Shown in pieces: positions 1 to 64,000 of a DNA stretch of 64,000 nucleotides. Source of the DNA: Gluconobacter potus (GTDB lineage Bacteria > Pseudomonadota > Alphaproteobacteria > Acetobacterales > Acetobacteraceae); assembly GCF_015244705.1 (NCBI RefSeq), contig NZ_JABCQF010000002.1, positions 372,001 through 436,000 of the forward strand, read 5' to 3'. The notes beneath the pieces were generated by a model. It saw nothing but the letters and a program-made list of their open reading frames with translations. It was not told the DNA's origin and made no database searches. A program made the translations under genes and the position numbers. Numbering within the stretch: the first letter of the stretch is position 1; every line of letters starts with the position of its first letter.

Positions 1-2583
1 AGCCTTTGGTGTCCGGCGGGTCCGGGTCCGACGCGGCTTGGGCGTCTCTTCGGTCACAGGCTCTTCCGGAGCCGGAGCGGCTTCTGCTGCCGGAGCTTCA
101 GCGACCGTCTCGGCCGGAGCAGTTTCCACAGCCTTGGCGCGGGCCGGGCGACGTCCGCGACCACGGCGGGGCTTGGGGGCCTCCTCGGCCAGCGGTTCTT
201 CCACGACGATGGTCGTTTCAGCAGCCGGAACATGCTCGATCACGATTTCCGTGGGCGTGCTGATCCCGGTCTGAAGGGCCTCGGTTGTCCCTTCAAATTC
301 GGCCTGCTCGATCACGTCGAAGATGTCAAAGCTGCCGCCGAACGGATCGGCAGGCGTCGGACCCGTATAGCGACGCGGTGCCGGACGCTCCTCGCGCTCT
401 TCACGACGACGCGGGGTACGGGACGGGGCAGGCGCGTTCGAACGGGTGGTCGCAGCCGACCGCGCCGGGGCGACGTCACGAGCCTCGGATACGGGCTGTG
501 CAGCCGTATCTTCAGACCCTTCGGTGTCCTTGACGACGCGCTTGAAGCGGGTGCGGCGACGGCCCGGGATGATACCGTTTTCGTCAGCGGCTTCGGGAGC
601 AGCGATCTCGCGCGTTTCAGCCTTGGGGGCATCCTGCTCCTGGCTGTTTTCCGCTGTCGGCATGTCTTCGTTCTGCTCACGACGGCCACCACGACGGCGA
701 CGACGACGGCGACGGCGACCGCCGTTGCTTTCCTCTTCGCTCTCGGATGTGGCTACGTCCTCGATAATCTCGGCGTCGACAACCGGCGTTTCCGTCCGCA
801 CGACGACAGGCGCTTCTTCCTCGATGATTTCGATCGTACGGACATGCTCGGGAGCACGCTCGACAGCGCGTTCCGGCGCACGGACCTGAGCAGGAGCGGG
901 GATCTGGGCCTGCAGGCGCTCAATGCGCATGTCAGCTGCCGCCAGGTTTTCTTCCGTACGGAAAATTACCTGCATGCGGTGATGGCGTTCAATGTCCGCC
1001 AGCCAGGAGCGCTTGTGGTTGAGGATGTAGAGCGCGATGTCGGAGCCCACATGCACTTCGATTTCGGCCGAACGCTGACGGGCGCCTTCCTCGTCGATGG
1101 CGCGCAGGACATGCAGAGCCGAGCTTTCCGTTCCACGGATGAAGCCGGTGCCCTGACAGTGGGGGCAGGGCGTCAGGACGGATTCCGCAATGGACGGACG
1201 CAGGCGCTGGCGGGACATTTCCAGCAGACCGAAATGGGAGATGTGCCCGACCTGGATGCGCGCACGGTCGGAGCGCAGGGCTTCCTTGAGGCGCTTTTCC
1301 ACCTGCGCATTGTGGCGGCGGCTTTCCATGTCGATGAAATCGATCACGACCAGACCGGCCAGATCGCGCAGACGCAGCTGACGGGCGACTTCCTCGGCGG
1401 CTTCGAGGTTCGTGCGCAGGGCCGTTTCCTCGATATTGCGCTGCGAGGTGGATTTGCCGGAGTTCACGTCGATGGCAACGAGGGCTTCGGTCTGGTTGAT
1501 GACCAGATAGCCACCCGACGGCAGACGGGCCGTCGGCGAGAACATCGCGTCCAGATGGCCTTCGACATTGTAGCGTGCGAACAGGCTCTGGCCGCGGTTC
1601 TGCCAGAGCTTCACCTTGTTGGCATTGCTCGGCATCAGCAGGCGCATGAACTCGCGCGCGCTCTTCCAGGCCGCTTCGCCATCCACGAGGATGTCTTCGA
1701 TGTCCTTGGAATAGAGGTCGCGGATGACGCGCTTGATAAGGCTTGCTTCCTCATAGACCAGCGTCGGTGCGACCGAGGACAGGGCGTGTGAGCGGATGTC
1801 GTCCCAGAGCTGGAGCAGATATTCGCAGTCGCGCGTCACTTCCTGCGCCGGGCGACCGGCACCGGCGGTGCGGACGATCATTGCCATGGACTTCGGCAGG
1901 TCCAGTTCCGCGATGATGTCGCGCAGGCGGCGACGGTCGGAATCGGACGTGATCTTGCGCGAAACGCCACCGCCACGCAGGGCGTTCGGCATCAGGACAC
2001 AGTAGCGGCCAGCCAGGGAGATGTAGGTGGTCAGGGCAGCGCCCTTGTTGCCACGCTCTTCCTTGACAACCTGCACCAGCAGCACCTGACGGCGGCGGAT
2101 GACTTCCTGGATCTTGTAGTTGCGCAGGAAACGGGCCGTGCGACGCGACGATGCGCTTTCCTCACCCGTGTCGTGCTCGCCACCAACGGTTTCGGGCGCG
2201 CGGCGGTCATGGTTGTCGCCGTCTTCGCTCTCGGTGCCGTCTTCGGAAACCGTTTCGGTATCGCCATCATCGGAGGACTCACCGCGCTCGGCAATTTCCT
2301 CTTCCTGGAGCGCGATGAGCTTCTCGCGGTCTGCGACAGGAATCTGGAAATAGTCGGGGTGGATTTCGCTGAAGGCGAGGAAGCCGTGGCGATTGCCGCC
2401 ATATTCGACGAAAGCGGCCTGAAGGCTTGGCTCTACGCGAATGACCTTGGCAAGATAGATATTGCCCTTGAGCTGCTTCTTGGTCGATGTCTCGACGTCG
2501 TAATCTTCGACGCGGTCACCATCCATGACCACAACACGCGTTTCTTCCGCGTGTGTGGTGTCGATGAGCATACGCTTGGTCAT
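1..2583 (-). CDS. rne: Ribonuclease E (RNase E/G family), C-terminus cut by window edge
   Basis: Endoribonuclease for mRNA decay and rRNA/tRNA processing, organiser of the RNA degradosome. The frame begins at ATG 2583 (MTKRMLIDTTHAEETRVVVM) and is open to base 1, so at least 860 residues are present. Visible: an N-terminal S1 domain interrupted by an acidic Glu/Asp/Ser insert near residues 90-130; the catalytic aspartate motifs VAIDVNSGKS (about residue 370) and VVIDFIDM (about 413); the zinc-link CPHC near residue 470. The tail carries an arginine-rich patch (about residues 622-635) and Ala/Pro/Glu-rich low-complexity sequence with an ARRTRT-like basic end, as expected for an RNA-binding, degradosome-scaffold tail. 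It is longer than RNase G (about 490 aa). The acidic S1 insert is typical of alphaproteobacterial RNase E. Divergent from the amidase gene. Identity is certain from the motifs; only the true C-terminus is unseen. Confidence 0.97.
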   Translation of the reverse strand, partial: MTKRMLIDTTHAEETRVVVMDGDRVEDYDVETSTKKQLKGNIYLAKVIRVEPSLQAAFVEYGGNRHGFLAFSEIHPDYFQIPVADREKLIALQEEEIAERGESSDDGDTETVSEDGTESEDGDNHDRRAPETVGGEHDTGEESASSRRTARFLRNYKIQEVIRRRQVLLVQVVKEERGNKGAALTTYISLAGRYCVLMPNALRGGGVSRKITSDSDRRRLRDIIAELDLPKSMAMIVRTAGAGRPAQEVTRDCEYLLQLWDDIRSHALSSVAPTLVYEEASLIKRVIRDLYSKDIEDILVDGEAAWKSAREFMRLLMPSNANKVKLWQNRGQSLFARYNVEGHLDAMFSPTARLPSGGYLVINQTEALVAIDVNSGKSTSQRNIEETALRTNLEAAEEVARQLRLRDLAGLVVIDFIDMESRRHNAQVEKRLKEALRSDRARIQVGHISHFGLLEMSRQRLRPSIAESVLTPCPHCQGTGFIRGTESSALHVLRAIDEEGARQRSAEIEVHVGSDIALYILNHKRSWLADIERHHRMQVIFRTEENLAAADMRIERLQAQIPAPAQVRAPERAVERAPEHVRTIEIIEEEAPVVVRTETPVVDAEIIEDVATSESEEESNGGRRRRRRRRRGGRREQNEDMPTAENSQEQDAPKAETREIAAPEAADENGIIPGRRRTRFKRVVKDTEGSEDTAAQPVSEARDVAPARSAATTRSNAPAPSRTPRRREEREERPAPRRYTGPTPADPFGGSFDIFDVIEQAEFEGTTEALQTGISTPTEIVIEHVPAAETTIVVEEPLAEEAPKPRRGRGRRPARAKAVETAPAETVAEAPAAEAAPAPEEPVTEETPKPRRTRTRRTPKA

Positions 2584-3137
2584 GGAAAACTGAACTCCAC
2601 GACGCTCCACAATGGCTGCCTTGGCCGGGCGGAACGTCAGATTGTGTGGGGTGGAGGGAACGGCGCAGTCCGAACGCACAGCGGCGGGACACGTTGGGTC
2701 CCGTTCCGGTGAGGTCGTTCGCTGCAAGCACGTTGAGTGACATTCGTCCCCTGAACAGACGGCCGGTCCAGAGTCTGGAGCCGGATGAAAAACCTGATCC
2801 GGACGGGCGGCTGGCCTGTACCGGAATCCATAAGATCGCCAGTTCGATCCGGTCAGGACAGGATGCGGAGGGCTAGTCGCGCATCTGTCAAACGACGGGA
2901 CGTCGTGGCGGGGACAGGAAAAGGCGGGAGCGGTACGGGAAAGGCGTGAGCCCGTGTCCGGTCGGACCGCGCTTTACAGGTCCCTGACACACAGGATGGC
3001 CGAAACCGCCTTCCGTGGCAAGCGCGGCGTTTTTCATTTGTCCGTGCGATATTTTCCAGCGCCATCGTGCCATGTTCCTGACAGGGTTTCATGCTGTATG
3101 GTTCTCCGTCATTCACCGCTGTACCGGGGAACAAGGG
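2584..3137. promoter_or_regulatory. 554-nt divergent intergenic region; probable rne 5' leader and amidase promoter
   Basis: No convincing gene lies here; the short open frames have no ribosome binding site or recognisable product. On the rne side there are paired segments: CCACAAT at 2609-2615 against ATTGTG with a nearby GG at 2640-2648, and GGGAC/GTCCC around 2686-2702. A long structured rne 5' UTR that mediates autoregulation is known in Escherichia coli. Whether this region works the same way is inference. I could not place either promoter with confidence. Confidence 0.35.
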
Positions 3138-3974
3138 ATGCTCACGCGACGCACACTGGCCGGTGGTCTGTTCACGGGGCTTTCAGGGCTGCCGTTGCTG
3201 CTGCCCATGACGGCGTTCGGGCGTCATCCGCTCCATGGAAAACTGCACACGCCCGCCGTGCATCGCGGTGCTGCACCTCCGAAGCCGCTCGTCATGCTGG
3301 ATCCTGGCCATGGCGGGAAGGATCCCGGTGCGATCGGGATTTCCGGCACCTACGAAAAGCATATTGCGGAAGCCGCCGCGTCCGAACTGAGCCGTCAGCT
3401 CCTCGCATCGGGCCAGTACCGTGTCGCCATGACACGCTCCGAAGACCGCTTCATCCCGCTGGAAGGACGCGTCGAACTGGCCCAGCGGCATCAGGCGCAT
3501 CTCTTCATTTCCATGCACGCAGACGCCCTGCATGACAGGGATGTGCGGGGTGCAAGCGTCTATACACTGTCCAGTGGCGCTTCGGATGCGCAGACGGCCT
3601 CTCTTGCGCGGAGTGAAAACAGTGCGGACCGGTTTGCCGGGCCAGCCTTTCACGGCATGTCGCCCGACGTGCAGCAGATCCTGGCCAGTCTTGTTTCCGA
3701 AGAAACGCGGCGTGGTTCGGCGCATATGGCGGCAAGTGTCGTCAATTCGTTCCGGAACAGGATCGGACTACTAACTCATCCGTCACGTCATGCAGCGTTC
3801 GTGGTTCTGAAATCGTCCGAAATTCCATCTGTTCTGGTGGAAATGGGATTCATGTCCAACCGGCTGGATGAAGCGGCACTGCGTCAGGCCGTGCATCGCA
3901 CGCAGGTCGCCAGCGCCATGAAAACAGCCATAGACCGCTATTTTGCTACTCATGCCGGTGTCATGACGGGCTGA
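3138..3974 (+). CDS. N-acetylmuramoyl-L-alanine amidase (Amidase_3, AmiA/AmiC type)
   Basis: Zinc amidase that cleaves the bond between N-acetylmuramic acid and L-alanine of peptidoglycan, used in cell separation. The chosen ATG gives 278 residues beginning MLTRRTLAGG, a twin-arginine-like signal followed by a hydrophobic stretch, so export by the Tat system is likely, as for E. coli AmiA and AmiC. Zinc ligands are visible as H58 in LDPGHGGKDPG, E73 and H127 in SMHADA; E235 in LVEMGFMSN is the catalytic glutamate. There is no AMIN targeting domain between the signal and the catalytic domain, so it is shorter than AmiC. An upstream in-frame start at 3015 would bury the signal and is rejected. 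TatB and TatC are encoded at 31.2-32.6 kb. Confidence 0.9.
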   Translation: MLTRRTLAGGLFTGLSGLPLLLPMTAFGRHPLHGKLHTPAVHRGAAPPKPLVMLDPGHGGKDPGAIGISGTYEKHIAEAAASELSRQLLASGQYRVAMTRSEDRFIPLEGRVELAQRHQAHLFISMHADALHDRDVRGASVYTLSSGASDAQTASLARSENSADRFAGPAFHGMSPDVQQILASLVSEETRRGSAHMAASVVNSFRNRIGLLTHPSRHAAFVVLKSSEIPSVLVEMGFMSNRLDEAALRQAVHRTQVASAMKTAIDRYFATHAGVMTG

Positions 3975-4050
3975 TCCGCCCACCATGCAATGGAGAGTTC
4001 ATGGTCATGCGGGTTGCGCATGAGGAAAGAATCGGTCATTTAACGCAGCC

Positions 4051-4095
4051 ATGACGTTTCTTTCGATCCTCTCGCTTCGACTTATCGGCCCCTGA
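4051..4095 (+). CDS. Leucine-rich leader peptide upstream of leuA (leuL-like)
   Basis: A 14-codon frame reading MTFLSILSLRLIGP ends at TGA 4093-4095, 87 bases before leuA. Four of 14 codons are Leu and two are Ile. The four Leu codons are CTT, CTC, CTT and CTT, none being CTG, the codon that dominates genes in this window, which would make translation sensitive to scarce leucyl-tRNA. The stop codon lies inside the left arm of an 11-bp hairpin. No good Shine-Dalgarno precedes the ATG (GAGG at 4022-4025 is too far), so the leader may be read from a start close to the 5' end of the mRNA. Leader-peptide control of leuA is known in proteobacteria; this instance is inferred from sequence only. Confidence 0.6.
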   Translation: MTFLSILSLRLIGP

Positions 4096-4176
4096 ACGCC
4101 TTTCCAAGGCGGACAGCGCTCCGTTGCGTTCAGGGGATAACAGACCGAAAACCATCCTGAACCAGACGAGACGATC
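4065..4176 (+). promoter_or_regulatory. Possible long-range pairing of leader Leu codons with the leuA ribosome binding region
   Basis: GATCCTCTCG at 4065-4074, inside the Ile-Leu-Ser codons of the leader peptide, pairs with CGAGACGATC at 4167-4176, directly upstream of the leuA ATG (4183), with one C-C mismatch in ten. The 11-bp hairpin 4089-4136 would sit within this helix. A ribosome stalled at the Leu codons would free the leuA start region. This is a model from base complementarity, not a known element. Confidence 0.4.
4089..4136 (+). promoter_or_regulatory. 11-bp hairpin of the leuA leader
   Basis: CCCCTGAACGC (4089-4099) is an exact reverse complement of GCGTTCAGGGG (4126-4136). The inside can fold on its own as CGCCTT/AAGGCG (4097-4102, 4106-4111) or CGGA/TCCG (4110-4113, 4120-4123), so alternative folds compete. 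The right arm is followed by ATAACAG and not by a T-run, so it is not a simple intrinsic terminator. The left arm contains the stop codon of the leader peptide, so ribosome position would decide whether the stem forms. Confidence 0.6.
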
Positions 4177-4182
4177 ACAATC

Positions 4183-5754
4183 ATGAGCTTCCAGCATCCG
4201 TCTTTCGGCACGATCGCCGACGACCGCGTCATCATTTTCGACACCACGCTGCGCGACGGCGAACAGTCCCCCGGCTTTTCGATGAACCTCGAAGAGAAGC
4301 TCCGCATGGCCCATGCGCTGAGCAATCTGGGCGTGGACGTGATTGAGGCTGGCTTCCCGGTGGCTTCCGAAGGCGATTTCGAGAGTGTGCGTCGCATTGC
4401 CGAAGATGTCCGTGGCTCGGTGATCTGCGGTCTGGCCCGCAGCGGTGGCAAGCGTGATATCGAATCCTGCGGTGAGGCACTGAAGAAGGCCGAGCGTCCG
4501 CGCATCCACAACTTCATTTCCACCTCGCCGTTGCACATGAAGTACAAGTTGCGGATGGAGCCGGAGACGGTTCTGGAAATCATCGCCTCGGGCAACCAGA
4601 AGGCACGCCAGTTCACGGATGACGTCGAATGGTCGGCCGAGGATGGTTCCCGCACTGATCCGGACTTCCTGTGCCGCTGCGTGGAAGTGGCGATCCGTAA
4701 TGGCGCCAACACGATCAACATTCCCGATACGGTCGGCTTTGCCACGCCGGAAGAAATGCGCGCCATCTTCACCATGCTGCGCGAGCGCGTGCCGGGTGCG
4801 GATCAGGTCATTTTCTCCGCACATAACCACAACGATCTGGGCCTCGGTGTTGCCAACACGCTGGCATCCGTCGAAGGTGGCGCACGCCAGATCGAATGCA
4901 CCATCAACGGCATCGGCGAGCGCGCAGGCAATGCGGCGCTTGAAGAAATCGTCATGGCGCTGCGGACCCGTCACGACCAGTACGGCAAGACGACCGGCAT
5001 CGAGACGACGAAGCTGCTGGGTATGTCCCGCATGCTGGCCACGATCACGGGCTTTGATGTCCAGCCGAACAAGGCCATCGTCGGTCGCAATGCCTTTGCG
5101 CATGAAAGCGGCATCCATCAGGATGGTATTCTGAAGAACGCTGCGACCTACGAGATCATGACGCCGGAAAGCGTGGGCTGGAACAAGACCTCGCTGGTCA
5201 TGGGCAAGCATTCCGGTCGTGCGGCCTTCCGCGACAAACTGGCGCAGCTTGGTTACCCGCCGCTGGAAGACGAGGCCCTGAATGCCGCGTTCGCGCGCTT
5301 CAAGGATCTGGCCGACAGCAAGAAGGTCGTGTTCGATGACGATATCCGCGCGCTCGTCGATGACGAGAGCCGCGATCACGAGCGGGTCCACCTGATTTCG
5401 CTGGAACTGGCGTCCGGCACGAAGCAGAAGTCCCACGCCAAGCTCGAAATCAGCGTCGATGGCGCCATCCAGTATGCAGCCGTCAGCGGCAACGGACCGG
5501 TCGATGCGGCCTTCCGCGCCATTGGGGAAGCATTCCCGCATACGGCCGAACTCGCACTGTTTTCGGTTGCCAATGTTACCGAAGGCACGGATGCCCAGGC
5601 CCGCACCACGGTGCGCCTGCAGGAAAACGGCAAACTCGTGGACGGGCAGGGGGCCGATGCCGATACGGTGGTGTCCGCCGTCCGCGCCTATATCCATGCG
5701 CTGAACAAACTCCTGACCAAGCGTGAGCGGACGGAGCCGGAAGCGCTGTCCTGA
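4183..5754 (+). CDS. leuA: 2-isopropylmalate synthase
   Basis: First committed enzyme of leucine synthesis: acetyl-CoA plus 2-oxoisovalerate gives 2-isopropylmalate; cytosolic. The 523 residues match the usual length. The HMGL-like TIM barrel starts with [13 protein letters not shown] (about residues 18-30) and carries the metal-binding HNHNDLG near residue 210. [15 protein letters not shown] and MGKHSGR follow in the middle section, and the C-terminal regulatory domain (about 385-510), which binds leucine in the family, is complete. It stands alone: leuB, leuC and leuD are not adjacent. Only a weak SD (GACGAG) precedes the ATG, which fits translational control by the leader. A strong terminator follows. 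Confidence 0.97.
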
Positions 5755-5783
5755 TCCACGGGACCAGGGTGCTTTCACGAAAC

Positions 5784-5818
5784 GGGCATGCGGGGAGACC
5801 TGCATGCCTGTTTTTTTT
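5784..5818 (+). terminator. Intrinsic terminator of leuA
   Basis: GGCATGC (5785-5791) pairs with GCATGCC (5802-5808), closed by a loop with GGG/CCT potential, and is followed by eight T (5811-5818). The T-run overlaps the -35 box of the next promoter. Confidence 0.85.
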
Positions 5819-5846
5819 GACACGGATATAAATAACTAAATATAAT
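5817..5846 (+). promoter_or_regulatory. Perfect consensus sigma-70 promoter of the TauE/SafE gene
   Basis: TTGACA (5817-5822), an 18-base spacer and TATAAT (5841-5846). Both hexamers are exact. The surrounding 35 bases (5826-5860) hold only three G or C, in striking contrast to the rest of the window. The -35 box begins in the T-run of the leuA terminator. A start near 5853 would give a 5' UTR of about 65 bases. Confidence 0.75.
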
Positions 5847-5889
5847 AGTTTATATAAGAAGTAGACAAACATAACACGATCGGTATGGT

Positions 5890-5912
5890 TCCCTTATCTG
5901 TGGAATAAGGGA
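5890..5912 (+). promoter_or_regulatory. Hairpin masking the Shine-Dalgarno of the TauE/SafE gene
   Basis: TCCCTTAT (5890-5897) and ATAAGGGA (5905-5912) form an exact 8-bp stem with a 7-base loop. The right arm contains the SD AAGGGA, five bases before ATG 5918. Folding would block initiation. Release could be by temperature, a small RNA or a protein; the sequence does not tell which. Confidence 0.55.
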
Positions 5913-5917
5913 CTGTC

Positions 5918-6685
5918 ATGCCGCATTCATGGCTTTATACGCTTTCAGGACTGCTGGTTGGTTTTCTGGTGGGAATGACCGGTGTGGGTGGCGGCTCCCT
6001 GATGACACCGCTGCTGATCCTGCTTTTTGGCGTCAAACCGCAGTCGGCTGTGGGGACGGATCTTCTCTATGCCGCCATTACCAAGATCTTCGGCACGGCG
6101 CTGAATCGCCATCATGGTGTTGTACGCTGGAGAATCGTTCTTCTTCAGATGGCCGGCAGTCTTCCCGCAGGACTCCTGTGCCTGATTTTCCTGCGCCATT
6201 TCGGCCCGAGTCCGTTTGTCTCGAAGCTGATTACCGAAGTGTTGGGCGTGGCGCTCCTGCTGACGGTTCCTGCCATCCTGTTCAAGCCATGGCTCCAGAA
6301 ATGGTCCATCGGTGCGGGAACGCTGCGCCCGCAGACCGTTGATGTACTGACGGTTTTTCTGGGTGTCGTGCTGGGTACGCTGGTGACGCTGTCGTCGGTG
6401 GGGGCGGGGGCCATCGGAATGGCGGCGCTGACGGTGCTTTATCCACGGGTCAGCACCCGGGAACTCGTGGCGACGGATATCGCCCATGCTGTTCCGCTGG
6501 CGCTTCTGGCGGGTGGCGGACACTGGCTTCAGGGCGCGGTTGATACCGTTGTGCTGGTGGAACTGCTTATGGGGTCCATTCCAGGCATCCTGCTCGGGAC
6601 GCTGCTGGCCGGACGTCTGCCAGAGGATGCGCAGAGATGGTTTCTGGGCATCCTCCTGGCGATCATCGGTCTGAGAATGATCTGA
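5918..6685 (+). CDS. Sulfite exporter TauE/SafE family membrane protein
   Basis: Predicted inner-membrane transporter of the TauE/SafE family (PF01925), whose members move sulfite, sulfoacetate or related organosulfur anions. The 255 residues hold about eight hydrophobic segments. The family's repeated N-terminal motif is seen as GMTGVGGGSLMTPLLI with VGTDLLYAAITK after it, and the second half repeats it as SSVGAGAIGMAAL and VATDIAHA, reflecting the internal duplication. Substrate cannot be inferred from sequence and no sulfur gene is adjacent. It is transcribed alone from a consensus promoter with a hairpin over its SD. Confidence 0.88.
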   Translation: MPHSWLYTLSGLLVGFLVGMTGVGGGSLMTPLLILLFGVKPQSAVGTDLLYAAITKIFGTALNRHHGVVRWRIVLLQMAGSLPAGLLCLIFLRHFGPSPFVSKLITEVLGVALLLTVPAILFKPWLQKWSIGAGTLRPQTVDVLTVFLGVVLGTLVTLSSVGAGAIGMAALTVLYPRVSTRELVATDIAHAVPLALLAGGGHWLQGAVDTVVLVELLMGSIPGILLGTLLAGRLPEDAQRWFLGILLAIIGLRMI

Positions 6686-6714
6686 GACCGATGGTTTCAG
6701 ACGTCAGGTCTCAG
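6682..6714. terminator. Inverted repeat spanning both convergent stop codons
   Basis: CTGAGACC (6682-6689) and GGTCTCAG (6707-6714) are exact reverse complements. They include the TGA of the TauE gene and the stop of the convergent lipoprotein gene. No T-run follows on either side, so a terminator role is only likely. Confidence 0.4.
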
Positions 6715-7217
6715 TAACCGTAACCGCCCTGATAGTTCTGGGCAGGCTGCTGCTGATAGCCACCCTGCTGTGAGTATCCGCTGTTGGCCGGATACTGGCA
6801 GTTCGTGTTGGGCGGGCACTGATACTGGGGCTGCTGGCAGGTGGTGCCCGGAGGACACTGGTACTGCGGCTGCATGTACTGGCCCTGCTGCTGCGGATAG
6901 GCGCTCTGCTGGCCGTTGTAATAACCCTGCTGCTGGCCATTGGCATAGCCGCTCTGATAGCCGGGGCGATTAGGCGTGGTGAGTGCACCTGCGCCGGCGC
7001 CCAGAACACCGCCAGCCAGCGCGCCGATCGCAGCACCGCGGCCACCGCCGGCGAGAGCACCGATCGCAGCACCCGTTCCGCCGCCGAGAAGGCCGCCTCC
7101 CAGTGCGCGCGAGCCAGGATCATAGTTTCCCTGACATCCACCAAGAGCCATGACTGTGGCGAATGCTCCAACCAGCGCCGTACCGCGCAGGGCAGAGTGG
7201 GAAAAAGCGGTCCTCAT
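6711..7217 (-). CDS. Glycine-zipper lipoprotein with Gln/Tyr-rich, Cys-containing tail
   Basis: Predicted lipoprotein of 168 residues. The signal ends in lipobox LGGC with C28 as the lipid-bearing cysteine. Residues about 38-80 are a glycine zipper made of repeated GAAIGALAGG units, a motif that packs in membranes or oligomers (as in SlyB/OsmB-like proteins). The tail is rich in Gln, Tyr and Pro and holds two near-copies of a QYQCPPxTxCQ unit, giving four cysteines. No enzyme motif is seen. It is encoded 48 bases downstream of a shorter paralogue on the same strand. Likely an envelope protein; the exact role is unknown. Confidence 0.8.
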   Translation of the reverse strand: MRTAFSHSALRGTALVGAFATVMALGGCQGNYDPGSRALGGGLLGGGTGAAIGALAGGGRGAAIGALAGGVLGAGAGALTTPNRPGYQSGYANGQQQGYYNGQQSAYPQQQGQYMQPQYQCPPGTTCQQPQYQCPPNTNCQYPANSGYSQQGGYQQQPAQNYQGGYGY

Positions 7218-7265
7218 AATCCGAATCCTTGATCGTCTCTAACGGAAGGGAGCGCTTCTTATAGC

Positions 7266-7520
7266 TCAATATCCGTTGCGTGGGCGGTTGGGCGTTGTCG
7301 CTGCACCAACTGCCGCACCTGTGCCGGCTCCGGCAAGGGCTCCGATGGCAGCGCCCGTGCCACCGCCCGCCAGTGCGCCGATGGCCGCACCACCGGCACC
7401 GCCGATCAGGGCCCCCGATCCGGCGCGGGCACCACTGTTATACGGGCTGCCGCACCCCGTGAGCGCGACGCTGCAAAGAGCCAGAGCTGCCAGAAAGCGG
7501 GGTGTTGTGAAGGTCTTCAT
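7266..7520 (-). CDS. Small glycine-zipper lipoprotein
   Basis: 84-residue predicted lipoprotein beginning MKTFTTPRFLAALALC, with lipobox LTGC and C23 as the lipidated residue. The mature part is almost wholly a glycine zipper (GGAAIGALAGGGTGAAIGAL). It ends TTPNRPRNGY, and the neighbour at 6711-7217 carries TTPNRPGYQSG after its own zipper, so the two are tandem paralogues and the neighbour has gained a tail. No other domain. Function unknown beyond a likely outer-membrane or periplasmic structural role. Confidence 0.8.
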   Translation of the reverse strand: MKTFTTPRFLAALALCSVALTGCGSPYNSGARAGSGALIGGAGGAAIGALAGGGTGAAIGALAGAGTGAAVGAATTPNRPRNGY

Positions 7521-8865
<1,345 letters not shown>

Positions 8866-8884
8866 GGACTTGGCTGACGCCGGA

Positions 8885-9814
8885 ATGCTGTCCATCCATG
8901 CCCGGCAGGTGCTTGCAAAGGCCGTCCTGCCTATCCTGATCCTGCTGGCGGTCGGGCTCGTCCTTCTCGGACTGGTTCGTCGTCCGGCCGTTGACGGGGT
9001 GCGTCTGATGGCGACGGATTTCATGGCGCCGGCCTATCATGGACTGGTCTGGCCTCAGGAGCGGGCGAAGGTCTGGCTGACGGATCTGCGCGGTGCGACG
9101 GATCTGGCGAAGGAAAACGCCCGTCTGCGGGACGAAAACCGCGCCCTGCGCCACTGGTATGATGTTGCCGTGGCGCTTGCGGCGGAAAATGGCCGCCTCA
9201 AGAAAAGCCTGCACTGGATCCCCGAGACGGTACCCCAGTATGTGACCGGCCGGGTAACGCGCGACGATGGCGGACCGTATTCCCGCGCGGTCCTGCTGGA
9301 TGTCGGAAGCGGCCATGACGTGCGGATCGGGGATGTCGCGCTGGATGCTGCCGGACTGCTGGGACGTGTCACGGAAGTGGGCCCCCATACGGTCCGCGTC
9401 CTGATGATCAACGACGATGCGAGCCGCATTCCCGTTACCCTCGGAAGCTCGCATGGCGATGCGATCATGGCCGGGGATGATACGGCGTCCCCACGCCTGA
9501 TCTTTTATCCGCAGGACCACCATCCCGTTGAAGGCGAGCGTGTGGAAACCCGCGGCCAGAGCACGATGCCGGCCGGACTGCCGGTGGGCACGGTCCATTA
9601 CAGCGCGCCCAATCGGCCGGTTGTGGTACCGGATGCGGATCTGGACCGGCTGGATATCGTCCGCGTGTTCGATTACGGGGATGACGACTCGCAGGCTCCG
9701 GACGCACCCGGACGCGTGCGCGTGAAGAAATTGCCGCAGAACCCGCTGACCGGCCCTCTGCCGTTCTCATGGCTGCCCAACCTGCCGGATATGCCGGGCC
9801 GGGGAGGGCAGTAA
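8885..9814 (+). CDS. mreC: Rod shape-determining protein MreC
   Basis: Periplasmic scaffold of the elongasome that binds PBP2 and links it to MreB. 309 residues from ATG 8885: short cytoplasmic N-terminus, one membrane segment (about residues 12-30), a coiled coil (about 70-105, with repeated KENARLRDENRALR-type heptads), and the beta-barrel domain with VTRDDGGPYSRAVLLDVGSG and GLLGRVTEVGPHT. A TTG at 8870 would add five residues; its GAGGA lies too close, so the ATG is preferred, but neither start has ideal spacing. Gap to mreB is 19 bases and to mreD 5. Confidence 0.93.
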   Translation: MLSIHARQVLAKAVLPILILLAVGLVLLGLVRRPAVDGVRLMATDFMAPAYHGLVWPQERAKVWLTDLRGATDLAKENARLRDENRALRHWYDVAVALAAENGRLKKSLHWIPETVPQYVTGRVTRDDGGPYSRAVLLDVGSGHDVRIGDVALDAAGLLGRVTEVGPHTVRVLMINDDASRIPVTLGSSHGDAIMAGDDTASPRLIFYPQDHHPVEGERVETRGQSTMPAGLPVGTVHYSAPNRPVVVPDADLDRLDIVRVFDYGDDDSQAPDAPGRVRVKKLPQNPLTGPLPFSWLPNLPDMPGRGGQ

Positions 9815-9819
9815 GCGCC

Positions 9820-10386
9820 ATGGTTGCCGAAAACTCCACGCCGCATCTGCACTCGGCCGTTGAGCCGAAACAGACCTTCCGCCGTGCGCTCGACATGGCG
9901 GCGCGGGCAGCCATGCCCTCCCTGTTCGTCATGTTTTCCGCGATCCTGCTTTCCGCGCCCTTCGGGATCCCCGGTCAGGCTCAGCTTCAGTTCGGGATTG
10001 CAATGTGCACGGTCTGGTTCTGGGCCTATAGCCGTCCGCGCTCTATGCCCGCTCTGGCGGTTTTCCTGTGTGGACTGGTGGTGGAGATCTTCAGCTTCGG
10101 GCCACCGGGGACCGTGCTGCTGTCACTGCTGGTGATCTACGGTGTGGCGCATCACTGGCGCTATGGCCTGTCTCGTCTGGGCTTCATTGCGGGATGGCTG
10201 ATCTTCAGCATTTTTGCCGCTCTCGCTTCCTTTTTCCAGTGGGCGCTCGTGTGCCTGCATGCCGTGGCACTTCTTTCTCCTGCACCCGGCCTCTTTCAGG
10301 CAGCGCTGACAATCGGTATCTATCCCAGCCTGACAGCGCTGTTTGTCTGGGGACGCCGCACATTTGCCAATCCCGATCAGGCCTGA
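9820..10386 (+). CDS. mreD: Rod shape-determining protein MreD
   Basis: Integral membrane member of the MreBCD complex. 188 residues with about five hydrophobic segments and the GLVVEIFSFGPPGTVLLSLL stretch seen in alphaproteobacterial MreD. Start ATG 9820 is supported by GGGGAGGG at 9801-9808; an in-frame frame upstream to 9769 overlaps mreC and is rejected. Lies 5 bases after mreC and 77 bases before mrdA. Confidence 0.9.
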   Translation: MVAENSTPHLHSAVEPKQTFRRALDMAARAAMPSLFVMFSAILLSAPFGIPGQAQLQFGIAMCTVWFWAYSRPRSMPALAVFLCGLVVEIFSFGPPGTVLLSLLVIYGVAHHWRYGLSRLGFIAGWLIFSIFAALASFFQWALVCLHAVALLSPAPGLFQAALTIGIYPSLTALFVWGRRTFANPDQA

Positions 10387-10463
10387 CAGCGTCTTTTGTG
10401 TTCCGCACGCCCTGTGCCGCGCGGAGAGCCGCTTTCTTTTCCGGATCCTGAATTCCTGCCCTG
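10387..10463 (+). other. 77-nt spacer between mreD and mrdA
   Basis: Contains no terminator or clear promoter; the cluster is most simply read as one transcript through this spacer. Confidence 0.3.
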
Positions 10464-12473
10464 ATGTTTTCCCGAAACAACCCTTTCCGGTCTCGGATAC
10501 GCCAGAAGCGCCAGGCTGAGCCTGTGCGGTCGGGGCGTGGCGTCTTCACGCGCCGCGCTCTGCTGGTGATGGCGGTGCAAGCAGGGGTTCTGGGAGCGCT
10601 GGGGCGGCGGCTCTACACTTTGCAGGTCGTGGATGGTGGCCATCTGCGCCAGCTTGCCGAGCGCAACAGGACCAGCAAGCGTCTGCTCGCTCCGGCTCGC
10701 GGCACAATCCATGACCGTTTCGGCGTGGCGCTGGCGGACAACAAGGTGAGCTGGCGTGCCCTTCTGATGCCGGAAGAGACGACGGATATTCCGGCTGTCA
10801 TCGAGCGCTTTTCCCAGATCGTCCCGCTGGATGAACATGACCGTGCCCGGATCGAACGCGACCTGCGGCATGTTCATAAATACGTCCCCGTCACCCTGCA
10901 TGAGTTCCTGTCCTGGGACGACATGGCGCGCATCGAGCTTAATGCGCCGTCTCTGCCAGGCGTTCTGGTCGATGTTGGATCGACGCGGCTTTACCCGTTC
11001 AAGGATCTGACGGCCCATATCGTGGGCTATGTCGCTCCTCCCAACGAAGAGGACGTGGCAAAGGACACGACGCTTTCGCTTCCGGGCATGCGCGTCGGGC
11101 GTGCCGGGATTGAGCAGACGCAGGAAGCCGTGCTGCGCGGTGAGCCAGGCTCCGTGGAGATGGAAGTCAACGCGGTCGGTCGTGTCATTGGCGAGATCGA
11201 TCGCGTGGAAGGCCAGCAGGGCGAAGATGTGCGCCTGACGCTGGATTCCGTGCTCCAGCAGCAGGTGCTCAACCGCCTTGAGGATCGTGTCGCCAGTGCG
11301 GTGGTCATGGACTGCCGCAATGGCGAGGTGATGGCGATGGTCAGCACGCCGTCCTTCGATCCGTCGCTGTTTGACTCCGGTGTCAGCCACGCGCAGTGGA
11401 ATGAATGGGCCAATGATCCACGCACCCCACTGGTGGACAAGGCGGTGTCCGGCCTTTATCCGCCCGGTTCGACCTTCAAGCCTGCCGTAGCCCTTGCTGC
11501 TCTGAAATCCGGTTCCGTTACGGCTCAGGACCGTTTCAACTGTCCGGGATATTATGATCTCGGCGGGGTGCGTTTCCATTGCTGGAACCGCTGGGGGCAT
11601 GGCCTCATCAACATGCGCGAAGGCCTGAAATATTCCTGCGACGTCTATTTCTATGAAGTGGCGCGCCGCTGCGGCATGGACCCGATCCAGGCCGTGGGTA
11701 ATGCGATGGGGCTGGGTGTCAAACTGGACATCGAACTGCCGCATGTCCGCTCCGGCGTCATTCCTACTCCGGAATGGCGGCAGAAGCACGGCTTCCACTG
11801 GAACGGTGGCGACACGGTCAATGCAGGCATCGGGCAGGGCTTCGTGCAGGTGACGCCCCTGGCGCTGGCCACGTATGTCTCGCGCATTGCCTCGGGCCGG
11901 GATGTGCAGCCGCATCTGTTGCGGGCGACCAATGACCAGATGTCCGCGATGGCTTCCGTGGACGATGTGGCCAAGGTCGATCTGCCCCCCGAGTATCTGG
12001 ACGTGGTGCGCGGGGGGATGTTCGCGGTCGTCAATGACCCGCACGGCACGGCCCCCAAGGCGCGGCTGGATCTCCCGGGCATCCAGATGGCGGGCAAGAC
12101 TGGCTCGGCACAGGTGCGGCGCGTGTCGCGTGCGCTGCGTGAATCCGGACACTTCAATTCCATGAACCTGCCCTGGGAGTATCGTCCCCACGCGCTGTTC
12201 ATCTGTTTTGCGCCTTACGACAATCCGAAATACGCGGTCTCGATCGTTGTGGAGCATGGTAACGCGGGTGCGGACGAAGCCGCCCCACTGGCCAAGCTCA
12301 TCATGACTGACACCCTGCTGCGCGATCCCGCCAGCGATGTGCGTCCGCCTGCGCCCGTGGTTGCTCCGGCTACGGAGCCTGCCGCAGATCGTGCCCAGCC
12401 TGCGGATACAGCGCCCACTCCGGCTCCGCAGCCAACAGGACAGGGGCAGCCAGATCCGGGAGCGGCGCAATGA
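10464..12473 (+). CDS. mrdA: Penicillin-binding protein 2, peptidoglycan transpeptidase
   Basis: Elongation-specific transpeptidase that works with RodA. 669 residues. A cytoplasmic basic N-terminus precedes a single membrane anchor (about 31-48); the dimerisation/pedestal domain spans about 60-240, then the transpeptidase domain. Catalytic motifs: S336-T-F-K339 (nucleophile), S391-C-D393 and K545-T-G547. The C-terminal 40 residues are Ala/Pro-rich low complexity. Its stop overlaps the rodA start (ATGA), so the two are translationally coupled, matching their joint action. Confidence 0.97.
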   Translation: MFSRNNPFRSRIRQKRQAEPVRSGRGVFTRRALLVMAVQAGVLGALGRRLYTLQVVDGGHLRQLAERNRTSKRLLAPARGTIHDRFGVALADNKVSWRALLMPEETTDIPAVIERFSQIVPLDEHDRARIERDLRHVHKYVPVTLHEFLSWDDMARIELNAPSLPGVLVDVGSTRLYPFKDLTAHIVGYVAPPNEEDVAKDTTLSLPGMRVGRAGIEQTQEAVLRGEPGSVEMEVNAVGRVIGEIDRVEGQQGEDVRLTLDSVLQQQVLNRLEDRVASAVVMDCRNGEVMAMVSTPSFDPSLFDSGVSHAQWNEWANDPRTPLVDKAVSGLYPPGSTFKPAVALAALKSGSVTAQDRFNCPGYYDLGGVRFHCWNRWGHGLINMREGLKYSCDVYFYEVARRCGMDPIQAVGNAMGLGVKLDIELPHVRSGVIPTPEWRQKHGFHWNGGDTVNAGIGQGFVQVTPLALATYVSRIASGRDVQPHLLRATNDQMSAMASVDDVAKVDLPPEYLDVVRGGMFAVVNDPHGTAPKARLDLPGIQMAGKTGSAQVRRVSRALRESGHFNSMNLPWEYRPHALFICFAPYDNPKYAVSIVVEHGNAGADEAAPLAKLIMTDTLLRDPASDVRPPAPVVAPATEPAADRAQPADTAPTPAPQPTGQGQPDPGAAQ

Positions 12474-13660
12474 GACGGAACGGCATGAACACGTTCGGCT
12501 TCCTTAAATCCGACCGGCGGCTCCTGCGGGCCGAACCCGATTTCCGTCCGATGGCGCGCCTGCTTCAGGTCAACTGGCTTTATGTGTTGCTGGTCTGTGT
12601 GCTGGCAGGCGTCGGTTACATTGCGCTCTATTCGGCCGGTGGCGGGTCTGCCAAGCCGTTTGCCGGGCCGCAGATGGTGCGGTTCGGTTTTGGTCTTGTG
12701 ATGATGATCGCCGTCTCGCTCGTCAGTCCGCGTATCCTGCGCATGGCGTCCCTGCCGATCTACCTGCTTTCCGTCACGCTGCTCGCGCTTGTGCTGCGGA
12801 TGGGGCATGTGGGGAAGGGGGCGGAACGCTGGATCAATCTGGCGGGCATGCAGTTCCAGCCGTCCGAATTCGCCAAGATTGGCCTCGTGCTGATGCTGGC
12901 GACCTGGTTTCACCGCATCGGCAACGAGCGGATGGGCAATCCGCTGCGCCTGATCCCGCCAGCACTGCTAACGCTGCTGCCGGTCCTGCTGGTGCTCAAG
13001 GAACCCAATCTCGGAACCGCCACCATCATCGGCGTCATCGGTGCGACGATGTTCTTCGCGGCCGGGATGCGGCTATGGCAGATCCTGCTGCTCGTGGCGC
13101 CGCTGCCGTTCATGGGCAAGCTGATCTACAGCCATCTGCACGACTATCAGAAAGCCCGGATCGACACGTTCCTGCATCCTGAACATGATCCGCTGGGTGC
13201 AGGTTACAACATCATCCAGTCGAAGATCGCACTTGGCTCTGGCGGCATGTGGGGCGAGGGATACCTGCATGGCAGTCAGGGGCAGCTGAACTTCCTGCCG
13301 GAAAAACAGACGGACTTCATCTTCACCATGATCGGTGAAGAGTGGGGCTTCGTCGGTGGGATCGCCGTCATTACGCTGCTCGGAACGCTCGTCATGGGCG
13401 GTATGCTCATTGCCATCCGCAGCCGCAACCAGTTCGGGCGGCTGCTGGGTCTGGGCATTGCGATGGATTTCTTCCTGTACTGTGCGGTGAACCTGTCGAT
13501 GGTCATGGGCGCCATCCCGGTGGGTGGTGTGCCATTGCCGCTCATTTCTTATGGCGGTTCGGCCATGCTGACGATGATGTTCGGCTTCGGCCTGCTCATG
13601 TCCGCCTGGGTACATCGCAACGAGCGTGATCCCGGAACGGAAGACGATGACGACGACTAG
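12470..13660 (+). CDS. rodA: Peptidoglycan glycosyltransferase RodA (SEDS family)
   Basis: Polymerises lipid II glycan strands for side-wall growth, paired with PBP2. 396 residues, about ten membrane segments. SEDS landmarks visible: LAGMQFQPSEFAKIGLVLML, LKEPNLGTATI, the long periplasmic loop with KARIDTFLHPEHDPLGAGYN and GEGYLHGSQGQLNFLPEKQTD split across it, and the C-terminal GGVPLPLISYGGSAMLT. The start overlaps mrdA by 4 bases; ATG 12485 is an alternative. Its last 4 bases overlap the convergent stop of the nuclease-helicase gene. Confidence 0.96.
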   Translation: MRRNGMNTFGFLKSDRRLLRAEPDFRPMARLLQVNWLYVLLVCVLAGVGYIALYSAGGGSAKPFAGPQMVRFGFGLVMMIAVSLVSPRILRMASLPIYLLSVTLLALVLRMGHVGKGAERWINLAGMQFQPSEFAKIGLVLMLATWFHRIGNERMGNPLRLIPPALLTLLPVLLVLKEPNLGTATIIGVIGATMFFAAGMRLWQILLLVAPLPFMGKLIYSHLHDYQKARIDTFLHPEHDPLGAGYNIIQSKIALGSGGMWGEGYLHGSQGQLNFLPEKQTDFIFTMIGEEWGFVGGIAVITLLGTLVMGGMLIAIRSRNQFGRLLGLGIAMDFFLYCAVNLSMVMGAIPVGGVPLPLISYGGSAMLTMMFGFGLLMSAWVHRNERDPGTEDDDDD

Positions 13661-15690
13661 TCCTGAAGCAGGTCTGCCAGATCGTTCTGCAAAGTGAAGG
13701 GCCGTGCAGGGGCTGCAGGCTCCAGAAGGGGCACGCCGCACATCATCAGGAAATCCGCAATCCGGTCTAACATTTCCGGATCGCGCGTTGGATCATCCGC
13801 GCTGCCCTGAGGCACCCAGATCAGGGTCTCGTAACGCGCCCGCGTCAACAGAACGCGATAGGTGTTCAGCCGCCACAGCGTCGCTTCTGCTGAGCTGACC
13901 TTGGCCCATTTCGTGCCTGAAAAGCGGCGAGGCTGCCAGCAATCGCCTGATGGCGCGCGGATCAGATCGCCGTCCCAGCACAGTCCCACAAAATCCAGTT
14001 CCAGCCCCTGAATGGCAAACTCCGTCGCACAGGTCTCCAGCGCATCAGAGGCCCGGATATCCCGATCTGGGACCCAGCGGTTCAGGAACCATTGGGAGAC
14101 CGCCTTGTCGTCCATATGCGGGACTTTACAGCCAAGCCCTTCGGCCCGCAGCCGCTTGGCCTTTGAACTCGCCACCAGTCCGCACCGATAGGTCAGGCGT
14201 GAGCGGTGTCGTAGCCCCGCGCGCAGATCGTTCAGACTGCGTGTGAGACGAAACGGCAGGTCCGTCTGGGCGGCCAGCCGTCGAGCCGTCTCGACGTCTC
14301 CGTTCAAAACGGCGTTGACCCAACGCGGCGCGGTTTCCTCGCGCAGGGAGCGGATGGCCACACCGAGATGCAAAAAGCGCTGCCGTCCGGCTTTAAGCGT
14401 TGCGGGCAGATGCGTCAGATCCCCGGTTCCGATCACGTCCGGAGCCGCCTCGACGCGCCATACCGGGCGGCTCAGAAGGGCCTCGCCCCAGCAGGCCAGA
14501 CCGCCTTCACCGTCATTGATTTCCTGCCCATGTCCAATCAGGCACAGAATGGCCGCGAACCCGTCATGCCGTCCCATGATGTCCAGCAGATGCGCAGGTT
14601 CGGACTCTGTCAGCTTCACATGCCGTGACGCACTCTTGCGCACGGCCTGAGCCTGCGTCCAGCAGCGCTGGGCCTCGTCGATGACCATGACATGCTCAGG
14701 CGGACATTCCGCTGGCCGCCCGACATAGTGATCGCGGAATTTCGTCAGGGACTGGATGGTGGACTCCATCCGCTGCTCCACGAGGGGACGTTTTTGCCCA
14801 CGGCTGACCGTATCGCGCGTCAGGGCTTCCCGTAGAACCGAAACAAGGGTCGGGTTCCCGGTCAGGAAAGTCGCACCCGTCCCGTCGCTTCCATCCGCAA
14901 AAGCCGCTTTTAGCCCGCACAAGGTTTTGCCCGCGCCCGGAATACCGGAGACGAACACAATCACCTTGCGTCCTTCCGTCCGGGCTTTTTCTAGAATGCT
15001 GGCGATGCAGGCAGAGGTCTGCGTCAGGTTTGTCGCATCCGCACGGGCAGTATGGATATCGGCAACGCTATGTGTGGCGTAAATCTGCCGTGCCGCTTCC
15101 ACGATGCTCGGGACCGGATCGTAAGGAGCATGTTCCCACTCCGCGGGGATCAGCGGATTTTTGGTATGAGCCGTTTGTACTGCCAGCGTGGTCAGGAGCG
15201 TTTTCAGCCCGGTTGCATTGACGCGCTGGACTTCTGTGACGCCCAGCGGCAGCAGAAGAGGCGTTGTCTGGGCGCGGGGCGGCGCATCCGTGGCGACCAG
15301 AACGGGAATAAGCGGATGATTTCGGCTGGCGGCATGAAAATCCAGCAGGTCGAGCGCATAGCCTTCCGTCTGGGAGAGAGCGGCCGCGTCGTAACTGGAC
15401 GCGCCGATCTTGAATTCCAGCACGTAAATTGCGCCCGGCGAGACCAGAACGGTGTCGATCCGGCCGCCAAGCCGCGGGATCGGGAATTCAAACAGAACCT
15501 GCCAGTTCTGTGCGTTGGGAATTGTCGGTAGAATGTCTCGCAGAAGATCGATCTGCGCTTGCCAGGCGCGAGCCTGCTGCGGCTCGCCCTGAAAACGGTT
15601 CTGCACCACCTTGTGGGATAGGGCGGCGCAGAGTTGGTCTGGGGGAGTGTGAAGGAGCGTGGTGACGGATCCGGACCACCACGCTCCCAT
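13657..15690 (-). CDS. Predicted PD-(D/E)XK-like nuclease fused to DUF2075 (Schlafen-like) SF1 helicase
   Basis: 677 residues. The N-terminal part (about 60-150) shows GGRIDTVL (D79) followed by YVLEFKIG (E92, K94), the D...ExK pattern of PD-(D/E)XK nucleases in a domain resembling nuclease-related families. The rest is a helicase of the DUF2075 family: Walker A GIPGAGKT (249-256), Walker B VMVIDEAQR (335-343, D338 E339), a GHGQEI motif III (about 386), motif V CATEFAIQGLELDFVG (554-569) and the arginine finger motif YRVLLTRAR (611-619). Family members are uncharacterised; some occur with defence genes. It starts 4 bases after the glyS stop, on the same strand, and ends overlapping rodA by 4 bases. 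The start is uncertain because ATG 15690 sits at the edge of an inverted repeat; GTG 15612 is an alternative. Not needed for glycine charging, so it looks like a passenger of the glyQS transcript. Confidence 0.8.
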   Translation of the reverse strand: MGAWWSGSVTTLLHTPPDQLCAALSHKVVQNRFQGEPQQARAWQAQIDLLRDILPTIPNAQNWQVLFEFPIPRLGGRIDTVLVSPGAIYVLEFKIGASSYDAAALSQTEGYALDLLDFHAASRNHPLIPVLVATDAPPRAQTTPLLLPLGVTEVQRVNATGLKTLLTTLAVQTAHTKNPLIPAEWEHAPYDPVPSIVEAARQIYATHSVADIHTARADATNLTQTSACIASILEKARTEGRKVIVFVSGIPGAGKTLCGLKAAFADGSDGTGATFLTGNPTLVSVLREALTRDTVSRGQKRPLVEQRMESTIQSLTKFRDHYVGRPAECPPEHVMVIDEAQRCWTQAQAVRKSASRHVKLTESEPAHLLDIMGRHDGFAAILCLIGHGQEINDGEGGLACWGEALLSRPVWRVEAAPDVIGTGDLTHLPATLKAGRQRFLHLGVAIRSLREETAPRWVNAVLNGDVETARRLAAQTDLPFRLTRSLNDLRAGLRHRSRLTYRCGLVASSKAKRLRAEGLGCKVPHMDDKAVSQWFLNRWVPDRDIRASDALETCATEFAIQGLELDFVGLCWDGDLIRAPSGDCWQPRRFSGTKWAKVSSAEATLWRLNTYRVLLTRARYETLIWVPQGSADDPTRDPEMLDRIADFLMMCGVPLLEPAAPARPFTLQNDLADLLQD
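15654..15687. repeat. 11-bp perfect inverted repeat at the start of the nuclease-helicase gene
   Basis: GGAGCGTGGTG (15654-15664) and CACCACGCTCC (15677-15687) are exact reverse complements around a 12-base loop that itself contains the palindrome CGGATCCG. It lies directly after the glyS stop, without a T-run. It could end the glyQS transcript, hide the ATG at 15690, or bind a regulator. Confidence 0.55.
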
Positions 15691-15694
15691 GGCC

Positions 15695-17752
15695 TCAGCC
15701 CTCGATCTGGCCGAAATCGGCGATCAGGGTCGTTGTCTCGCGGAAGCGGGACAGAAGCTTGAGGCGGTTGGCGCGCACTTCCGGTTCCGGCGCATTGACC
15801 GTCACGGCCTCAAAGAACCGGTCCAGCGTCGGACGCAGGGCCGCAATGGCCTGCATCGCATCGGTGAAGCGCTCTTCCTTCAGGGCCGTCTCGATCGCAG
15901 GGACGGCCTGATCCAGACCGGCGGCGAGTGCGCGTTCCTCGTCCTGCGTATAGAGGGCCGGATCGGGCGTACCGGTATGTGGTCCGTCCTTCTTGTCCTC
16001 GATGCGCAGGATGTTGGCGGCACGCTTGGCGGCGGCGAGCAGGTTGCGTCCGTCTTCCGTCTGGATCATTTCCGACAGTGCCGAAGTCCGGGCCAGAAGC
16101 CGCACCAGATCACCATCCAATCCATCCGTCAGCATGGCTGCGAGCACGTCATGCCGCTCGCCTTCGCTGCGAAGCTGCACACGCAGACGTTCGGCAATGA
16201 AGTCCGGCAGCTTGGCCAGTTCACCGCCCGTCCGGCCATTCGCGGCCTGTGCGAACAGTTCCGTCAGGTCCAGACGCAGCCCGTTGTCACGGATCGTGCG
16301 GATGATGCCGAGTGCCGCACGACGCAGCGCATATGGATCGCCCGAACCGCTCGGCAGTTCGCCAATGGCAAAGAACCCGGCCAGCAGGTCCAGCCGGTCC
16401 GCAATGGCAACCGCGACCGAAACCGGTGCCTTCGCGGTGTCGTCTGACTGACCACGCGGCAGATAATGCTCGGCCACGGCACGGGAGACGGCCTCGTCCT
16501 CGCCATCATGCGCCGCGTAATAGCCGCCCATGACGCCCTGAAGTTCCGGGAACTCGCCGACCATGCCGGTCGTCAGATCCGCCTTGGCCAGCAGACCCGC
16601 CCGTTCAGCCTGCGCGATCTGTGCGCCATCAAGCCCCATGGCCTGCGCCACGGTACCCGCAAGTTTCGAGATCCGCTCGGCGCGCTCGGCCTGCGTGCCG
16701 AGTTTGGCATGGAACGTCACGGCTGCCAGTGCCGGAACGCGGTCGGCCAGTTTTGTCTTGCGGTCCAGATCCCAGAAATGCCGCGCATCGGCAAAACGGG
16801 CGCGGAGCACGCGCTCATTGCCCGCCGTGGTCAGCTTGCCGCCATCCTTGAACGGCAGATTGCCGACGAACGCGAAATACGGTGCGGCCTTGCCGTCCGG
16901 ATTGCGCAGGGCGAAATAGCGCTGGTTGATCCGCATGGAGACCTGCATCACTTCGGCAGGCAGATCCATGAATGCCGCGTCGATTTTGCCCAGAAGCGGC
17001 ACCGGATATTCGACCAGTCCACAGACTTCATCGACCAGCTCGTCATCTTGCACGACCGTAATGCCATGCTGGCCCGCCAGACGTGCCACGCCGGTGCGCA
17101 CCATGTCGCGGCGGCTGTCCATATCCACGATGACCGAGCGCGTCTCAAGCTCTTCCTGCCACTGCTGGCCGGACAGGATCTCGAACGCGCCCGGAGCGAG
17201 AAAGCGATGGCCCTCGGACAGGTTGGACGCCTTCAGAGCATGCGCGTCGTCGCCTTCGCGGGCGAGGGCGAACGGCACGACATGCCCATCCAGCAGACAG
17301 GCAATCCGGCGGAGCGGGCGGACCCAGGTGAAGTTCGAGCCCGCACCCCAGCGCATGGACTTCGGCCAGGGGAACTTCCACAGGAGCTCGGGCACGGCTT
17401 CGGCCACGCGGCTTTCCGCGCTCACCGGATCGAGCGACTTGTTCAGGACCCAGAAGCCGTTTTCCAGCGTCAGCTCATCAGGTGTGACGCCATGCTTGCG
17501 GGTGAACCCGGCCAGAGCCTTCTCGGGCGCACCTTCACGCGGGCCGCGCTCGGAGACGCTGCTGCGGGCCGGGATTTCGGCATCGACGGTCAGGATTGCC
17601 GCAATGCGACGGGTGCCGAAGAACGTGCGCAGATCGCGCGGATTCAGTCCATCCAGCGCTTTCGTCAGCAGTGAACCCAGATCATCGGCCGCGCGGGCCT
17701 GCATGCCGGAGGGGATTTCCTCGCTGAACAGTTCGATAAAGAGTTCAGCCAT
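15695..17752 (-). CDS. glyS: Glycine--tRNA ligase beta subunit
   Basis: Beta subunit of the alpha2-beta2 bacterial glycyl-tRNA synthetase; it supplies tRNA binding and recognition. 685 residues from [18 protein letters not shown], the family's invariant start. [44 protein letters not shown] and the HD-like HFWDLD...KTKLADRV region are present, and the anticodon-binding-like DALR region ends the protein ([19 protein letters not shown] region). A TTG farther upstream at 17803 is in frame but not conserved. Overlaps the end of glyQ by 8 bases. Confidence 0.97.
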
Positions 17753-18659
17753 GGGACGTCTCCTCCTCACCGGCGAGCCAGGCTTCGCAGGCGGCTTTGG
17801 CAAGCGCTCGGACGCGCCCGATATAGGATGCGCGCTCGGACACGGAGATCACGCCCCGTGCATCAAGCAGATTGAACAGATGCGAGGCCTTGAGGCACTG
17901 GTCATAGGCGGGCTGGGCCACGCCGGCCTCGGCCAGACGCATGGACTCACGCTCGGCATCGTTAAAATGGGTCAGCAGCATCTGCGTGTCGGCGAGTTCG
18001 AAATTATGGCGCGAATAGTCCTGCTCGGCGCGCAGGAACACGTCGCCATAGGTCAGGCCCTTGCCGTTGAAATCGAGATCGTAGACGTTCTCGACGCCCT
18101 GCACATACATCGCCAGACGTTCGAGCCCGTAGGTCAGCTCCGTGGACGGCATGACAGTCGGAATACCGCCAACCTGCTGGAAATAGGTGAACTGCGAGAC
18201 TTCCATCCCGTCACACCAGACTTCCCAGCCCAGTCCCCAGGCGCCGATGGTCGGGTTTTCCCAGTCATCCTCGACGAATCGGATATCGTGCAGCTCAGGG
18301 TCGATCCCGATGGCGCGATAGCTGTCGAGCAGAAGCTGCTGGCTGTCTTCCGGCGTCGGCTTGAGCAGCACCTGATACTGGTAATAGTGCTGAAGGCGGT
18401 TCGGGTTCTCGCCATAGCGGCCATCCGACGGACGGCGGCAGGGCTGCACATAGGCGGCGGCCCAAGGCTTGGGACCGAGCGCGCGGAGCGTGGTGTGAGG
18501 GGAGAGCGTGCCTGCTCCGAGTTCGGTATCGTAAGGCTGCAGGATGGCGCAGCCCTTCTCGGACCAGAATTGATGAAGGCGCAGGATCAGGTCCTGAAAG
18601 CAGAGCGGCCGGGTCGCAGACAATTCGATAGGCTCCGGTTGGCAGAAATCGGGCGCCAC
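17745..18659 (-). CDS. glyQ: Glycine--tRNA ligase alpha subunit
   Basis: Catalytic alpha subunit: glycine + ATP + tRNA-Gly gives glycyl-tRNA. 304 residues, usual length. [49 protein letters not shown] (motif 2 region) and QVLLKPTP with the long [16 protein letters not shown] stretch are all intact. Forms glyQ-glyS on the minus strand; the promoter must lie in 18660-18788, shared with the divergent DUF2076 gene. Confidence 0.97.
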
Positions 18660-18718
18660 CTTACAGGCACAGGCCCTTAACCGGAAGGGAGCGTCATTTC
18701 GTGATCTTGTGGCGGATC

Positions 18719-18749
18719 TTGTAGACTGCGTGCGCGTGCATCATATGAT
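18719..18749 (+). promoter_or_regulatory. Weak promoter candidate for the DUF2076 gene
   Basis: TTGTAG (18719-18724) and TATGAT (18744-18749) are 19 bases apart; the -10 lies inside a perfect 10-base palindrome ATCATATGAT, which could also serve as an operator. Confidence 0.3.
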
Positions 18750-18788
18750 TGACGCTCTGCAATTTCTTCATCTGGAAGGATGATGACG

Positions 18789-19556
18789 ATGAACAACGAA
18801 GAACGCGATCTGATCGCCCGTTTCGTCGCCCGTGTCGGGGGAGGGCCGCAGGTCACGGGGCCTGGACAGCCACCGGCCGCGCCCCTGCCGCCGATCGACC
18901 CTGAAGCGGACCGCTTCATCGCCGAGAACTTCCAGAAATATCCGGAAGCCCGCTATCGCGTCACCCAGATGGCCGTGGTGCAGGAAGCCGCGCTGGCGCA
19001 GGCACAAAACCGCATCCGCCAGCTCGAGTTCCAGCTTCAGCAGGCCCAGCAGCAGCTTGCACAGGTGCAGCAGTCAGGCGGCGGTTCCAAGCCTGGCCTG
19101 TTTGGTGGCCTGTTCGGTGGTGGCAACCGTCCGCAGCAGTCGGCACCGCCGCCGGGCTGGGGTTCGCAGGCCGCTCCGCCGCCAAACTTCATGCCGCAGC
19201 AGCAGTATGCCTATCCGCCGGGTTATCAGCCGGGCATGTTCCAGCGTGGCGGTTCAGGCTTCCTTGGCTCTGCCCTGACGACGGCTGCGGGTGTGGCGGG
19301 CGGCATGATGGCCGCCAATGCGCTTGAAGGCCTGTTCTCCGATCATCATGATGCTGGTGATGCCGCCGGTGGCTGGGGGGCGGGTGGCGACACCATCATC
19401 AATAACTACGGCAGCGATGCATCGGCGGCCGATCCCTTCGGCGGCTCGGGCACTGATGCCAGCAATTTCTCCAGCTCTGACTTTGGCGGCGGCGATTCTG
19501 GCGGCGGTGACTTCGGTGGTGGCGATGGCGGCGGCGGATTCGACGACATGTTTTGA
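18789..19556 (+). CDS. DUF2076 family protein
   Basis: 255 residues of unknown function. The N-terminus MNNEERDLIARFVARVGG, the EADRFIAENFQKYPEARYRVTQMAV stretch (given here as one conserved block, about residues 34-60) and a following coiled coil rich in Gln (about 65-98) fit DUF2076 (PF09849). Then come Pro/Gln-rich linkers, a GSALTTAAGVAGGMMAANALEG-like hydrophobic glycine segment (residues about 155-177) and a C-terminal tail of Gly/Asp repeats (GGGDSGGGDFGGGDG). Four in-frame ATG codons lie at 18780-18789; the last is best spaced from GGAAGG and matches the family start. Followed by a strong terminator. Confidence 0.8.
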   Translation: MNNEERDLIARFVARVGGGPQVTGPGQPPAAPLPPIDPEADRFIAENFQKYPEARYRVTQMAVVQEAALAQAQNRIRQLEFQLQQAQQQLAQVQQSGGGSKPGLFGGLFGGGNRPQQSAPPPGWGSQAAPPPNFMPQQQYAYPPGYQPGMFQRGGSGFLGSALTTAAGVAGGMMAANALEGLFSDHHDAGDAAGGWGAGGDTIINNYGSDASAADPFGGSGTDASNFSSSDFGGGDSGGGDFGGGDGGGGFDDMF

Positions 19557-19586
19557 TTCTGTCCTCGCCAGACAGATGTTTTTCAA

Positions 19587-19621
19587 AACCCGCCCGGACC
19601 TGAGGTCCGGGCGGGTTTTTT
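19587..19621 (+). terminator. Strong intrinsic terminator
   Basis: A 14-bp exact stem (19587-19600 with 19604-19617), loop TGA, followed by a T-run. It ends the DUF2076 transcript and may act in both directions. Confidence 0.9.
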
Positions 19622-19699
19622 GATGTTTGCCAACCGGGCGGCCTATGCTGCGTTCGCTTTCATGACTGTCCCCATTTCCCAGCCGGGAGGCCATATCCG

Positions 19700-21271
19700 A
19701 TGTCCCAATCCGCCCCGACCGCCGATTTCCGCGATCTCTGCGCTTTTGATGCGCTCGAAGAGGGGAAAATCACGCCGTTTTCCCTGGACGGCACGCCGGT
19801 GGTGCTCATCCGGGATGGGGAAAATGTGCATGGTTTTGCCGGAAAGTGCCCCCACAAGGAGGCACCGCTGGAGCAGGGGGCTTTTTGTAAGACGGAAAAA
19901 GGCAGTGTGCTGGTCTGTCCCTGGCACAAGGCGGTTTTTGATGCGACGGATGGCAGCCTCGTTGAACCACTGGCACTCGATCCGTTGCCGCAATATCCGG
20001 TGCAGATCGTTGATGACCGTGTGCTGGTCGGATTGAAGCCGAAGCAGCGTCAGGCTCCGGAAAAACGACAGGAAAACGAAAGTGTCCTGCTTCTCGGCGC
20101 CGGAGCTGCGGCGGTCAGTGCGGCGGTGACGCTTCGCGCGGAAGGGTTTGCGGGCACCATCACGATGGTCAGCGAGGAAAAGGATCTTCCTTATGACCGC
20201 ACCGCCCTGAGCAAGACCGTTCTCGTCAGCGAATCCGAAAAGGCTCATGCGCCCCCGGTTCGGGAAGAGGAATTCTATACCCAGCGCGGCATTACCCGCG
20301 TCCGCGGCCATGTGGCGCAGTTCGATCCGCAGACCCGCACGGCCAGACTACAGGACGGGACGGAACTGACGGCCGATCACGTCCTGATTGCCACGGGGGC
20401 CGTGACCAGAAAGCCGGATATTCCGGGCGTGGACATGAAGGGCGTCTATACGCTGCATCGCGAGGCAGATGCGGAGCGGATCGCCGCCATTCTGGATCCC
20501 GATCTGGCGGTGACGATCGTGGGGGCAGGATTCATCGGGCTTGAGGCGGCCTCGTCCCTGCGGCAACGCGGCGTGGGCGTGACGATCATCTCCGACAGCG
20601 AAATCCCGATGGAAAAGCAGTTCGGCCGCGAAATCGGTATTCGCCTGCGCCAGCTGCACGAAGAAAACGGCGTGGCGTTCGTCTCGGATGCGCGGGTCAC
20701 GAAGATCTATGCCGAGGACGGCAAGGACGGAACGGCTTCGGGTGTGGAACTCGACGACGGCACCCGTCTGCCTGCTGCTTTCGTGTTGCTGGGCGTGGGT
20801 GTGGCACCCGCCACGGATTATGTGTCGGGTCTGGAGCGCGATGAGAGCGGCGCGATTGTCGTGAACGATCAGATGCGCGTGACCAGAGGCGGTGAGGCCG
20901 GGGTCTATTCCGGTGTGTATGCGGCCGGGGATGCCTCCGCCGTTTTCCATGACGGCGCACCACGGCGAATCGAGCACTGGCGTCATGCCGAAGTGCAGGG
21001 GCGGATCGCGGCCCTGGCCATGATGGGACATGACACACCCAACGTGCCGATGCCGTGGTTCTGGACGCAGCAGTTCGGCAAGAAGATCGAGCTTCTGGGC
21101 TGGGGGGAGAGCTTCGATAACGTGGCGCTGGAAGGCGATATCCGCGGATTCAAGTTCCTCGCGACCTATCTCAAAGACGGCAGGCCCATCGCCCTGGCTG
21201 GGGCCGGGCATGCCGCCGACATGGCGCGGGCTGCGGTCGATTTCGATGGTTTCATGCAGGAAAAGGCCTGA
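19700..21271 (+). CDS. Rieske [2Fe-2S]/FAD-dependent NAD(P)H oxidoreductase (AIF3-like)
   Basis: Soluble flavoprotein with an N-terminal Rieske ferredoxin domain and a pyridine nucleotide-disulfide oxidoreductase core. The Rieske ligands are C50-x-H52 in GKCPHKEAP and C-x2-H in VCPWHKAVF (about residues 73-76). The FAD Rossmann motif is LLGAGAAAVSAA (about 133-144), ATG near residue 232, the NAD(P) motif VGAGFIGLEAA near 275, and the second FAD motif VYAAGDAS near 410. The last 80 residues form a reductase C-terminal domain. Such proteins pass electrons from NAD(P)H to ferredoxin-like partners; the partner here is unknown. 523 residues; the start MSQSAPTADFRD is taken at 19700. Confidence 0.88.
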   Translation: MSQSAPTADFRDLCAFDALEEGKITPFSLDGTPVVLIRDGENVHGFAGKCPHKEAPLEQGAFCKTEKGSVLVCPWHKAVFDATDGSLVEPLALDPLPQYPVQIVDDRVLVGLKPKQRQAPEKRQENESVLLLGAGAAAVSAAVTLRAEGFAGTITMVSEEKDLPYDRTALSKTVLVSESEKAHAPPVREEEFYTQRGITRVRGHVAQFDPQTRTARLQDGTELTADHVLIATGAVTRKPDIPGVDMKGVYTLHREADAERIAAILDPDLAVTIVGAGFIGLEAASSLRQRGVGVTIISDSEIPMEKQFGREIGIRLRQLHEENGVAFVSDARVTKIYAEDGKDGTASGVELDDGTRLPAAFVLLGVGVAPATDYVSGLERDESGAIVVNDQMRVTRGGEAGVYSGVYAAGDASAVFHDGAPRRIEHWRHAEVQGRIAALAMMGHDTPNVPMPWFWTQQFGKKIELLGWGESFDNVALEGDIRGFKFLATYLKDGRPIALAGAGHAADMARAAVDFDGFMQEKA

Positions 21272-21364
21272 ACGCGCCCCCGAGGTCGCAGAAAACTTGA
21301 CATGAGAGGGCCGTCCCGGCTTCCTGCGCCCACTTATCCGCACAGGACGTTGAAGAGGCCCGAC

Positions 21365-23161
21365 ATGCATCCATACCGCACCCATGACTGTAGCGCCCTG
21401 CGTGAGGAGAATGCCGGGCAGATTGTCCGCCTTTCCGGCTGGGTGCACAGCAAGCGCGATCATGGCGGCCTGCTGTTCATCGATCTGCGCGACCATTACG
21501 GCGTAACGCAGATCGTCATTCCCGCTGGCACGGACCTGCTGGAAAAGGCCGAGCGCCTGCGCGTCGAGAGTGTCATCACCGTGACCGGCAAGGTCGTGGT
21601 GCGTCATGGCTCGCAGCGCAACCCCAACCTGCCGACCGGTGACGTCGAAGTCCTGGCTGATGCCCTTGAGGTACGCTCCAGCGCCGAAGTCCTGCCGTTC
21701 CAGGTGGCGGGCAACGAGAACTATCCTGAAGACCTGCGTCTGAAGTACCGCTACATCGACCTGCGCCGCGACAAGATGCACCAGAACATCATGCTCCGCA
21801 GCAAGGTCATCACGAGCCTGCGTCGCCGCATGATCGAGCAGGGCTTCACCGAGTTCCAGACCCCGATCCTGACGGCTTCGTCCCCGGAAGGTGCGCGTGA
21901 CTTCCTCGTCCCGGCGCGTCTGCATCCGGGCAAATTCTACGCCCTGCCGCAGGCTCCGCAGCAGTTCAAGCAGCTCGCCATGGTTGCCGGTTTCGACCGC
22001 TACTTCCAGATCGCACCCTGCTTCCGTGACGAAGCCTCCCGCGCCGACCGCAGCCCGGGCGAGTTCTATCAGCTCGATTTCGAGATGTCCTTCGTCACGC
22101 AGGAAGACGTCTTCACCGTGCTCGAACCCGTCCTTGCTGGCGTGTTCAACGAATTTACGCCCGAAGGCTGGAAGATCACGGACGGCGCATTCCCGCGCAT
22201 TCCGTATGCCGACGCCATGCGTGACTACGGCTCCGACAAGCCGGACCTGCGTAACCCGCTGATCATCAAGGACGTCACGGACGCCTTCCGCGATTCCGGT
22301 TTCGGCCTGTTCGCCAAGATCGCAGCCTCTGGTGGCCAGATCCGCGCCATTCCGGCTCCGGGTGCGGGAGACCGTCCCCGCGGCTTCTTCGACAAGCTGA
22401 ACAGCTGGGCCCGTGAAAACGGTGCCGGTGGTCTGGGCTACATCATCTTCGGGGAAGAGGGCGGCAAGGGCCCGATCGCCAAGAACCTCGAAGCCGATCG
22501 CGTCGAGAGCATCCGTAAAATCTGCGGCCTTAAGGCCGGTGATGCCGTGTTCTTCGCCGCAGGCAAGGGCGATGAAGTCGCCAAGTTCTCCGGCGTTGTC
22601 CGCACCAAGGTCGCAACCGAGCTGGATCTGATCGAGAAGAACGCGTTCCGCTTCTGCTGGGTCGTGGACTTCCCGATGTATGAGCTGAACGAGGAAACCG
22701 GGAAGGTCGATTTCTCGCACAACCCGTTCTCCATGCCGCAGGGTGGCCTCGAAGCGCTGAACACGAAGGATCCGCTGACGATCAACGCCTACCAGTACGA
22801 CATCGTCTGCAACGGCGTGGAACTGTCCTCGGGCGCCATCCGGAACCATCTGCCGGACGTCATGCTGCGTGCGTTCGAGATCGCAGGCTATGGCCCCGAA
22901 GTCGTGGAAGAGCGCTTCGGCGGCATGCTGAACGCCTTCCGTTACGGTGCCCCGCCGCATGGTGGTGCAGCACCGGGCGTGGACCGTATCGTGATGCTGC
23001 TGGCCGATGAGCCGAACATCCGCGAAGTCATCCTCTTCCCGCTCAACCAGAGCGGCGAGGACCTGATGATGGAAGCACCGGCCCCCGTCGAACCGGCCCG
23101 TCTGAAGGAGCTGCATCTGGCTCTGGACCTGCCGAAGCCCAAGCCGACCGCCAGCAAGTAA
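21365..23161 (+). CDS. aspS: Aspartate--tRNA(Asp/Asn) ligase
   Basis: Class II synthetase charging tRNA-Asp, and probably tRNA-Asn too. 598 residues; ATG 21365 is preceded by AAGAGG and gives [16 protein letters not shown], the usual start. Anticodon OB-fold about 18-110, catalytic core with motif 2 [15 protein letters not shown], the bacterial GAD insertion (about 290-420), and motif 3 [13 protein letters not shown]. The anticodon domain reads KRDHGG with histidine (H33) where discriminating enzymes such as E. coli AspRS have leucine; the histidine marks non-discriminating AspRS, which make Asp-tRNA-Asn for GatCAB. Terminator follows. Confidence 0.97.
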
Positions 23162-23191
23162 GCCTGACGCAGCCTTATCCGCTGTTGAGAG

Positions 23192-23226
23192 CCGGCATCT
23201 TCCTTTCGGGAGATGCCGGTTTTTTC
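23192..23226 (+). terminator. Terminator of aspS
   Basis: CCGGCATCT (23192-23200) pairs with AGATGCCGG (23211-23219), then a T-run at 23220-23225. Confidence 0.88.
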
Positions 23227-23297
23227 ATGTCGTCTGCAACACTTCGTCATTTCTATCGTTGGAGAAACAGATCCCAACCTTCAAGGCAGACACTCCA

Positions 23298-23861
23298 ATG
23301 GCCGACGACAAGAAGAATGCCTTCCTGACAGACGTGCAGACGCTGCGCGCAAACGCAAAAAAATCCCTCGACGATGGCGCCGTGACCACAACTTACAAGG
23401 GTGACGTCAAAACAGCGATCGACATCCTTCAGGCCGTCGTGGCGACCGAACTGGTCTGCGTCCTGCGCTACACGATGCACGCCATTTCCGTCGAAGGCCT
23501 GACCAGCGAAAGCGTCGGTGCCGAGTTCAACGAGCACGCAGCCTCCGAGCGCAAGCATATGCTGGCCGCTGCCAACCGCATCGACCAGCTCGGTGGCGTG
23601 CCGAACTTTAATCCGGAAGGCCTGGCCACGCGTTCCGCGACCGAATACGGCAATGGCGGCAATCTTGTTGAAATGGCGAAGCAGGATCTGATCGCCGAGC
23701 GCGTCGTGATCGAGCATTATCAGGAACTGATCCGCTATTTCGGTGACAACGATCCCACGACCCGCATCATGCTCGAAGGCTTCCTGGCCGACGAGGAAGA
23801 TCATGCTACCGATCTGCACGACCTGCTGGTCGCTCATGAAGGCAAGCCCTTCCTGAACTGA
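23298..23861 (+). CDS. Ferritin-like (bacterioferritin/DNA-protecting type) protein
   Basis: 187 residues forming a four-helix bundle of the ferritin-like superfamily. The di-iron pattern is complete: E51 (helix A), E84-x2-H87 (helix B), E134 (helix C) and E166-x2-H169 (helix D). No haem-ligand methionine was identified, so bacterioferritin function in the strict sense is not shown; iron storage or peroxide detoxification is the likely role. Start at ATG 23298 follows AAGG with 12 bases; an in-frame TTG at 23259 would add an unconserved 13-residue extension. Single gene between two terminators. Confidence 0.78.
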   Translation: MADDKKNAFLTDVQTLRANAKKSLDDGAVTTTYKGDVKTAIDILQAVVATELVCVLRYTMHAISVEGLTSESVGAEFNEHAASERKHMLAAANRIDQLGGVPNFNPEGLATRSATEYGNGGNLVEMAKQDLIAERVVIEHYQELIRYFGDNDPTTRIMLEGFLADEEDHATDLHDLLVAHEGKPFLN

Positions 23862-23882
23862 TCGCGGTCCACCGGACATCTG

Positions 23883-23920
23883 AAAAAGGGCGCTTCCTGC
23901 CACGGGAAGCGCCCTTTTTT
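23883..23920. terminator. Strong bidirectional terminator
   Basis: A 15-bp exact stem pairs 23883-23897 with 23905-23919, with A-run on one side and T-run on the other. Confidence 0.92.
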
Positions 23921-24059
23921 GCGGTTATGCGGGGATCACGAAATCCGGAAACATAAAATTATGCACTGCCCGGATTCCGCCACAGATGCGCCTCAGACGC
24001 GCCAACACAAGCCGTGCATCATCTTTCCGTGACAAGGCGTCATGAGAAGGAGAGCATTG

Positions 24060-24332
24060 ATGCTGAAACATCTGTCAGGGATCTTGGCTGTTTCCGCCCT
24101 GTTTGCAGGTACGATGGCGATTGCGCCAATGACGGGAACAGCCCATGCACAGTTCGTGCCCTATAGCGGCCCTTACCGCCAGCCGCCTCCGCCCCCGCAT
24201 GTGCTGCCCGAGCCCGTTCCGCCCCATCATGGCGACATGCGCTGGATTCCGGGGCACTGGCGCTGGAGCGGGAACGGCTATCAGTGGCAGCCAGGACATC
24301 TGACGCGACGATTCAATCTCCGTCACGCCTGA
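24060..24332 (+). CDS. Small secreted protein with YxWQPG motif
   Basis: 90 residues. ATG 24060 follows an ideal SD AAGGAGA; an ATG at 24042 would place this SD inside the gene and is rejected. Residues 1-31 form a signal peptide with cleavage after AHA. The mature part has a proline-rich stretch (PPPPPH) and then WIPGHWRWSGNGYQWQPGHW-like sequence (the real end is QPGHLTRR), resembling YXWGXW-repeat periplasmic proteins in which tryptophans and histidines are regularly spaced. Role unknown; metal binding is possible from the histidines but not shown. Confidence 0.75.
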   Translation: MLKHLSGILAVSALFAGTMAIAPMTGTAHAQFVPYSGPYRQPPPPPHVLPEPVPPHHGDMRWIPGHWRWSGNGYQWQPGHLTRRFNLRHA

Positions 24333-24340
24333 TACGGGCA

Positions 24341-24366
24341 GGGGCCGGAGCCGTGTCTCCGGCCCC
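24341..24366. terminator. Convergent hairpin between the secreted-protein gene and xthA
   Basis: GGGGCCGGAG (24341-24350) and CTCCGGCCCC (24357-24366) pair exactly around a 6-base loop. The T-run is poor (CTTGTG), so efficiency is uncertain. Confidence 0.6.
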
Positions 24367-24375
24367 CTTGTGCTG

Positions 24376-25152
24376 TCAGACCGTGACCAGGACCGGAACG
24401 TGATCGGAGGCCTTTTCCTTCGCGCGCTCGTCCCTGTCGATCACGAAGGATTTCAGCCGTTCCGTCAGGCGGGGGGACAGCAGCGCATGATCGATCCGCA
24501 GCCCTGAATTCCGCTGGAACGCTGCCGCCTGATAGTCCCAGAACGTATAATGACGACCAGTGGGATGCAGGGCGCGCAGGGCATCCGTCAGCCCCATCCA
24601 TTCCAGCCTGCGGAAAGCCGCCCGCGTCTCGGGCCGCACCAGCGCGTCATCCGTGGAAAGGGCGCCAGGAGCCAGATCTTCGTCCGTCGGGCAGACATTG
24701 AAGTCCCCGATGAACGCAAAGGGCTTTTCCGCATCCAGCAGAACCCGCGCCCGCGCCGCCAGCGCATCAAAGAAGGCGAGCTTGGTCGCGTAACCGTCCT
24801 CACCGCCGGAATTGCCGTTGGGCAGATAGAGATTACCGATCGTGATGCCATCGAGTTCCGCCTCGATGTAGCGGGCAGACGGATGATCGAAGCCGGGCAA
24901 GGTGTGATGCGTGACCGTAAAAGGCCGACGCCCGATCAGGGCCACGCCGTTATAGGCTTTCTGCCCCGAGGTCGCGACATGTAGCCCGGCTTCTGCGAAC
25001 ACGGCCGGAAACTGGCTGTTCTCGCATTTGATTTCCTGAAGGCACAGCAGATCACATTCCGGATGGCGCTCCAGCCAGTCCTGAACGTGATGGGCGCGGG
25101 CGCGGATGGAATTGATGTTCCAGCTTGCGAAAGTGAAGGGCGTCGTGCTCAT
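24376..25152 (-). CDS. xthA: Exodeoxyribonuclease III
   Basis: DNA repair enzyme with AP endonuclease and 3'-5' exonuclease activities. 258 residues. EEP-fold motifs: WNINSIR (11-17, N12), CLQEIKC (E40 binds metal), the central NGVALIGR, IGDFNVCPTDED near residue 150, and LRIDHALLSP near 230 with the final SDHVPVLVTV holding the catalytic histidine. ATG 25152 gives the family start MSTTPFTFASWN. Lies 4 bases after erpA on the same strand, so the two are probably cotranscribed. Confidence 0.95.
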   Translation of the reverse strand: MSTTPFTFASWNINSIRARAHHVQDWLERHPECDLLCLQEIKCENSQFPAVFAEAGLHVATSGQKAYNGVALIGRRPFTVTHHTLPGFDHPSARYIEAELDGITIGNLYLPNGNSGGEDGYATKLAFFDALAARARVLLDAEKPFAFIGDFNVCPTDEDLAPGALSTDDALVRPETRAAFRRLEWMGLTDALRALHPTGRHYTFWDYQAAAFQRNSGLRIDHALLSPRLTERLKSFVIDRDERAKEKASDHVPVLVTV

Positions 25153-25156
25153 CGGA

Positions 25157-25501
25157 TCAGGCCAGCGAAAAGCTGGTGCCACAGCCACAGGACGAGGCGG
25201 CATTGGGGTTCGTGACCGTGAAATGCGCCCCCATCAGCTTGTCCACGAATTCCAGTTCGGCATTTTCCAGCAGGTCCAGACTGGTCGTATCAACGAGCAC
25301 TTTCGCCCCATCGCGCTCGATGACGACATCGTCCGCAGCCTGATCCCGCTCCAGCCGGAACTGGTACTGAAACCCGTTGCAGCCACCCGCCAGAACCGCA
25401 ACGCGCAGTGCAAGCCCATCGGGCTCGGGCTGGGCTGCAATGATCTCGTTGATGCGGGCGGCGGCGCTGGCGGAGATGCTGAAAGGCACGGTGTCGGACA
25501 T
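25157..25501 (-). CDS. erpA: A-type Fe-S cluster carrier/insertion protein
   Basis: Delivers Fe-S clusters to apoproteins. 114 residues with the three cluster-binding cysteines C41 (GGCNGF), C105 and C107 (SCGCG), the HesB/IscA signature. The symbol erpA is chosen from the stand-alone location and SCGCG ending; IscA or SufA remains possible. Promoter TTGCCC-18-TATAAT lies upstream on the minus strand. First gene of erpA-xthA. Confidence 0.9.
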   Translation of the reverse strand: MSDTVPFSISASAAARINEIIAAQPEPDGLALRVAVLAGGCNGFQYQFRLERDQAADDVVIERDGAKVLVDTTSLDLLENAELEFVDKLMGAHFTVTNPNAASSCGCGTSFSLA

Positions 25502-25571
25502 GGGCGTGTGTTCCCGAAATCTGAAAAGGCGGCTGGACCCTGCTGGACCCAGCAAGACGGCTGCGGTCCTG

Positions 25572-25601
25572 ATTATATGGTCAGAGCGGCGCCGAGGGCA
25601 A
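25572..25601 (-). promoter_or_regulatory. Promoter of erpA-xthA
   Basis: On the minus strand, TTGCCC (25601-25596), an 18-base spacer, and TATAAT (25577-25572). The leader that follows holds a direct repeat GCTGGACCC (25532-25540 and 25542-25550 on the plus strand), a possible regulatory site. Confidence 0.5.
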
Positions 25602-25735
25602 AGGCCGTGTGGTTGCACGCGCGCCGGGCTGGCGTAGAATGGAACCGTGATCCGGCCGGAAACGGCGCTCTACCGGCCAATGAGGCTTCGGGGCAGGGTT
25701 CACAGCCAGACGGCTCACACACAGGACATGTCTTG

Positions 25736-26899
25736 ATGGTAGCGATCTACGCGGTACAGGACTCCGGCTCCCGGGGGCGGCTTTATCCCGAAGTGGAAAG
25801 CCCCGTCCGTTCTCCCTGGCAGAGAGACCGTGACCGTGTGCTGCACTCGGCCGGGTTCCGTACCCTGCAATACAAGACGCAGGTCTTCATCAATCATGAA
25901 GGCGATTTCTTCCGCACGCGCCTGACGCATTCGCTCGAAGTCGCGCAGATCGCGCGCTCCATTGCCCGCAGTCTGGACCTGAACGAGGATCTGACGGAAA
26001 CCGTCTCGCTCGCCCATGATCTCGGCCATACGCCGTTCGGTCATGCCGGGGAGGACGCACTTGCCCTTGCCATGAAAGAATGGGGCGGTTTCGACCACAA
26101 CACCCAGTCCCTGCGTCTCGTGACCGCGCTTGAAGCCCGGTATCACGCCTTCGACGGTCTGAATCTGACCTGGGAGGCGCTGGAAGGGCTGGCCAAGCAT
26201 AATGGCCCGGTCAAACGCCCGACGCCCTATTTCGTGGAATACGACGCCAAGCACCATCTGGACCTGCAAAGCCATGCCTCGGCTGAAGCGCAGGTCGCCG
26301 CCATGTCGGACGATATCGCCTATCATGGCCACGACCTTGATGACGGCCTGCGCGCCGGGCTGCTGTCTTTTGAGGATATCGAAGACCTGCCGCTGGTCGG
26401 CGAAGCCCTGCGCCGGTCCCGTGAGATGGAGCGTCAGATCGGGCGGGAGGCGTCCGATCAGGCCCAGCGCGTGCGGCATGAAACCATCCGCGTGGTCATC
26501 AACCAGCTCGCAACCGACCTGACGGAGCAGACGCGGCGGAACCTCGAAGCGCTTAACCCTCAATCGGCCGATGACATCCGCCATGCCGGTTATCCTGTGG
26601 TGTCGTTCAGCCCGGAAATGCGCGAAGCCAACAAGGCCATCCGCAAGTTCCTTTATGCCCGCATGTACCGGCACTGGCGCGTCAACCGCATGGCGCGGAA
26701 GGCCAAGATCGCGGTCCGGGAAATCTTCGACATCCTCTCCGAAGATCCCGGCCTTCTGCCCGATCCGCTGCGCGGGCGGGCAAAAGCCGCCGATGACGTG
26801 CAGCGCAGGCGTCTGGTGGCCGATTATATTGCCGGAATGACCGATCGTTTCGCGATGGAAGAACATCGACGGTTGACGGACCTCTCCGTGCTGGGCTGA
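25736..26899 (+). CDS. dgt: Deoxyguanosinetriphosphate triphosphohydrolase-like protein (HD domain)
   Basis: Hydrolyses dNTPs, in the family dGTP, to nucleoside and tripolyphosphate. 387 residues. HD-domain metal ligands are seen as H in RTRLTHSLEVAQ, HD in SLAHDLGHTPFGHAG, and the downstream D in AMSDDIAYHGHDLDDG. The N-terminal SPWQRDRDRVLHSAGFRTL block is typical. ATG 25736 follows AGGA; a much longer in-frame extension upstream overlaps the divergent erpA gene and is rejected. Placed 43 bases before argS, probably in the same transcript. Confidence 0.92.
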   Translation: MVAIYAVQDSGSRGRLYPEVESPVRSPWQRDRDRVLHSAGFRTLQYKTQVFINHEGDFFRTRLTHSLEVAQIARSIARSLDLNEDLTETVSLAHDLGHTPFGHAGEDALALAMKEWGGFDHNTQSLRLVTALEARYHAFDGLNLTWEALEGLAKHNGPVKRPTPYFVEYDAKHHLDLQSHASAEAQVAAMSDDIAYHGHDLDDGLRAGLLSFEDIEDLPLVGEALRRSREMERQIGREASDQAQRVRHETIRVVINQLATDLTEQTRRNLEALNPQSADDIRHAGYPVVSFSPEMREANKAIRKFLYARMYRHWRVNRMARKAKIAVREIFDILSEDPGLLPDPLRGRAKAADDVQRRRLVADYIAGMTDRFAMEEHRRLTDLSVLG

Positions 26900-26942
26900 T
26901 AGAGCCTCTGATCTGACGACGCGTTACAGGAATCGAGCTGAA

Positions 26943-28751
26943 ATGGCCGCTGACACCACGACCCTTACGACTGACTGTCTCTTTGCCCGCACCCGGGTTC
27001 AGGTGTGCGACGCTCTGCGATCGGTCGTCCCCGGCCTGCCGGAAGAAGTGGTGCAGCGCGTCGATCTGACCCCTACGCGCGACCCGTCCCACGGTGACAT
27101 GGCGACCAATGCCGCCATGCTCGCCGCCAAGCCCGCCCGTCGCAAACCCGCTGAAATCGCCGCCGAACTGGTCGAGAAGCTCTCCGCCCTGCCGGAAGTT
27201 GCCAAGGCTGAAGCCGCAGGCCCGGGCTTCGTGAACCTGACGCTCAAGCCCGAAGTCCTGCAGGGCGTTGCCGTCTCGATCCTCAAGGCTGGCGACCGCT
27301 ATGGTCGTTCCACGATGGGGCAGGGGACGCGCGTGAACGTGGAATACGTCTCCGCCAACCCGACCGGCCCGATGCATGTTGGTCACTGCCGTGGTGCGGT
27401 CGTCGGTGATGCGCTGGCCAATCTGCTCGAAGCCGCTGGCAACACCGTCACGCGTGAATACTACATCAACGATGCTGGAACGCAGGTCGTCGCCCTGACC
27501 TGGGCCACATACTGGCGTTATCTGCAGGTCATCGGCACGGAGATTTCCGCAGACGATTTCAGCCCGCTGACCCCGAACGGCCTGCAATATCAGGGTGAGT
27601 ACCTGATCCCCGTCGCCCAGAGCATCGCTGACAAACACGGTCGCACACTCGCCAACGCTGACGGTGGCCCGGCCGATCCGTCCGTCTGGTTCGAGACGGT
27701 CCGTCGTGAAGCCCTGACGCAGATGATGGCGGCCATCCGCGAAGATCTGGAAGCGCTGGGCATTTCGCACGAAGTCTTCGCCAGCGAAGCCGAAACGCTG
27801 GCCAGTGGTCGCGTGGATGCCGCGATCGCAAAGCTCGACAGCAAGGGCCTGCTCTATGAAGGCGTGCTGGAGCCGCCGAAGGGCAAGATGCCGGAAGACT
27901 GGGAAGCCCGTCCGCAGACGCTCTTCCGCTCGACCGAGTTCGGCGACGATCAGGACCGTGCACTCCGCAAATCCGATGGCACCAACACCTATTTCGCCAA
28001 CGATATCGGCTATCACGCCCAGAAGGCCGAGAATGCCGACGTCCTGATCGACGTCCTCGGCGCCGATCACGGCGGGTACGTTTCCCGCATGCGGGCGGCC
28101 ATTTCCGCCCTGACGGATGGCAAGACCGGCTTTGAAGTCGTGATGTGCCAGATCGTGCGCGTCGTGAAGAACGGCGAGCCCGTCCGCATGTCCAAGCGTG
28201 CCGGCACGTTCGTCACCCTGCGCGACCTGCTGGACGAAGTGGGCCGTGACGCCGTGCGCTTCACGATGCTGACCCGCAAGGCGGACGCGCAGATGGAGTT
28301 CGATCTGGACGCCGTCGTCGCCCAGACGCGCGACAATCCGGTGTTCTACGTCCAGTACGCCCATGCCCGCTGCCGCTCGGTTTTGCGTTCGGCCGAGACA
28401 ATGTTCGGCGCGGATGCCGTAACGCCGGAAGCCCTGTGCAGCGCCGATCTGTCCAACCTGTCTTCGGATGTGGAACTGGCCGTCCTGCGCCGTCTGGCTG
28501 CTTTCCCGCGCAGTGTCGAAGCTGCTGCCACGGCCCGTGAGCCGCATCGGATCGCGACCTATTGCATTGATCTGGCCTCCGATTTTCATGCCCTGTGGAA
28601 CCGGGGCCGCGAAGACACCACCCTGCGCTTCCTGCACGAGAACGACCGCGCAACCAGCCTCGCCAAGCTGGCGCTGGTTTCGGCTATTGCGGGAACATTG
28701 CGCTGTGCCCTCACCATTCTCGGCGTCGTGCCGGTAGAGGAAATGCGATGA
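26943..28751 (+). CDS. argS: Arginine--tRNA ligase
   Basis: Class I synthetase. 602 residues: N-terminal Arg-S domain (about 15-105), HIGH-like NPTGPMHVGHCRG near residue 140, KMSKS-like RMSKRAGTFVTL near 415, and the DALR anticodon-binding domain at the C-terminus (HRIATYCIDLASDFHALWN). First gene of a colinear run through serS; its stop overlaps the SPOR gene start by 4 bases. Confidence 0.97.
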   Translation: MAADTTTLTTDCLFARTRVQVCDALRSVVPGLPEEVVQRVDLTPTRDPSHGDMATNAAMLAAKPARRKPAEIAAELVEKLSALPEVAKAEAAGPGFVNLTLKPEVLQGVAVSILKAGDRYGRSTMGQGTRVNVEYVSANPTGPMHVGHCRGAVVGDALANLLEAAGNTVTREYYINDAGTQVVALTWATYWRYLQVIGTEISADDFSPLTPNGLQYQGEYLIPVAQSIADKHGRTLANADGGPADPSVWFETVRREALTQMMAAIREDLEALGISHEVFASEAETLASGRVDAAIAKLDSKGLLYEGVLEPPKGKMPEDWEARPQTLFRSTEFGDDQDRALRKSDGTNTYFANDIGYHAQKAENADVLIDVLGADHGGYVSRMRAAISALTDGKTGFEVVMCQIVRVVKNGEPVRMSKRAGTFVTLRDLLDEVGRDAVRFTMLTRKADAQMEFDLDAVVAQTRDNPVFYVQYAHARCRSVLRSAETMFGADAVTPEALCSADLSNLSSDVELAVLRRLAAFPRSVEAAATAREPHRIATYCIDLASDFHALWNRGREDTTLRFLHENDRATSLAKLALVSAIAGTLRCALTILGVVPVEEMR

Positions 28752-29869
28752 GCCCGGAAAACGATCAGGATCGCAACCGCCCCGATCCCGGCGACTACGC
28801 CCGCGCCCCGAAACAGCCTGCGGGTGCGCCTCCCGGAGCGCGTCCGCAGGCGCGTTTTGACCGCGAGCGGCTGAGCAACGACTATGACGACGAGCCCCCG
28901 CCGCGTCGCCGTCCGGCTGCTGCCGGTGGCGCATCTGGCGCCGGTCGCCTGACGTCCCTGCTGGGAAGTGATCCCGCCACGCGCAAGCTGGTCGGCGGTG
29001 CGGTTGGTATCGGCGTCGTGCTGCTTCTGGCAGTGGGCGGCTGGTCCCTGACCGGCGGCCATCACGGCGGTATTCCCATCATCGGTCCGCCGCCGGGCCC
29101 CGTGAAGGACCGTCCGGCCGATCCAGGGGGGATGCAGATCATGGGTGGTGACGACGGCGAAACCGACATGACCGGCAATGGCGAGGCCCATCTTGCCCCC
29201 GGTCCGGAACAGCCCGACACGAAGGCGCTGGCCCGTCAGTACGGCGTTCCCCCTGGAACGCCTGCGCCGGAAACACCAAAGACCGATGCCCCCAAGGCAG
29301 ATGGTGCCGCACCAGATAACGCGCCGGCAGCCCAGACGCCTGCCATCCCGCCTGAAGCCGCTGCGCCTGCCGATACGGGGCAGATGTCTCCGGGCACCGC
29401 GCTGCCTGCCACGGTTCCGGAGAAGCCGCAGGATCAGGCCGGCGAACCTGCCGAGGCGCCGAAGGCTGCAACGCCCAAGGAAGCGCCGAAGAAGGAAGAG
29501 GCGCCTGTCCATCATGCCGCACGACCGGCTGAGAAGTCGCTGCCCGCGCCGGTTCCGGACCCTGAGAATGTCGGACCGCTGAAAGCCGCCGCTCCGGCTG
29601 CGGAGAAGGCGGAAACATCGGGTGGGACGCATGAAGTCCAGCTTGGCGCGCTCGACAGCGAAGCCGCAGCCCGCAAGGAATGGGACAGCCTGCGCCATCA
29701 GGCTCCGGCCCTGTTCGCCGGCCATACGCCGCTGTTCGAAAAGACCACGCGTGGGGACCATACCTTCGTGCGCCTGCGGATCGGTGGCTTTGCGGATCTC
29801 AAGTCTGCGCGTGCTTACTGCGTGAAGCTGCACGCGCAGTCCGTCGCCTGTACGCCGGCCCAGTTCTGA
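28748..29869 (+). CDS. SPOR domain-containing membrane protein
   Basis: 373 residues: charged cytoplasmic N-terminus (about 1-78), one membrane segment KLVGGAVGIGVVLLLAVGG (about 79-97), a long Ala/Pro/Lys-rich periplasmic linker, and a C-terminal SPOR domain (about 293-373; THEVQLGALDSEAAARKEWD to the end). SPOR domains bind denuded glycan strands left by amidases at the septum, so a cell-division or envelope role is likely. Coupled to argS by ATGA and 10 bases before scpA; the same arrangement is common in alphaproteobacteria. Confidence 0.88.
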   Translation: MSPENDQDRNRPDPGDYARAPKQPAGAPPGARPQARFDRERLSNDYDDEPPPRRRPAAAGGASGAGRLTSLLGSDPATRKLVGGAVGIGVVLLLAVGGWSLTGGHHGGIPIIGPPPGPVKDRPADPGGMQIMGGDDGETDMTGNGEAHLAPGPEQPDTKALARQYGVPPGTPAPETPKTDAPKADGAAPDNAPAAQTPAIPPEAAAPADTGQMSPGTALPATVPEKPQDQAGEPAEAPKAATPKEAPKKEEAPVHHAARPAEKSLPAPVPDPENVGPLKAAAPAAEKAETSGGTHEVQLGALDSEAAARKEWDSLRHQAPALFAGHTPLFEKTTRGDHTFVRLRIGGFADLKSARAYCVKLHAQSVACTPAQF

Positions 29870-29879
29870 GAGCTGGCGT

Positions 29880-30644
29880 TTGAGCGAGACACTTCATCTG
29901 ACGCTTGACGGGTTCGAGGGGCCGCTGGACCTGCTCCTCGATCTGGCCCGCAAGCAGAAGGTGGATCTGGCGAAAATCTCCATCCTGCAACTGGTGGAGC
30001 AGTATCTGGCCGTCGTGGAAAAAGCCCGTGCGGAAGCGCGGAGCCTGCGGCTGGAGCTGGCGGCGGACTGGCTGGTCATGGCCGCCTGGCTCGCCTGGCT
30101 GAAATCCAAGCTGCTCCTGCCTGCCGAAAACGAAGACCCGGACGCCGAAGACGCGATCGAGCTTCTCCAGGAACGTCTGATCGAACTCGAACGGATGCGT
30201 GCCGCCGCCCAGTGGCTGGCCGAACAGCCACGTTTGGGGCTGGACGTGTTCCGGCGCGGGCAGGGGGAAGATCATACCGAAATCGACCGCTCTGGTCTGC
30301 GCGTGGACATGCCCGCGCTGATCACGGCCTATCTTTCTGCCCGACGCAGGACCGGGCGCAGGCGTGTCTATGCGCCACGCGCCCGCCGTTACTGGAGCGT
30401 GCAGGATGCGCTGTCCCGCCTCAAGCGCCTGCTCGGGACAGACCATGTTGTCGGCTGGCAGACCCTGACCTCTCTTCTGCCGGATCCGGATGAACTGGAC
30501 GGCGAAGAGGGGCCTTACGGGCGCAATGCCGCTCTCGCAGGCACACTTCTGGCGGGGCTGGAACTGGCCAAGGGCGGTGCGCTTGAACTGCGTCAGCCCG
30601 AGGCGTTCGGGGAAATCGAATGGCGGGCGGCCACGCCCTCATGA
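29880..30644 (+). CDS. scpA: Segregation and condensation protein A
   Basis: Kleisin subunit of the SMC-ScpAB condensin. 254 residues starting LSETLHLTLDGFEGPLDLLL at a TTG codon (29880), the only suitable start before this conserved N-terminus. KQKVDLAKISILQLVEQYL and the LAWLKSKLLLP block are characteristic. The C-terminal winged helix is at about 170-250. Overlaps scpB by 4 bases. Confidence 0.94.
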   Translation: MSETLHLTLDGFEGPLDLLLDLARKQKVDLAKISILQLVEQYLAVVEKARAEARSLRLELAADWLVMAAWLAWLKSKLLLPAENEDPDAEDAIELLQERLIELERMRAAAQWLAEQPRLGLDVFRRGQGEDHTEIDRSGLRVDMPALITAYLSARRRTGRRRVYAPRARRYWSVQDALSRLKRLLGTDHVVGWQTLTSLLPDPDELDGEEGPYGRNAALAGTLLAGLELAKGGALELRQPEAFGEIEWRAATPS

Positions 30645-31231
30645 TGGATTCCCCAATGCTCGACCGGGCCTGCCTTCTCGTGGAGGCACTCGTTTTTGCC
30701 AGCCCTGAGCCCGTAAAGCCTGCGGCCATTGCCGAGCTTCTGACTGCCCAATCCATCCCCGTGCCCGTCGAAGAGGCGCTTGAGGCTGTGCGGAAGCGCT
30801 ACGCCGATCACGCGGTCGAAATGGTGATGGTCGCAGGCGGCTGGCAGTTCCGCACCCGACCGGAATTTGCATCCGCCCTGACCAAAGTCGTGGAAAAGCC
30901 CCGTCGCCTGAGTCGCGGCGCGATGGAAACACTGGCCATCATCGCCTATCACCAGCCCTGCACCCGTGCGGAAATCGAGGCCATCCGTGGCGTCTCGCTC
31001 GGGCAGGCGGTTCTCGACGCCCTTCTGGAAGACAGTCTGATTGCCCCCAAAGGCCGCAAGGAAGTTCCCGGACGTCCCGTATTGTGGGGCACCACGGCCA
31101 GTTTTCTGGAAAGTTTCGGTCTGCCGGATCTGCGGGCGCTGCCCCGCCGGGAGGACTTCCTGCTGGACCGCGCGCCTACGGAAGCAGAAGACGATGCTTC
31201 TGCCGTAGGCGGAACGGAGCAGACAGGCTAG
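30641..31231 (+). CDS. scpB: Segregation and condensation protein B
   Basis: Winged-helix partner of ScpA that also binds SMC. 196 residues. LVEALVFASPEPV, the central RGAMETLAIIAYHQPCTRAEI and IRGVSLGQAVLDAL blocks identify the family. ATG 30641 overlaps the scpA stop (ATGA); 30620 and 30656 are other possible starts. The last 30 residues are acidic and variable. Confidence 0.94.
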   Translation: MMDSPMLDRACLLVEALVFASPEPVKPAAIAELLTAQSIPVPVEEALEAVRKRYADHAVEMVMVAGGWQFRTRPEFASALTKVVEKPRRLSRGAMETLAIIAYHQPCTRAEIEAIRGVSLGQAVLDALLEDSLIAPKGRKEVPGRPVLWGTTASFLESFGLPDLRALPRREDFLLDRAPTEAEDDASAVGGTEQTG

Positions 31232-31240
31232 GAATGATGC

Positions 31241-31843
31241 ATGTTTGACTTCAGTTTCTCGGAAATCGCGCTGTTCGTGATGGTGGCGATGGTCTTCATC
31301 CGTCCGAAGGATCTGCCGGTTGCCATCCGCACCCTGTCGAACGGGTTAAAGGCGATGCGGCGCATGGCGGCTGAATTCCAGTCCCATGTGGACGAGATGG
31401 TCCGTGAAGCCGATCTCTCCGAAGCGCGCGACCAGTTCCGGGACCTAAAGAACTTCAACCTGCGCGACCGTGTCACGAAGGCCATCGACGGCGACAATTC
31501 CATCCGCCGCAGTCTGGAACTCGGCACGCCCGCAAAAGCGTCCGCCGCCGATCTTCCGAAAGTTCCACCCGCACCGCCGCTTCCACCGCCGCCCCTGACC
31601 GATCTGGAAACGGTGCCCTATAATGCCCGTCCGCAGTTCGAGCCGGCCGCAGACATCCCCGTCGAACCGGAACCCGAGCCCAACGACGATGTCGTGGACG
31701 CTCCGTCCATTCTGCCCCCCAGCACGGCAAGACGGCTCCTGCACGAGCGCTCCCGCTGGCGGGCCCCTGACATTCTGCCGCCCGTCCGCGCCATCCATGC
31801 CGGCCGGCGCGTGACTATTGCGAGCGGAAAGGACGGCGAATGA
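31241..31843 (+). CDS. tatB: Sec-independent protein translocase subunit TatB
   Basis: Receptor subunit of the twin-arginine translocase. 200 residues: N-terminal membrane segment MFDFSFSEIALFVMVAMVFI with the conserved glutamate at position 8, the RPKDLP hinge, an amphipathic helix, and a long proline-rich tail. The start fits TatB and not TatA (no FG hinge motif). The usual tatA is missing between scpB and this gene. Overlaps tatC by 4 bases. Confidence 0.93.
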   Translation: MFDFSFSEIALFVMVAMVFIRPKDLPVAIRTLSNGLKAMRRMAAEFQSHVDEMVREADLSEARDQFRDLKNFNLRDRVTKAIDGDNSIRRSLELGTPAKASAADLPKVPPAPPLPPPPLTDLETVPYNARPQFEPAADIPVEPEPEPNDDVVDAPSILPPSTARRLLHERSRWRAPDILPPVRAIHAGRRVTIASGKDGE

Positions 31844-32625
31844 CCGATACCGACAGCATCAATGACACGCCGATGCCGCTCCTCGAGCATCTCGTGGAAC
31901 TGCGCAAGCGGCTGATCTGGTCCATCGTGACCTTCGTGATCGCATTCGCCATCTGCTACCATTATTCGGGCGAGATCTACCGGTTCCTGGCGGCCCCGCT
32001 CGGCAACATCATGCGCAAGAACGGGGAGCAGCCGCACCTGATCTATACCGCGTTGTATGAAGCCTTCTTCACCTATATCCGCGTGGCCGTTTTTGGTGCG
32101 ACCTGCCTTTCGTTTCCCATGATCGCCATCCAGGCCTGGATCTTCATCGCGCCCGGCCTGTATCGCAGTGAAAAGCGCGCCTTTGCCCCGTTCCTGATCG
32201 CCACCCCGATCATGTTCCTGATCGGTGCGGCACTCGCCTATTACGTGGTGTTCCCCTACGCATGGCAGTTCTTCCTGTCGTTCCAGACACCGCAGAGCAC
32301 CAATGGTGGCATGCAGATCGAGCTTCAGGCCAAGGTCTCGGAATATCTGACGCTGGTCACGAAAATGATCCTGGCGTTCGGAGTCTGTTTCGAACTGCCC
32401 GTCGTGCTGACCCTGCTGGTGCGCGTGGGCCTGTTGAGTGTGGCGCAGCTCAAGCGTTTCCGCCGTTATGCTGTCGTTGCGTCCTTTGCGGTGGCCGCCG
32501 TGATTGCTCCGCCTGATGCGATTACGATGCTGAGCCTCGCCATTCCCCTCGTCGCCCTGTACGAGGTATCCATCCTCACGGCCCGGTTCGTCGAACCGAA
32601 ACCCATGGCCGCTGATGAAGACTGA
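31840..32625 (+). CDS. tatC: Sec-independent protein translocase subunit TatC
   Basis: Core Tat receptor that binds twin-arginine signals. 261 residues and six membrane segments. Family landmarks: MPLLEHLVELRKRLIWS at the N-terminus (the conserved glutamate binds the RR motif), FFTYIRVAVFG, PGLYRSEKRAF and FAVAAVIAPPDAITMLSLAIP. Translationally coupled to tatB. Confidence 0.97.
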   Translation: MTDTDSINDTPMPLLEHLVELRKRLIWSIVTFVIAFAICYHYSGEIYRFLAAPLGNIMRKNGEQPHLIYTALYEAFFTYIRVAVFGATCLSFPMIAIQAWIFIAPGLYRSEKRAFAPFLIATPIMFLIGAALAYYVVFPYAWQFFLSFQTPQSTNGGMQIELQAKVSEYLTLVTKMILAFGVCFELPVVLTLLVRVGLLSVAQLKRFRRYAVVASFAVAAVIAPPDAITMLSLAIPLVALYEVSILTARFVEPKPMAADED

Positions 32626-32652
32626 TGACCAGACCTGCCGGAGCCCTGAACC

Positions 32653-33915
32653 ATGCATGACCTGAAAGCCCTGCGCGCCAACCCGGCCGCTTTTGACGCT
32701 GCTCTCGCACGTCGGGGCCTGTCACCCGTGGGACAGCAGCTTGTCAGTGATGATGAAGAACGCCGCGCCGCACTCGCCGCGCTTCAGGAAGCACAGGGCG
32801 CGCGGAAGGCGCTGGCCAAGGAAATCGGCCTGCTCAAGCGCCAGAAGCTCGACACCGCCGAAATCGAAGTGAAAGCCGTGGCCCTGCGGGACCAGATCGC
32901 CGGTCTGGAAGAGCGGGCCAACACGATCCAGACCCGTATCGACGACGTGCTGAAATCCCTGCCGAACCGCCTCGATGCCTCCGTGCCGGACGGAAAGAGC
33001 GAAGACGAAAACGTCGTCGTCCATGTCCGTGGCGAGAAGCGCGAATTTGCCTTCGAGACGAAACAGCATTTCGAGCTGGGTGAAGCCTTGGGGCTGATGG
33101 ATTTCCCGACCGCCGCCAAGCTGTCTGGCACACGCTTTGTCGTTCTGCGTGGTGCGCTTGCCCGTCTGGAACGTGCACTTGGCCAGTTCATGCTCGACAC
33201 CCACACGACCGAGTTCGGCTACAGCGAAACCAGCGTGCCGCTTCTGGTCAATGACGAAGCGATGTACGGCACGGACAAGCTGCCCAAGTTTGCCGAGGAC
33301 TCGTTCCGCACTGAAGATGGCCGCTGGCTGATCCCGACCGCCGAAGTCCCGCTGACGGCCTCTGTCATGGGCGATATCCTGCCCGCCGATGCCCTACCGA
33401 TCCGCATGACCGCGCTGTCGCAGTGCTTCCGCTCCGAAGCCGGTTCGGCCGGTCGTGACGTGCGCGGCATGCTGCGCCAGCACCAGTTCACGAAATGCGA
33501 GCTGGTCTCCGTCGTGAAGCCAGAAGACAGCGACGCCGAGCATGAGCGCATGACGCAGGTCGCCGAAACGGTGCTGGAACGTCTGGGCATCACCTTCCGC
33601 CGGATGCTGCTCTGCGCGGGCGATACGGGCTTCGGTGCGGCCAAAACGTTTGATCTGGAAGCCTGGCTTCCGGGCCAGAAAGCATGGCGCGAAATTTCTT
33701 CGTGCTCGAATACGCGCGATTTTCAGGCACGCCGCATGAATGCGCGCTATCGTGCCGAGAATGGACCGGCCTTCGTCAACACGCTTAACGGGTCCGGTCT
33801 TGCTGTCGGTCGGACGATGATTGCTGTTATGGAGACATATCAGAACGAAGATGGCAGCATCGATATTCCAGAGGTTCTGCGTCCTTACATGGGCGGGCTG
33901 AACCGCATCGGCTGA
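32653..33915 (+). CDS. serS: Serine--tRNA ligase
   Basis: Class II synthetase. 420 residues: N-terminal antiparallel coiled-coil arm (about 30-105) that clasps the long variable arm of tRNA-Ser, then the catalytic core with motif 2 [20 protein letters not shown] and motif 3 [16 protein letters not shown]. 27 bases after tatC, a gene order common in alphaproteobacteria. Confidence 0.97.
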
Positions 33916-33927
33916 GGACTTTCAGGC

Positions 33928-34671
33928 ATGATCACGATCCGTCGTTTCGCGTTGGCTCTTCTGGCCGCAGGCACCGTTCTCGCCTCATGCCCCGCCGAGG
34001 CAGACAGCATGCGCACCCTGCACGGTGAGGCGCTGTACCGTGAGCGCATGGCCCTGCCGCCGGGTGCCGTCCTGAGTGTCTGGATCGAGGATACAGGTGC
34101 CACGCATGGCGCCCCCCTGGTCATGGCCGAGCAGCGCGAAGAGATCCATCGTGGCGTGCCCATCCCCTACACACTGACCTACCCGGTTCTGCCGCCGGGC
34201 GGACATTACGTGCTGAATGCCGAAATCACGGTCGAGGGACGCAGGCTTTTTGCCACGCCGGACGGCGGCACGCCTCTGGATCATCCCCGGCTCCTGCTGC
34301 GGCATGTGGCGGGCACGGCCATCCGCGCGCCTTACGGGACATGGCGGATCCAGAGCGTGGGCAGTCTTCATTTCGACAATACTGCCGAAGCGCCTGGCCT
34401 GACCCTGCAACAGGATGGTACGGTTTACGGCACGGATGGCTGCAACCGTCTGATGGGGCATTTTACCCTCTCAGGGCAGACGCTTCATTTCCTGCCTCTC
34501 GCCATGACCCGGAAGGCCTGTCTGCCAGCCCTGATGACGCAGGAGCAGCAGATCGGGGCTTTTCGGCCGAGCGTGACCTCATGGTCGCGTGACAGCGAAA
34601 ATCATCTGGTGCTGCATGGAAATGGGTCTGCTGGCAGCACAATGGTTCTTGTCCCACAGGATGCCCAGTAG
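33928..34671 (+). CDS. YbaY/META-domain lipoprotein
   Basis: 247-residue predicted lipoprotein. Signal ends in LASC (lipidated C near residue 21). The first domain (about 35-130, with ALPPGAVLSVWIEDTG and VPIPYTLTYP) resembles type III secretion pilotin/YbaY. The second (about 150-245, with TVYGTDGCNRLMGHFTLSG and MTRKACLP) is a META (HslJ-like) domain. In the family these are outer-membrane-associated stress proteins. 12 bases after serS, so it is the last gene of the run. Confidence 0.82.
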   Translation: MITIRRFALALLAAGTVLASCPAEADSMRTLHGEALYRERMALPPGAVLSVWIEDTGATHGAPLVMAEQREEIHRGVPIPYTLTYPVLPPGGHYVLNAEITVEGRRLFATPDGGTPLDHPRLLLRHVAGTAIRAPYGTWRIQSVGSLHFDNTAEAPGLTLQQDGTVYGTDGCNRLMGHFTLSGQTLHFLPLAMTRKACLPALMTQEQQIGAFRPSVTSWSRDSENHLVLHGNGSAGSTMVLVPQDAQ

Positions 34672-34784
34672 CCTTTCCAGCCAGCCATCTCTGGTCGGAT
34701 TTCAAAAAAACTTTTGCTGTGTCACGCTTTTTTCGAAGGACAGGGGGGGTATCACGCCTCTTTCCCTGAAAGCGGAAATAGGAC

Positions 34785-34878
34785 TAGTATGATCCAGCTA
34801 TCTCCATATTCCAGATGGATTGAGCAAAAAGATCTTCTCCCGTCATCGCGGGAGTCCTCTGACCGGCAGAGGTTTTTT
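34785..34878 (+). ncRNA. Candidate small RNA or 5' attenuator upstream of the XRE gene
   Basis: A possible -10 box TAGTAT (34785-34790) is followed by three local stems: TCCAT/ATGGA (34803-34807, 34815-34819), CTCCCG/CGGGAG (34837-34842, 34849-34854) and CCTCTG/CAGAGG (34856-34861, 34867-34872), the last directly followed by six T (34873-34878). A transcript of about 80 bases would end before the regulator gene. It could be a free small RNA or a leader with premature termination. No Rfam family is recognised by eye. Confidence 0.45.
34856..34878 (+). terminator. Intrinsic terminator inside the XRE gene leader
   Basis: Six-bp stem CCTCTG/CAGAGG with loop ACCGG and T6. It lies 47 bases before the regulator ATG and 185 bases after the previous gene's stop. 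Confidence 0.65.
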
Positions 34879-34924
34879 GTCGCATGGCGTGACGCGCTAT
34901 TGCTATCAGGCCGGAGGCTTGGGA

Positions 34925-35536
34925 ATGAAAACAACGATCCAGCTTGGGCTGGGACAGAAATGGACGGCATCGGCCACTGCGAAGCAGGGGGCAGGTGAGG
35001 TCAGGGAGATCATGACTCTCGGAGCCGGTCGGGTTGGTTTCCGGGTGGAAAACCAATCGCTGGCTCTGACGCAGGTCTCCGAGGCGGCGTATAGGGTATG
35101 GATCACAGAGACGGAGGCCATATTGACCAGAGATGCCATCCCAGCGGCACAGCTTTCTCCGGGGCTTGAACTCGGTCGCCGCATCCGGCTTCTGCGGGAA
35201 ATGGCCGGGCTAAGCCAGCAGCAGCTTGCGGAAAAAGTCGGAATTTCGCGTTCGGCCGTTGCGTTCTGGGAAACGGGCCGCTCGGGTCATGTCGGCAAGC
35301 ATCTGGGAAGTCTCGCGCAGGTTCTGGGCGTCGAGCCCGAGGTCCTGCTGACAGGGATGGCCTACAAGGCCATCCAGGCGACTCTTACTCCAGACGAAAA
35401 CACGATGCTTACCCTCTACCGGCAGCTTGATCCCCTCATCAAGCTTCAGGCCCAGAAATGGATCGAGCGTCGGGTACGCAACAAGACGGACGAAGAGCAG
35501 GACACAAAGTCTGTCCGTCAGCCTAAAAGGGCCTGA
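34925..35536 (+). CDS. XRE-family helix-turn-helix regulator
   Basis: 203 residues. An HTH_3/XRE domain occupies about residues 83-137 (LGRRIRLLREMAGLSQQQLA, recognition helix ISRSAVAFWETGR). The N-terminal 75 residues have no recognisable domain; the C-terminus is helical and charged. ATG 34925 is preceded by GGAGG; an in-frame TTG at 34820 would place a terminator within the gene, so it is rejected. Target genes are unknown; the terminator-containing leader suggests its own expression is controlled. Confidence 0.85.
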   Translation: MKTTIQLGLGQKWTASATAKQGAGEVREIMTLGAGRVGFRVENQSLALTQVSEAAYRVWITETEAILTRDAIPAAQLSPGLELGRRIRLLREMAGLSQQQLAEKVGISRSAVAFWETGRSGHVGKHLGSLAQVLGVEPEVLLTGMAYKAIQATLTPDENTMLTLYRQLDPLIKLQAQKWIERRVRNKTDEEQDTKSVRQPKRA

Positions 35537-35540
35537 TCTC

Positions 35541-35564
35541 CCGGCCTGACAGATGTCAGGCCGG
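35541..35564. terminator. Convergent terminator between the XRE and helicase genes
   Basis: CCGGCCTGAC (35541-35550) and GTCAGGCCGG (35555-35564) pair exactly around a 4-base loop; TCTGCGTTTTA follows on the plus strand. Confidence 0.75.
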
Positions 35565-35572
35565 TCTGCGTT

Positions 35573-38092
35573 TTATGACGGCCGCTTGCGCGGTCCCCCC
35601 GGTCGCCGGTTTCCTTTTGCAGGAAAGCTGCGGCCGCCCGGCTTTTTGGGGCCGGAAAAACCCGCCCTGCTGCCCGGTCTGGCGGTATGGCCGCTGCGGC
35701 CTGGGCGGCCCCCGACGCGCTGCTGCTTCTGACTCTCGCGCATCCGGCTCTGCGTTCGCAGGACCTGCTCGATCCAGTCGTTGAGAATGGACGTGTTGAT
35801 TTCTGCGTCCTGCCGGGCCGGATAGGCGTCGGGGAACCGCAGCGCGAGCCAGCGCCATGCCACCAGCCGCTTGTGCCGCTTTTCCGCCCGCTCAAGTTCC
35901 TCACGCCCGGCCTGCTCCGGATGCGGCAGGCGTCCCGTGCCTGGCGGTGGCACCGGCCGGCCCGCAGCATGGTCCGCCGCCCACTGGACAAGCCGCTGGA
36001 TACCGTTATCGCGCTCGTCGATCGGACACATGGCATAGGTCCAGCGTGTCGAGAGATCGAGGTTTTCCACACCCTCCAGAGCGGCCGCGATTTCCAGCGC
36101 CTGTTCCATATCGGCCAGACGGTAATTCGGATCGTCCGCCCGCAGAACGGCGTGTTTGATGCGGGTCAGGACACCGTAAAGACTGTCGCTGCCGATCTCT
36201 TCGGCGACGGCCCGGACGATATCCGAATCCGGCTGCACGAGGGGACGCAGTTCTTTGATCTCTTCGGGCGGGGCGCTCAGCATTTTTCGCACAAAGGTCG
36301 GGCTGCCGGCGCCGGCGAGAACGCAGACCAGCCCGCTTTCATGCTTGCCGTAACGTCCCGCGCGGCCGCCGATCTGCTTGACCTCCTGGGAGACCAGATC
36401 GCGCGTCTGGCGTCCGTCGAACTTGCGCAGCGCACTGAACACGACACGGCGGATGGAGAGGTTCAGCCCCATGCCGATCGCATCCGTCGCGATCAGGATA
36501 TCGGCCTCACCACTGTTGAAGCGGGCGGCTTCGGCACGGCGGACTTCCGGGCTCAGGGCTCCGTACACGACGGCAACACGACGCCCCCGCGCCATAAGCT
36601 CGGCGCGGAGATCCAGCACTTCGCGGCGGGAGAAAGCGATGACGGCATCGCTGGGCTTCAGCTCATCGAGATGCAGCGTCTCGCCTGCCTTGAGCGGGCT
36701 CTTGCGTTCGAGATGGATTTCATCCACCGGATCGTCGCAGAGTTCGGCAATGCGCTTGACCAGCGGGATGCAGTCCGGCGCGCCGAGGATGAAGACATGC
36801 CGGGCCGGGACACCCATGATGGCAGCCGTCCAGGCAGCACCCCGGTCCGGATCGGCCAGCATCTGTGCTTCGTCGATGATCGCCACATCCACCGGATTGT
36901 GGAACGGACACATCTCGACCGTCGCCGCCAGATGACGTGCGCCCGGCATTTCGATCCGCTCTTCACCCGTGGAGAGGGACGCCGGAACGCCGCGTGAGAG
37001 CAGGGACTCGCGGAATTCGTGGGCCAGCAGTCGCAACGGTGCGAGCGCCAGACCGCTCTCGGCATTCGCCAGCGCGTTGAGCGCCGTATAGGACTTTCCG
37101 GAGTTCGTCGGACCCGTCACCAGCGTGATGCGGCGTTTCAGCGCACGCGCCGTGCGGAAATGCCCGGCAAACCGGTCCAGCGCGGCCACGCGGGCAATGG
37201 CGGCGTTACCCGCCTTGTTGCCCAGATCCAGAACTTCCGGCCGGTCCTTGGTTCCGCTGCGCCACTGCGGAAGGAACGTCCGGAGCCGCTTGAGCTCCGA
37301 CGGGTCGAAGAAGAACAGTTCGATCCCGTCCGGCCGCGTTTCGCGACGGGCGATGGGAATCCGGTTTTCGGCAATCCAGCGCAGGGCTTCGCGGCGCGAG
37401 CAGTGCAGGACATTCGGCAGCTCATCGAAGCTGACCAGCCCTTCTTCCCACTGGCGCAGACGCTCAAGCTCACGCGCCCTGCGTTCTTCCGCACGGGCCT
37501 GGATATCGGCCTGTTCGCGGGCACGGCGTTCTTCGGCAATCCGCAGATCGTCTTCGAAGCCGAGATCAACGCTGCCGAATGCAGCCGCGATGCTCTGGGA
37601 GAGTTTTTCAAGCTGGCCGCTCGACAGGATCACACCGGTATCGGCCAGATCGGCGCGGACGTCTTCCAGCACGGCACGCGGGGAGTCGCCCATTTCCTGC
37701 CAGCGCGTCATCAGGACATCATCAAGCGTCCGGCGCAGGGCTGGCATGTCGGCACGCGGATCATGGATGCGGGCCGCAGCTTCCTGCGTATCGGGTTTGC
37801 CGACCCAGACCTCGCCGGCCCTGCGGCACACATTCATGAGCTGGGAGGCCCAGGTCTTGCGGCGCACGACGCACAGCGCCTCGATCAGCCCGTCATGGGA
37901 AAGGGCCGCCTCCGGCCCTTCAAGCCTGCGCGCAACCTGACGCAGCAGGGCAGGGCGCTCGCGCGGCGTGATGTCGAGCGGGGTCCCGAATTCAGCCTCG
38001 GCCCGCTGAAGGGCGCGTTCGGCCGGGGAAAAAGAGTCGGAAAGAGTGGCGTCCGGCATGGAGTCGTCTGTCATAAGAGTCTTGTGCGTCAT
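35573..38092 (-). CDS. Suv3-like ATP-dependent RNA helicase
   Basis: About 839 residues from ATG 38092 (38116 and 38074 are also possible). A large N-terminal region (about 1-300) with a charged coiled coil (RRAREQADIQARAEERRARE) and a small DNA/RNA-binding-like domain containing NVLHCSRREALRWI precedes the helicase core: Walker A GPTNSGKSYTAL, Walker B IIDEAQML, motif III GAPD, and motif VI QIGGRAGR, the arrangement of Suv3/MgpS superfamily 2 helicases. Suv3 works in RNA degradation. The C-terminal 50 residues are Gly/Arg/Pro/Lys-rich, an RGG-like RNA-binding tail. Divergent from fpr. Confidence 0.86.
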   Translation of the reverse strand: MTHKTLMTDDSMPDATLSDSFSPAERALQRAEAEFGTPLDITPRERPALLRQVARRLEGPEAALSHDGLIEALCVVRRKTWASQLMNVCRRAGEVWVGKPDTQEAAARIHDPRADMPALRRTLDDVLMTRWQEMGDSPRAVLEDVRADLADTGVILSSGQLEKLSQSIAAAFGSVDLGFEDDLRIAEERRAREQADIQARAEERRARELERLRQWEEGLVSFDELPNVLHCSRREALRWIAENRIPIARRETRPDGIELFFFDPSELKRLRTFLPQWRSGTKDRPEVLDLGNKAGNAAIARVAALDRFAGHFRTARALKRRITLVTGPTNSGKSYTALNALANAESGLALAPLRLLAHEFRESLLSRGVPASLSTGEERIEMPGARHLAATVEMCPFHNPVDVAIIDEAQMLADPDRGAAWTAAIMGVPARHVFILGAPDCIPLVKRIAELCDDPVDEIHLERKSPLKAGETLHLDELKPSDAVIAFSRREVLDLRAELMARGRRVAVVYGALSPEVRRAEAARFNSGEADILIATDAIGMGLNLSIRRVVFSALRKFDGRQTRDLVSQEVKQIGGRAGRYGKHESGLVCVLAGAGSPTFVRKMLSAPPEEIKELRPLVQPDSDIVRAVAEEIGSDSLYGVLTRIKHAVLRADDPNYRLADMEQALEIAAALEGVENLDLSTRWTYAMCPIDERDNGIQRLVQWAADHAAGRPVPPPGTGRLPHPEQAGREELERAEKRHKRLVAWRWLALRFPDAYPARQDAEINTSILNDWIEQVLRTQSRMRESQKQQRVGGRPGRSGHTARPGSRAGFSGPKKPGGRSFPAKGNRRPGGPRKRPS

Positions 38093-38159
38093 TCCGGCAT
38101 GCGCTTCAACGCGCATGGGTTTCCCGAGCGGCAACGATTGGGCTAAAAGACCCGACCAT

Positions 38160-38180
38160 TATCAGGTCCGTGACCTGTTA
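38160..38180. promoter_or_regulatory. Palindromic operator candidate between the helicase gene and fpr
   Basis: CAGGTC-cgt-GACCTG (38163-38168, 38172-38177) with flanking TA/TA gives 8 of 9 symmetric positions per half site. It lies 32 bases before the fpr ATG, in the divergent promoter region. The cognate regulator is unknown. Confidence 0.4.
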
Positions 38181-38209
38181 TCCGTTCCGAACCGGAGACA
38201 GAACCAGAC

Positions 38210-39097
38210 ATGTCCACCCCGACTTTTGCCGCCCCGACTCCGACCATCGACGAGCCCCTGACCGGCCTGGTGCCGTTCGAAGGCCATCCGAAGCAGTACC
38301 GCCTTGCCGAGCCGAGCAAGGAATATGCGCATCTGTATCCCGCCAAGGTGCTGACGGTTCATCATTGGACGGACCGCCTGTTCAGCTTCACCACGACGCG
38401 TGATCCCGGCCTGCGTTTCGAGAACGGCCAGTTCGCGATGATCGGCATCGAGGTCGAAGGCAAGCCGCTTCTGCGCGCCTATTCGATCGCCTCCGCCAAC
38501 TATGAAGACCACATGGAGTTCCTCTCCATCGCGGTCCCCGATGGTCCGCTGACCTCGCGTCTGCGCCATGTGAAGGTGGGCGATACGGTCCTGATCGGCC
38601 GCAAGCCGGTCGGCACGCTGCTGCTCGACAACCTCAAGCCGGGCCGCAACCTGTATTTCCTGTCCACGGGTACGGGTCTGGCGCCGTTCATGAGCCTCAT
38701 CAAGGATCCCGAGGCTTACGAGCGCTATGAGAACGTGATCCTCAGCCACACTGTCCGCATCTCGGGCGAACTGGCCTATGAGAACCATATCCGCCACGAA
38801 CTGCCGGAGCACGAGTTCCTGGGCGAGTTCGTCAAGGACAAGCTGCGCTACTACCCGGCCGTGACGCGTGAAGACTATGCCGTGACCGATCGCATCACCA
38901 AGCTGATCGAGACGGGCAAGATCTTCGAGGATCTGGGTATCGACAAGCTCGATCCCGAGCATGACCGCGTCATGATCTGCGGTTCGCCGGAAATGCTGGC
39001 CGACACCGAAGCCCTTCTCGAGCGTATGGGTTTCGTGGAAGGCAATATGAGCCATCAGGGTTCGTATGTCGTTGAAAAGGCCTTTGCCGAGCGCTGA
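38210..39097 (+). CDS. fpr: Ferredoxin--NADP+ reductase
   Basis: Flavoprotein exchanging electrons between NADP(H) and ferredoxin or flavodoxin. 295 residues; FAD-binding LRAYSIASANYE (RxYS motif, about residue 85), second FAD contact VGTLLLDNLKPG, NADP motif FLSTGTGLAPFMSL and MICGSPEML near the C-terminus. About 35 residues longer at the N-terminus than E. coli Fpr. 25 bases before gor, so the two redox genes are probably cotranscribed. Confidence 0.93.
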   Translation: MSTPTFAAPTPTIDEPLTGLVPFEGHPKQYRLAEPSKEYAHLYPAKVLTVHHWTDRLFSFTTTRDPGLRFENGQFAMIGIEVEGKPLLRAYSIASANYEDHMEFLSIAVPDGPLTSRLRHVKVGDTVLIGRKPVGTLLLDNLKPGRNLYFLSTGTGLAPFMSLIKDPEAYERYENVILSHTVRISGELAYENHIRHELPEHEFLGEFVKDKLRYYPAVTREDYAVTDRITKLIETGKIFEDLGIDKLDPEHDRVMICGSPEMLADTEALLERMGFVEGNMSHQGSYVVEKAFAER

Positions 39098-39122
39098 GGT
39101 CTCAAAGGCACGAAAGGCCGGG

Positions 39123-40517
39123 ATGATGCAGGATTTTGATCTGTTCGTTATTGGTGCCGGTTCGGGCGGGGTGCGCTGTGCGCGCATTGCCGCCCAGAAC
39201 GGAGCGCGCGTCGCGATTGCGGAGCGTCGACACTGGGGCGGAACCTGCGTCAATCTCGGCTGCGTGCCCAAGAAACTGATGGTCTATGCGGCCGAGTATG
39301 GCCGCGAGATCGCCGATGCCCCGTCCTATGGCTGGGACGTCAAACCGGTTGCTCATGACTGGTCCACGCTGATCAGCGCGAAGGACCGCGAGATCGAGCG
39401 CCTGAACCGCGTCTATGTCTCGATGCTGGAAAAGGCCGGGGTCACGCTGTTTACAGGCGATGCCAGCTTCGTGGACGCCCATACGGTTGAAATCGGCCCG
39501 TCCGAACTCGCGCCGGATGCGTCCGTCCAGCGTGTCCGGGCAAAGAACATTGTCATCGCCACCGGATCCACGCCTACGCGCCTGAACATTCCCGGTGCCG
39601 AATATGCCATCGTCTCGGATGATGCCTTCCATCTCTCTGACCGTCCCGAGCGCGTCGCCGTGATCGGCAGCGGCTATATCGGCATCGAGTTTGCCGGGAT
39701 TTTTGCGGGACTGGGTTCGAAGGTGGATCTGGTTTTCCGCCAGCCTCATCCCCTGCGCGGTTTTGACAACGAACTGCGCGCCCATCTGGCCGAACTGCTG
39801 CCGCTGAACGGCATCAAGGCGCATCCCGGTCGCTCCCCGGAGCGGATCGAAAAGGTTGCGGACGGCTATCGTCTGCATCTTGAGGGCGGTGACGTTATCG
39901 AGACGGACTGCGTGTTCATGGCGACGGGCCGTCACCCCAATCTGGCCCCGCTGAAGCTCGACAATGCAGGCGTTGCCACGTGGGATGGCCGTATTCCGGC
40001 CAAGCCCGATGATGCGACGACCAACGTGCCGGGCATTTATGCCATCGGGGATGTGACGGACACCTATAACCTTACGCCCACGGCCATTGCTGAAGGCCAC
40101 ATTCTGGCCGAGCGTCTGTTTGGCGAACCGGGCCGCGAATGGTCCTTTGCCACGACGCCCAAGGCCGTGTTCTTCTCCCAGCCGCTCGCCACGGTCGGCC
40201 TGAGCGAAGAAGAAGCCGTGCAGAGCCATGACGTGGACATCTATACGTCCAGCTTCACCCCGATGCGCCAGACGCTTTCGGGCCGCAAGGGCAAGACCCT
40301 GATGAAGCTGGTCGTTGATGCGCAGAGCAAGATCGTGCTCGGTGCGCACATGATCGGTCCCGATGCGCCCGAGATCATCCAGGGCCTCGCCATTGCGATC
40401 ACGGCAAAGCTGACCAAGCGGGATTTCGATCGCACGATCGGCCTGCACCCCACCAGTGCGGAGGAGTTCGTGACCATGCGGAGCCTCACACGTCACGTCC
40501 CCCGAAAAGCAGGCTGA
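39123..40517 (+). CDS. gor: Glutathione-disulfide reductase
   Basis: NADPH-dependent reduction of GSSG. 464 residues. FAD motif IGAGSGGVRCAR, redox-active disulfide GGTCVNLGCVPKK (C-x4-C, about residues 40-52), NADPH motif IGSGYIGIEFAG, FAD motif YAIGDVTD, and the C-terminal catalytic HPTSAEEFVTM with its His-Glu pair. Two ATG codons at 39123 and 39126; AAAGG precedes. Distinguished from mercuric and lipoamide reductases by the HPTSAEE ending. Confidence 0.93.
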   Translation: MMQDFDLFVIGAGSGGVRCARIAAQNGARVAIAERRHWGGTCVNLGCVPKKLMVYAAEYGREIADAPSYGWDVKPVAHDWSTLISAKDREIERLNRVYVSMLEKAGVTLFTGDASFVDAHTVEIGPSELAPDASVQRVRAKNIVIATGSTPTRLNIPGAEYAIVSDDAFHLSDRPERVAVIGSGYIGIEFAGIFAGLGSKVDLVFRQPHPLRGFDNELRAHLAELLPLNGIKAHPGRSPERIEKVADGYRLHLEGGDVIETDCVFMATGRHPNLAPLKLDNAGVATWDGRIPAKPDDATTNVPGIYAIGDVTDTYNLTPTAIAEGHILAERLFGEPGREWSFATTPKAVFFSQPLATVGLSEEEAVQSHDVDIYTSSFTPMRQTLSGRKGKTLMKLVVDAQSKIVLGAHMIGPDAPEIIQGLAIAITAKLTKRDFDRTIGLHPTSAEEFVTMRSLTRHVPRKAG

Positions 40518-40597
40518 ACCATCATGGCGGCGCGTAACGGTCTTACGGAGGCCCCGCAGTCGGGCCGTCACACAGTTTCTGAAAGGCAGCACCGGGC

Positions 40598-42637
40598 ATG
40601 AAGTTTGGCTGGCTGTTTGCCCCGTCCATCACGTCCGTCATGTTTGCTCTCCGCACCACGATCGCAGCGCTTCTGGCGCTGGCGATCGCGCTGTGGATGG
40701 AACTCGGTGAGCCGCAATGGGCGGCCATGACCGTCTGGATCGTCGCCCAGAACTCTCGCGGCGAAAGTATTTCCAAGGGCCGCTGGCGTCTCGTTGGTAC
40801 CGTGATCGGGATGGTGATGGCCATCGTGCTCATGGCGGCCTTTCCGCAATATCCCTGGTTGTTCCTGCCAGCCCTCGCGCTCTGGGTCGGGCTGTGTGCC
40901 GGTCTTGCGACGCTGACGCACAACTTCCGCGGCTATGCCCTCGTGCTGGCCGGCTATACCTGCACCATCATTGCGCTCGGTGCGGTCAAGGAGCCCGATC
41001 ACGTCTTCAACGTCGCGATGGCGCGCGGCACCTATATTTTCCTCGGTGTGATCTGCGAGACGGCGATGGGCATGATTGCCCTGCCCAATGTCGCAGGCCG
41101 CGCACGTGAGGAACTGCGCAAGCGTCTTCAGGGTATTCTGACCCGGGCCATTCCTGCCCTGACGGCTGTGTTGCGCCAGAAGCCGGGTGCTACGGACGAC
41201 CTGTCCACCCTGCTGGGCTCGCTTCAGGCTTCCAGCGACCAGATCGAATTCAGCCGCATCGAGATCCGCAGCGAGGGCAACGAAGTCGAGCACGCCTATG
41301 TCACGCTCGGGCTGGTCGCGCGCGTCCTGTCGCGCGGGCTGGGCCTGCGGACCCGCATGACGTCCGTCACGCATCAGCCCGAAGCCCTGCGGCCTTTTCT
41401 TGAAGACATGGCCACTGCCCTGGACGGCCTGCCGGAGCGGCTGCTCACGGATCGGCGCGGTATCGCGGCCCTGGTGCAGACCGAAGCCCTTCTGGCGGAG
41501 TGCCGGGGCCGCATGCAGACGATCCTGCCCCGCGACGATGAGGATTCCCTGAACGAAGGGATCATTCTCACCGGCGTGGAAGTCATGCTGTCGGATCTGT
41601 GCGAGACCCTGCGTTCCTACCGGGCCAGCGTGGATGGCGCTCCGGTGTCCGAACGCCATCGCCTGACCCGCAATCCGGACTGGCGTGCCTCGATGCGCAA
41701 TGGCGTTCGCACGACCGTGGCGCTGCTGTTCGGCGCCTATGTCTGGGAAGTCACAGCCTGGCCACAGGGGGGCGTGTTCCTGACCTTCATCGCCGTGGTC
41801 TGTGCGCGTTTCGCAACCTTCGAGAACACTGTCCTGCTGAGTGCGGCTTTCTTCTACGGTGCGGTTTTCGCTGCTCTGGCAAGTGTTATTCCGGTGTTCA
41901 TCGTCATGCCGGTGACGGCCAATTATCCGTTCTTCTGCCTTGTGGCAGGCTTCTTCATGATGCTGGGCGGGCTGGCGTCCCGCAATCCGTCCACTGCCGT
42001 CATGGCCGCGTCCTATGGCACGTTCTTCCCGTTCCTGCTGGGCATGGACAACCAGGGACGCATCAACGAGCTCGGCTGGTTCAACACCACCATTGCGCTT
42101 CTGCTGGGTCTTGGTGCCGGTGTGGTGATTTTCCGCGCCGTCCTGCCCTTTACCCCGGCCCGCGCGGGCGAGGTCCTGCGCTACCAGCTCAAGCGGAGCC
42201 TGCGACGGCTGGCGCTGCCGGGTGTGGTGATGGACGAATATGTCTGGATCAACGAGGGCACACAGAGCATGGAGCGTGCCGTGCGCTTTGCCGGCTCCCT
42301 GTCCAGTGAGCGGGCGGAAGCCATGCTGCGCGGGACGCTCTCCGTCCTGACAGTAGGACGGAACGTGCTGATGCTCCGCAAACTTGCAGAGCATGGAAGC
42401 CTGCCGGATACGGCGGTGACGGCGGTGGATGGGCTGGTCCGCAACCTGCTGCGTCGCAAGCTGCCCCTGACCCATACGACCGCCACGATCGATCCGACCC
42501 TGGACGAACTCTATGCGCTGGAGCGTCAGTCACAGGACCCGTCGATCCGGCATGATCTGGTGCTGGCCATCGGCTCGCTGCTGATCGTGCGCACCGAAAT
42601 GCCGGTCAGCAGGGCCTTTCTCAAGGGCGCGTTCTGA
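40598..42637 (+). CDS. FUSC-family membrane transporter (aromatic acid exporter-like)
   Basis: 679 residues of the FUSC/YccS/AaeB-like family (PF04632). Two blocks of membrane helices (about 15-165 and 370-530) are separated by a cytoplasmic segment; the first opens with SITSVMFALRTTIAALLALA and EPQWAAMTVWIVAQ, the second with NGVRTTVALLFGAYVWE. Members export hydroxylated aromatic acids or confer resistance. In an acetic acid bacterium a role in organic-acid stress is possible but not shown. 80 bases after gor; possibly the same transcript. Confidence 0.86.
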   Translation: MKFGWLFAPSITSVMFALRTTIAALLALAIALWMELGEPQWAAMTVWIVAQNSRGESISKGRWRLVGTVIGMVMAIVLMAAFPQYPWLFLPALALWVGLCAGLATLTHNFRGYALVLAGYTCTIIALGAVKEPDHVFNVAMARGTYIFLGVICETAMGMIALPNVAGRAREELRKRLQGILTRAIPALTAVLRQKPGATDDLSTLLGSLQASSDQIEFSRIEIRSEGNEVEHAYVTLGLVARVLSRGLGLRTRMTSVTHQPEALRPFLEDMATALDGLPERLLTDRRGIAALVQTEALLAECRGRMQTILPRDDEDSLNEGIILTGVEVMLSDLCETLRSYRASVDGAPVSERHRLTRNPDWRASMRNGVRTTVALLFGAYVWEVTAWPQGGVFLTFIAVVCARFATFENTVLLSAAFFYGAVFAALASVIPVFIVMPVTANYPFFCLVAGFFMMLGGLASRNPSTAVMAASYGTFFPFLLGMDNQGRINELGWFNTTIALLLGLGAGVVIFRAVLPFTPARAGEVLRYQLKRSLRRLALPGVVMDEYVWINEGTQSMERAVRFAGSLSSERAEAMLRGTLSVLTVGRNVLMLRKLAEHGSLPDTAVTAVDGLVRNLLRRKLPLTHTTATIDPTLDELYALERQSQDPSIRHDLVLAIGSLLIVRTEMPVSRAFLKGAF

Positions 42638-42643
42638 AGCCCG

Positions 42644-43468
42644 TCAGGGTGTGGCGAGGAACCGCAGCAGGTCTTCGTTCACCCGTTCGGCATGCGTCAT
42701 GAATAGCCCGTGCGGGGCGCCGTCATAGGAAATCCACGTTGATCCCGGGATGGCGGCCGCAGCTTTTTCCCCGGCGATCTCTGCCGGGACAGTAGTGTCT
42801 CCCCCACCATGAATGACCAGCGTGGGAACGGTAAAGGCCTGAAGATCAGGACGGAAATCCGTCGTCCCCCAGGCATCCACACAGTCCAGCGTCGCCATCG
42901 GGCTTGCCATGCAGGCCAGAATGAAGGTCCAGTCCAGCACGCCCTGGCTGACCGGACGATGCATCAGGCTGACACCATAGAAATCAGGAATGAAATCCTT
43001 CAGGAAGCCAAAGCGGTCCTGCCGGATCTTCTGCTTGACGCCGTCGAAGACGGAAATGTCCACGCCCCTAGGGTTGTCGGACGTTTTGAGCAGGAAGGGG
43101 ACGACCGAAGACAGCAGTACCGTTTTGGAAATGCGTGAGCGGCCATGACGGCTCAGATAGCGTGCGACTTCTCCGCCGCCCATGGAGAACCCGACCAGCG
43201 TCGCATCCCACAGATCAAGCTGTTCAAGGATGACGGCCAGATCATCGGCCAGCGTGTCATAGTCGTAGCAGTTGATCGGATGGCCTGACTGGCCAAACCC
43301 GCGGCGGTCATAGGTGACGACGCGGTAGCCCGCCTCGACCAAAGCCAGCGTCTGCTTTTCCCACATGTCCCCGGTGAGGGGCCATCCGTGGATCAGGACG
43401 ACGGGCCTGCCCGCTCCCATGTCCTTGACGTGAAGGCTCGTTCCATCAGTAGCGGTGATATACGGCAT
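42644..43468 (-). CDS. Alpha/beta hydrolase (non-haem chloroperoxidase/arylesterase type)
   Basis: 274 residues. Catalytic serine in GFSMGGGE (about residue 96), the oxyanion HGWPLTG motif near residue 29, catalytic aspartate in the LVIHGGGDTTVP region and histidine in APHGLFMTH at the end. The pattern is that of the cofactor-free perhydrolase/chloroperoxidase group, which also show esterase activity. Start 43468 is supported by AGGA 8 bases upstream; 43489 is an alternative. Convergent with the FUSC gene, 6 bases between stops. Confidence 0.88.
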   Translation of the reverse strand: MPYITATDGTSLHVKDMGAGRPVVLIHGWPLTGDMWEKQTLALVEAGYRVVTYDRRGFGQSGHPINCYDYDTLADDLAVILEQLDLWDATLVGFSMGGGEVARYLSRHGRSRISKTVLLSSVVPFLLKTSDNPRGVDISVFDGVKQKIRQDRFGFLKDFIPDFYGVSLMHRPVSQGVLDWTFILACMASPMATLDCVDAWGTTDFRPDLQAFTVPTLVIHGGGDTTVPAEIAGEKAAAAIPGSTWISYDGAPHGLFMTHAERVNEDLLRFLATP

Positions 43469-43532
43469 GGTTCTGATCCTCGAAGACATTCATACGAGGA
43501 CCAGAACTTGCTGCCGGGAGTTTGGTTGCGTC

Positions 43533-43940
43533 TTACCAGCCGTTTCCGCGCGGGGCTGTCCAGCCATTGCCCGATGCGTCACCCAGCTGTCCGGACTGCG
43601 TATTGTTGCTGCCCTGATAGGACGAACCGAACTTGGAGATGTTCGCACCCGTCACGGAATCGCGCTCCACACCGGCTTCATGGTCCGGATCGGGGCCATG
43701 TTCGAACTCGTTGGACGGCGTGTCGGAATAACCCGGCGGCGGCTTGCGATGGCCGCGGGCACGGAAATGCTCACCGCCAGTCGTGGTCTGGGACTGCGCA
43801 TCGCTCTGACCTGACTGCGTCGGAAGCGTCGTGCCGGCCGCGTAAGGCTGACCGAAGGATGCGGTCTGGGCCTGTGCCGCCCCTCCCAGCAGAGCGGTCG
43901 CCAGCAGGGCGTGGCAGAAGAAACGGGAAGAGGACAACAT
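43533..43940 (-). CDS. Small secreted protein of unknown function with DxVTGxxIxKFG motif
   Basis: 135 residues from ATG 43940 (AAGGA 10 bases upstream). Signal peptide about 1-25 ending AQAQ. The mature part is Gln/Ser/Thr/Gly-rich and hydrophilic. Residues 94-108 read DSVTGANISKFGSSY, matched by DPVSGSAIEKFGEAY in the protein at 57800-58204, which is also secreted and of the same size. No known domain recognised. Confidence 0.7.
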   Translation of the reverse strand: MLSSSRFFCHALLATALLGGAAQAQTASFGQPYAAGTTLPTQSGQSDAQSQTTTGGEHFRARGHRKPPPGYSDTPSNEFEHGPDPDHEAGVERDSVTGANISKFGSSYQGSNNTQSGQLGDASGNGWTAPRGNGW

Positions 43941-44036
43941 GTGATCCGGTCCTTGGCCGATCATGACAACAAGGCTGCCTTCCGGAGGAAACGCGACGTC
44001 AGGCTCTGACATCCCCGGCAAGGCGGCATATCAGTC

Positions 44037-44042
44037 TATAAT
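44037..44042 (+). promoter_or_regulatory. TATAAT box upstream of alkB
   Basis: An exact TATAAT in the divergent region 43941-44159. No good -35 box is found 16-18 bases upstream, so this is only a candidate. Confidence 0.3.
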
Positions 44043-44159
44043 CGGCCCGCTTTCCGCCGTGTTCAAGACTTCTTTTCCTCTGGAACCGTTTCAGGGCCGC
44101 CCCATATCAGAGGACATGACGATATCAGTATTGGTTTTTCCAGTTCGGGGCGGTGGCTG

Positions 44160-44813
44160 ATGGATGATCTTCTCGCATCCGTCCGTCCGCGAACTGTCCT
44201 TGCCGAGGGGGTCGTATGGCTGCCGGGTTTTGCCCTGTCCGAAGCGCAGGGGCTCCATCAGGCCATTGCACAGGTGAGCGCACAGGCGCCTTTCCGCCAT
44301 TTCCGCACCCGTATGGGCCAGATGTCGGCTGCGATGACATCGTGTGGCGCCTGTGGCTGGGTCGCCGATCCATCGGGCTATCGCTATTCCCGAACCGATC
44401 CGCAGACCGGCCAATTCTGGCCCGCCATGCCAGACGCACTTCGTCACCTTGCGGTCCGGGCGGCAACCGAAGCGGGGTATGAGGGCTTCGACCCTGCGTC
44501 CTGCCTCATCAACCGCTATGGACCCGGAGCGAAAATGGGTCTGCATCAGGACAGGGATGAAGGGATGCCCGAGGCTCCGGTTGTCTCGGTTTCCCTTGGC
44601 GTACCCGCCCGTTTTTCGTTCGGTGGCTTACACCGCACGGACCCGAAACGCATCATCGAACTGCTCGACGGCGATGTGGTGGTGTGGGGTGGGGTATCGC
44701 GGTTTGCGTGGCATGGGGTTTCGCCCGTCCGCGAAACATTCCATCAGCAGACAGGTGCCATGCGATACAATCTGACGTTTCGCGCTATCAACGCCGCGCT
44801 TTTTCGGCCATAA
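44160..44813 (+). CDS. alkB: Alpha-ketoglutarate-dependent dioxygenase AlkB
   Basis: Repairs 1-methyladenine and 3-methylcytosine by oxidative demethylation using Fe(II), O2 and 2-oxoglutarate. 217 residues. Iron ligands H-x-D in GLHQDRDEG (about residues 126-132) and the distal H in [11 protein letters not shown]; 2-oxoglutarate-binding arginines in MRYNLTFR. The nucleotide-recognition lid with [13 protein letters not shown] precedes. Stand-alone, no ada gene nearby. Confidence 0.93.
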
Positions 44814-44860
44814 CCAGCGCCCCGCAACTTCTGCATTCACACTCATCCGGAGGGCATTTG

Positions 44861-46252
44861 ATGCACCCCTCGAGCCAGACCCCGACGTCCACCAACACGA
44901 TGTCCTGGTCTCCTGCAAGCTGGCGTTCCCGTCCCATCGTCCAGGCTCCATCCTATGCGGATGAAGCGGCGCTTGCTGCTGTCGAAGCTCGTCTGCATCG
45001 ATATCCCCCGTTGGTTTTTGCGGGTGAAGCCCGCCGTCTCAAGACGCGTCTGGCCGCCGCATCGCGCGGAGAAGCCTTCGTCCTGCAGGGCGGCGCCTGT
45101 GCCGAGAGCTTCGACGAATTCACCGCCGACATCGTGCGCGACACGTTCCGCGTCCTGCTCCAGATGGCTGTCGTCCTGACCTTCGCCGCCAAGGTACCCG
45201 TCGTGAAGATCGGTCGTATGGCCGGCCAGTACGCCAAGCCGCGTTCGTCCAACACTGAGACAATCGATGGCGTGACGCTGCCGTGCTATCGCGGCGATAT
45301 CATCAACGGTCCCGAGTTCACACCCGAGGCCCGTATCCCCGATCCCGCGCGCATGGAAACCGGATATTTCCAGTCCGCAGGCGTGATGAACCTGCTGCGC
45401 GCCTTTGCGCATGGCGGTTATGCGAACCTGCATCAGGTCCATCGCTGGAACCTCGGATTCGTCGAGCGTTCCCCGCTGGCTGCCCGTTATCAGGATCTGG
45501 CCCATCGCATTGATGAGACGCTCTCGTTCCTGCGCGCCTGCGGTTTCGATGGCTCGGCCTCGCAGATCGATGAGACGGAGTTCTACACGTCCCACGAAGC
45601 CCTGCTGCTGCCTTACGAACAGGCTCTGACCCGCGTGGACAGCACGAGCGGCGATTACTACGACTGCTCGGCGCATTTCCTGTGGATCGGTGACCGCACC
45701 CGCCAGCCGGACGGCGCGCATGTCGAGTTCCTGCGTGGGGTGCAGAACCCGATCGGCATCAAGGTCGGCCCGACCACGACGGTCGCGGATCTTGAAAAGC
45801 TGCTCGAAATCCTGAACCCGAAGGACGAGGCCGGGCGTATCACGCTGATCTCGCGCATGGGCAAGGACAAGGTGCGCGATCACCTGCCGCCGTTGCTCGA
45901 TGCCGTGAACCGCACGGGGCGCACCGTGACCTGGCTGTGCGATCCCATGCACGGCAACACCACGACAACGTCCAACAAGATCAAGACCCGCTCCTTCGAC
46001 AACATCCTGGGCGAGGTCCTCGGCTTCTTCGACGTGTTTGAGGCCATTGGCCGCCGTCCGGGGGGTATCCATCTGGAAATGACGGGTCAGGACGTCACGG
46101 AATGCATTGGTGGTGCGCAGTGCCTGACCGAGGACGATCTGGCCGGTCGCTATGAAACATTCTGTGATCCGCGCCTTAATGCGGAACAGTCACTTGAAAT
46201 GGCCTTCCTTCTTGCTCAGGAATTGACGGGACGAGCAGGAAAGAAAGAATGA
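44861..46252 (+). CDS. Class II 3-deoxy-7-phosphoheptulonate (DAHP) synthase
   Basis: First step of the shikimate pathway: phosphoenolpyruvate plus erythrose 4-phosphate gives DAHP. 463 residues of the plant/actinobacterial class II type, starting [10 protein letters not shown] and containing [50 protein letters not shown] and the metal-binding CDPMHGNT and [15 protein letters not shown] 44861 follows GGAGGG. Overlaps pncB by 4 bases, so the two are coupled. Confidence 0.95.
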
Positions 46253-47463
46253 CCGCCTCTGATCCCCAGAATTCTCCGCAGGCCGCGCTTCAGCGCGCGC
46301 TTGGAACACTCGGCCCGCTGGACGAGAAAACAATCGAAGCGCGCACGGATGCCTATTTTGGGCGAACGCGGCACATCGTGGAGCATTTCGGGGATTCCCG
46401 CGTCACCTATGCGGTGTTCATCCGCCGCCCGGTGATTGCGGCCTGTGGGCTGGTCGTCCAGTGGCTGAAGAACGTGGCAAAGGCCCAGGGCTTCGCTCTG
46501 GACTGTCGGGAAATGTATGCCGAGGGCGAGTGGGTCGGCGCGGGTGAACCGCTGCTGTACCTGACCGGCAGCTTCACCCGGCTGGCCCCGCTGGAAACAC
46601 TGGTGCTCCAGCGGATCGGCGCGACCTGCGTGGCCGCCCATAACGCCTATCAGATGGCCATGGCGCTGCCGTCCATCCCGTTTCTTGCAATGGACGCCCG
46701 GCACTGCGCGGGTTTCGAGATGCAGGAACAGATGGCCTATGCGGCAGGCGTCGGCTCCCGCGCCGCGCGGAAGGAAGGGGCCCGCGGCTTCATCGGCAAT
46801 GCCAATGACGCGACGGCTGGTTTCTTCGGTCTCGATGCCGGTCTGGGCACGATGCCTCATGCCCTGATCGGTTATGCCGGCTCCACGCTGCGGGCGGCGG
46901 AGATGTATGACGAGGTCTATCCGAACGATCCGCTCACGGTCCTTGTGGATTACTTCGGGCAGGAAATCACGGATGCTCTTGCTGTCTGCCGCCGCTTTCC
47001 CGAGCGTGCTGCAAGGGGCCATCTGAGTGTCCGTCTGGACACGCATGGTGGGCGCTTCCTTGAAGGACTGGACCCCCAGTCCTCATATGGAGTGCTTGAG
47101 CGTCACACGCCCGGCACCATCCGCCGCTACCGTTCCGATCAGGAACTGCGGGATCTGGTGGGGACGGGTGTATCGGCCGCAGCCATCTGGCGCATGCGCG
47201 AAGCTCTGGACCATGCCGGTTTCCACCATGTGAAGATCGTCGTGTCCTCCGGCTTCAATGTCGCTAAATGCTCGACGATGCGGGACGCTCATGCCCCGAT
47301 CGACGTGATCGGCAGCGGGTCCTTCATCCCCGACCGCTGGTCCGAAACCTATGCAACGGCTGACATCGTGGCCTATGACGGGCAGCCCCGCGTCAAGCTC
47401 GGACGCGAGTTCCTGCTCCAGAAGGTGCGTGACAGCCACGAGACACCCAAGGACATTTCATGA
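46249..47463 (+). CDS. pncB: Nicotinate phosphoribosyltransferase
   Basis: NAD salvage: nicotinate plus PRPP (with ATP) gives nicotinate mononucleotide. 404 residues, family length for this branch. [10 protein letters not shown] at the N-terminus, the central [15 protein letters not shown] with the catalytic histidine region, [21 protein letters not shown] and the C-terminal [14 protein letters not shown] glycine-rich PRPP-binding block. Coupled to DAHP synthase upstream and to the next gene downstream by ATGA overlaps. Confidence 0.85.
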
Positions 47464-47924
47464 CCGACGATACGATTGACCCTGTCGAAGGCGCACCCGA
47501 AACCGTCACTGAGCCGGGAACGTGGAGCGTACGCATCATCGATTTGTCCGGCGCGTCGGAAGGCGAGGATGATACGGTCGAGGTCGTGAAAGACTTCATC
47601 GACCTGATGCATGCCAATGCCTATGCTCGCGCCTATGTCCGTGACAGCATCGAGCGCTGCCGTACGCCGGGGGCCAGCAGCAAGGAAGTGATCGAGAACT
47701 GGCTCGCCTTCGGTGAGAACGCCGAAGTCGTGGATGCTGGCGAAGACGGCTGGAAATCGTCCACGGAACTTGAGGACTTCGCCGCCAGCCGCGCCACTCC
47801 GATGGAGCGCGACTGGCGCGCCATTGACCCGCGCCGCCTCGTCGATGACGAGGAAATCGCTGGTCCGCCGGATGATGAAGACGACGAGGATGATGAAAAC
47901 CGTCACGAAGTGATCCGTCACTGA
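47460..47924 (+). CDS. Acidic hypothetical protein
   Basis: 154 residues, strongly acidic, no signal peptide, no membrane segment, no recognised domain. The centre (VEVVKDFIDLMHANAYARAY to SIERCRTPGASSKEVIENWLAFGE, about residues 41-85) is helical and looks folded; the C-terminus is a run of Asp/Glu (DDEDDEDDEN). It overlaps the end of pncB by 4 bases, which argues that it is a real coupled gene. Function unknown. Confidence 0.75.
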   Translation: MTDDTIDPVEGAPETVTEPGTWSVRIIDLSGASEGEDDTVEVVKDFIDLMHANAYARAYVRDSIERCRTPGASSKEVIENWLAFGENAEVVDAGEDGWKSSTELEDFAASRATPMERDWRAIDPRRLVDDEEIAGPPDDEDDEDDENRHEVIRH

Positions 47925-48023
47925 ACACCCGCTGCAGGGAAGGGGCATGCGCTTCTTCCTATGCGCGGCCTTTCATAAAAACCCGCTCTGGCAACGCGGC
48001 GCATCATGCGGCATTAAGGCGTC

Positions 48024-49358
48024 ATGAAACTGCGCTTCGCTCCGTCCCCCACCGGTTACCTGCATGTTGGCAATGCGCGCCTTGCCGTCGCCAACTTCCT
48101 TTTCGCACGCCATAACGGCGCCAAGTTCCTGCTGCGGATCGACGATACCGATACCAGTCGCGGCAAGCCCGAATATGAAGAAGCCATCGGCAAGGATCTG
48201 TCATGGCTGGGGCTGAAATGGGACGAGTATGTGCGCCAGTCCGAGCGTCTCGACCGCTATGCCGAAGTCATCGAAAAGCTGAAGGCGTCCGGCCGTCTCT
48301 ATCCGTGCTTCGAGACGGAATATGAGCTGAACGCCAAGCGTGAAGCCCGCATCCGTGCCGGCAAGGCGCCGATCTATGATCGTGCCATGCTCAAGCTCAC
48401 CGCCGAACAGCGCGCCCGCGCCGAAGCCAACGGTAAGACGCCGCACTGGCGCTTCCGTCTCAGCGATGGCAGCCGCAAGTGGCAGGATCTCGTCATGGAC
48501 GAGTGCTCGGTCAAGCTGACGGCCATTTCCGATCCGGTTCTGGTGCGTGGGGACGGGACGATCCTCTACACCCTGGCCTCCGTCATCGACGATCTGGACA
48601 TGGGCATCACCCATATCGTCCGCGGCGAAGACCATGTAACCAATACCGGCGTGCAGATTGACATCGCCGAGGCGCTTGGCGCAAAGCCCGACCATTTCAC
48701 CTTCGCGCATCTGCCGCTTCTGCTGGATTCCGATGGTGGCAAGCTGTCCAAGCGGTTTGACTCGCTGGCGTTGAAATCCCTGCGTCAGGACGGGCTGGAG
48801 CCGATGTCGATCGTCTCCTATCTCGCCCGCGTCGGTTCTTCGGATGATCCGCAGGTCATGACGATGGACGAGGCCATTGCGGCCTATGACATCTCGCATG
48901 TGTCCAAGTCGGCCGCCCGTTTCGACATGACGCAGCTTCTTGCCCTGAACCGGCGCGCACTGCACAACCTGCCGTTTGAAGCCGCGAAGATTCACCTGCC
49001 GCCCGAAGCCGACGAGACATTCTGGCATGCCGTGCGTGGCAATGTGGATCTGTCGGCTGAAATCCCGCACTGGTGGGACGTGGTGCATGGTACGATCATT
49101 CCGCCGTCCCAGCCGGAAGACCGTGCATTCCTTCAGCAGGCCCTCGACACCCTCCCGCCCGAGCCGTGGGGCGAGGAGACGTGGAAGGACTGGACCAACG
49201 CGCTCAAGGAGCAGTCCGGCCGCAAGGGCCGCAGCCTGTTCATGCCGTTGCGTCTGGCTCTGACGGGTGAGGACGCAGGGCCGGAACTGCATGTCCTGCT
49301 CGGCCTGATGGGCCGTGAGCGGACGGTCGCGCGTTTGCGGGATGCCATTCAGGCCTGA
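48024..49358 (+). CDS. gltX: Glutamate--tRNA ligase
   Basis: Class I synthetase charging tRNA-Glu, and possibly tRNA-Gln. 444 residues. HIGH-like PSPTGYLHVGNAR (residues 7-19), RIDDTDTSRG, HIVRGEDHVTNT and KMSKS-like GGKLSKRFDS (about 240-248). The C-terminal anticodon domain is short. Alphaproteobacteria often carry two GluRS copies, one feeding Glu-tRNA-Gln to GatCAB; which copy this is cannot be told here. A terminator follows. Confidence 0.95.
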   Translation: MKLRFAPSPTGYLHVGNARLAVANFLFARHNGAKFLLRIDDTDTSRGKPEYEEAIGKDLSWLGLKWDEYVRQSERLDRYAEVIEKLKASGRLYPCFETEYELNAKREARIRAGKAPIYDRAMLKLTAEQRARAEANGKTPHWRFRLSDGSRKWQDLVMDECSVKLTAISDPVLVRGDGTILYTLASVIDDLDMGITHIVRGEDHVTNTGVQIDIAEALGAKPDHFTFAHLPLLLDSDGGKLSKRFDSLALKSLRQDGLEPMSIVSYLARVGSSDDPQVMTMDEAIAAYDISHVSKSAARFDMTQLLALNRRALHNLPFEAAKIHLPPEADETFWHAVRGNVDLSAEIPHWWDVVHGTIIPPSQPEDRAFLQQALDTLPPEPWGEETWKDWTNALKEQSGRKGRSLFMPLRLALTGEDAGPELHVLLGLMGRERTVARLRDAIQA

Positions 49359-49365
49359 GCCTGTT

Positions 49366-49403
49366 GCCCGTCACGCTGTTCAAAAGCGCGACGGGCTTTT
49401 TTT
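49366..49403 (+). terminator. Terminator of gltX
   Basis: GCCCGTCACGC (49366-49376) pairs with GCGCGACGGGC (49386-49396) with one mismatch, then seven T (49397-49403). The T-run reaches the stop codon of the convergent epimerase gene. Confidence 0.88.
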
Positions 49404-50287
49404 CAGATTGCCCGGACGGACCAGAACGCCGTCCAGCTCTCACCCGGTTTCAGGTGCAGCAGACCGGGCTTGCATGAAAAATCATCCGCAAATCCCACCG
49501 GTGTCGCATATCCGTACCAGGGTTCGATGCACAGGAATTCCGCGCCTGGCTTTGTCCACAGACCAAGTTCCCGGAAGCCGCCCCAGACGAACCGGATGCC
49601 ATGCCCGTCCGGATCAACCATATCCACGGACCGGCTTTCCGGCTTCTCCAGGATGAGGGCGTCTTTTGCAAACAGCGCATCCGTCAGGGGAAGAATATTG
49701 TCCCTGACCGGTGTATGGAACTTCTCGGGCAGCATCAGCCCATCGGCACCGATCCGACGGACGGGCAGGGGCTCGTCATATTCAAAGACCAGCCTGTAGT
49801 TCTCTTTTGCTACCCCCTCCTTCAGCGGCCAGCGGAATGCCGGATGTGCGCCGAGCGAGGCATGGAGTGTCTGGCTGCTGTCCGGGTTGTGCAGGTGGTA
49901 CGAGACCCGCAGCGTGGCGTTCTCGATCAGATAGACCACCTGAAGGCGGAAGGCGGCAGGAAAGAGGGCACGGCTTTCCGCATCGTCCACGAGTTCCAGC
50001 GTGCAGCCTTCCGCCGTCCGCGCGATCCATCGGAACACCCGGTCCCGCGCCAGTCCGTGCTGTCTGAGATGCACGGGCTGTCCATTGAGCGTGGACCTGT
50101 CATCGGGGAGTTTCCCGATGATCGGGAACAGGATCGGCGAATGTTTCGGCCAGGCCGGCCCCGCGTTCCAGAGCAGGTCTTCCGATCCGCTGCGCAGGGC
50201 GACCAGTTCGGCGCCATGACGTCTGACCGAGGCCTTCAGCAGGCCGGTGCCGAAATCATGTCTGTCGTCCGTCACGAAATCCGTCAT
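49403..50287 (-). CDS. Aldose 1-epimerase family protein (LacX-like)
   Basis: 294 residues of the galactose mutarotase-like fold. Family features: HGLARDRVF, SLGAHPAFRWP with the catalytic histidine, and FLCIEPWYG with the conserved glutamate. Members interconvert sugar anomers or act on hexose-6-phosphates. ATG 50287 is preceded by AGGAGA. Last gene of the minus-strand run cysS-trmJ-Kir-epimerase, 13 bases after the channel gene. Confidence 0.85.
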   Translation of the reverse strand: MTDFVTDDRHDFGTGLLKASVRRHGAELVALRSGSEDLLWNAGPAWPKHSPILFPIIGKLPDDRSTLNGQPVHLRQHGLARDRVFRWIARTAEGCTLELVDDAESRALFPAAFRLQVVYLIENATLRVSYHLHNPDSSQTLHASLGAHPAFRWPLKEGVAKENYRLVFEYDEPLPVRRIGADGLMLPEKFHTPVRDNILPLTDALFAKDALILEKPESRSVDMVDPDGHGIRFVWGGFRELGLWTKPGAEFLCIEPWYGYATPVGFADDFSCKPGLLHLKPGESWTAFWSVRAI

Positions 50288-50300
50288 GGGATATCTCCTG

Positions 50301-51293
50301 TCAGGGGGTAGGATCAGGTGCCTTGGGCATATCGCCCGGCTCAGTCGTATGGAAGCGACGGAAATCGACCTCCACCCGGCCATCCGGACGATTTTCGATC
50401 ATATCCGAAAAACGGTAACCGTGTTTCACATGTCCGATCTCATAGGCGTGACGGGCAAAAACGGTCTGGGACGAAATCTCGTCCGTACCATCCATTGTGA
50501 TGATGATTTCCGCGTTCTGGCCAATCAGCGTCTCCGCGGACAGGCCGTAGAGCGGGCTGTGTTCGTCAATCAGATGGGTTGCGTTCAGGCTGATCCGGAA
50601 GATCGGCATGTGGGACTGAATAAGCGACAGCCGGTCGAACCGCCGGACCAGACGTCCACGCTCATCGGGCATCAGGCGCGTCAGGGTCATTTCGATATTG
50701 GCAGAGAGGATCAGGGTCCGGCGCTGGTTGGCCAGGCGGATCGTCAGCGTCGGGATCACGTCGTCATAGGACACGACCGCCACATGACTGAACAGCACCC
50801 TGGCGCGGGGACGGGAGAAACGGGCGAAGACCAGTCCGGTCGCCACGGCATTCAGCATCATGCCCGCCAGCACTTCGAAGGAGACGATCGTGTTCGTCAG
50901 CCGCCCGACGGGGGACATGGTGCCATAACCGACGGTCGAGATCGTTTGAACGCTAAAGAAAATATCGTCGAGGAAATCGCCGTGCGGGACACCGCTCACA
51001 CTGTGAGGGATGACATAATACATCAGCGCGAAGGCGACATTGATGACCAGATACAGGCCCAGGGACGCCCAGAAGAACGTGAACCAACTCATGGTCATCA
51101 GGGTATGGTAGAGGTCCCCGAAAACGCCTGCATCCAGACCGGTGCGGATGATGTCGCTCCGACCGTTCTCTTCGAGAACATGCGCGCGGATCCTGTTGAC
51201 CGTTTCGACAACGGTCGGATGCTCCTGCGGTGTAACTGGCGCCCCGGGCTCAGGCCGGTGTGCCATCCGTTTCCTGTGGCGCCAGTGGATCAT
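50301..51293 (-). CDS. Inward-rectifier potassium channel (KirBac type)
   Basis: 330 residues. Slide helix around 55-70, membrane helix M1 (about 72-92), pore helix and selectivity filter TVGYG (120-124), M2 (about 135-155), then the cytoplasmic beta-sandwich Kir domain (about 160-310) with ARVLFSHVAVVSYDDVIPTL. This matches KirBac channels, which pass K+ under membrane-potential and lipid/pH control. 4 bases after trmJ, so expressed with translation genes. Confidence 0.92.
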   Translation of the reverse strand: MIHWRHRKRMAHRPEPGAPVTPQEHPTVVETVNRIRAHVLEENGRSDIIRTGLDAGVFGDLYHTLMTMSWFTFFWASLGLYLVINVAFALMYYVIPHSVSGVPHGDFLDDIFFSVQTISTVGYGTMSPVGRLTNTIVSFEVLAGMMLNAVATGLVFARFSRPRARVLFSHVAVVSYDDVIPTLTIRLANQRRTLILSANIEMTLTRLMPDERGRLVRRFDRLSLIQSHMPIFRISLNATHLIDEHSPLYGLSAETLIGQNAEIIITMDGTDEISSQTVFARHAYEIGHVKHGYRFSDMIENRPDGRVEVDFRRFHTTEPGDMPKAPDPTP

Positions 51294-51297
51294 GGGG

Positions 51298-52092
51298 TCA
51301 GCTCCTGTTCCTGCGGGCGCTGCTCAGTTCGCTGACAACGCCGTGAAGGGTGCGAAGCTCCTGTTCCGTCACTTCGCCTCGGGTGAAGAAATGACGCAGG
51401 TTCCGCACCATTCCGGGGCGTTTCTGCTCATTTCGAAGGAAATTGGTCTCATCCAGATCGCGGATGAGATGGGACATGAAATTCTCCATCTCCCCCTTGG
51501 TCGCCACATGCGTCTCATTGGTCATGAGTTCGCGCGGCGGCGTCATGTCCTCGGTCAGGAACCACTCATAGGCCATGATCAACACGGCCTGTGCGAGGTT
51601 CAGCGACATGAATTTCGGGTTGAGCGGATAGCGGACCAGCGTATCGGCGCGGGCCATGTCCTCGTTGTCCAGTCCGGCACGCTCGGGGCCGAACAGAATG
51701 CCGGTGCGCAGGCCGCGATTGGCCGCAACACGCAGTTCCGCCGCGGCTCCGCGCGCGGTCATGACCGGCTTGACCACATGGCGCGGGCGCGGACAGGTCG
51801 CGAAAATGCGGTGCAGGTCAGCAACTGCGTCGTCCACCGTTTCGAACACCTGAGCCGCGTCCAGAATCCGGTCCGCGCCTGAAGATGCATACCAGGCGCG
51901 TTCCTGCGGCCAGCCGTCACGCGGGGCCACGATGCGCAGATGGAACAGGCCGCCATTTGCCATGGCGCGCGCGGTCGTGCCGATGTTTTCGGCAAGCTGC
52001 GGGCGCACCAGGATCACGACCGGATCGAAATCACCAAGAGGGCCGATATTCGCCCCGCCGTCACGTCCGGTCATGGTTACGTCTTCCGCCAT
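51298..52092 (-). CDS. trmJ: tRNA (cytidine/uridine-2'-O-)-methyltransferase TrmJ
   Basis: SPOUT-fold methyltransferase that 2'-O-methylates position 32 of tRNAs. 264 residues. Motif 1 PQLAENIGTTARAMANGG (about 32-49), motif 2 GILFGPERAGLDNED and motif 3 YPLNPKFMSLNLAQAV form the trefoil knot and SAM site. The C-terminal part is the TrmJ helical extension. Its start overlaps the end of cysS by 16 bases. Confidence 0.93.
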   Translation of the reverse strand: MAEDVTMTGRDGGANIGPLGDFDPVVILVRPQLAENIGTTARAMANGGLFHLRIVAPRDGWPQERAWYASSGADRILDAAQVFETVDDAVADLHRIFATCPRPRHVVKPVMTARGAAAELRVAANRGLRTGILFGPERAGLDNEDMARADTLVRYPLNPKFMSLNLAQAVLIMAYEWFLTEDMTPPRELMTNETHVATKGEMENFMSHLIRDLDETNFLRNEQKRPGMVRNLRHFFTRGEVTEQELRTLHGVVSELSSARRNRS

Positions 52093-53435
52093 GTTGTGCC
52101 ACCAGGGCCGTCTTCAAGAGTGATGCCGTCAGCCGCAAGCTGTGCACGGATGGCATCGGCACGAGCGAAATCGCGGGCTTTGCGGGCTGCAAGACGTTCT
52201 TCAATCAGCTTTTCGATGGCGCCGGCGTCCACACCGGACTGGAACCACTCGGCAGGCGTGACATTGAACAGGCCCAGCATCTTGCCAGCCGCCAGCAGAC
52301 CTGACGCCGCGTCCTGATCGCCCTGCATGGCGGCATCCGCCAGCGGATGGAGTGCGGTAATCGCCAGCGGCGTGTTCAGGTCATCGCACAGGGCGTCCAT
52401 GACCGCAGCGGGGACGGCAGCGCCGGGCTGCGCGTTTCCGCGTTCCAGCGCCCGGTACAGCCGGTCCAGAACCCGCCGCGCTTCCTCAAGCTTCTCCCAG
52501 CTGAAATCCAGTGTGGAACGGTAATGCGCGCCCAGATAGAGCAGGCGCAGGGGCTCGGCGGGCGAGCGGTCCAGCACTTCGCGGATCGTGAAAAAATTGC
52601 CGAGCGACTTCGACATCTTCTCGCCGTTCGACAGCAGCATCCCGTTATGGACCCAGTGCGTGGCGAACTTGCCATGCGGGTAGCAGCACATGGACTGCGC
52701 GCGCTCGTTCTCATGATGCGGGAACAGCAGATCGTCGCCGCCACCATGAATGTCGAAGCTCTCGCCCAGATAACGGTGTGACATGGCCGAGCATTCGATA
52801 TGCCAGCCCGGACGTCCGCGCCCATACGGGCTGTCCCAGCCCGGCAGGTCCGGCTCGGACGGTTTCCACAGCACGAAATCGCCCGGATCACGCTTGTAGG
52901 GCGCGACTTCAACACGCGCACCCGCAATCATGTCATCCAGCGAACGGCCGGAAAGCTCCCCATAGGACGGGAAATTGCGCACCGCGAACAGCACATGCCC
53001 TTCGGCCACATAGGCATGGCCGTTCTCGACCAGACGCCCGATCATTTCCAGCATGTCGTCGATATGGTGGGTCGCGCGCGGCTCGATATCGGGCGGCAGA
53101 ATGAAGAGTGACGCGAGATCTTCATGAAAGGCCTGTGTCGTGCGCTCGGTCAGGGCGGAAATGTCTTCCCCGTTTTCCTTCGCGCGCGCGTTGATCTTGT
53201 CATCCACGTCGGTCACGTTGCGGACATAGGTCACGCGCGGATACATCGTGCGCAGCAGGCGGATGAGGATATCCGCGCACATCATGGCCCGCAGATTGCC
53301 CAGATGCGCGCGGTCATAGACGGTCGGTCCACAGAAATAGACGCGCACATTCGCAGGATCGAGGGGCGTGAACGGTCGCTTGTCGCGAAGATGGGTATCG
53401 TGCAGGCGGAGCACGTTTGAAGCAGGATCGGCCAT
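52077..53435 (-). CDS. cysS: Cysteine--tRNA ligase
   Basis: Class I monomeric synthetase. 452 residues. HIGH-like TVYDRAHLGNLR, KMSKS motif GEKMSKSLGNF, zinc ligands in YFCGPTVYD, ECSAMSHRYLG and FPHHENERAQS, and a complete C-terminal anticodon region (LAARKARDFARADAIRAQL). ATG 53435 gives MADPASNVLRLHD; an in-frame start at 53471 adds twelve unconserved residues. First gene of the run ending with the epimerase. Confidence 0.96.
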   Translation of the reverse strand: MADPASNVLRLHDTHLRDKRPFTPLDPANVRVYFCGPTVYDRAHLGNLRAMMCADILIRLLRTMYPRVTYVRNVTDVDDKINARAKENGEDISALTERTTQAFHEDLASLFILPPDIEPRATHHIDDMLEMIGRLVENGHAYVAEGHVLFAVRNFPSYGELSGRSLDDMIAGARVEVAPYKRDPGDFVLWKPSEPDLPGWDSPYGRGRPGWHIECSAMSHRYLGESFDIHGGGDDLLFPHHENERAQSMCCYPHGKFATHWVHNGMLLSNGEKMSKSLGNFFTIREVLDRSPAEPLRLLYLGAHYRSTLDFSWEKLEEARRVLDRLYRALERGNAQPGAAVPAAVMDALCDDLNTPLAITALHPLADAAMQGDQDAASGLLAAGKMLGLFNVTPAEWFQSGVDAGAIEKLIEERLAARKARDFARADAIRAQLAADGITLEDGPGGTTWRKT

Positions 53436-53521
53436 ACGCCGATCAATGCGCCAGCCTTGGTTCAGGTGCAACAGGCTTTGTTACTCTTGTCGGAAGGTTT
53501 GGCCCCTGTAATAGGGGGCGT

Positions 53522-54916
53522 ATGAGCAGTGCCCTTTCCAGTCCGCCGACCGATCCGACAACCCTACGCAGTCACGCGCTGGCGCTCGTGCGGGTCGCTC
53601 TGCCCCTTGCCCTGTCGCAGCTCTCCGAAATGGCCATGGGTGTCACGGATACGATCCTGCTGGGTGGGCTGGGCGTGACGGAAGTGGCCATCGGTGGCCT
53701 GTCGAGCACGTTCTTCTTTACGACGATGGTGACATTCCAGGCCATTCTCGGCGGAGCGGGGGTGCTTCTGTCACATGGACGCGGCGCCGAAGAACACGGC
53801 CGGACGTCCCATGACGGTCGCAGCGTCATGAGTGCGACGCTCATGCTCGCCATTGCGGTGTTCATTCCCTGTGCCCTGCTGCTGGCTTTCTCAAAGACGA
53901 TCTTCGGCATCATGGGAGAGCCGGTCGAAGTGGTGCTTCACGGCAGCCATTTCATCGACATCCTTCTGCTGTCGCTTTTGCCCGATCTGGCGGTCATCGG
54001 CGTCCTGCGGGTAGCGCTTCCGGCGCTGGGGGCGGAGACGCTGCTGCTGTGGATCATGCCAGCCATGGCAGTCTGCAATGGTCTGACCAATGCGGCGCTG
54101 ATTCATGGCTGGGCCGGGCTACCAGCCATGGGGCTTTACGGTTCTGCAACCGCCACAACGCTGACCGGCTGGGTCGTCAGTTTTGCACTTTTCGGACTGT
54201 GCCTGACCCATCCGCGCGTCAGGGCGGTGCTGAAGCCAGCCCCCGTCCGCTGGGACGTTCTGAAAGACCTGCTGAAGCTGGGGGCGCCCATGATGATGGG
54301 GGCAGCGGCTGAAATCCTGATGTTCCAGATCACCAGTCTGCGGGCCGGCGAGCTTGGAACCCATAGTCTGGCCGCCCATCAGGTGGCGCTGAATGTCAGT
54401 TCCCTGCTGTTCATGGTGTGTCTGGCGATCGGGCAGGCGACCAATGTCCGCGTGGCTTACTGGCGTGGTGCCGGGCGCATGGAGCAGAGCCGTCGTGCGG
54501 CCCTGACCGGCACGGGCATCGTCCTGATGTGGAGCCTCGCCACATCCTCGCTGCTGCTGATCTGGCCGGAAAAAATCCTGCCGCTTTACTTCTCGAATCG
54601 CGCACCCGATCCCGAGACGACGGCGCTCGTCGTCATCCTGCTGCGGACCGCCGGGCTCTATCAGATCGTGGATGGGCTGCAATGTGTGTTCAGTGGCGCG
54701 CTTCGGGGCTGTGGTGACGCCGTGACACCCATGCTGATCGCCGTGGCCAGCTATGGTCTGATCGGTCTGGTTTTCGGGGGATGGCTGGCCTTCCACCAGC
54801 ATGTCGGTGTGGAAGGCCTGTGGATCGGCATGGCGCTGGCGCTGGCCACGACCTGCGTGGCCTTCGGGATCAGGCTGCTGCGTGTGATGCGCAAGCCCGT
54901 CCCTGCCAGATCGTGA
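53522..54916 (+). CDS. MATE family efflux transporter
   Basis: Cation-coupled multidrug or toxin exporter of the inner membrane. 464 residues and twelve predicted membrane helices in two homologous halves: half one opens with LPLALSQLSEMAMGVTDTIL, half two with LGAPMMMGAAAEILMFQ. Substrate unknown. Divergent from cysS with an 86-base gap. Its last 47 bases overlap the convergent MFS gene. Confidence 0.92.
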   Translation: MSSALSSPPTDPTTLRSHALALVRVALPLALSQLSEMAMGVTDTILLGGLGVTEVAIGGLSSTFFFTTMVTFQAILGGAGVLLSHGRGAEEHGRTSHDGRSVMSATLMLAIAVFIPCALLLAFSKTIFGIMGEPVEVVLHGSHFIDILLLSLLPDLAVIGVLRVALPALGAETLLLWIMPAMAVCNGLTNAALIHGWAGLPAMGLYGSATATTLTGWVVSFALFGLCLTHPRVRAVLKPAPVRWDVLKDLLKLGAPMMMGAAAEILMFQITSLRAGELGTHSLAAHQVALNVSSLLFMVCLAIGQATNVRVAYWRGAGRMEQSRRAALTGTGIVLMWSLATSSLLLIWPEKILPLYFSNRAPDPETTALVVILLRTAGLYQIVDGLQCVFSGALRGCGDAVTPMLIAVASYGLIGLVFGGWLAFHQHVGVEGLWIGMALALATTCVAFGIRLLRVMRKPVPARS

Positions 54917-56084
54917 TGAAATAGATCAGCAGACCCAGAGCCGAGAACACGGCTCCACCCCAGCCAACCGATCCCAGTCCAAACCCGGAGCTGACCAGTA
55001 CGGCGCCCAGCCAGGCGCCAAAGGCGTTGGCCAGATTGAAGGCTGAATGGTTGAGCGAGGCCGCCAGTGTCTGTGCGTCTCCGGCAACTTCCATCAGACG
55101 TGTCTGAAGCGCCGGGGAGAGCATGATGATCCCGGCCGGGACAAGGAATGTGACCGGCAGCATGGCATAGGGTGAAGGCAGCAGCAGCCAGAATGCCAGC
55201 ATGAAGACGATGCTTGCCGTCAGCGAGACAATCACCGTCCGGTCAATGCTGCGATCCGCCATGGTGCCACCAAGCGCATTGCCCGCCACCATGCCCAGCC
55301 CCCACACGACCTGATAGACGGCGACCAGCCAGCCCGGCAGATGCGTCACCTGCGTCAGCCCGGTTGTCAGGAAGGTATAGATCCCGAACAGGCCACCAAA
55401 TCCGACCGCACTGGTCAGCAGCGTCAGCAGAACCTGCGGGCGCTTGAATGCGCCGAGTTCGGACAGTGCCGTTGCGCCCGGATGCGGTCTGTCGCGTGGC
55501 GCGAAGAACCAGATGCCCACAAAGCACAACACGCCCAGTGCTGCGATGCTGCCGTAAGCCACGCGCCACCCCACATGATTGGCGGCATAGGTAGAGAGCG
55601 GCGATCCGATCACCGTCGAGATCATGATGCCCGACAGCACCTGCCCGACGGCCCGTCCGCGCCGGGCACGTTCGACCATCGACGCGCCGATCAACGCCGA
55701 AACACCGAAGAAGGCCCCGTGAGGCAGGCCGGTGATGAAGCGCATGAGTTCGATACCGGCAAAGCCCGGCATCAGGATGCTGCCGATATTGCCCGCGATG
55801 AACAAGCACAGCAGGCAGAGCAGGAGCGTGCGGCGGGGCAGGCGGGCACCAAGGATCGCAATCAGCGGGGCGCCGATGACAACGCCCATCGCATAGGCCG
55901 AGATTGCCCAGCTTGCCTGCGAAATGGTGATGTTCAGGGAATGGGAGAATTCCGGCAGCAGTCCCATCATGGCGAATTCGCCGGTTCCGATGGTGAAAGT
56001 TGCCAGCATGAGGGACAGCATGGCCGGTCCGACACCGTGGGGTGGGCGCACCCGCTCGACGTCGAGAGGTTCGATGGAGTCCAT
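54870..56084 (-). CDS. MFS transporter, DHA1 (AraJ/arabinose efflux-like) family
   Basis: 404 residues, twelve membrane helices. N-terminal motif TIGTGEFAMMGLLPEF is the DHA1 signature; motif A lies in loop 2-3 as GARLPRRTLLL (reduced), motif C as GSPLSTYAA. Family members export sugars or drugs. The coding end overlaps the MATE gene by 47 bases on the opposite strand. Confidence 0.9.
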   Translation of the reverse strand: MDSIEPLDVERVRPPHGVGPAMLSLMLATFTIGTGEFAMMGLLPEFSHSLNITISQASWAISAYAMGVVIGAPLIAILGARLPRRTLLLCLLCLFIAGNIGSILMPGFAGIELMRFITGLPHGAFFGVSALIGASMVERARRGRAVGQVLSGIMISTVIGSPLSTYAANHVGWRVAYGSIAALGVLCFVGIWFFAPRDRPHPGATALSELGAFKRPQVLLTLLTSAVGFGGLFGIYTFLTTGLTQVTHLPGWLVAVYQVVWGLGMVAGNALGGTMADRSIDRTVIVSLTASIVFMLAFWLLLPSPYAMLPVTFLVPAGIIMLSPALQTRLMEVAGDAQTLAASLNHSAFNLANAFGAWLGAVLVSSGFGLGSVGWGGAVFSALGLLIYFITIWQGRACASHAAA

Positions 56085-56145
56085 AAGAAGTAAGTCCGGG
56101 AATGGAGGTCAGGACCGCCCTGCCATTGCCGGATAATGAAAAGCG

Positions 56146-56177
56146 GTAACGGCTCCCTGAGAGGGAGGAGCCGTTAC
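56146..56177 (-). terminator. Hairpin downstream of the BON-LysM gene
   Basis: GTAACGGCTCC (56146-56156) and GGAGCCGTTAC (56167-56177) pair exactly. On the minus strand it is followed by CGCTTTTC. Confidence 0.7.
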
Positions 56178-56184
56178 GGACGGA

Positions 56185-56655
56185 TCAGTTCTCGGTTGGC
56201 AGACGGATGGTCTGACCCGGATAAATGTCATCCTTGGATGTGACAAGCGGTTGATTTGCATCAAGGAGCTCATCACCCGTGACATCCTGCGGCAGCTTCT
56301 CGGCCACCTCGTCCAGAGTCTTGCTGGTCTTGATCTCCAGGAACTCCGGATCGGGCGTTCCGGCGGGTACTGCAATTTCGGCTTCGACCGCGGAAACACC
56401 CGCGACGTTGCCGGCCGCCAGGATCATCTGGTCACGTTCTTTGGCGCTGTCTGCCTTGCCCCGCAGATAGATGGTGCGGTCATCGATCACCAGATGGGAC
56501 ATGTGCATCTGGGCGAGGCCAAATCTCTTGAAAGCACGCTTGATGACGCTTTCCCCGGGCTTGGGGGGCAGGGGCGCATCAAGGGACTGGACCAGTCCTT
56601 CGAGGGAGCCTTCGCCGATACGGCCGGCCTTGGGATTGAAGCGATAGATTTTCAT
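56185..56655 (-). CDS. kbp: BON-LysM protein, Kbp/YgaU-like
   Basis: 156 residues: BON domain about 36-95 (VIDDRTIYLRGKADSAKERD, GNVAGVSAVEAEI) followed by a LysM domain about 105-153 (ending DDIYPGQTIRLP). This order and size match E. coli Kbp, a cytoplasmic K+-binding protein; no signal peptide is present, in agreement. ATG 56655 lacks a good SD; GTG 56709 would add 18 residues but would include an upstream hairpin. Whether this homologue binds K+ is inferred. Divergent from rpsD. Confidence 0.82.
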   Translation of the reverse strand: MKIYRFNPKAGRIGEGSLEGLVQSLDAPLPPKPGESVIKRAFKRFGLAQMHMSHLVIDDRTIYLRGKADSAKERDQMILAAGNVAGVSAVEAEIAVPAGTPDPEFLEIKTSKTLDEVAEKLPQDVTGDELLDANQPLVTSKDDIYPGQTIRLPTEN

Positions 56656-56679
56656 GCAAAAACTCGAAAAAGCGTGTTG

Positions 56680-56717
56680 CTCCCCCAAGGCGCGCTTCTT
56701 CAGAAGCACAGGGGGAG
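56680..56717 (-). promoter_or_regulatory. Nested hairpin in the leader of the BON-LysM gene
   Basis: CTCCCCC (56680-56686) pairs with GGGGGAG (56711-56717), enclosing a second exact stem GCTTCT/AGAAGC (56694-56699, 56702-56707). On the minus strand it ends 24 bases before the ATG and is followed by CAACACGC, TTTTT and another TTTTT, so it could act as attenuator or terminator. Confidence 0.45.
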
Positions 56718-56810
56718 TTCCGGACCGTTAGCGCAGCCGGACATAAAGTGGTTGCGCATTTTCCGAACCCCCACTGCAAGAAAATCACAGGGCTGGCAAG
56801 CAGGTTTTGA

Positions 56811-57019
56811 TTGACCCAAACCGGGGACTCCTGTAGGCGCGACGGCACAGCCGGAAACGTGGACGTACCGGCCGGACCATCAGTGCGGGATTCTGCATCC
56901 CACCGGCCCGGCATCTGGGTGCGCGCCCGTCCTTTCCAATCCGGGGAAGGGCCTACCGGCACAACAAAACGGACCGCCGTGCAGCATGGGGCGGTTCTGA
57001 TGAGTACAGGGGTCAACCC
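56811..57019 (+). promoter_or_regulatory. Promoter and structured leader of rpsD
   Basis: TTGACC (56811-56816) with a weak -10 TAGGCG 17 bases on. The leader then has three stems: GGGAT/ATCCC (56887-56891, 56897-56901), CCTTTCC with GGGAAGG (about 56931-56949, one wobble) and ACCGCC/GGCGGT (56973-56978, 56990-56995), the last just before the gene. S4 represses its own translation in E. coli and Bacillus through leader structures; an equivalent here is a guess. The whole gap 56656-57019 holds no gene. Confidence 0.4.
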
Positions 57020-57637
57020 ATGTCAAAGCGTCTTGAGAGCAAGTACAAGATCAATCGCCGCCTCGGCGTCAACCTGTGGGGCCGTGCCAAGTCCCCGGTC
57101 AACCGTCGCGAATACGGTCCCGGCCAGCACGGTCAGCGCCGCAAGCAGAAGCCGTCCGACTTCTCCATCCAGCTGATGGCCAAGCAGAAGCTCAAGGGCT
57201 ACTACGGCAACATCAGCGAGAAGCAGTTCCGCAAGTATTACGACGAAGCCGTCCGTCGCAAGGGCGATACGTCCGAGAACCTGATCGGTCTGCTCGAGCG
57301 TCGTCTGGACGCCGTCGTGTACCGTCTGAAGTTCGCGATCACGCCGTTCGCTTCGCGTCAGTTCATCAGCCACGGCCACGTCACGGTCAACGGCAAGAAG
57401 GTGAACATCCCGTCCTACCTCGTGAAGGAAGGCGACGTCATCGAGGTTCGTGACTCCTCCAAGCAGCTCGCCATCGTGCTCGACGCTGTGCAGACGGGTG
57501 AGCGCGACACGCCGGAATACGTCGAAGTCGATCACCGCCAGATGAAGGGCACGTTCCTTCGTACCCCGGTTCTCTCCGACGTGCCGTACCCGGTGCAGAT
57601 GGAACCGAACCTGGTCGTCGAGTTCTACTCCCGCTAA
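57020..57637 (+). CDS. rpsD: 30S ribosomal protein S4
   Basis: Primary 16S rRNA-binding protein, needed early in 30S assembly and for accuracy. 205 residues, usual length. Starts [21 protein letters not shown], lacks the zinc-binding cysteines of some S4 forms, and has the S4 RNA-binding domain at about 93-155 ([36 protein letters not shown]). Not next to rpsK or rpoA; alone between a structured leader and a terminator. Confidence 0.98.
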
Positions 57638-57682
57638 TCCGATCCCGGGCCTATTGGCCCGGATCAGAAAGCGACCGGAAAG

Positions 57683-57713
57683 CGCCGGGCGGGTCTCCCG
57701 TCCGGCGTTTTTT
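57683..57713 (+). terminator. Terminator of rpsD
   Basis: CGCCGGGCGGG (57683-57693) pairs with CCCGTCCGGCG (57697-57707) with one G-U, then T6. Confidence 0.9.
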
Positions 57714-57799
57714 CGTTTTGTGGATGCCAAGCGTCTTTCATGTTGCGCCGAGCCTCTGCTGATCGTTACCATAATGTGAGATTGGCGAAGGATCCGGGG

Positions 57800-58204
57800 A
57801 TGCGTCCTCTCATGGCTGCGGGACTGTGCGCAATGCTTCCGATGCTCCTCTGCCCGCCGGTCCTGTCCAGGGGGATCAACACCTTCGTTCCGCCAGCGCG
57901 TATTCCGGCTGATCTTCCGCCTGCTTATACTGTGACGTCTGCACAGATATCGGGAAGCCCCGGACATTATGTGGATGCCCCGCAGGCACGGATCATGGCG
58001 CCGCCTCCAATGCGCCTTACGCGTGCAGGAAAAGTCTGGCAGATCCTGCGCAGTGTTTTGCCCGGCGGGAAAGGGGAGGCGCCAGATACCGGCAGCCTGC
58101 ATGATCCCGTCTCAGGGAGTGCCATTGAAAAATTTGGTGAGGCCTATGCCACATCAGGTCCTATGGGAACCGGGGTCGCACCTCATGGGAACACCGTGGA
58201 TTAG
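57800..58204 (+). CDS. Small secreted protein of unknown function with DxVSGxxIxKFG motif
   Basis: 134 residues from ATG 57800 (AAGGATCC upstream). Hydrophobic N-terminus (about 4-24) as a signal peptide or anchor, then a proline-rich segment. Residues 102-116 read DPVSGSAIEKFGEAY, the motif shared with the protein at 43533-43940. No known domain. An in-frame GTG or ATG farther upstream (57740) would add a non-signal extension. Confidence 0.65.
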   Translation: MRPLMAAGLCAMLPMLLCPPVLSRGINTFVPPARIPADLPPAYTVTSAQISGSPGHYVDAPQARIMAPPPMRLTRAGKVWQILRSVLPGGKGEAPDTGSLHDPVSGSAIEKFGEAYATSGPMGTGVAPHGNTVD

Positions 58205-58405
58205 ACGGCTTTGTCGTCAAACCGGCATTTTCCGGACGAGTAGCCCTCCCATCCCTTGACGGGGCAGGGGTCCTTCTGCACATTGCCGCCTCCCGATGGA
58301 ATAGACTTCGATCAGGGTTGTCCTCTGCTTCTGCTGCCAGGTGATCTGCCTGTCTGGGCACCATGAAGGTTCCAGTCCCGGGTTTTTCTTTTTACCGGAG
58401 GCACC
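58205..58405 (+). other. Intergenic region upstream of prfC
   Basis: 201 bases without a gene. TTGACG at about 58250 has no matching -10. CCGGAGG lies just before the prfC ATG. Confidence 0.3.
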
Positions 58406-59953
58406 ATGTCAGAGGCGTTGAGCGCAGAAATTAACCGCGAGATCGCCCGGCGGCGCACCTTTGCCATCATCTCCCATCCGGATGCCGGTAAGACGACCCT
58501 GACCGAGCGTATCCTGCGTGCCGGTGGTGCCATCCAGATGGCGGGCAATGTCCGCGCCAAGGGCGAGCGCCGCCGCACCAAGTCCGACTGGATGGGCATT
58601 GAGCGCGATCGTGGCATTTCCGTCGTGACCTCGGTCATGACCTTCGAATATGGCGACTGCGTCTTCAACCTGCTCGACACGCCAGGCCATGAAGACTTCT
58701 CCGAAGATACCTACCGTACCCTGACGGCCGTGGACTGTGCGGTCATGGTTATCGACGCCGCCAAGGGCATCGAGGACCGGACCCGCAAGTTGTTCGAAAT
58801 CTGCCGTCTGCGCGACATCCCCATCGTCACCTTCATCAACAAGATGGACCGCGAGGCGCAGGACTGTTTCTCGCTGCTCGATGAAATCGCCAGTACGCTG
58901 GCCCTCGATACGTCCCCGGCAACCTGGCCGATCGGGCGTGCCGCAAAGTTCATCGGCACCTACGACCTGCGCACGAAGGAAGTGCACACCAAGGAGCCCG
59001 TCGGCGAGGACGATCCCCGCATCATCCAGATGCGCGAGGAAGTCGAACTGGCCGAAGCCGCCCTGCCGGAATTCGATCGTGAATCCTTCGATGCAGGCCA
59101 TCTGTCTCCGGTGTTCTTCGGCTCGGCCATGAAGGAAATCGGCGTTACGGATCTGCTCGACGCGCTCGTCGCCTATGGCCCGGCCCCGCGTGCCCAGCAG
59201 ACCGAGACCCGGGAAGTGAAGGCGAGCGAGGATCAGGTCACGGCTCTGGTGTTCAAAATCCAGGCCAATATGGATCCCAATCACCGCGACCGCATGGCGT
59301 TCGCCCGTGTGTGTTCTGGCCGTCTGACCCGTGGGATGCGTCTCAAGCATGTCCGCACTGGCAAACAGTTTGCCCTGCACACGCCGCAGTTCTTCTTCGC
59401 CCGTGACCGCCAGCTTGCCGAAGAAGCATTCGGTGGAGACGTTGTGGGTATTCCGAACCATGGCACATTGCGGATCGGCGATACGCTGAGCGAAAGCGAA
59501 GACCTGCGCTTCACCGGCGTGCCGCACTTCGCGCCTGAAATCCTGCGTCGTGTCCGCCTTGATGATGCGATGAAGGCCAAGAAGCTCCGTCAGGCTCTTG
59601 TGGAGCTGGCCGAAGAGGGCGTGGTTCAGCTCTTCCGCCCGCAGGATGGGCTTTCGCCGATCGTGGGCGTGGTCGGAACGCTTCAGCTCGACGTGCTTCA
59701 GTCCCGGCTTCAGGGTGAGTACGGCGTGGCCATTGGCTTCGAGAGCACGCCCTATTCTCTGGCCCGCTGGATCACCGGTGACCGCGCCAAGATCGAGGCG
59801 TTTCAGGATCTGAACCGATCCGCCATGGCCGACGATCTGGACGGAGATCCGGTTTTCCTCGCAACGTCATCCTTCATGATGCGCCGGACCATCGAGATGA
59901 ACCCCGATCTGGAGTTCCACGATATCAAGCAGATCGGCATGGCCTCGGTCTGA
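58406..59953 (+). CDS. prfC: Peptide chain release factor 3
   Basis: GTPase that recycles RF1 and RF2 after peptide release. 515 residues. G1 SHPDAGKTTLTER (about 21-33), switch region RGISVVTSVMTFEY, G3 DTPGHEDFSEDTY, G4 INKMDRE, then RF3 domains II and III (FGSAMKEIGVTDLLDAL, VVGTLQLDVLQSRLQGEYGV). Distinguished from EF-G by length and the SDWMGIE stretch. Good SD CCGGAGG. Terminator follows. Confidence 0.97.
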   Translation: MSEALSAEINREIARRRTFAIISHPDAGKTTLTERILRAGGAIQMAGNVRAKGERRRTKSDWMGIERDRGISVVTSVMTFEYGDCVFNLLDTPGHEDFSEDTYRTLTAVDCAVMVIDAAKGIEDRTRKLFEICRLRDIPIVTFINKMDREAQDCFSLLDEIASTLALDTSPATWPIGRAAKFIGTYDLRTKEVHTKEPVGEDDPRIIQMREEVELAEAALPEFDRESFDAGHLSPVFFGSAMKEIGVTDLLDALVAYGPAPRAQQTETREVKASEDQVTALVFKIQANMDPNHRDRMAFARVCSGRLTRGMRLKHVRTGKQFALHTPQFFFARDRQLAEEAFGGDVVGIPNHGTLRIGDTLSESEDLRFTGVPHFAPEILRRVRLDDAMKAKKLRQALVELAEEGVVQLFRPQDGLSPIVGVVGTLQLDVLQSRLQGEYGVAIGFESTPYSLARWITGDRAKIEAFQDLNRSAMADDLDGDPVFLATSSFMMRRTIEMNPDLEFHDIKQIGMASV

Positions 59954-59960
59954 AACGGAA

Positions 59961-59992
59961 AAACCCCGCTCTGTAAGGAGCGGGGTTTTTTC
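59961..59992. terminator. Terminator between prfC and mtnK
   Basis: AAACCCCGCTC (59961-59971) pairs exactly with GAGCGGGGTTT (59978-59988), then more T. It can serve both convergent genes. Confidence 0.9.
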
Positions 59993-61180
59993 TTACAGTC
60001 CCATCAGGGAAAGAACGCTGTCGAAGGATCGGAGCGATGCGCCTTCGACAATCAGCGTCCGGCCGATCTGAAGCGCCTTCTGCCGTGCGAGCAGACGCTC
60101 CTGTTCCGTCGTGCAGAGATCATAATCCGCCACCTGAGCAAACCCGACGGTCCGGCGGATCATCTCCAGCCCGCAGAACCCGGCCGTGTCGCGCAGGATT
60201 TCGCTCAGGAAGGTTTCGATGAGGGCTGGTCGGGTAGCGGGGCCGGACAGGGCCCACATATCTCCGCAGCCTGCCCGAAGGCCGGTTCGCAGTTCTTCGG
60301 AAAACTTCTGCCAGAAGGCCAGCATCTCTGTCCGGATTGCGTCCGCCTTGTGCGGGGCCGCACAGAGATGTAGCGCCAGATTGCCCAGATAGAGCCCGCA
60401 GTCAAAGCCGATGGGACCCATCGTTGCGAACTCACCGTCAATGACCCGTACATCCGTGCCATCCAGCATGATGGAGCCTGTATGCAGGTCCCCGTGCAAC
60501 AGGGCCTGCCGGGCTGTCAGGAAGCGGTCCTGAAGCCGTCCGACGGCCTGATGCAGAACCTGATCGGTCTGAAGTGCCTTCACATCCGCCCGCAGGCCTT
60601 CTTCCGGCTCGGGGTTGCGGTCGCAGACACGATACGGGTCCGTCAGGATCAGATCGACCGTAATGCGGGTAAGGGCGGTATTGCCGGAAAACTGTTCCAG
60701 CAGATGCGCCCCGGTTTCAAAGGGCTGGCTGACCCAGCCTGTCGCGTGGACGGTGCGGGCGACATACGACCCGATCACGGCGGAAAATCCCGGAACGGCC
60801 TGATCGGCGATCAGGGCCGAACGCAACACGTCATGGTCCGTCAGGCATTCCATGACGAGCAGGAACAGATCCGGATCATAAGCGAAAAGTTCGGGCATCA
60901 GCCCCGTAACGGCAGGGGCGACGGCCTGCATGTAGCGCGACTCATACAGGGCGCGTTCCAGAGGCATCGGCCAGTCCGGCGCCACGCGCACATGGGGAAG
61001 CGCCTGCTTGCAGCACAATGCTCCCGCCGGACCATTCACCAGGAACACCGTATTGAGATTGCCGTCACTGACTTCGCGAATGTCCCAGTCGGCAGCCGCG
61101 CCGCCCAGACGCCCTGAGAGATCATGCCGTTGGGCCAGCCAGTCCCGCAGGGCCGGGGCATCGAGAATACGGTAGGTCAT
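59993..61180 (-). CDS. mtnK: S-methyl-5-thioribose kinase
   Basis: Methionine salvage: phosphorylates 5-methylthioribose to its 1-phosphate. 395 residues of the aminoglycoside-phosphotransferase/protein-kinase fold. Catalytic loop LLHGDLHTGSIM (H229-G-D231), metal motif VIDGEFATMGPIGFD (D248-G-E250), and the GNLNTVF nucleotide-binding loop near residue 40 fit MTR kinase and not choline kinase. Overlaps the upstream NUDIX gene by 4 bases. No mtnA or other salvage gene is seen in the window. Confidence 0.9.
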   Translation of the reverse strand: MTYRILDAPALRDWLAQRHDLSGRLGGAAADWDIREVSDGNLNTVFLVNGPAGALCCKQALPHVRVAPDWPMPLERALYESRYMQAVAPAVTGLMPELFAYDPDLFLLVMECLTDHDVLRSALIADQAVPGFSAVIGSYVARTVHATGWVSQPFETGAHLLEQFSGNTALTRITVDLILTDPYRVCDRNPEPEEGLRADVKALQTDQVLHQAVGRLQDRFLTARQALLHGDLHTGSIMLDGTDVRVIDGEFATMGPIGFDCGLYLGNLALHLCAAPHKADAIRTEMLAFWQKFSEELRTGLRAGCGDMWALSGPATRPALIETFLSEILRDTAGFCGLEMIRRTVGFAQVADYDLCTTEQERLLARQKALQIGRTLIVEGASLRSFDSVLSLMGL

Positions 61181-61875
61181 CGGGTTTGCTCCAGCATGGC
61201 AGACAGGGTGGGGACGAGCCGTTCGGGCAGTTCCGTATCAGGCTGAACCAGTTTCAGCGCCTGATATTCCGCATTGCCAAGACGACGGCAACGCTCTTTC
61301 AGGGCTTCGAAATCCAGTGTGGTGGTAAGATCCATTCCGATATCCACGATATGCGTCCGGGGATGTTCGCAGGCCAGAAGACAGCCCCCGACCTGACAGT
61401 CGGCTTCCGTCAGACCCAGTTCCTCGTGACATTCCGCCCGAAGCTGGACCGCCAGATCGATCTCCGCCTCGCCCTCGCGGCTTTCCACATTACCCGCCGG
61501 AGCGCCCTGCCAGTAGCCGGGAAGATAGATGGAGTGTTCCGACCGCTGACCGATCACGAGCCCCTCGAGAGTCCGCAGCAGTCCAACAACCGCCAGCGGA
61601 CGCAGCGTTTGCGGGCCGTAAAGATCCGGCTCACGCATCTGGGCGAGAACCCGGCGGTATTCGGACCAGTGACCGCTGATGACGTCAGGCCCGATTACAT
61701 CCGCACAGAAAACGCGGCCGTTATACAGGCTGGGATGCTTCGCAAGTGCGGCATTCCAGTGCGACGCCACGCGGGCTTCGATTTCCGGAGAGAGCACCGG
61801 CATGGAACGTCCGACCTGCATAATGACGTCGGGTTCCAGAGGCGTCACAGGCCATTCTGACGGGGAAGGGGGCAT
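61177..61875 (-). CDS. NUDIX hydrolase-like protein coupled to mtnK
   Basis: 232 residues. A NUDIX box is visible around 128-155, running from PAGNVES to AECHEELGL, with E148, E151 and E152 in place; the usual arginine before the first glutamate is alanine. The N-terminal 90 residues contain PSLYNGRVFCADV and belong to no named domain I recognise. NUDIX enzymes hydrolyse nucleoside diphosphates linked to other groups. The ATGA overlap with mtnK implies a shared pathway, but its substrate is unknown. Confidence 0.75.
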   Translation of the reverse strand: MPPSPSEWPVTPLEPDVIMQVGRSMPVLSPEIEARVASHWNAALAKHPSLYNGRVFCADVIGPDVISGHWSEYRRVLAQMREPDLYGPQTLRPLAVVGLLRTLEGLVIGQRSEHSIYLPGYWQGAPAGNVESREGEAEIDLAVQLRAECHEELGLTEADCQVGGCLLACEHPRTHIVDIGMDLTTTLDFEALKERCRRLGNAEYQALKLVQPDTELPERLVPTLSAMLEQTR

Positions 61876-61947
61876 CTGACGCTCCGGACGAGGCAGCGGA
61901 AAGGGGCCTCTTTCATGGACCGGAATATCCGGCCCCGCAACGTGCCG

Positions 61948-62790
61948 TCAGGGCATTTCAAGCCGGACTGAAACCGGGCAGTGATCTGAAAGGCCGGCAG
62001 GTACCGTATCGTTCCTGTAGGTCATGATCCGCAGGCTGTCGGGCACGAGCCAGTTCCGCGCGGCATTACCCAGCAGGATGTGATCGATGAAATATTCCCC
62101 GCCCCAGCAGGGACTGGCCTTGCCCGCCGTCGTGAGCGTAACAGGTGTTTCGGTCTCGATCTGCTGCATCAGCGGATCATGCAACGTCAGACGGCGGTTG
62201 AAGTCACCCAGAACCGCATAGGCTTCGCCCTCATCCTGCCGTTCCAGCATCCAGTCCTGCATGATGCGGACCTGCTGGTACAGAGTCGGGCAGGAATGCT
62301 GGCGCTGGTTCAGCGGCTGGTCCCAGCATCCCGTCTTGAGATGCACCACCAGAAGACGCAGGTTCGCCTGACCATCGCTGATGGTCACATCCAGCCCCCC
62401 CCGCAACTGGTGCGGTGCGTCCGGGCCTGCGACGTTCAGGGCTGAGAGTTCATCGTTGACCGTCACGTGCAGGTCGCGACGCACGGCCACGCCCACCCGC
62501 TGGACCACAGGATCGGGCGTCAGGATGATCTGATAGGTTGTGGAACTGAAAACACGGGATGCGGCGAGGGGGCCGTCCGTTTCTTCGAAAGCCACGACAT
62601 CCGAGTTCAGATGTCGGGCATAAGCCGCGAGTTTTGCGAAATCGCGGTGCTCGCCCCCTGGAACATCTTCCGGCAGGGCCGGATCTCCGGACGGGCGGAG
62701 TGTCAGCCAGTCCATGTTCCAGGTCGAGAGTTTGAGGGTATGGGCCGAAACGGGCTCCATGCTGCCGGCCAGAAAAAGACCGGCCAGCAT
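61948..62790 (-). CDS. Endonuclease/exonuclease/phosphatase family protein, probably secreted
   Basis: 280 residues. Probable signal (about 1-17, MLAGLFLAGSMEPVSA), though the n-region lacks a basic residue. EEP fold: LSTWNMDWL (metal-site asparagine), VVAFEET, VVHLKTGCWD, VLGDFNRRL, and the final GLSDHCPVSV. Four cysteines in the mature part could form disulfides, in line with export. Substrate unknown; nucleic acid or phospholipid are possible. 17 bases after the carbonic anhydrase gene. Confidence 0.82.
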   Translation of the reverse strand: MLAGLFLAGSMEPVSAHTLKLSTWNMDWLTLRPSGDPALPEDVPGGEHRDFAKLAAYARHLNSDVVAFEETDGPLAASRVFSSTTYQIILTPDPVVQRVGVAVRRDLHVTVNDELSALNVAGPDAPHQLRGGLDVTISDGQANLRLLVVHLKTGCWDQPLNQRQHSCPTLYQQVRIMQDWMLERQDEGEAYAVLGDFNRRLTLHDPLMQQIETETPVTLTTAGKASPCWGGEYFIDHILLGNAARNWLVPDSLRIMTYRNDTVPAGLSDHCPVSVRLEMP

Positions 62791-62807
62791 GGAAGCCGCA
62801 GCCTGCT

Positions 62808-63491
62808 TCAGGCTGCCTGTCCTTCGGTCGCGCGGATTTCCTCAAGCACGTTCTCAACGGTGCGCGTCTTGCGCGTGCCCTCGTCGAGAATGAGGATTTC
62901 GCCCTTGGGTATGTCGTAGAACCAGCCCTGAAGCTTCAGCGCACCCTGTGCCAGCGCCCGGACGACTGTGGGATGCGTGCGCAGATGCACGAGCTGGAGT
63001 AGTACGTTGTATTCGGCAAGCGAACGGATGTCTTCCGGCCCGGCGTCCTCGGCCTTCAGATCGCCAAGCGCCGCGCGTGCGGCTTCGCCATGGCGCATCC
63101 AGCTCTTGACTGTCGGCAGGCTGTCGAGCTTCGGCGAGTTCAGATCCATCAGCGCGCCCATGGCGCCGCAGTTGGAGTGACCGCAGATGATGACGTTCTT
63201 CACCTTGAGTGCGCCAACCGCGTATTCAATGGCAGACGACACCCCACCCAACATCTCGCCATAGGCAGGCACGATATTGCCGACATTGCGAACGATGAAG
63301 AGTTCGCCCGGCTCCGTCTGGGTAATGAGACTGGGGCTGATCCGGCTGTCGGCACAGGTAATGAACAGGGTGGACGGAGACTGGCTGGAGGCCAGGCTCT
63401 CGAACAGTTCCGCATTTTCCGGATAGACGTCCGTTTCGAATTTCCGGACGCCGCCCAGCAGTTTCGCCAGAGTATCACGACCACAGGCCAT
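62808..63491 (-). CDS. can: Beta-class carbonic anhydrase
   Basis: Zinc enzyme interconverting CO2 and bicarbonate. 227 residues. Zinc ligands C46, H105 and C108 with the D48-R50 dyad (TCADSR, GHSNCGA); RNVGNIVP follows. Start at ATG 63491 is chosen because AAGGAGA lies 6 bases upstream; ATG 63506 would put this SD inside the gene. Confidence 0.95.
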   Translation of the reverse strand: MACGRDTLAKLLGGVRKFETDVYPENAELFESLASSQSPSTLFITCADSRISPSLITQTEPGELFIVRNVGNIVPAYGEMLGGVSSAIEYAVGALKVKNVIICGHSNCGAMGALMDLNSPKLDSLPTVKSWMRHGEAARAALGDLKAEDAGPEDIRSLAEYNVLLQLVHLRTHPTVVRALAQGALKLQGWFYDIPKGEILILDEGTRKTRTVENVLEEIRATEGQAA

Positions 63492-63608
63492 GGTGTTCTC
63501 CTTCATCTTGAACTACCGGGCAGTTAGAAGGCTTTGTCAGGGCAGGTAAAGCATGATTCCGGTCAACCCATGCTTTGTAACCGCCCTGACATACCATGAC
63601 GTGTTTTC

Positions 63609-64000
63609 TTATGCAGATTCCAGTGTCTTGCGCAGCATTGCAAACACCGTTGCCGAGTCCGCCTCCGGACCGCCGGCCTGCGCCATGTCGGGGCGGCCAC
63701 CGCCGCCCTTGCCACCCATCAGCGCCGAAGCCTCGCGCACCAGCTTGACCGCATCCAGGCGGTCCGTGAGGTCCTTGGTCACGGCGATCACGATGCTGCC
63801 ACGGCCATCGGCACTGGACATCAACGCCACGACACCCGAACCGATCTGCTTGGAGATGCTTTCTGCAAGGCCCTTGAGTTCCTTGGGACTGACATCGCCC
63901 AGATCACGCGCCGAAAGCGTAATGCCGTTAATGCTTTCCGTGGCACTGGTGCCTTCGCCGGTCGCGAGCTTGCGCTGAAGATCGGAAACCTGCGCCGTCA
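63609..64000 (-). CDS. alaS: Alanine--tRNA ligase, C-terminal end (partial)
   Basis: The last 130 codons are present; the rest lies beyond base 64000. The sequence is the C-Ala/DHHA1 domain: LSARDLGDVSPKELKGLAES, GSGVVALMSSADGRGSIVIA and the glycine-rich GGKGGGGRPDMAQAGG end typical of AlaRS, which helps bind tRNA and editing substrate. Stop TAA at 63611-63609. Confidence 0.93.
   Translation of the reverse strand, partial: TAQVSDLQRKLATGEGTSATESINGITLSARDLGDVSPKELKGLAESISKQIGSGVVALMSSADGRGSIVIAVTKDLTDRLDAVKLVREASALMGGKGGGGRPDMAQAGGPEADSATVFAMLRKTLESA

Follow-up and report, generated by a model that had tools for sequence, protein, structure and literature searches.

Upstream of leuA in Gluconobacter potus we found a leader device through which leucine-starved ribosomes most likely turn on the gene; many relatives have a device of this sort before leuA. 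The element is probably a translational attenuator of leuA. It was analysed in a stretch of 64,000 nucleotides, referred to as the window, where a leader frame and a hairpin sit between the gene of an N-acetylmuramoyl-L-alanine amidase and leuA (Table 1). A leader gene this short is one that annotation may miss. The leuA product carries the domains HMGL-like (2.3e-86) and LeuA_dimer (6e-31); by protein similarity its closest named LeuA match was that of G. oxydans NBRC 14819 with 100% over the best segment.

Table 1. Features of the leuA leader region in window coordinates.
Feature	Position	Strand	Remarks
Leader ORF MTFLSILSLRLIGP-UGA	4051..4095	+	14 codons; ATG at 4051, stop TGA 4093-4095
Helix 1, 5' strand, Ile-Leu-Ser codons (GATCCTCTCG)	4065..4074	+	9/10 pairs with 4167-4176
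Conserved core CTTCGACTTATCGG (Leu-Arg-Leu-Ile-Gly)	4075..4088	+	forms the 5' side of helix 2 in relatives; weak in the window
Hairpin, left arm (region 2), contains leader stop codon	4089..4099	+	exact 11 bp, kept in relatives
Hairpin, right arm (region 3)	4126..4136	+	exact 11 bp, kept in relatives
Region 4 (TCCTGAAC), alternative partner of region 3	4155..4162	+	7 to 9 pairs in 24/24 clade loci
Helix 1, 3' strand (CGAGACGATC)	4167..4176	+	overlaps putative weak leuA Shine-Dalgarno sequence
leuA, 2-isopropylmalate synthase, 523 aa	4183..5754	+	

The original prediction described a frame of 14 codons with four Leu and two Ile codons and no CTG, an exact 11-bp hairpin that lacks a T-run and holds the stop codon in its left arm, and pairing of nine out of ten positions between the Ile-Leu-Ser codons and a stretch ahead of the leuA ATG. 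All of this was exact to the letter. The Leu codons are CTT, CTC, CTT and CTT, those for Ile are at positions 4066 and 4084, and the 3' strand of helix 1 ends 6 nt 5' of the leuA start codon. In the minimum free energy fold of the window TTCG at 4076-4079 pairs with CGAA at 4146-4149, a weak form of helix 2. The stretch 4046-4194 folded with -45.7 kcal/mol and a z of -2.87, equal stability being reached by 3 of 200 shuffles; its stability exceeds chance. A scan of 3950-4300 yielded no sigma-70-like promoter, and no Shine-Dalgarno sequence was seen by eye before the leader ATG in the window. Also by eye, a TTGCG...CATTT stretch directly 5' of the leader ATG (window 4000-4050) was common to the Gluconobacter relatives. 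Judged by sequence, the leader mRNA may be leaderless.

Conservation within the Acetobacteraceae was assessed in 80 leuA loci that were gathered by LeuA protein similarity alone. The strict pattern of core CGACT(T/A)A plus hairpin was present in 74 of them; the core alone was present in L027 and L040 and the hairpin alone in L060, L077 carried a variant element, and L068 and L080 matched nothing. The covariance model R1 matched 85 of the 87 Acetobacteraceae genomes having a LeuA match of E <=1e-100, a hand count from a table of 100 family genomes, with G013 and G081 missing; overall, 177 of 200 family genomes matched. A start codon exactly 14 codons before the stop was found in 41 of 75 named Acetobacteraceae loci, the other 34 having only other in-frame starts, and the leaders of 14 codons include diverged peptides such as MVISIRLTLRLISP and MTFDARLTLRLISP. 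No further copy of the element was detected in the own genome: the next best match (E 0.0116) was the same hairpin in antisense and the remainder had E values of at least 0.96. Extra R1 matches in G083, G147 and G191 were rejected as further copies, each being the antisense of the same hairpin. The Acetobacteraceae genome G183 has two leuA-like genes, each preceded by its own copy of the element (L255, L256). None of the Rfam 15 covariance models, those of T-boxes, riboswitches and leaders included, matched at the element with gathering or relaxed thresholds, and the search of 15 relatives returned one sub-threshold HgcC match (E 0.25) at 277-414 of L168, away from the element.

Model R1 also matched 56 of 289 genomes of the class. 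The broader model R2, on the way to which 68 of 73 prepared sequences were aligned and five left out, matched 103 of 387 sampled class genomes. In a sample of the phylum 82 of 397 genomes matched; 81 of these belong to the class and the sole outsider was a weak match with an E of 7.9e-4. Attenuators tend towards rapid sequence drift. In contrast, one leader and hairpin core before leuA is recognisable across 53 families of the class, as counted from the R2 table with some matches near threshold.

In a set of 233 loci, many of which had been gathered through LeuA and some of which repeat one genome, a motif identified the gene downstream of the element as LeuA in 228; inspection of the sequence did so for the remaining five, one of them LeuA2-like. 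In another set, which includes several repeats, the motif was found in 35 of 43 loci. In a third set of 19 loci, LeuA was recognised by inspection in 16 (four LeuA2-like); of the other three, two were left unassigned and one was read on the wrong strand. A frame for a LeuA2-type synthase follows the element in L235, L294, L296, L306 and L312. This suggests that the type of enzyme changed while leader control stayed. LeuA was not the downstream gene in one case, L319 (G543:C14:107284-107358). This locus is the second R2 match of its genome and a weak one (E 3.9e-4); the hairpin is again CCCCTGAGCG/CGCTCAGGGG, and the leader is not Leu-rich. The frame after this hairpin presumably encodes a threonine dehydratase (IlvA). 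The hairpin of L319 may serve another branched-chain gene or may be a chance match.

For comparisons between loci, 18 of 251 loci failed the search pattern, some of them visibly with variants. The 228 loci with a start were reduced to 117 by removal of redundant ones and of those with a start <25 nt from the hairpin; the leuA starts were picked by a script according to Shine-Dalgarno strength and may be wrong in some loci. In the 117 loci the eight codons that precede CGA total 936, of which 460 (49%) encode Leu; in the leuA stretches of these loci the Leu share is 7.5%. The choice of Leu codons differed as well: CTT made up 207 of the 460 leader codons versus 3.4% of the Leu codons in the leuA stretches, and CTG 84 of 460 versus 69% in leuA. 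All 117 leaders contain the CGA codon although it amounts to 2.4% of the Arg codons in leuA. Because the search pattern demanded GACT, CCCC and GGGG and some loci were model-derived, the invariance of those letters is partly due to selection; the C of CGA was not demanded by the pattern. Some families are without the CGA codon (CTTCTTATC.GCCCCTGAGG).

The leader stop is located at the UGA position in 86 of 117 loci and further downstream in the rest, by six nt in 30 and by nine nt in one. In these 31 non-redundant loci (e.g. L104, L111) UGG stands in place of UGA, and the stop follows two or three codons downstream. Nascent-peptide arrest is known from TnaC, which responds to tryptophan, and a peptide end LRLxxP at the stop might similarly stall the ribosome in response to leucine. 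A succession of Leu, two variable residues, Pro and stop in 86 of 117 leaders is in line with such an arrest. Yet the residue after Leu is variable (I, S, T, R, M, P), and arrest at Pro-stop is weakened by the 31 loci that read TGG at the stop and run on. We consider nascent-peptide arrest highly improbable.

The hairpin was examined in alignment A2, in which 96.6% of the hairpin cells were paired and no slid register had >55% paired. Both sides had changed in 20 cells, a number reached by 0 of 500 shuffles; these double-side changes fall at 4 of 10 pairs, and 43 of 500 shuffles reach as many. In loci that we take to be sphingomonad-like, a guess at their kinship, the stem is altered to GCCCUUGGGCG/CGCCCAAGGG in a compensating manner. 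Thus the hairpin is maintained by pairing and not by letters alone. Within the Acetobacteraceae CCCCU and AGGGG were unvaried in 62 of 62 sequences and CGACT was nearly so. Such invariance goes beyond the needs of pairing or peptide, partly as a result of locus selection, and would be expected of an RNA that is bound by a protein or a small molecule, with the leader frame as a by-product. However, the invariance is broken with compensation in the sphingomonad-like loci, and elsewhere the CGA codon is lost while in-frame Leu codons persist. A binding RNA of this kind appears quite improbable to us.

Helix 1, which joins the Leu codons to the ribosome site of leuA, had 6 to 11 pairs in all 24 Gluconobacter/Neokomagataea loci, some of which are from the same genome. 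Inside Gluconobacter, L019 has a compensatory double change in this helix from GATC:GATC to GGTC:GACC. We paired the leader strand with the 24 nt preceding leuA, taken from the same locus or from other loci. With the 117 non-redundant loci the dG of helix 1 was -14.84 for own strands versus -13.11 between loci (z -7.0), and the control with reversed strands gave a z of -1.4. Two other controls were also raised for helix length: pairing of the leader with the start of leuA (first 24 nt) gave a z of 4.2 (dG z -1.6), and pairing of the ribosome site with sequence upstream of the leader gave a z of 3.3 (dG z -1.8). This indicates that kinship or composition inflates the 117-locus test. Therefore, the test was redone on 28 loci, each from a different family. 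Helix 1 then yielded a P of 0.00125 for dG and of 0.011 for length, and the reversed and upstream controls were not significant. For helix 2, formed by the core CGACUUANNN and the stretch after the hairpin, the dG was reached in 0 of 20,000 permutations with a P of 0.24 for the reversed control.

Examples of helix 1 are UCCCUUC:GAAGGGA in L237, CGCUUCG:CGAAGCG in L205, GGUCCUUC:GAAGGACC in L158 and CUUCGGCUGC:GCAGCCGAAG in L148. The helix is short in 72 of 117 loci (3-5 contiguous Watson-Crick pairs) and strong in Gluconobacter. Over the 117 loci the ribosome site and the 5' strand paired with a probability of 0.49 versus 0.36 in chimaeras (z 8.5), and the core and the downstream stretch with one of 0.55 versus 0.40 (z 10.6). 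In many loci helix 1, helix 2 and the CCCCUG hairpin stack into one long hairpin with the ribosome site in its base; the computed folds comprise nested structures only. The end of helix 1 was not linked to the position of the leader stop (P 0.57). As judged by these sequence comparisons, the helix between Leu codons and ribosome site is real. Covariation in the helices and conservation of the Leu codons among relatives, which the original prediction proposed as a test, were both found: leader frame, Leu codons, hairpin and helix 1 are conserved, and the helices co-vary.

Region 4 includes CCTGA in every one of the 24 Gluconobacter/Neokomagataea loci, in which it forms 7 to 9 pairs with region 3. 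Its partner within region 3 of the window is GTTCAGGG (4128-4135), with one G-U pair. The 3:4 helix formed in folds that omit region 2 (4096-4194 and 4120-4194), the stem reaching 4168, or 4171 in the shorter piece; these folds were not clearly stabler than shuffles (z -1.40 and -0.68). In the free-RNA ensemble of the 117 loci pairing of region 3 with the downstream stretch was rare, 0.06 versus 0.07 in chimaeras. The duplexes of these two parts in the 117 loci were stabler than those formed after shuffling of the downstream part (combined Z -6.2).

A layout of regions 1-2-3-4 and region 3 duplexes that beat shuffled sequence would suit transcription attenuation, in which the leader chooses 2:3 or 3:4 and either Rho or a hairpin without a U-run releases the polymerase. 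Another point for it is L077, the variant element of a Commensalibacter MAG (1340-1420), with eight T directly after the hairpin, the stop TAG and few Leu codons; from its sequence a switch to transcription termination is possible there. On the other hand, the scan of 3950-4300 revealed no intrinsic terminator, and the hairpin of the window is without a T-run. At least five T in the 10 nt after the hairpin were present in 8 of 117 loci, so T-rich tails are the exception. The view that this is not a classical terminator, which was part of the original prediction, is supported. Moreover, helix 1 reaches the ribosome site and co-varies, which is unneeded for termination. We regard transcription attenuation as rather unlikely.

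Translational attenuation, the reading we prefer, would operate as follows. In the free RNA the 5' strand with the Leu codons would pair with the ribosome site of leuA, the 2:3 hairpin being nested inside, and leuA would be closed. A ribosome stalled on the Leu codons would cover the 5' strand and leave 2:3 in place so that the leuA site would be open. With sufficient leucine the ribosome would proceed to UGA in region 2, and its rear edge would uncover the strand with the Leu codons, closing leuA again; the usual footprint of a ribosome at UGA places the rear edge 3' of this strand. Region 3 may then turn to region 4 beside the ribosome site, which would also close leuA. We infer the stalling, the order of the states, the role of 3:4 and the direction of the response with leucine shortage as the on-signal.

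This proposal was compared with folding in which a masked 27-nt ribosome was placed at successive A-site positions. In the window the ribosome site was unpaired with a probability of 0.15 without a ribosome. The value rose to 0.71 when the A site was at the Ser codon 4072 and to 0.60 when it was at the Leu codon 4075, and was 0.20 and 0.14 with the ribosome at the Pro codon and at the stop. Any A site from -19 to +8 gave 0.37 to 0.71 (0.37 to 0.46 at positions other than 4072 and 4075), so opening was not limited to Leu codons. L018, L019 and L020 behaved like the window and L023 dropped only to 0.26 at the stop. In L148 and L237 from other families the site also closed with the ribosome at the stop. 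Across species, 59 of the 117 loci were used; the means were 0.38 without a ribosome, 0.49 with the A site at -4 and 0.41 at the stop, and those of chimaeras were 0.39, 0.47 and 0.41. Opening of the site by the stalled ribosome in the 59 species was 0.105 compared with 0.082 in chimaeras (P 0.19), and the difference between stall and stop was not greater than in chimaeras (P 0.38). With the means of chimaeras so close to those of the species, the ribosome walk is no evidence at the level of the class. Thus the translational attenuation of the original prediction is backed by conservation and covariation of leader, Leu codons and helices and by a ribosome walk that fits the Gluconobacter relatives, but not by the walk in 59 species, which did not rise above chimaeras. 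Further points against it are the short helix 1 of 72 loci, the missing link between the end of this helix and the leader stop, the rarity of 3:4 in the free RNA, and the lack, judged by eye, of a Shine-Dalgarno sequence before the leader ATG.

A more far-reaching view, which we advance tentatively and with more doubt than confidence, is that of an ancient, class-wide alphaproteobacterial leuA switch with four regions and three states set by the ribosome: closed in the free RNA, open with the ribosome on the Leu codons, and closed at the stop by 3:4 and the freed Leu strand. Masking of the ribosome site would take the place of a terminator. If the mechanism is true, acetic acid bacteria and other alphaproteobacteria would possess a translation-level leucine sensor. 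They would then also be an easy host for the question left open in 2005 for the LEU element of Actinobacteria.

The leu leader of enterobacteria is a classical transcription attenuator with several Leu codons of less used kinds and competing folds. The element of the window is like it in having a short peptide with several less-used Leu codons and competing RNA folds, and unlike it in being without an intrinsic terminator or U-run, in a closing helix that reaches the ribosome site, and in having no Rfam match. Vitreschak et al. reportedly described ilv leader peptides of alphaproteobacteria in 2004 as transcription attenuation. These leaders share with our element the branched-chain amino acid leader peptide and the class; the gene is another one. 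An ilvB leader peptide is named in PMC1273637, and leuA does not appear as a term in the accessible part of that paper. No description of an alphaproteobacterial leuA leader was found in the literature searched, which was mostly without subscription papers, or in the accessible parts of PMC10117765, PMC4117421, PMC2965389 and PMC4833913.

In most Actinobacteria leuA is preceded by the LEU element, which has a Leu leader and a base stem between Leu codons and the Shine-Dalgarno sequence (Seliverstov et al. 2005, PMC1262725). A pseudoknot or an alternative hairpin was described for it, and the mechanism was left open with a binding protein suggested (PMC1262725). The architecture thus had a precedent, although the original prediction took it as not known. 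Mutations in the leuA leader of S. coelicolor did not behave as attenuation (Craster 1999, as cited in PMC1262725). In S. lividans, with the leader peptide MRFGLLLLSCRGEGL, a typical terminator is reported missing (PMC8079986, in part), and the leuA leader of C. glutamicum is covered in PMC3890552 and PMC4046766 (both in part). As compared with the published description of the LEU element and one published leader peptide, our element agrees in its place upstream of leuA, a leader ORF rich in Leu codons, and a base stem that joins Leu codons to the Shine-Dalgarno sequence of leuA and bears alternative inner structures. The lack of a typical terminator is shared with the S. lividans leader as given in the accessible part of PMC8079986. 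The four Leu codons of the window are not consecutive. LRLIxP is absent from MRFGLLLLSCRGEGL (PMC8079986, in part). Furthermore, our element belongs to other bacteria and has, within the Acetobacteraceae, a nearly invariant CGACUUA...CCCCUG/CAGGGG core. Taken together, the principle is already described for Actinobacteria and the alphaproteobacterial version is apparently new.
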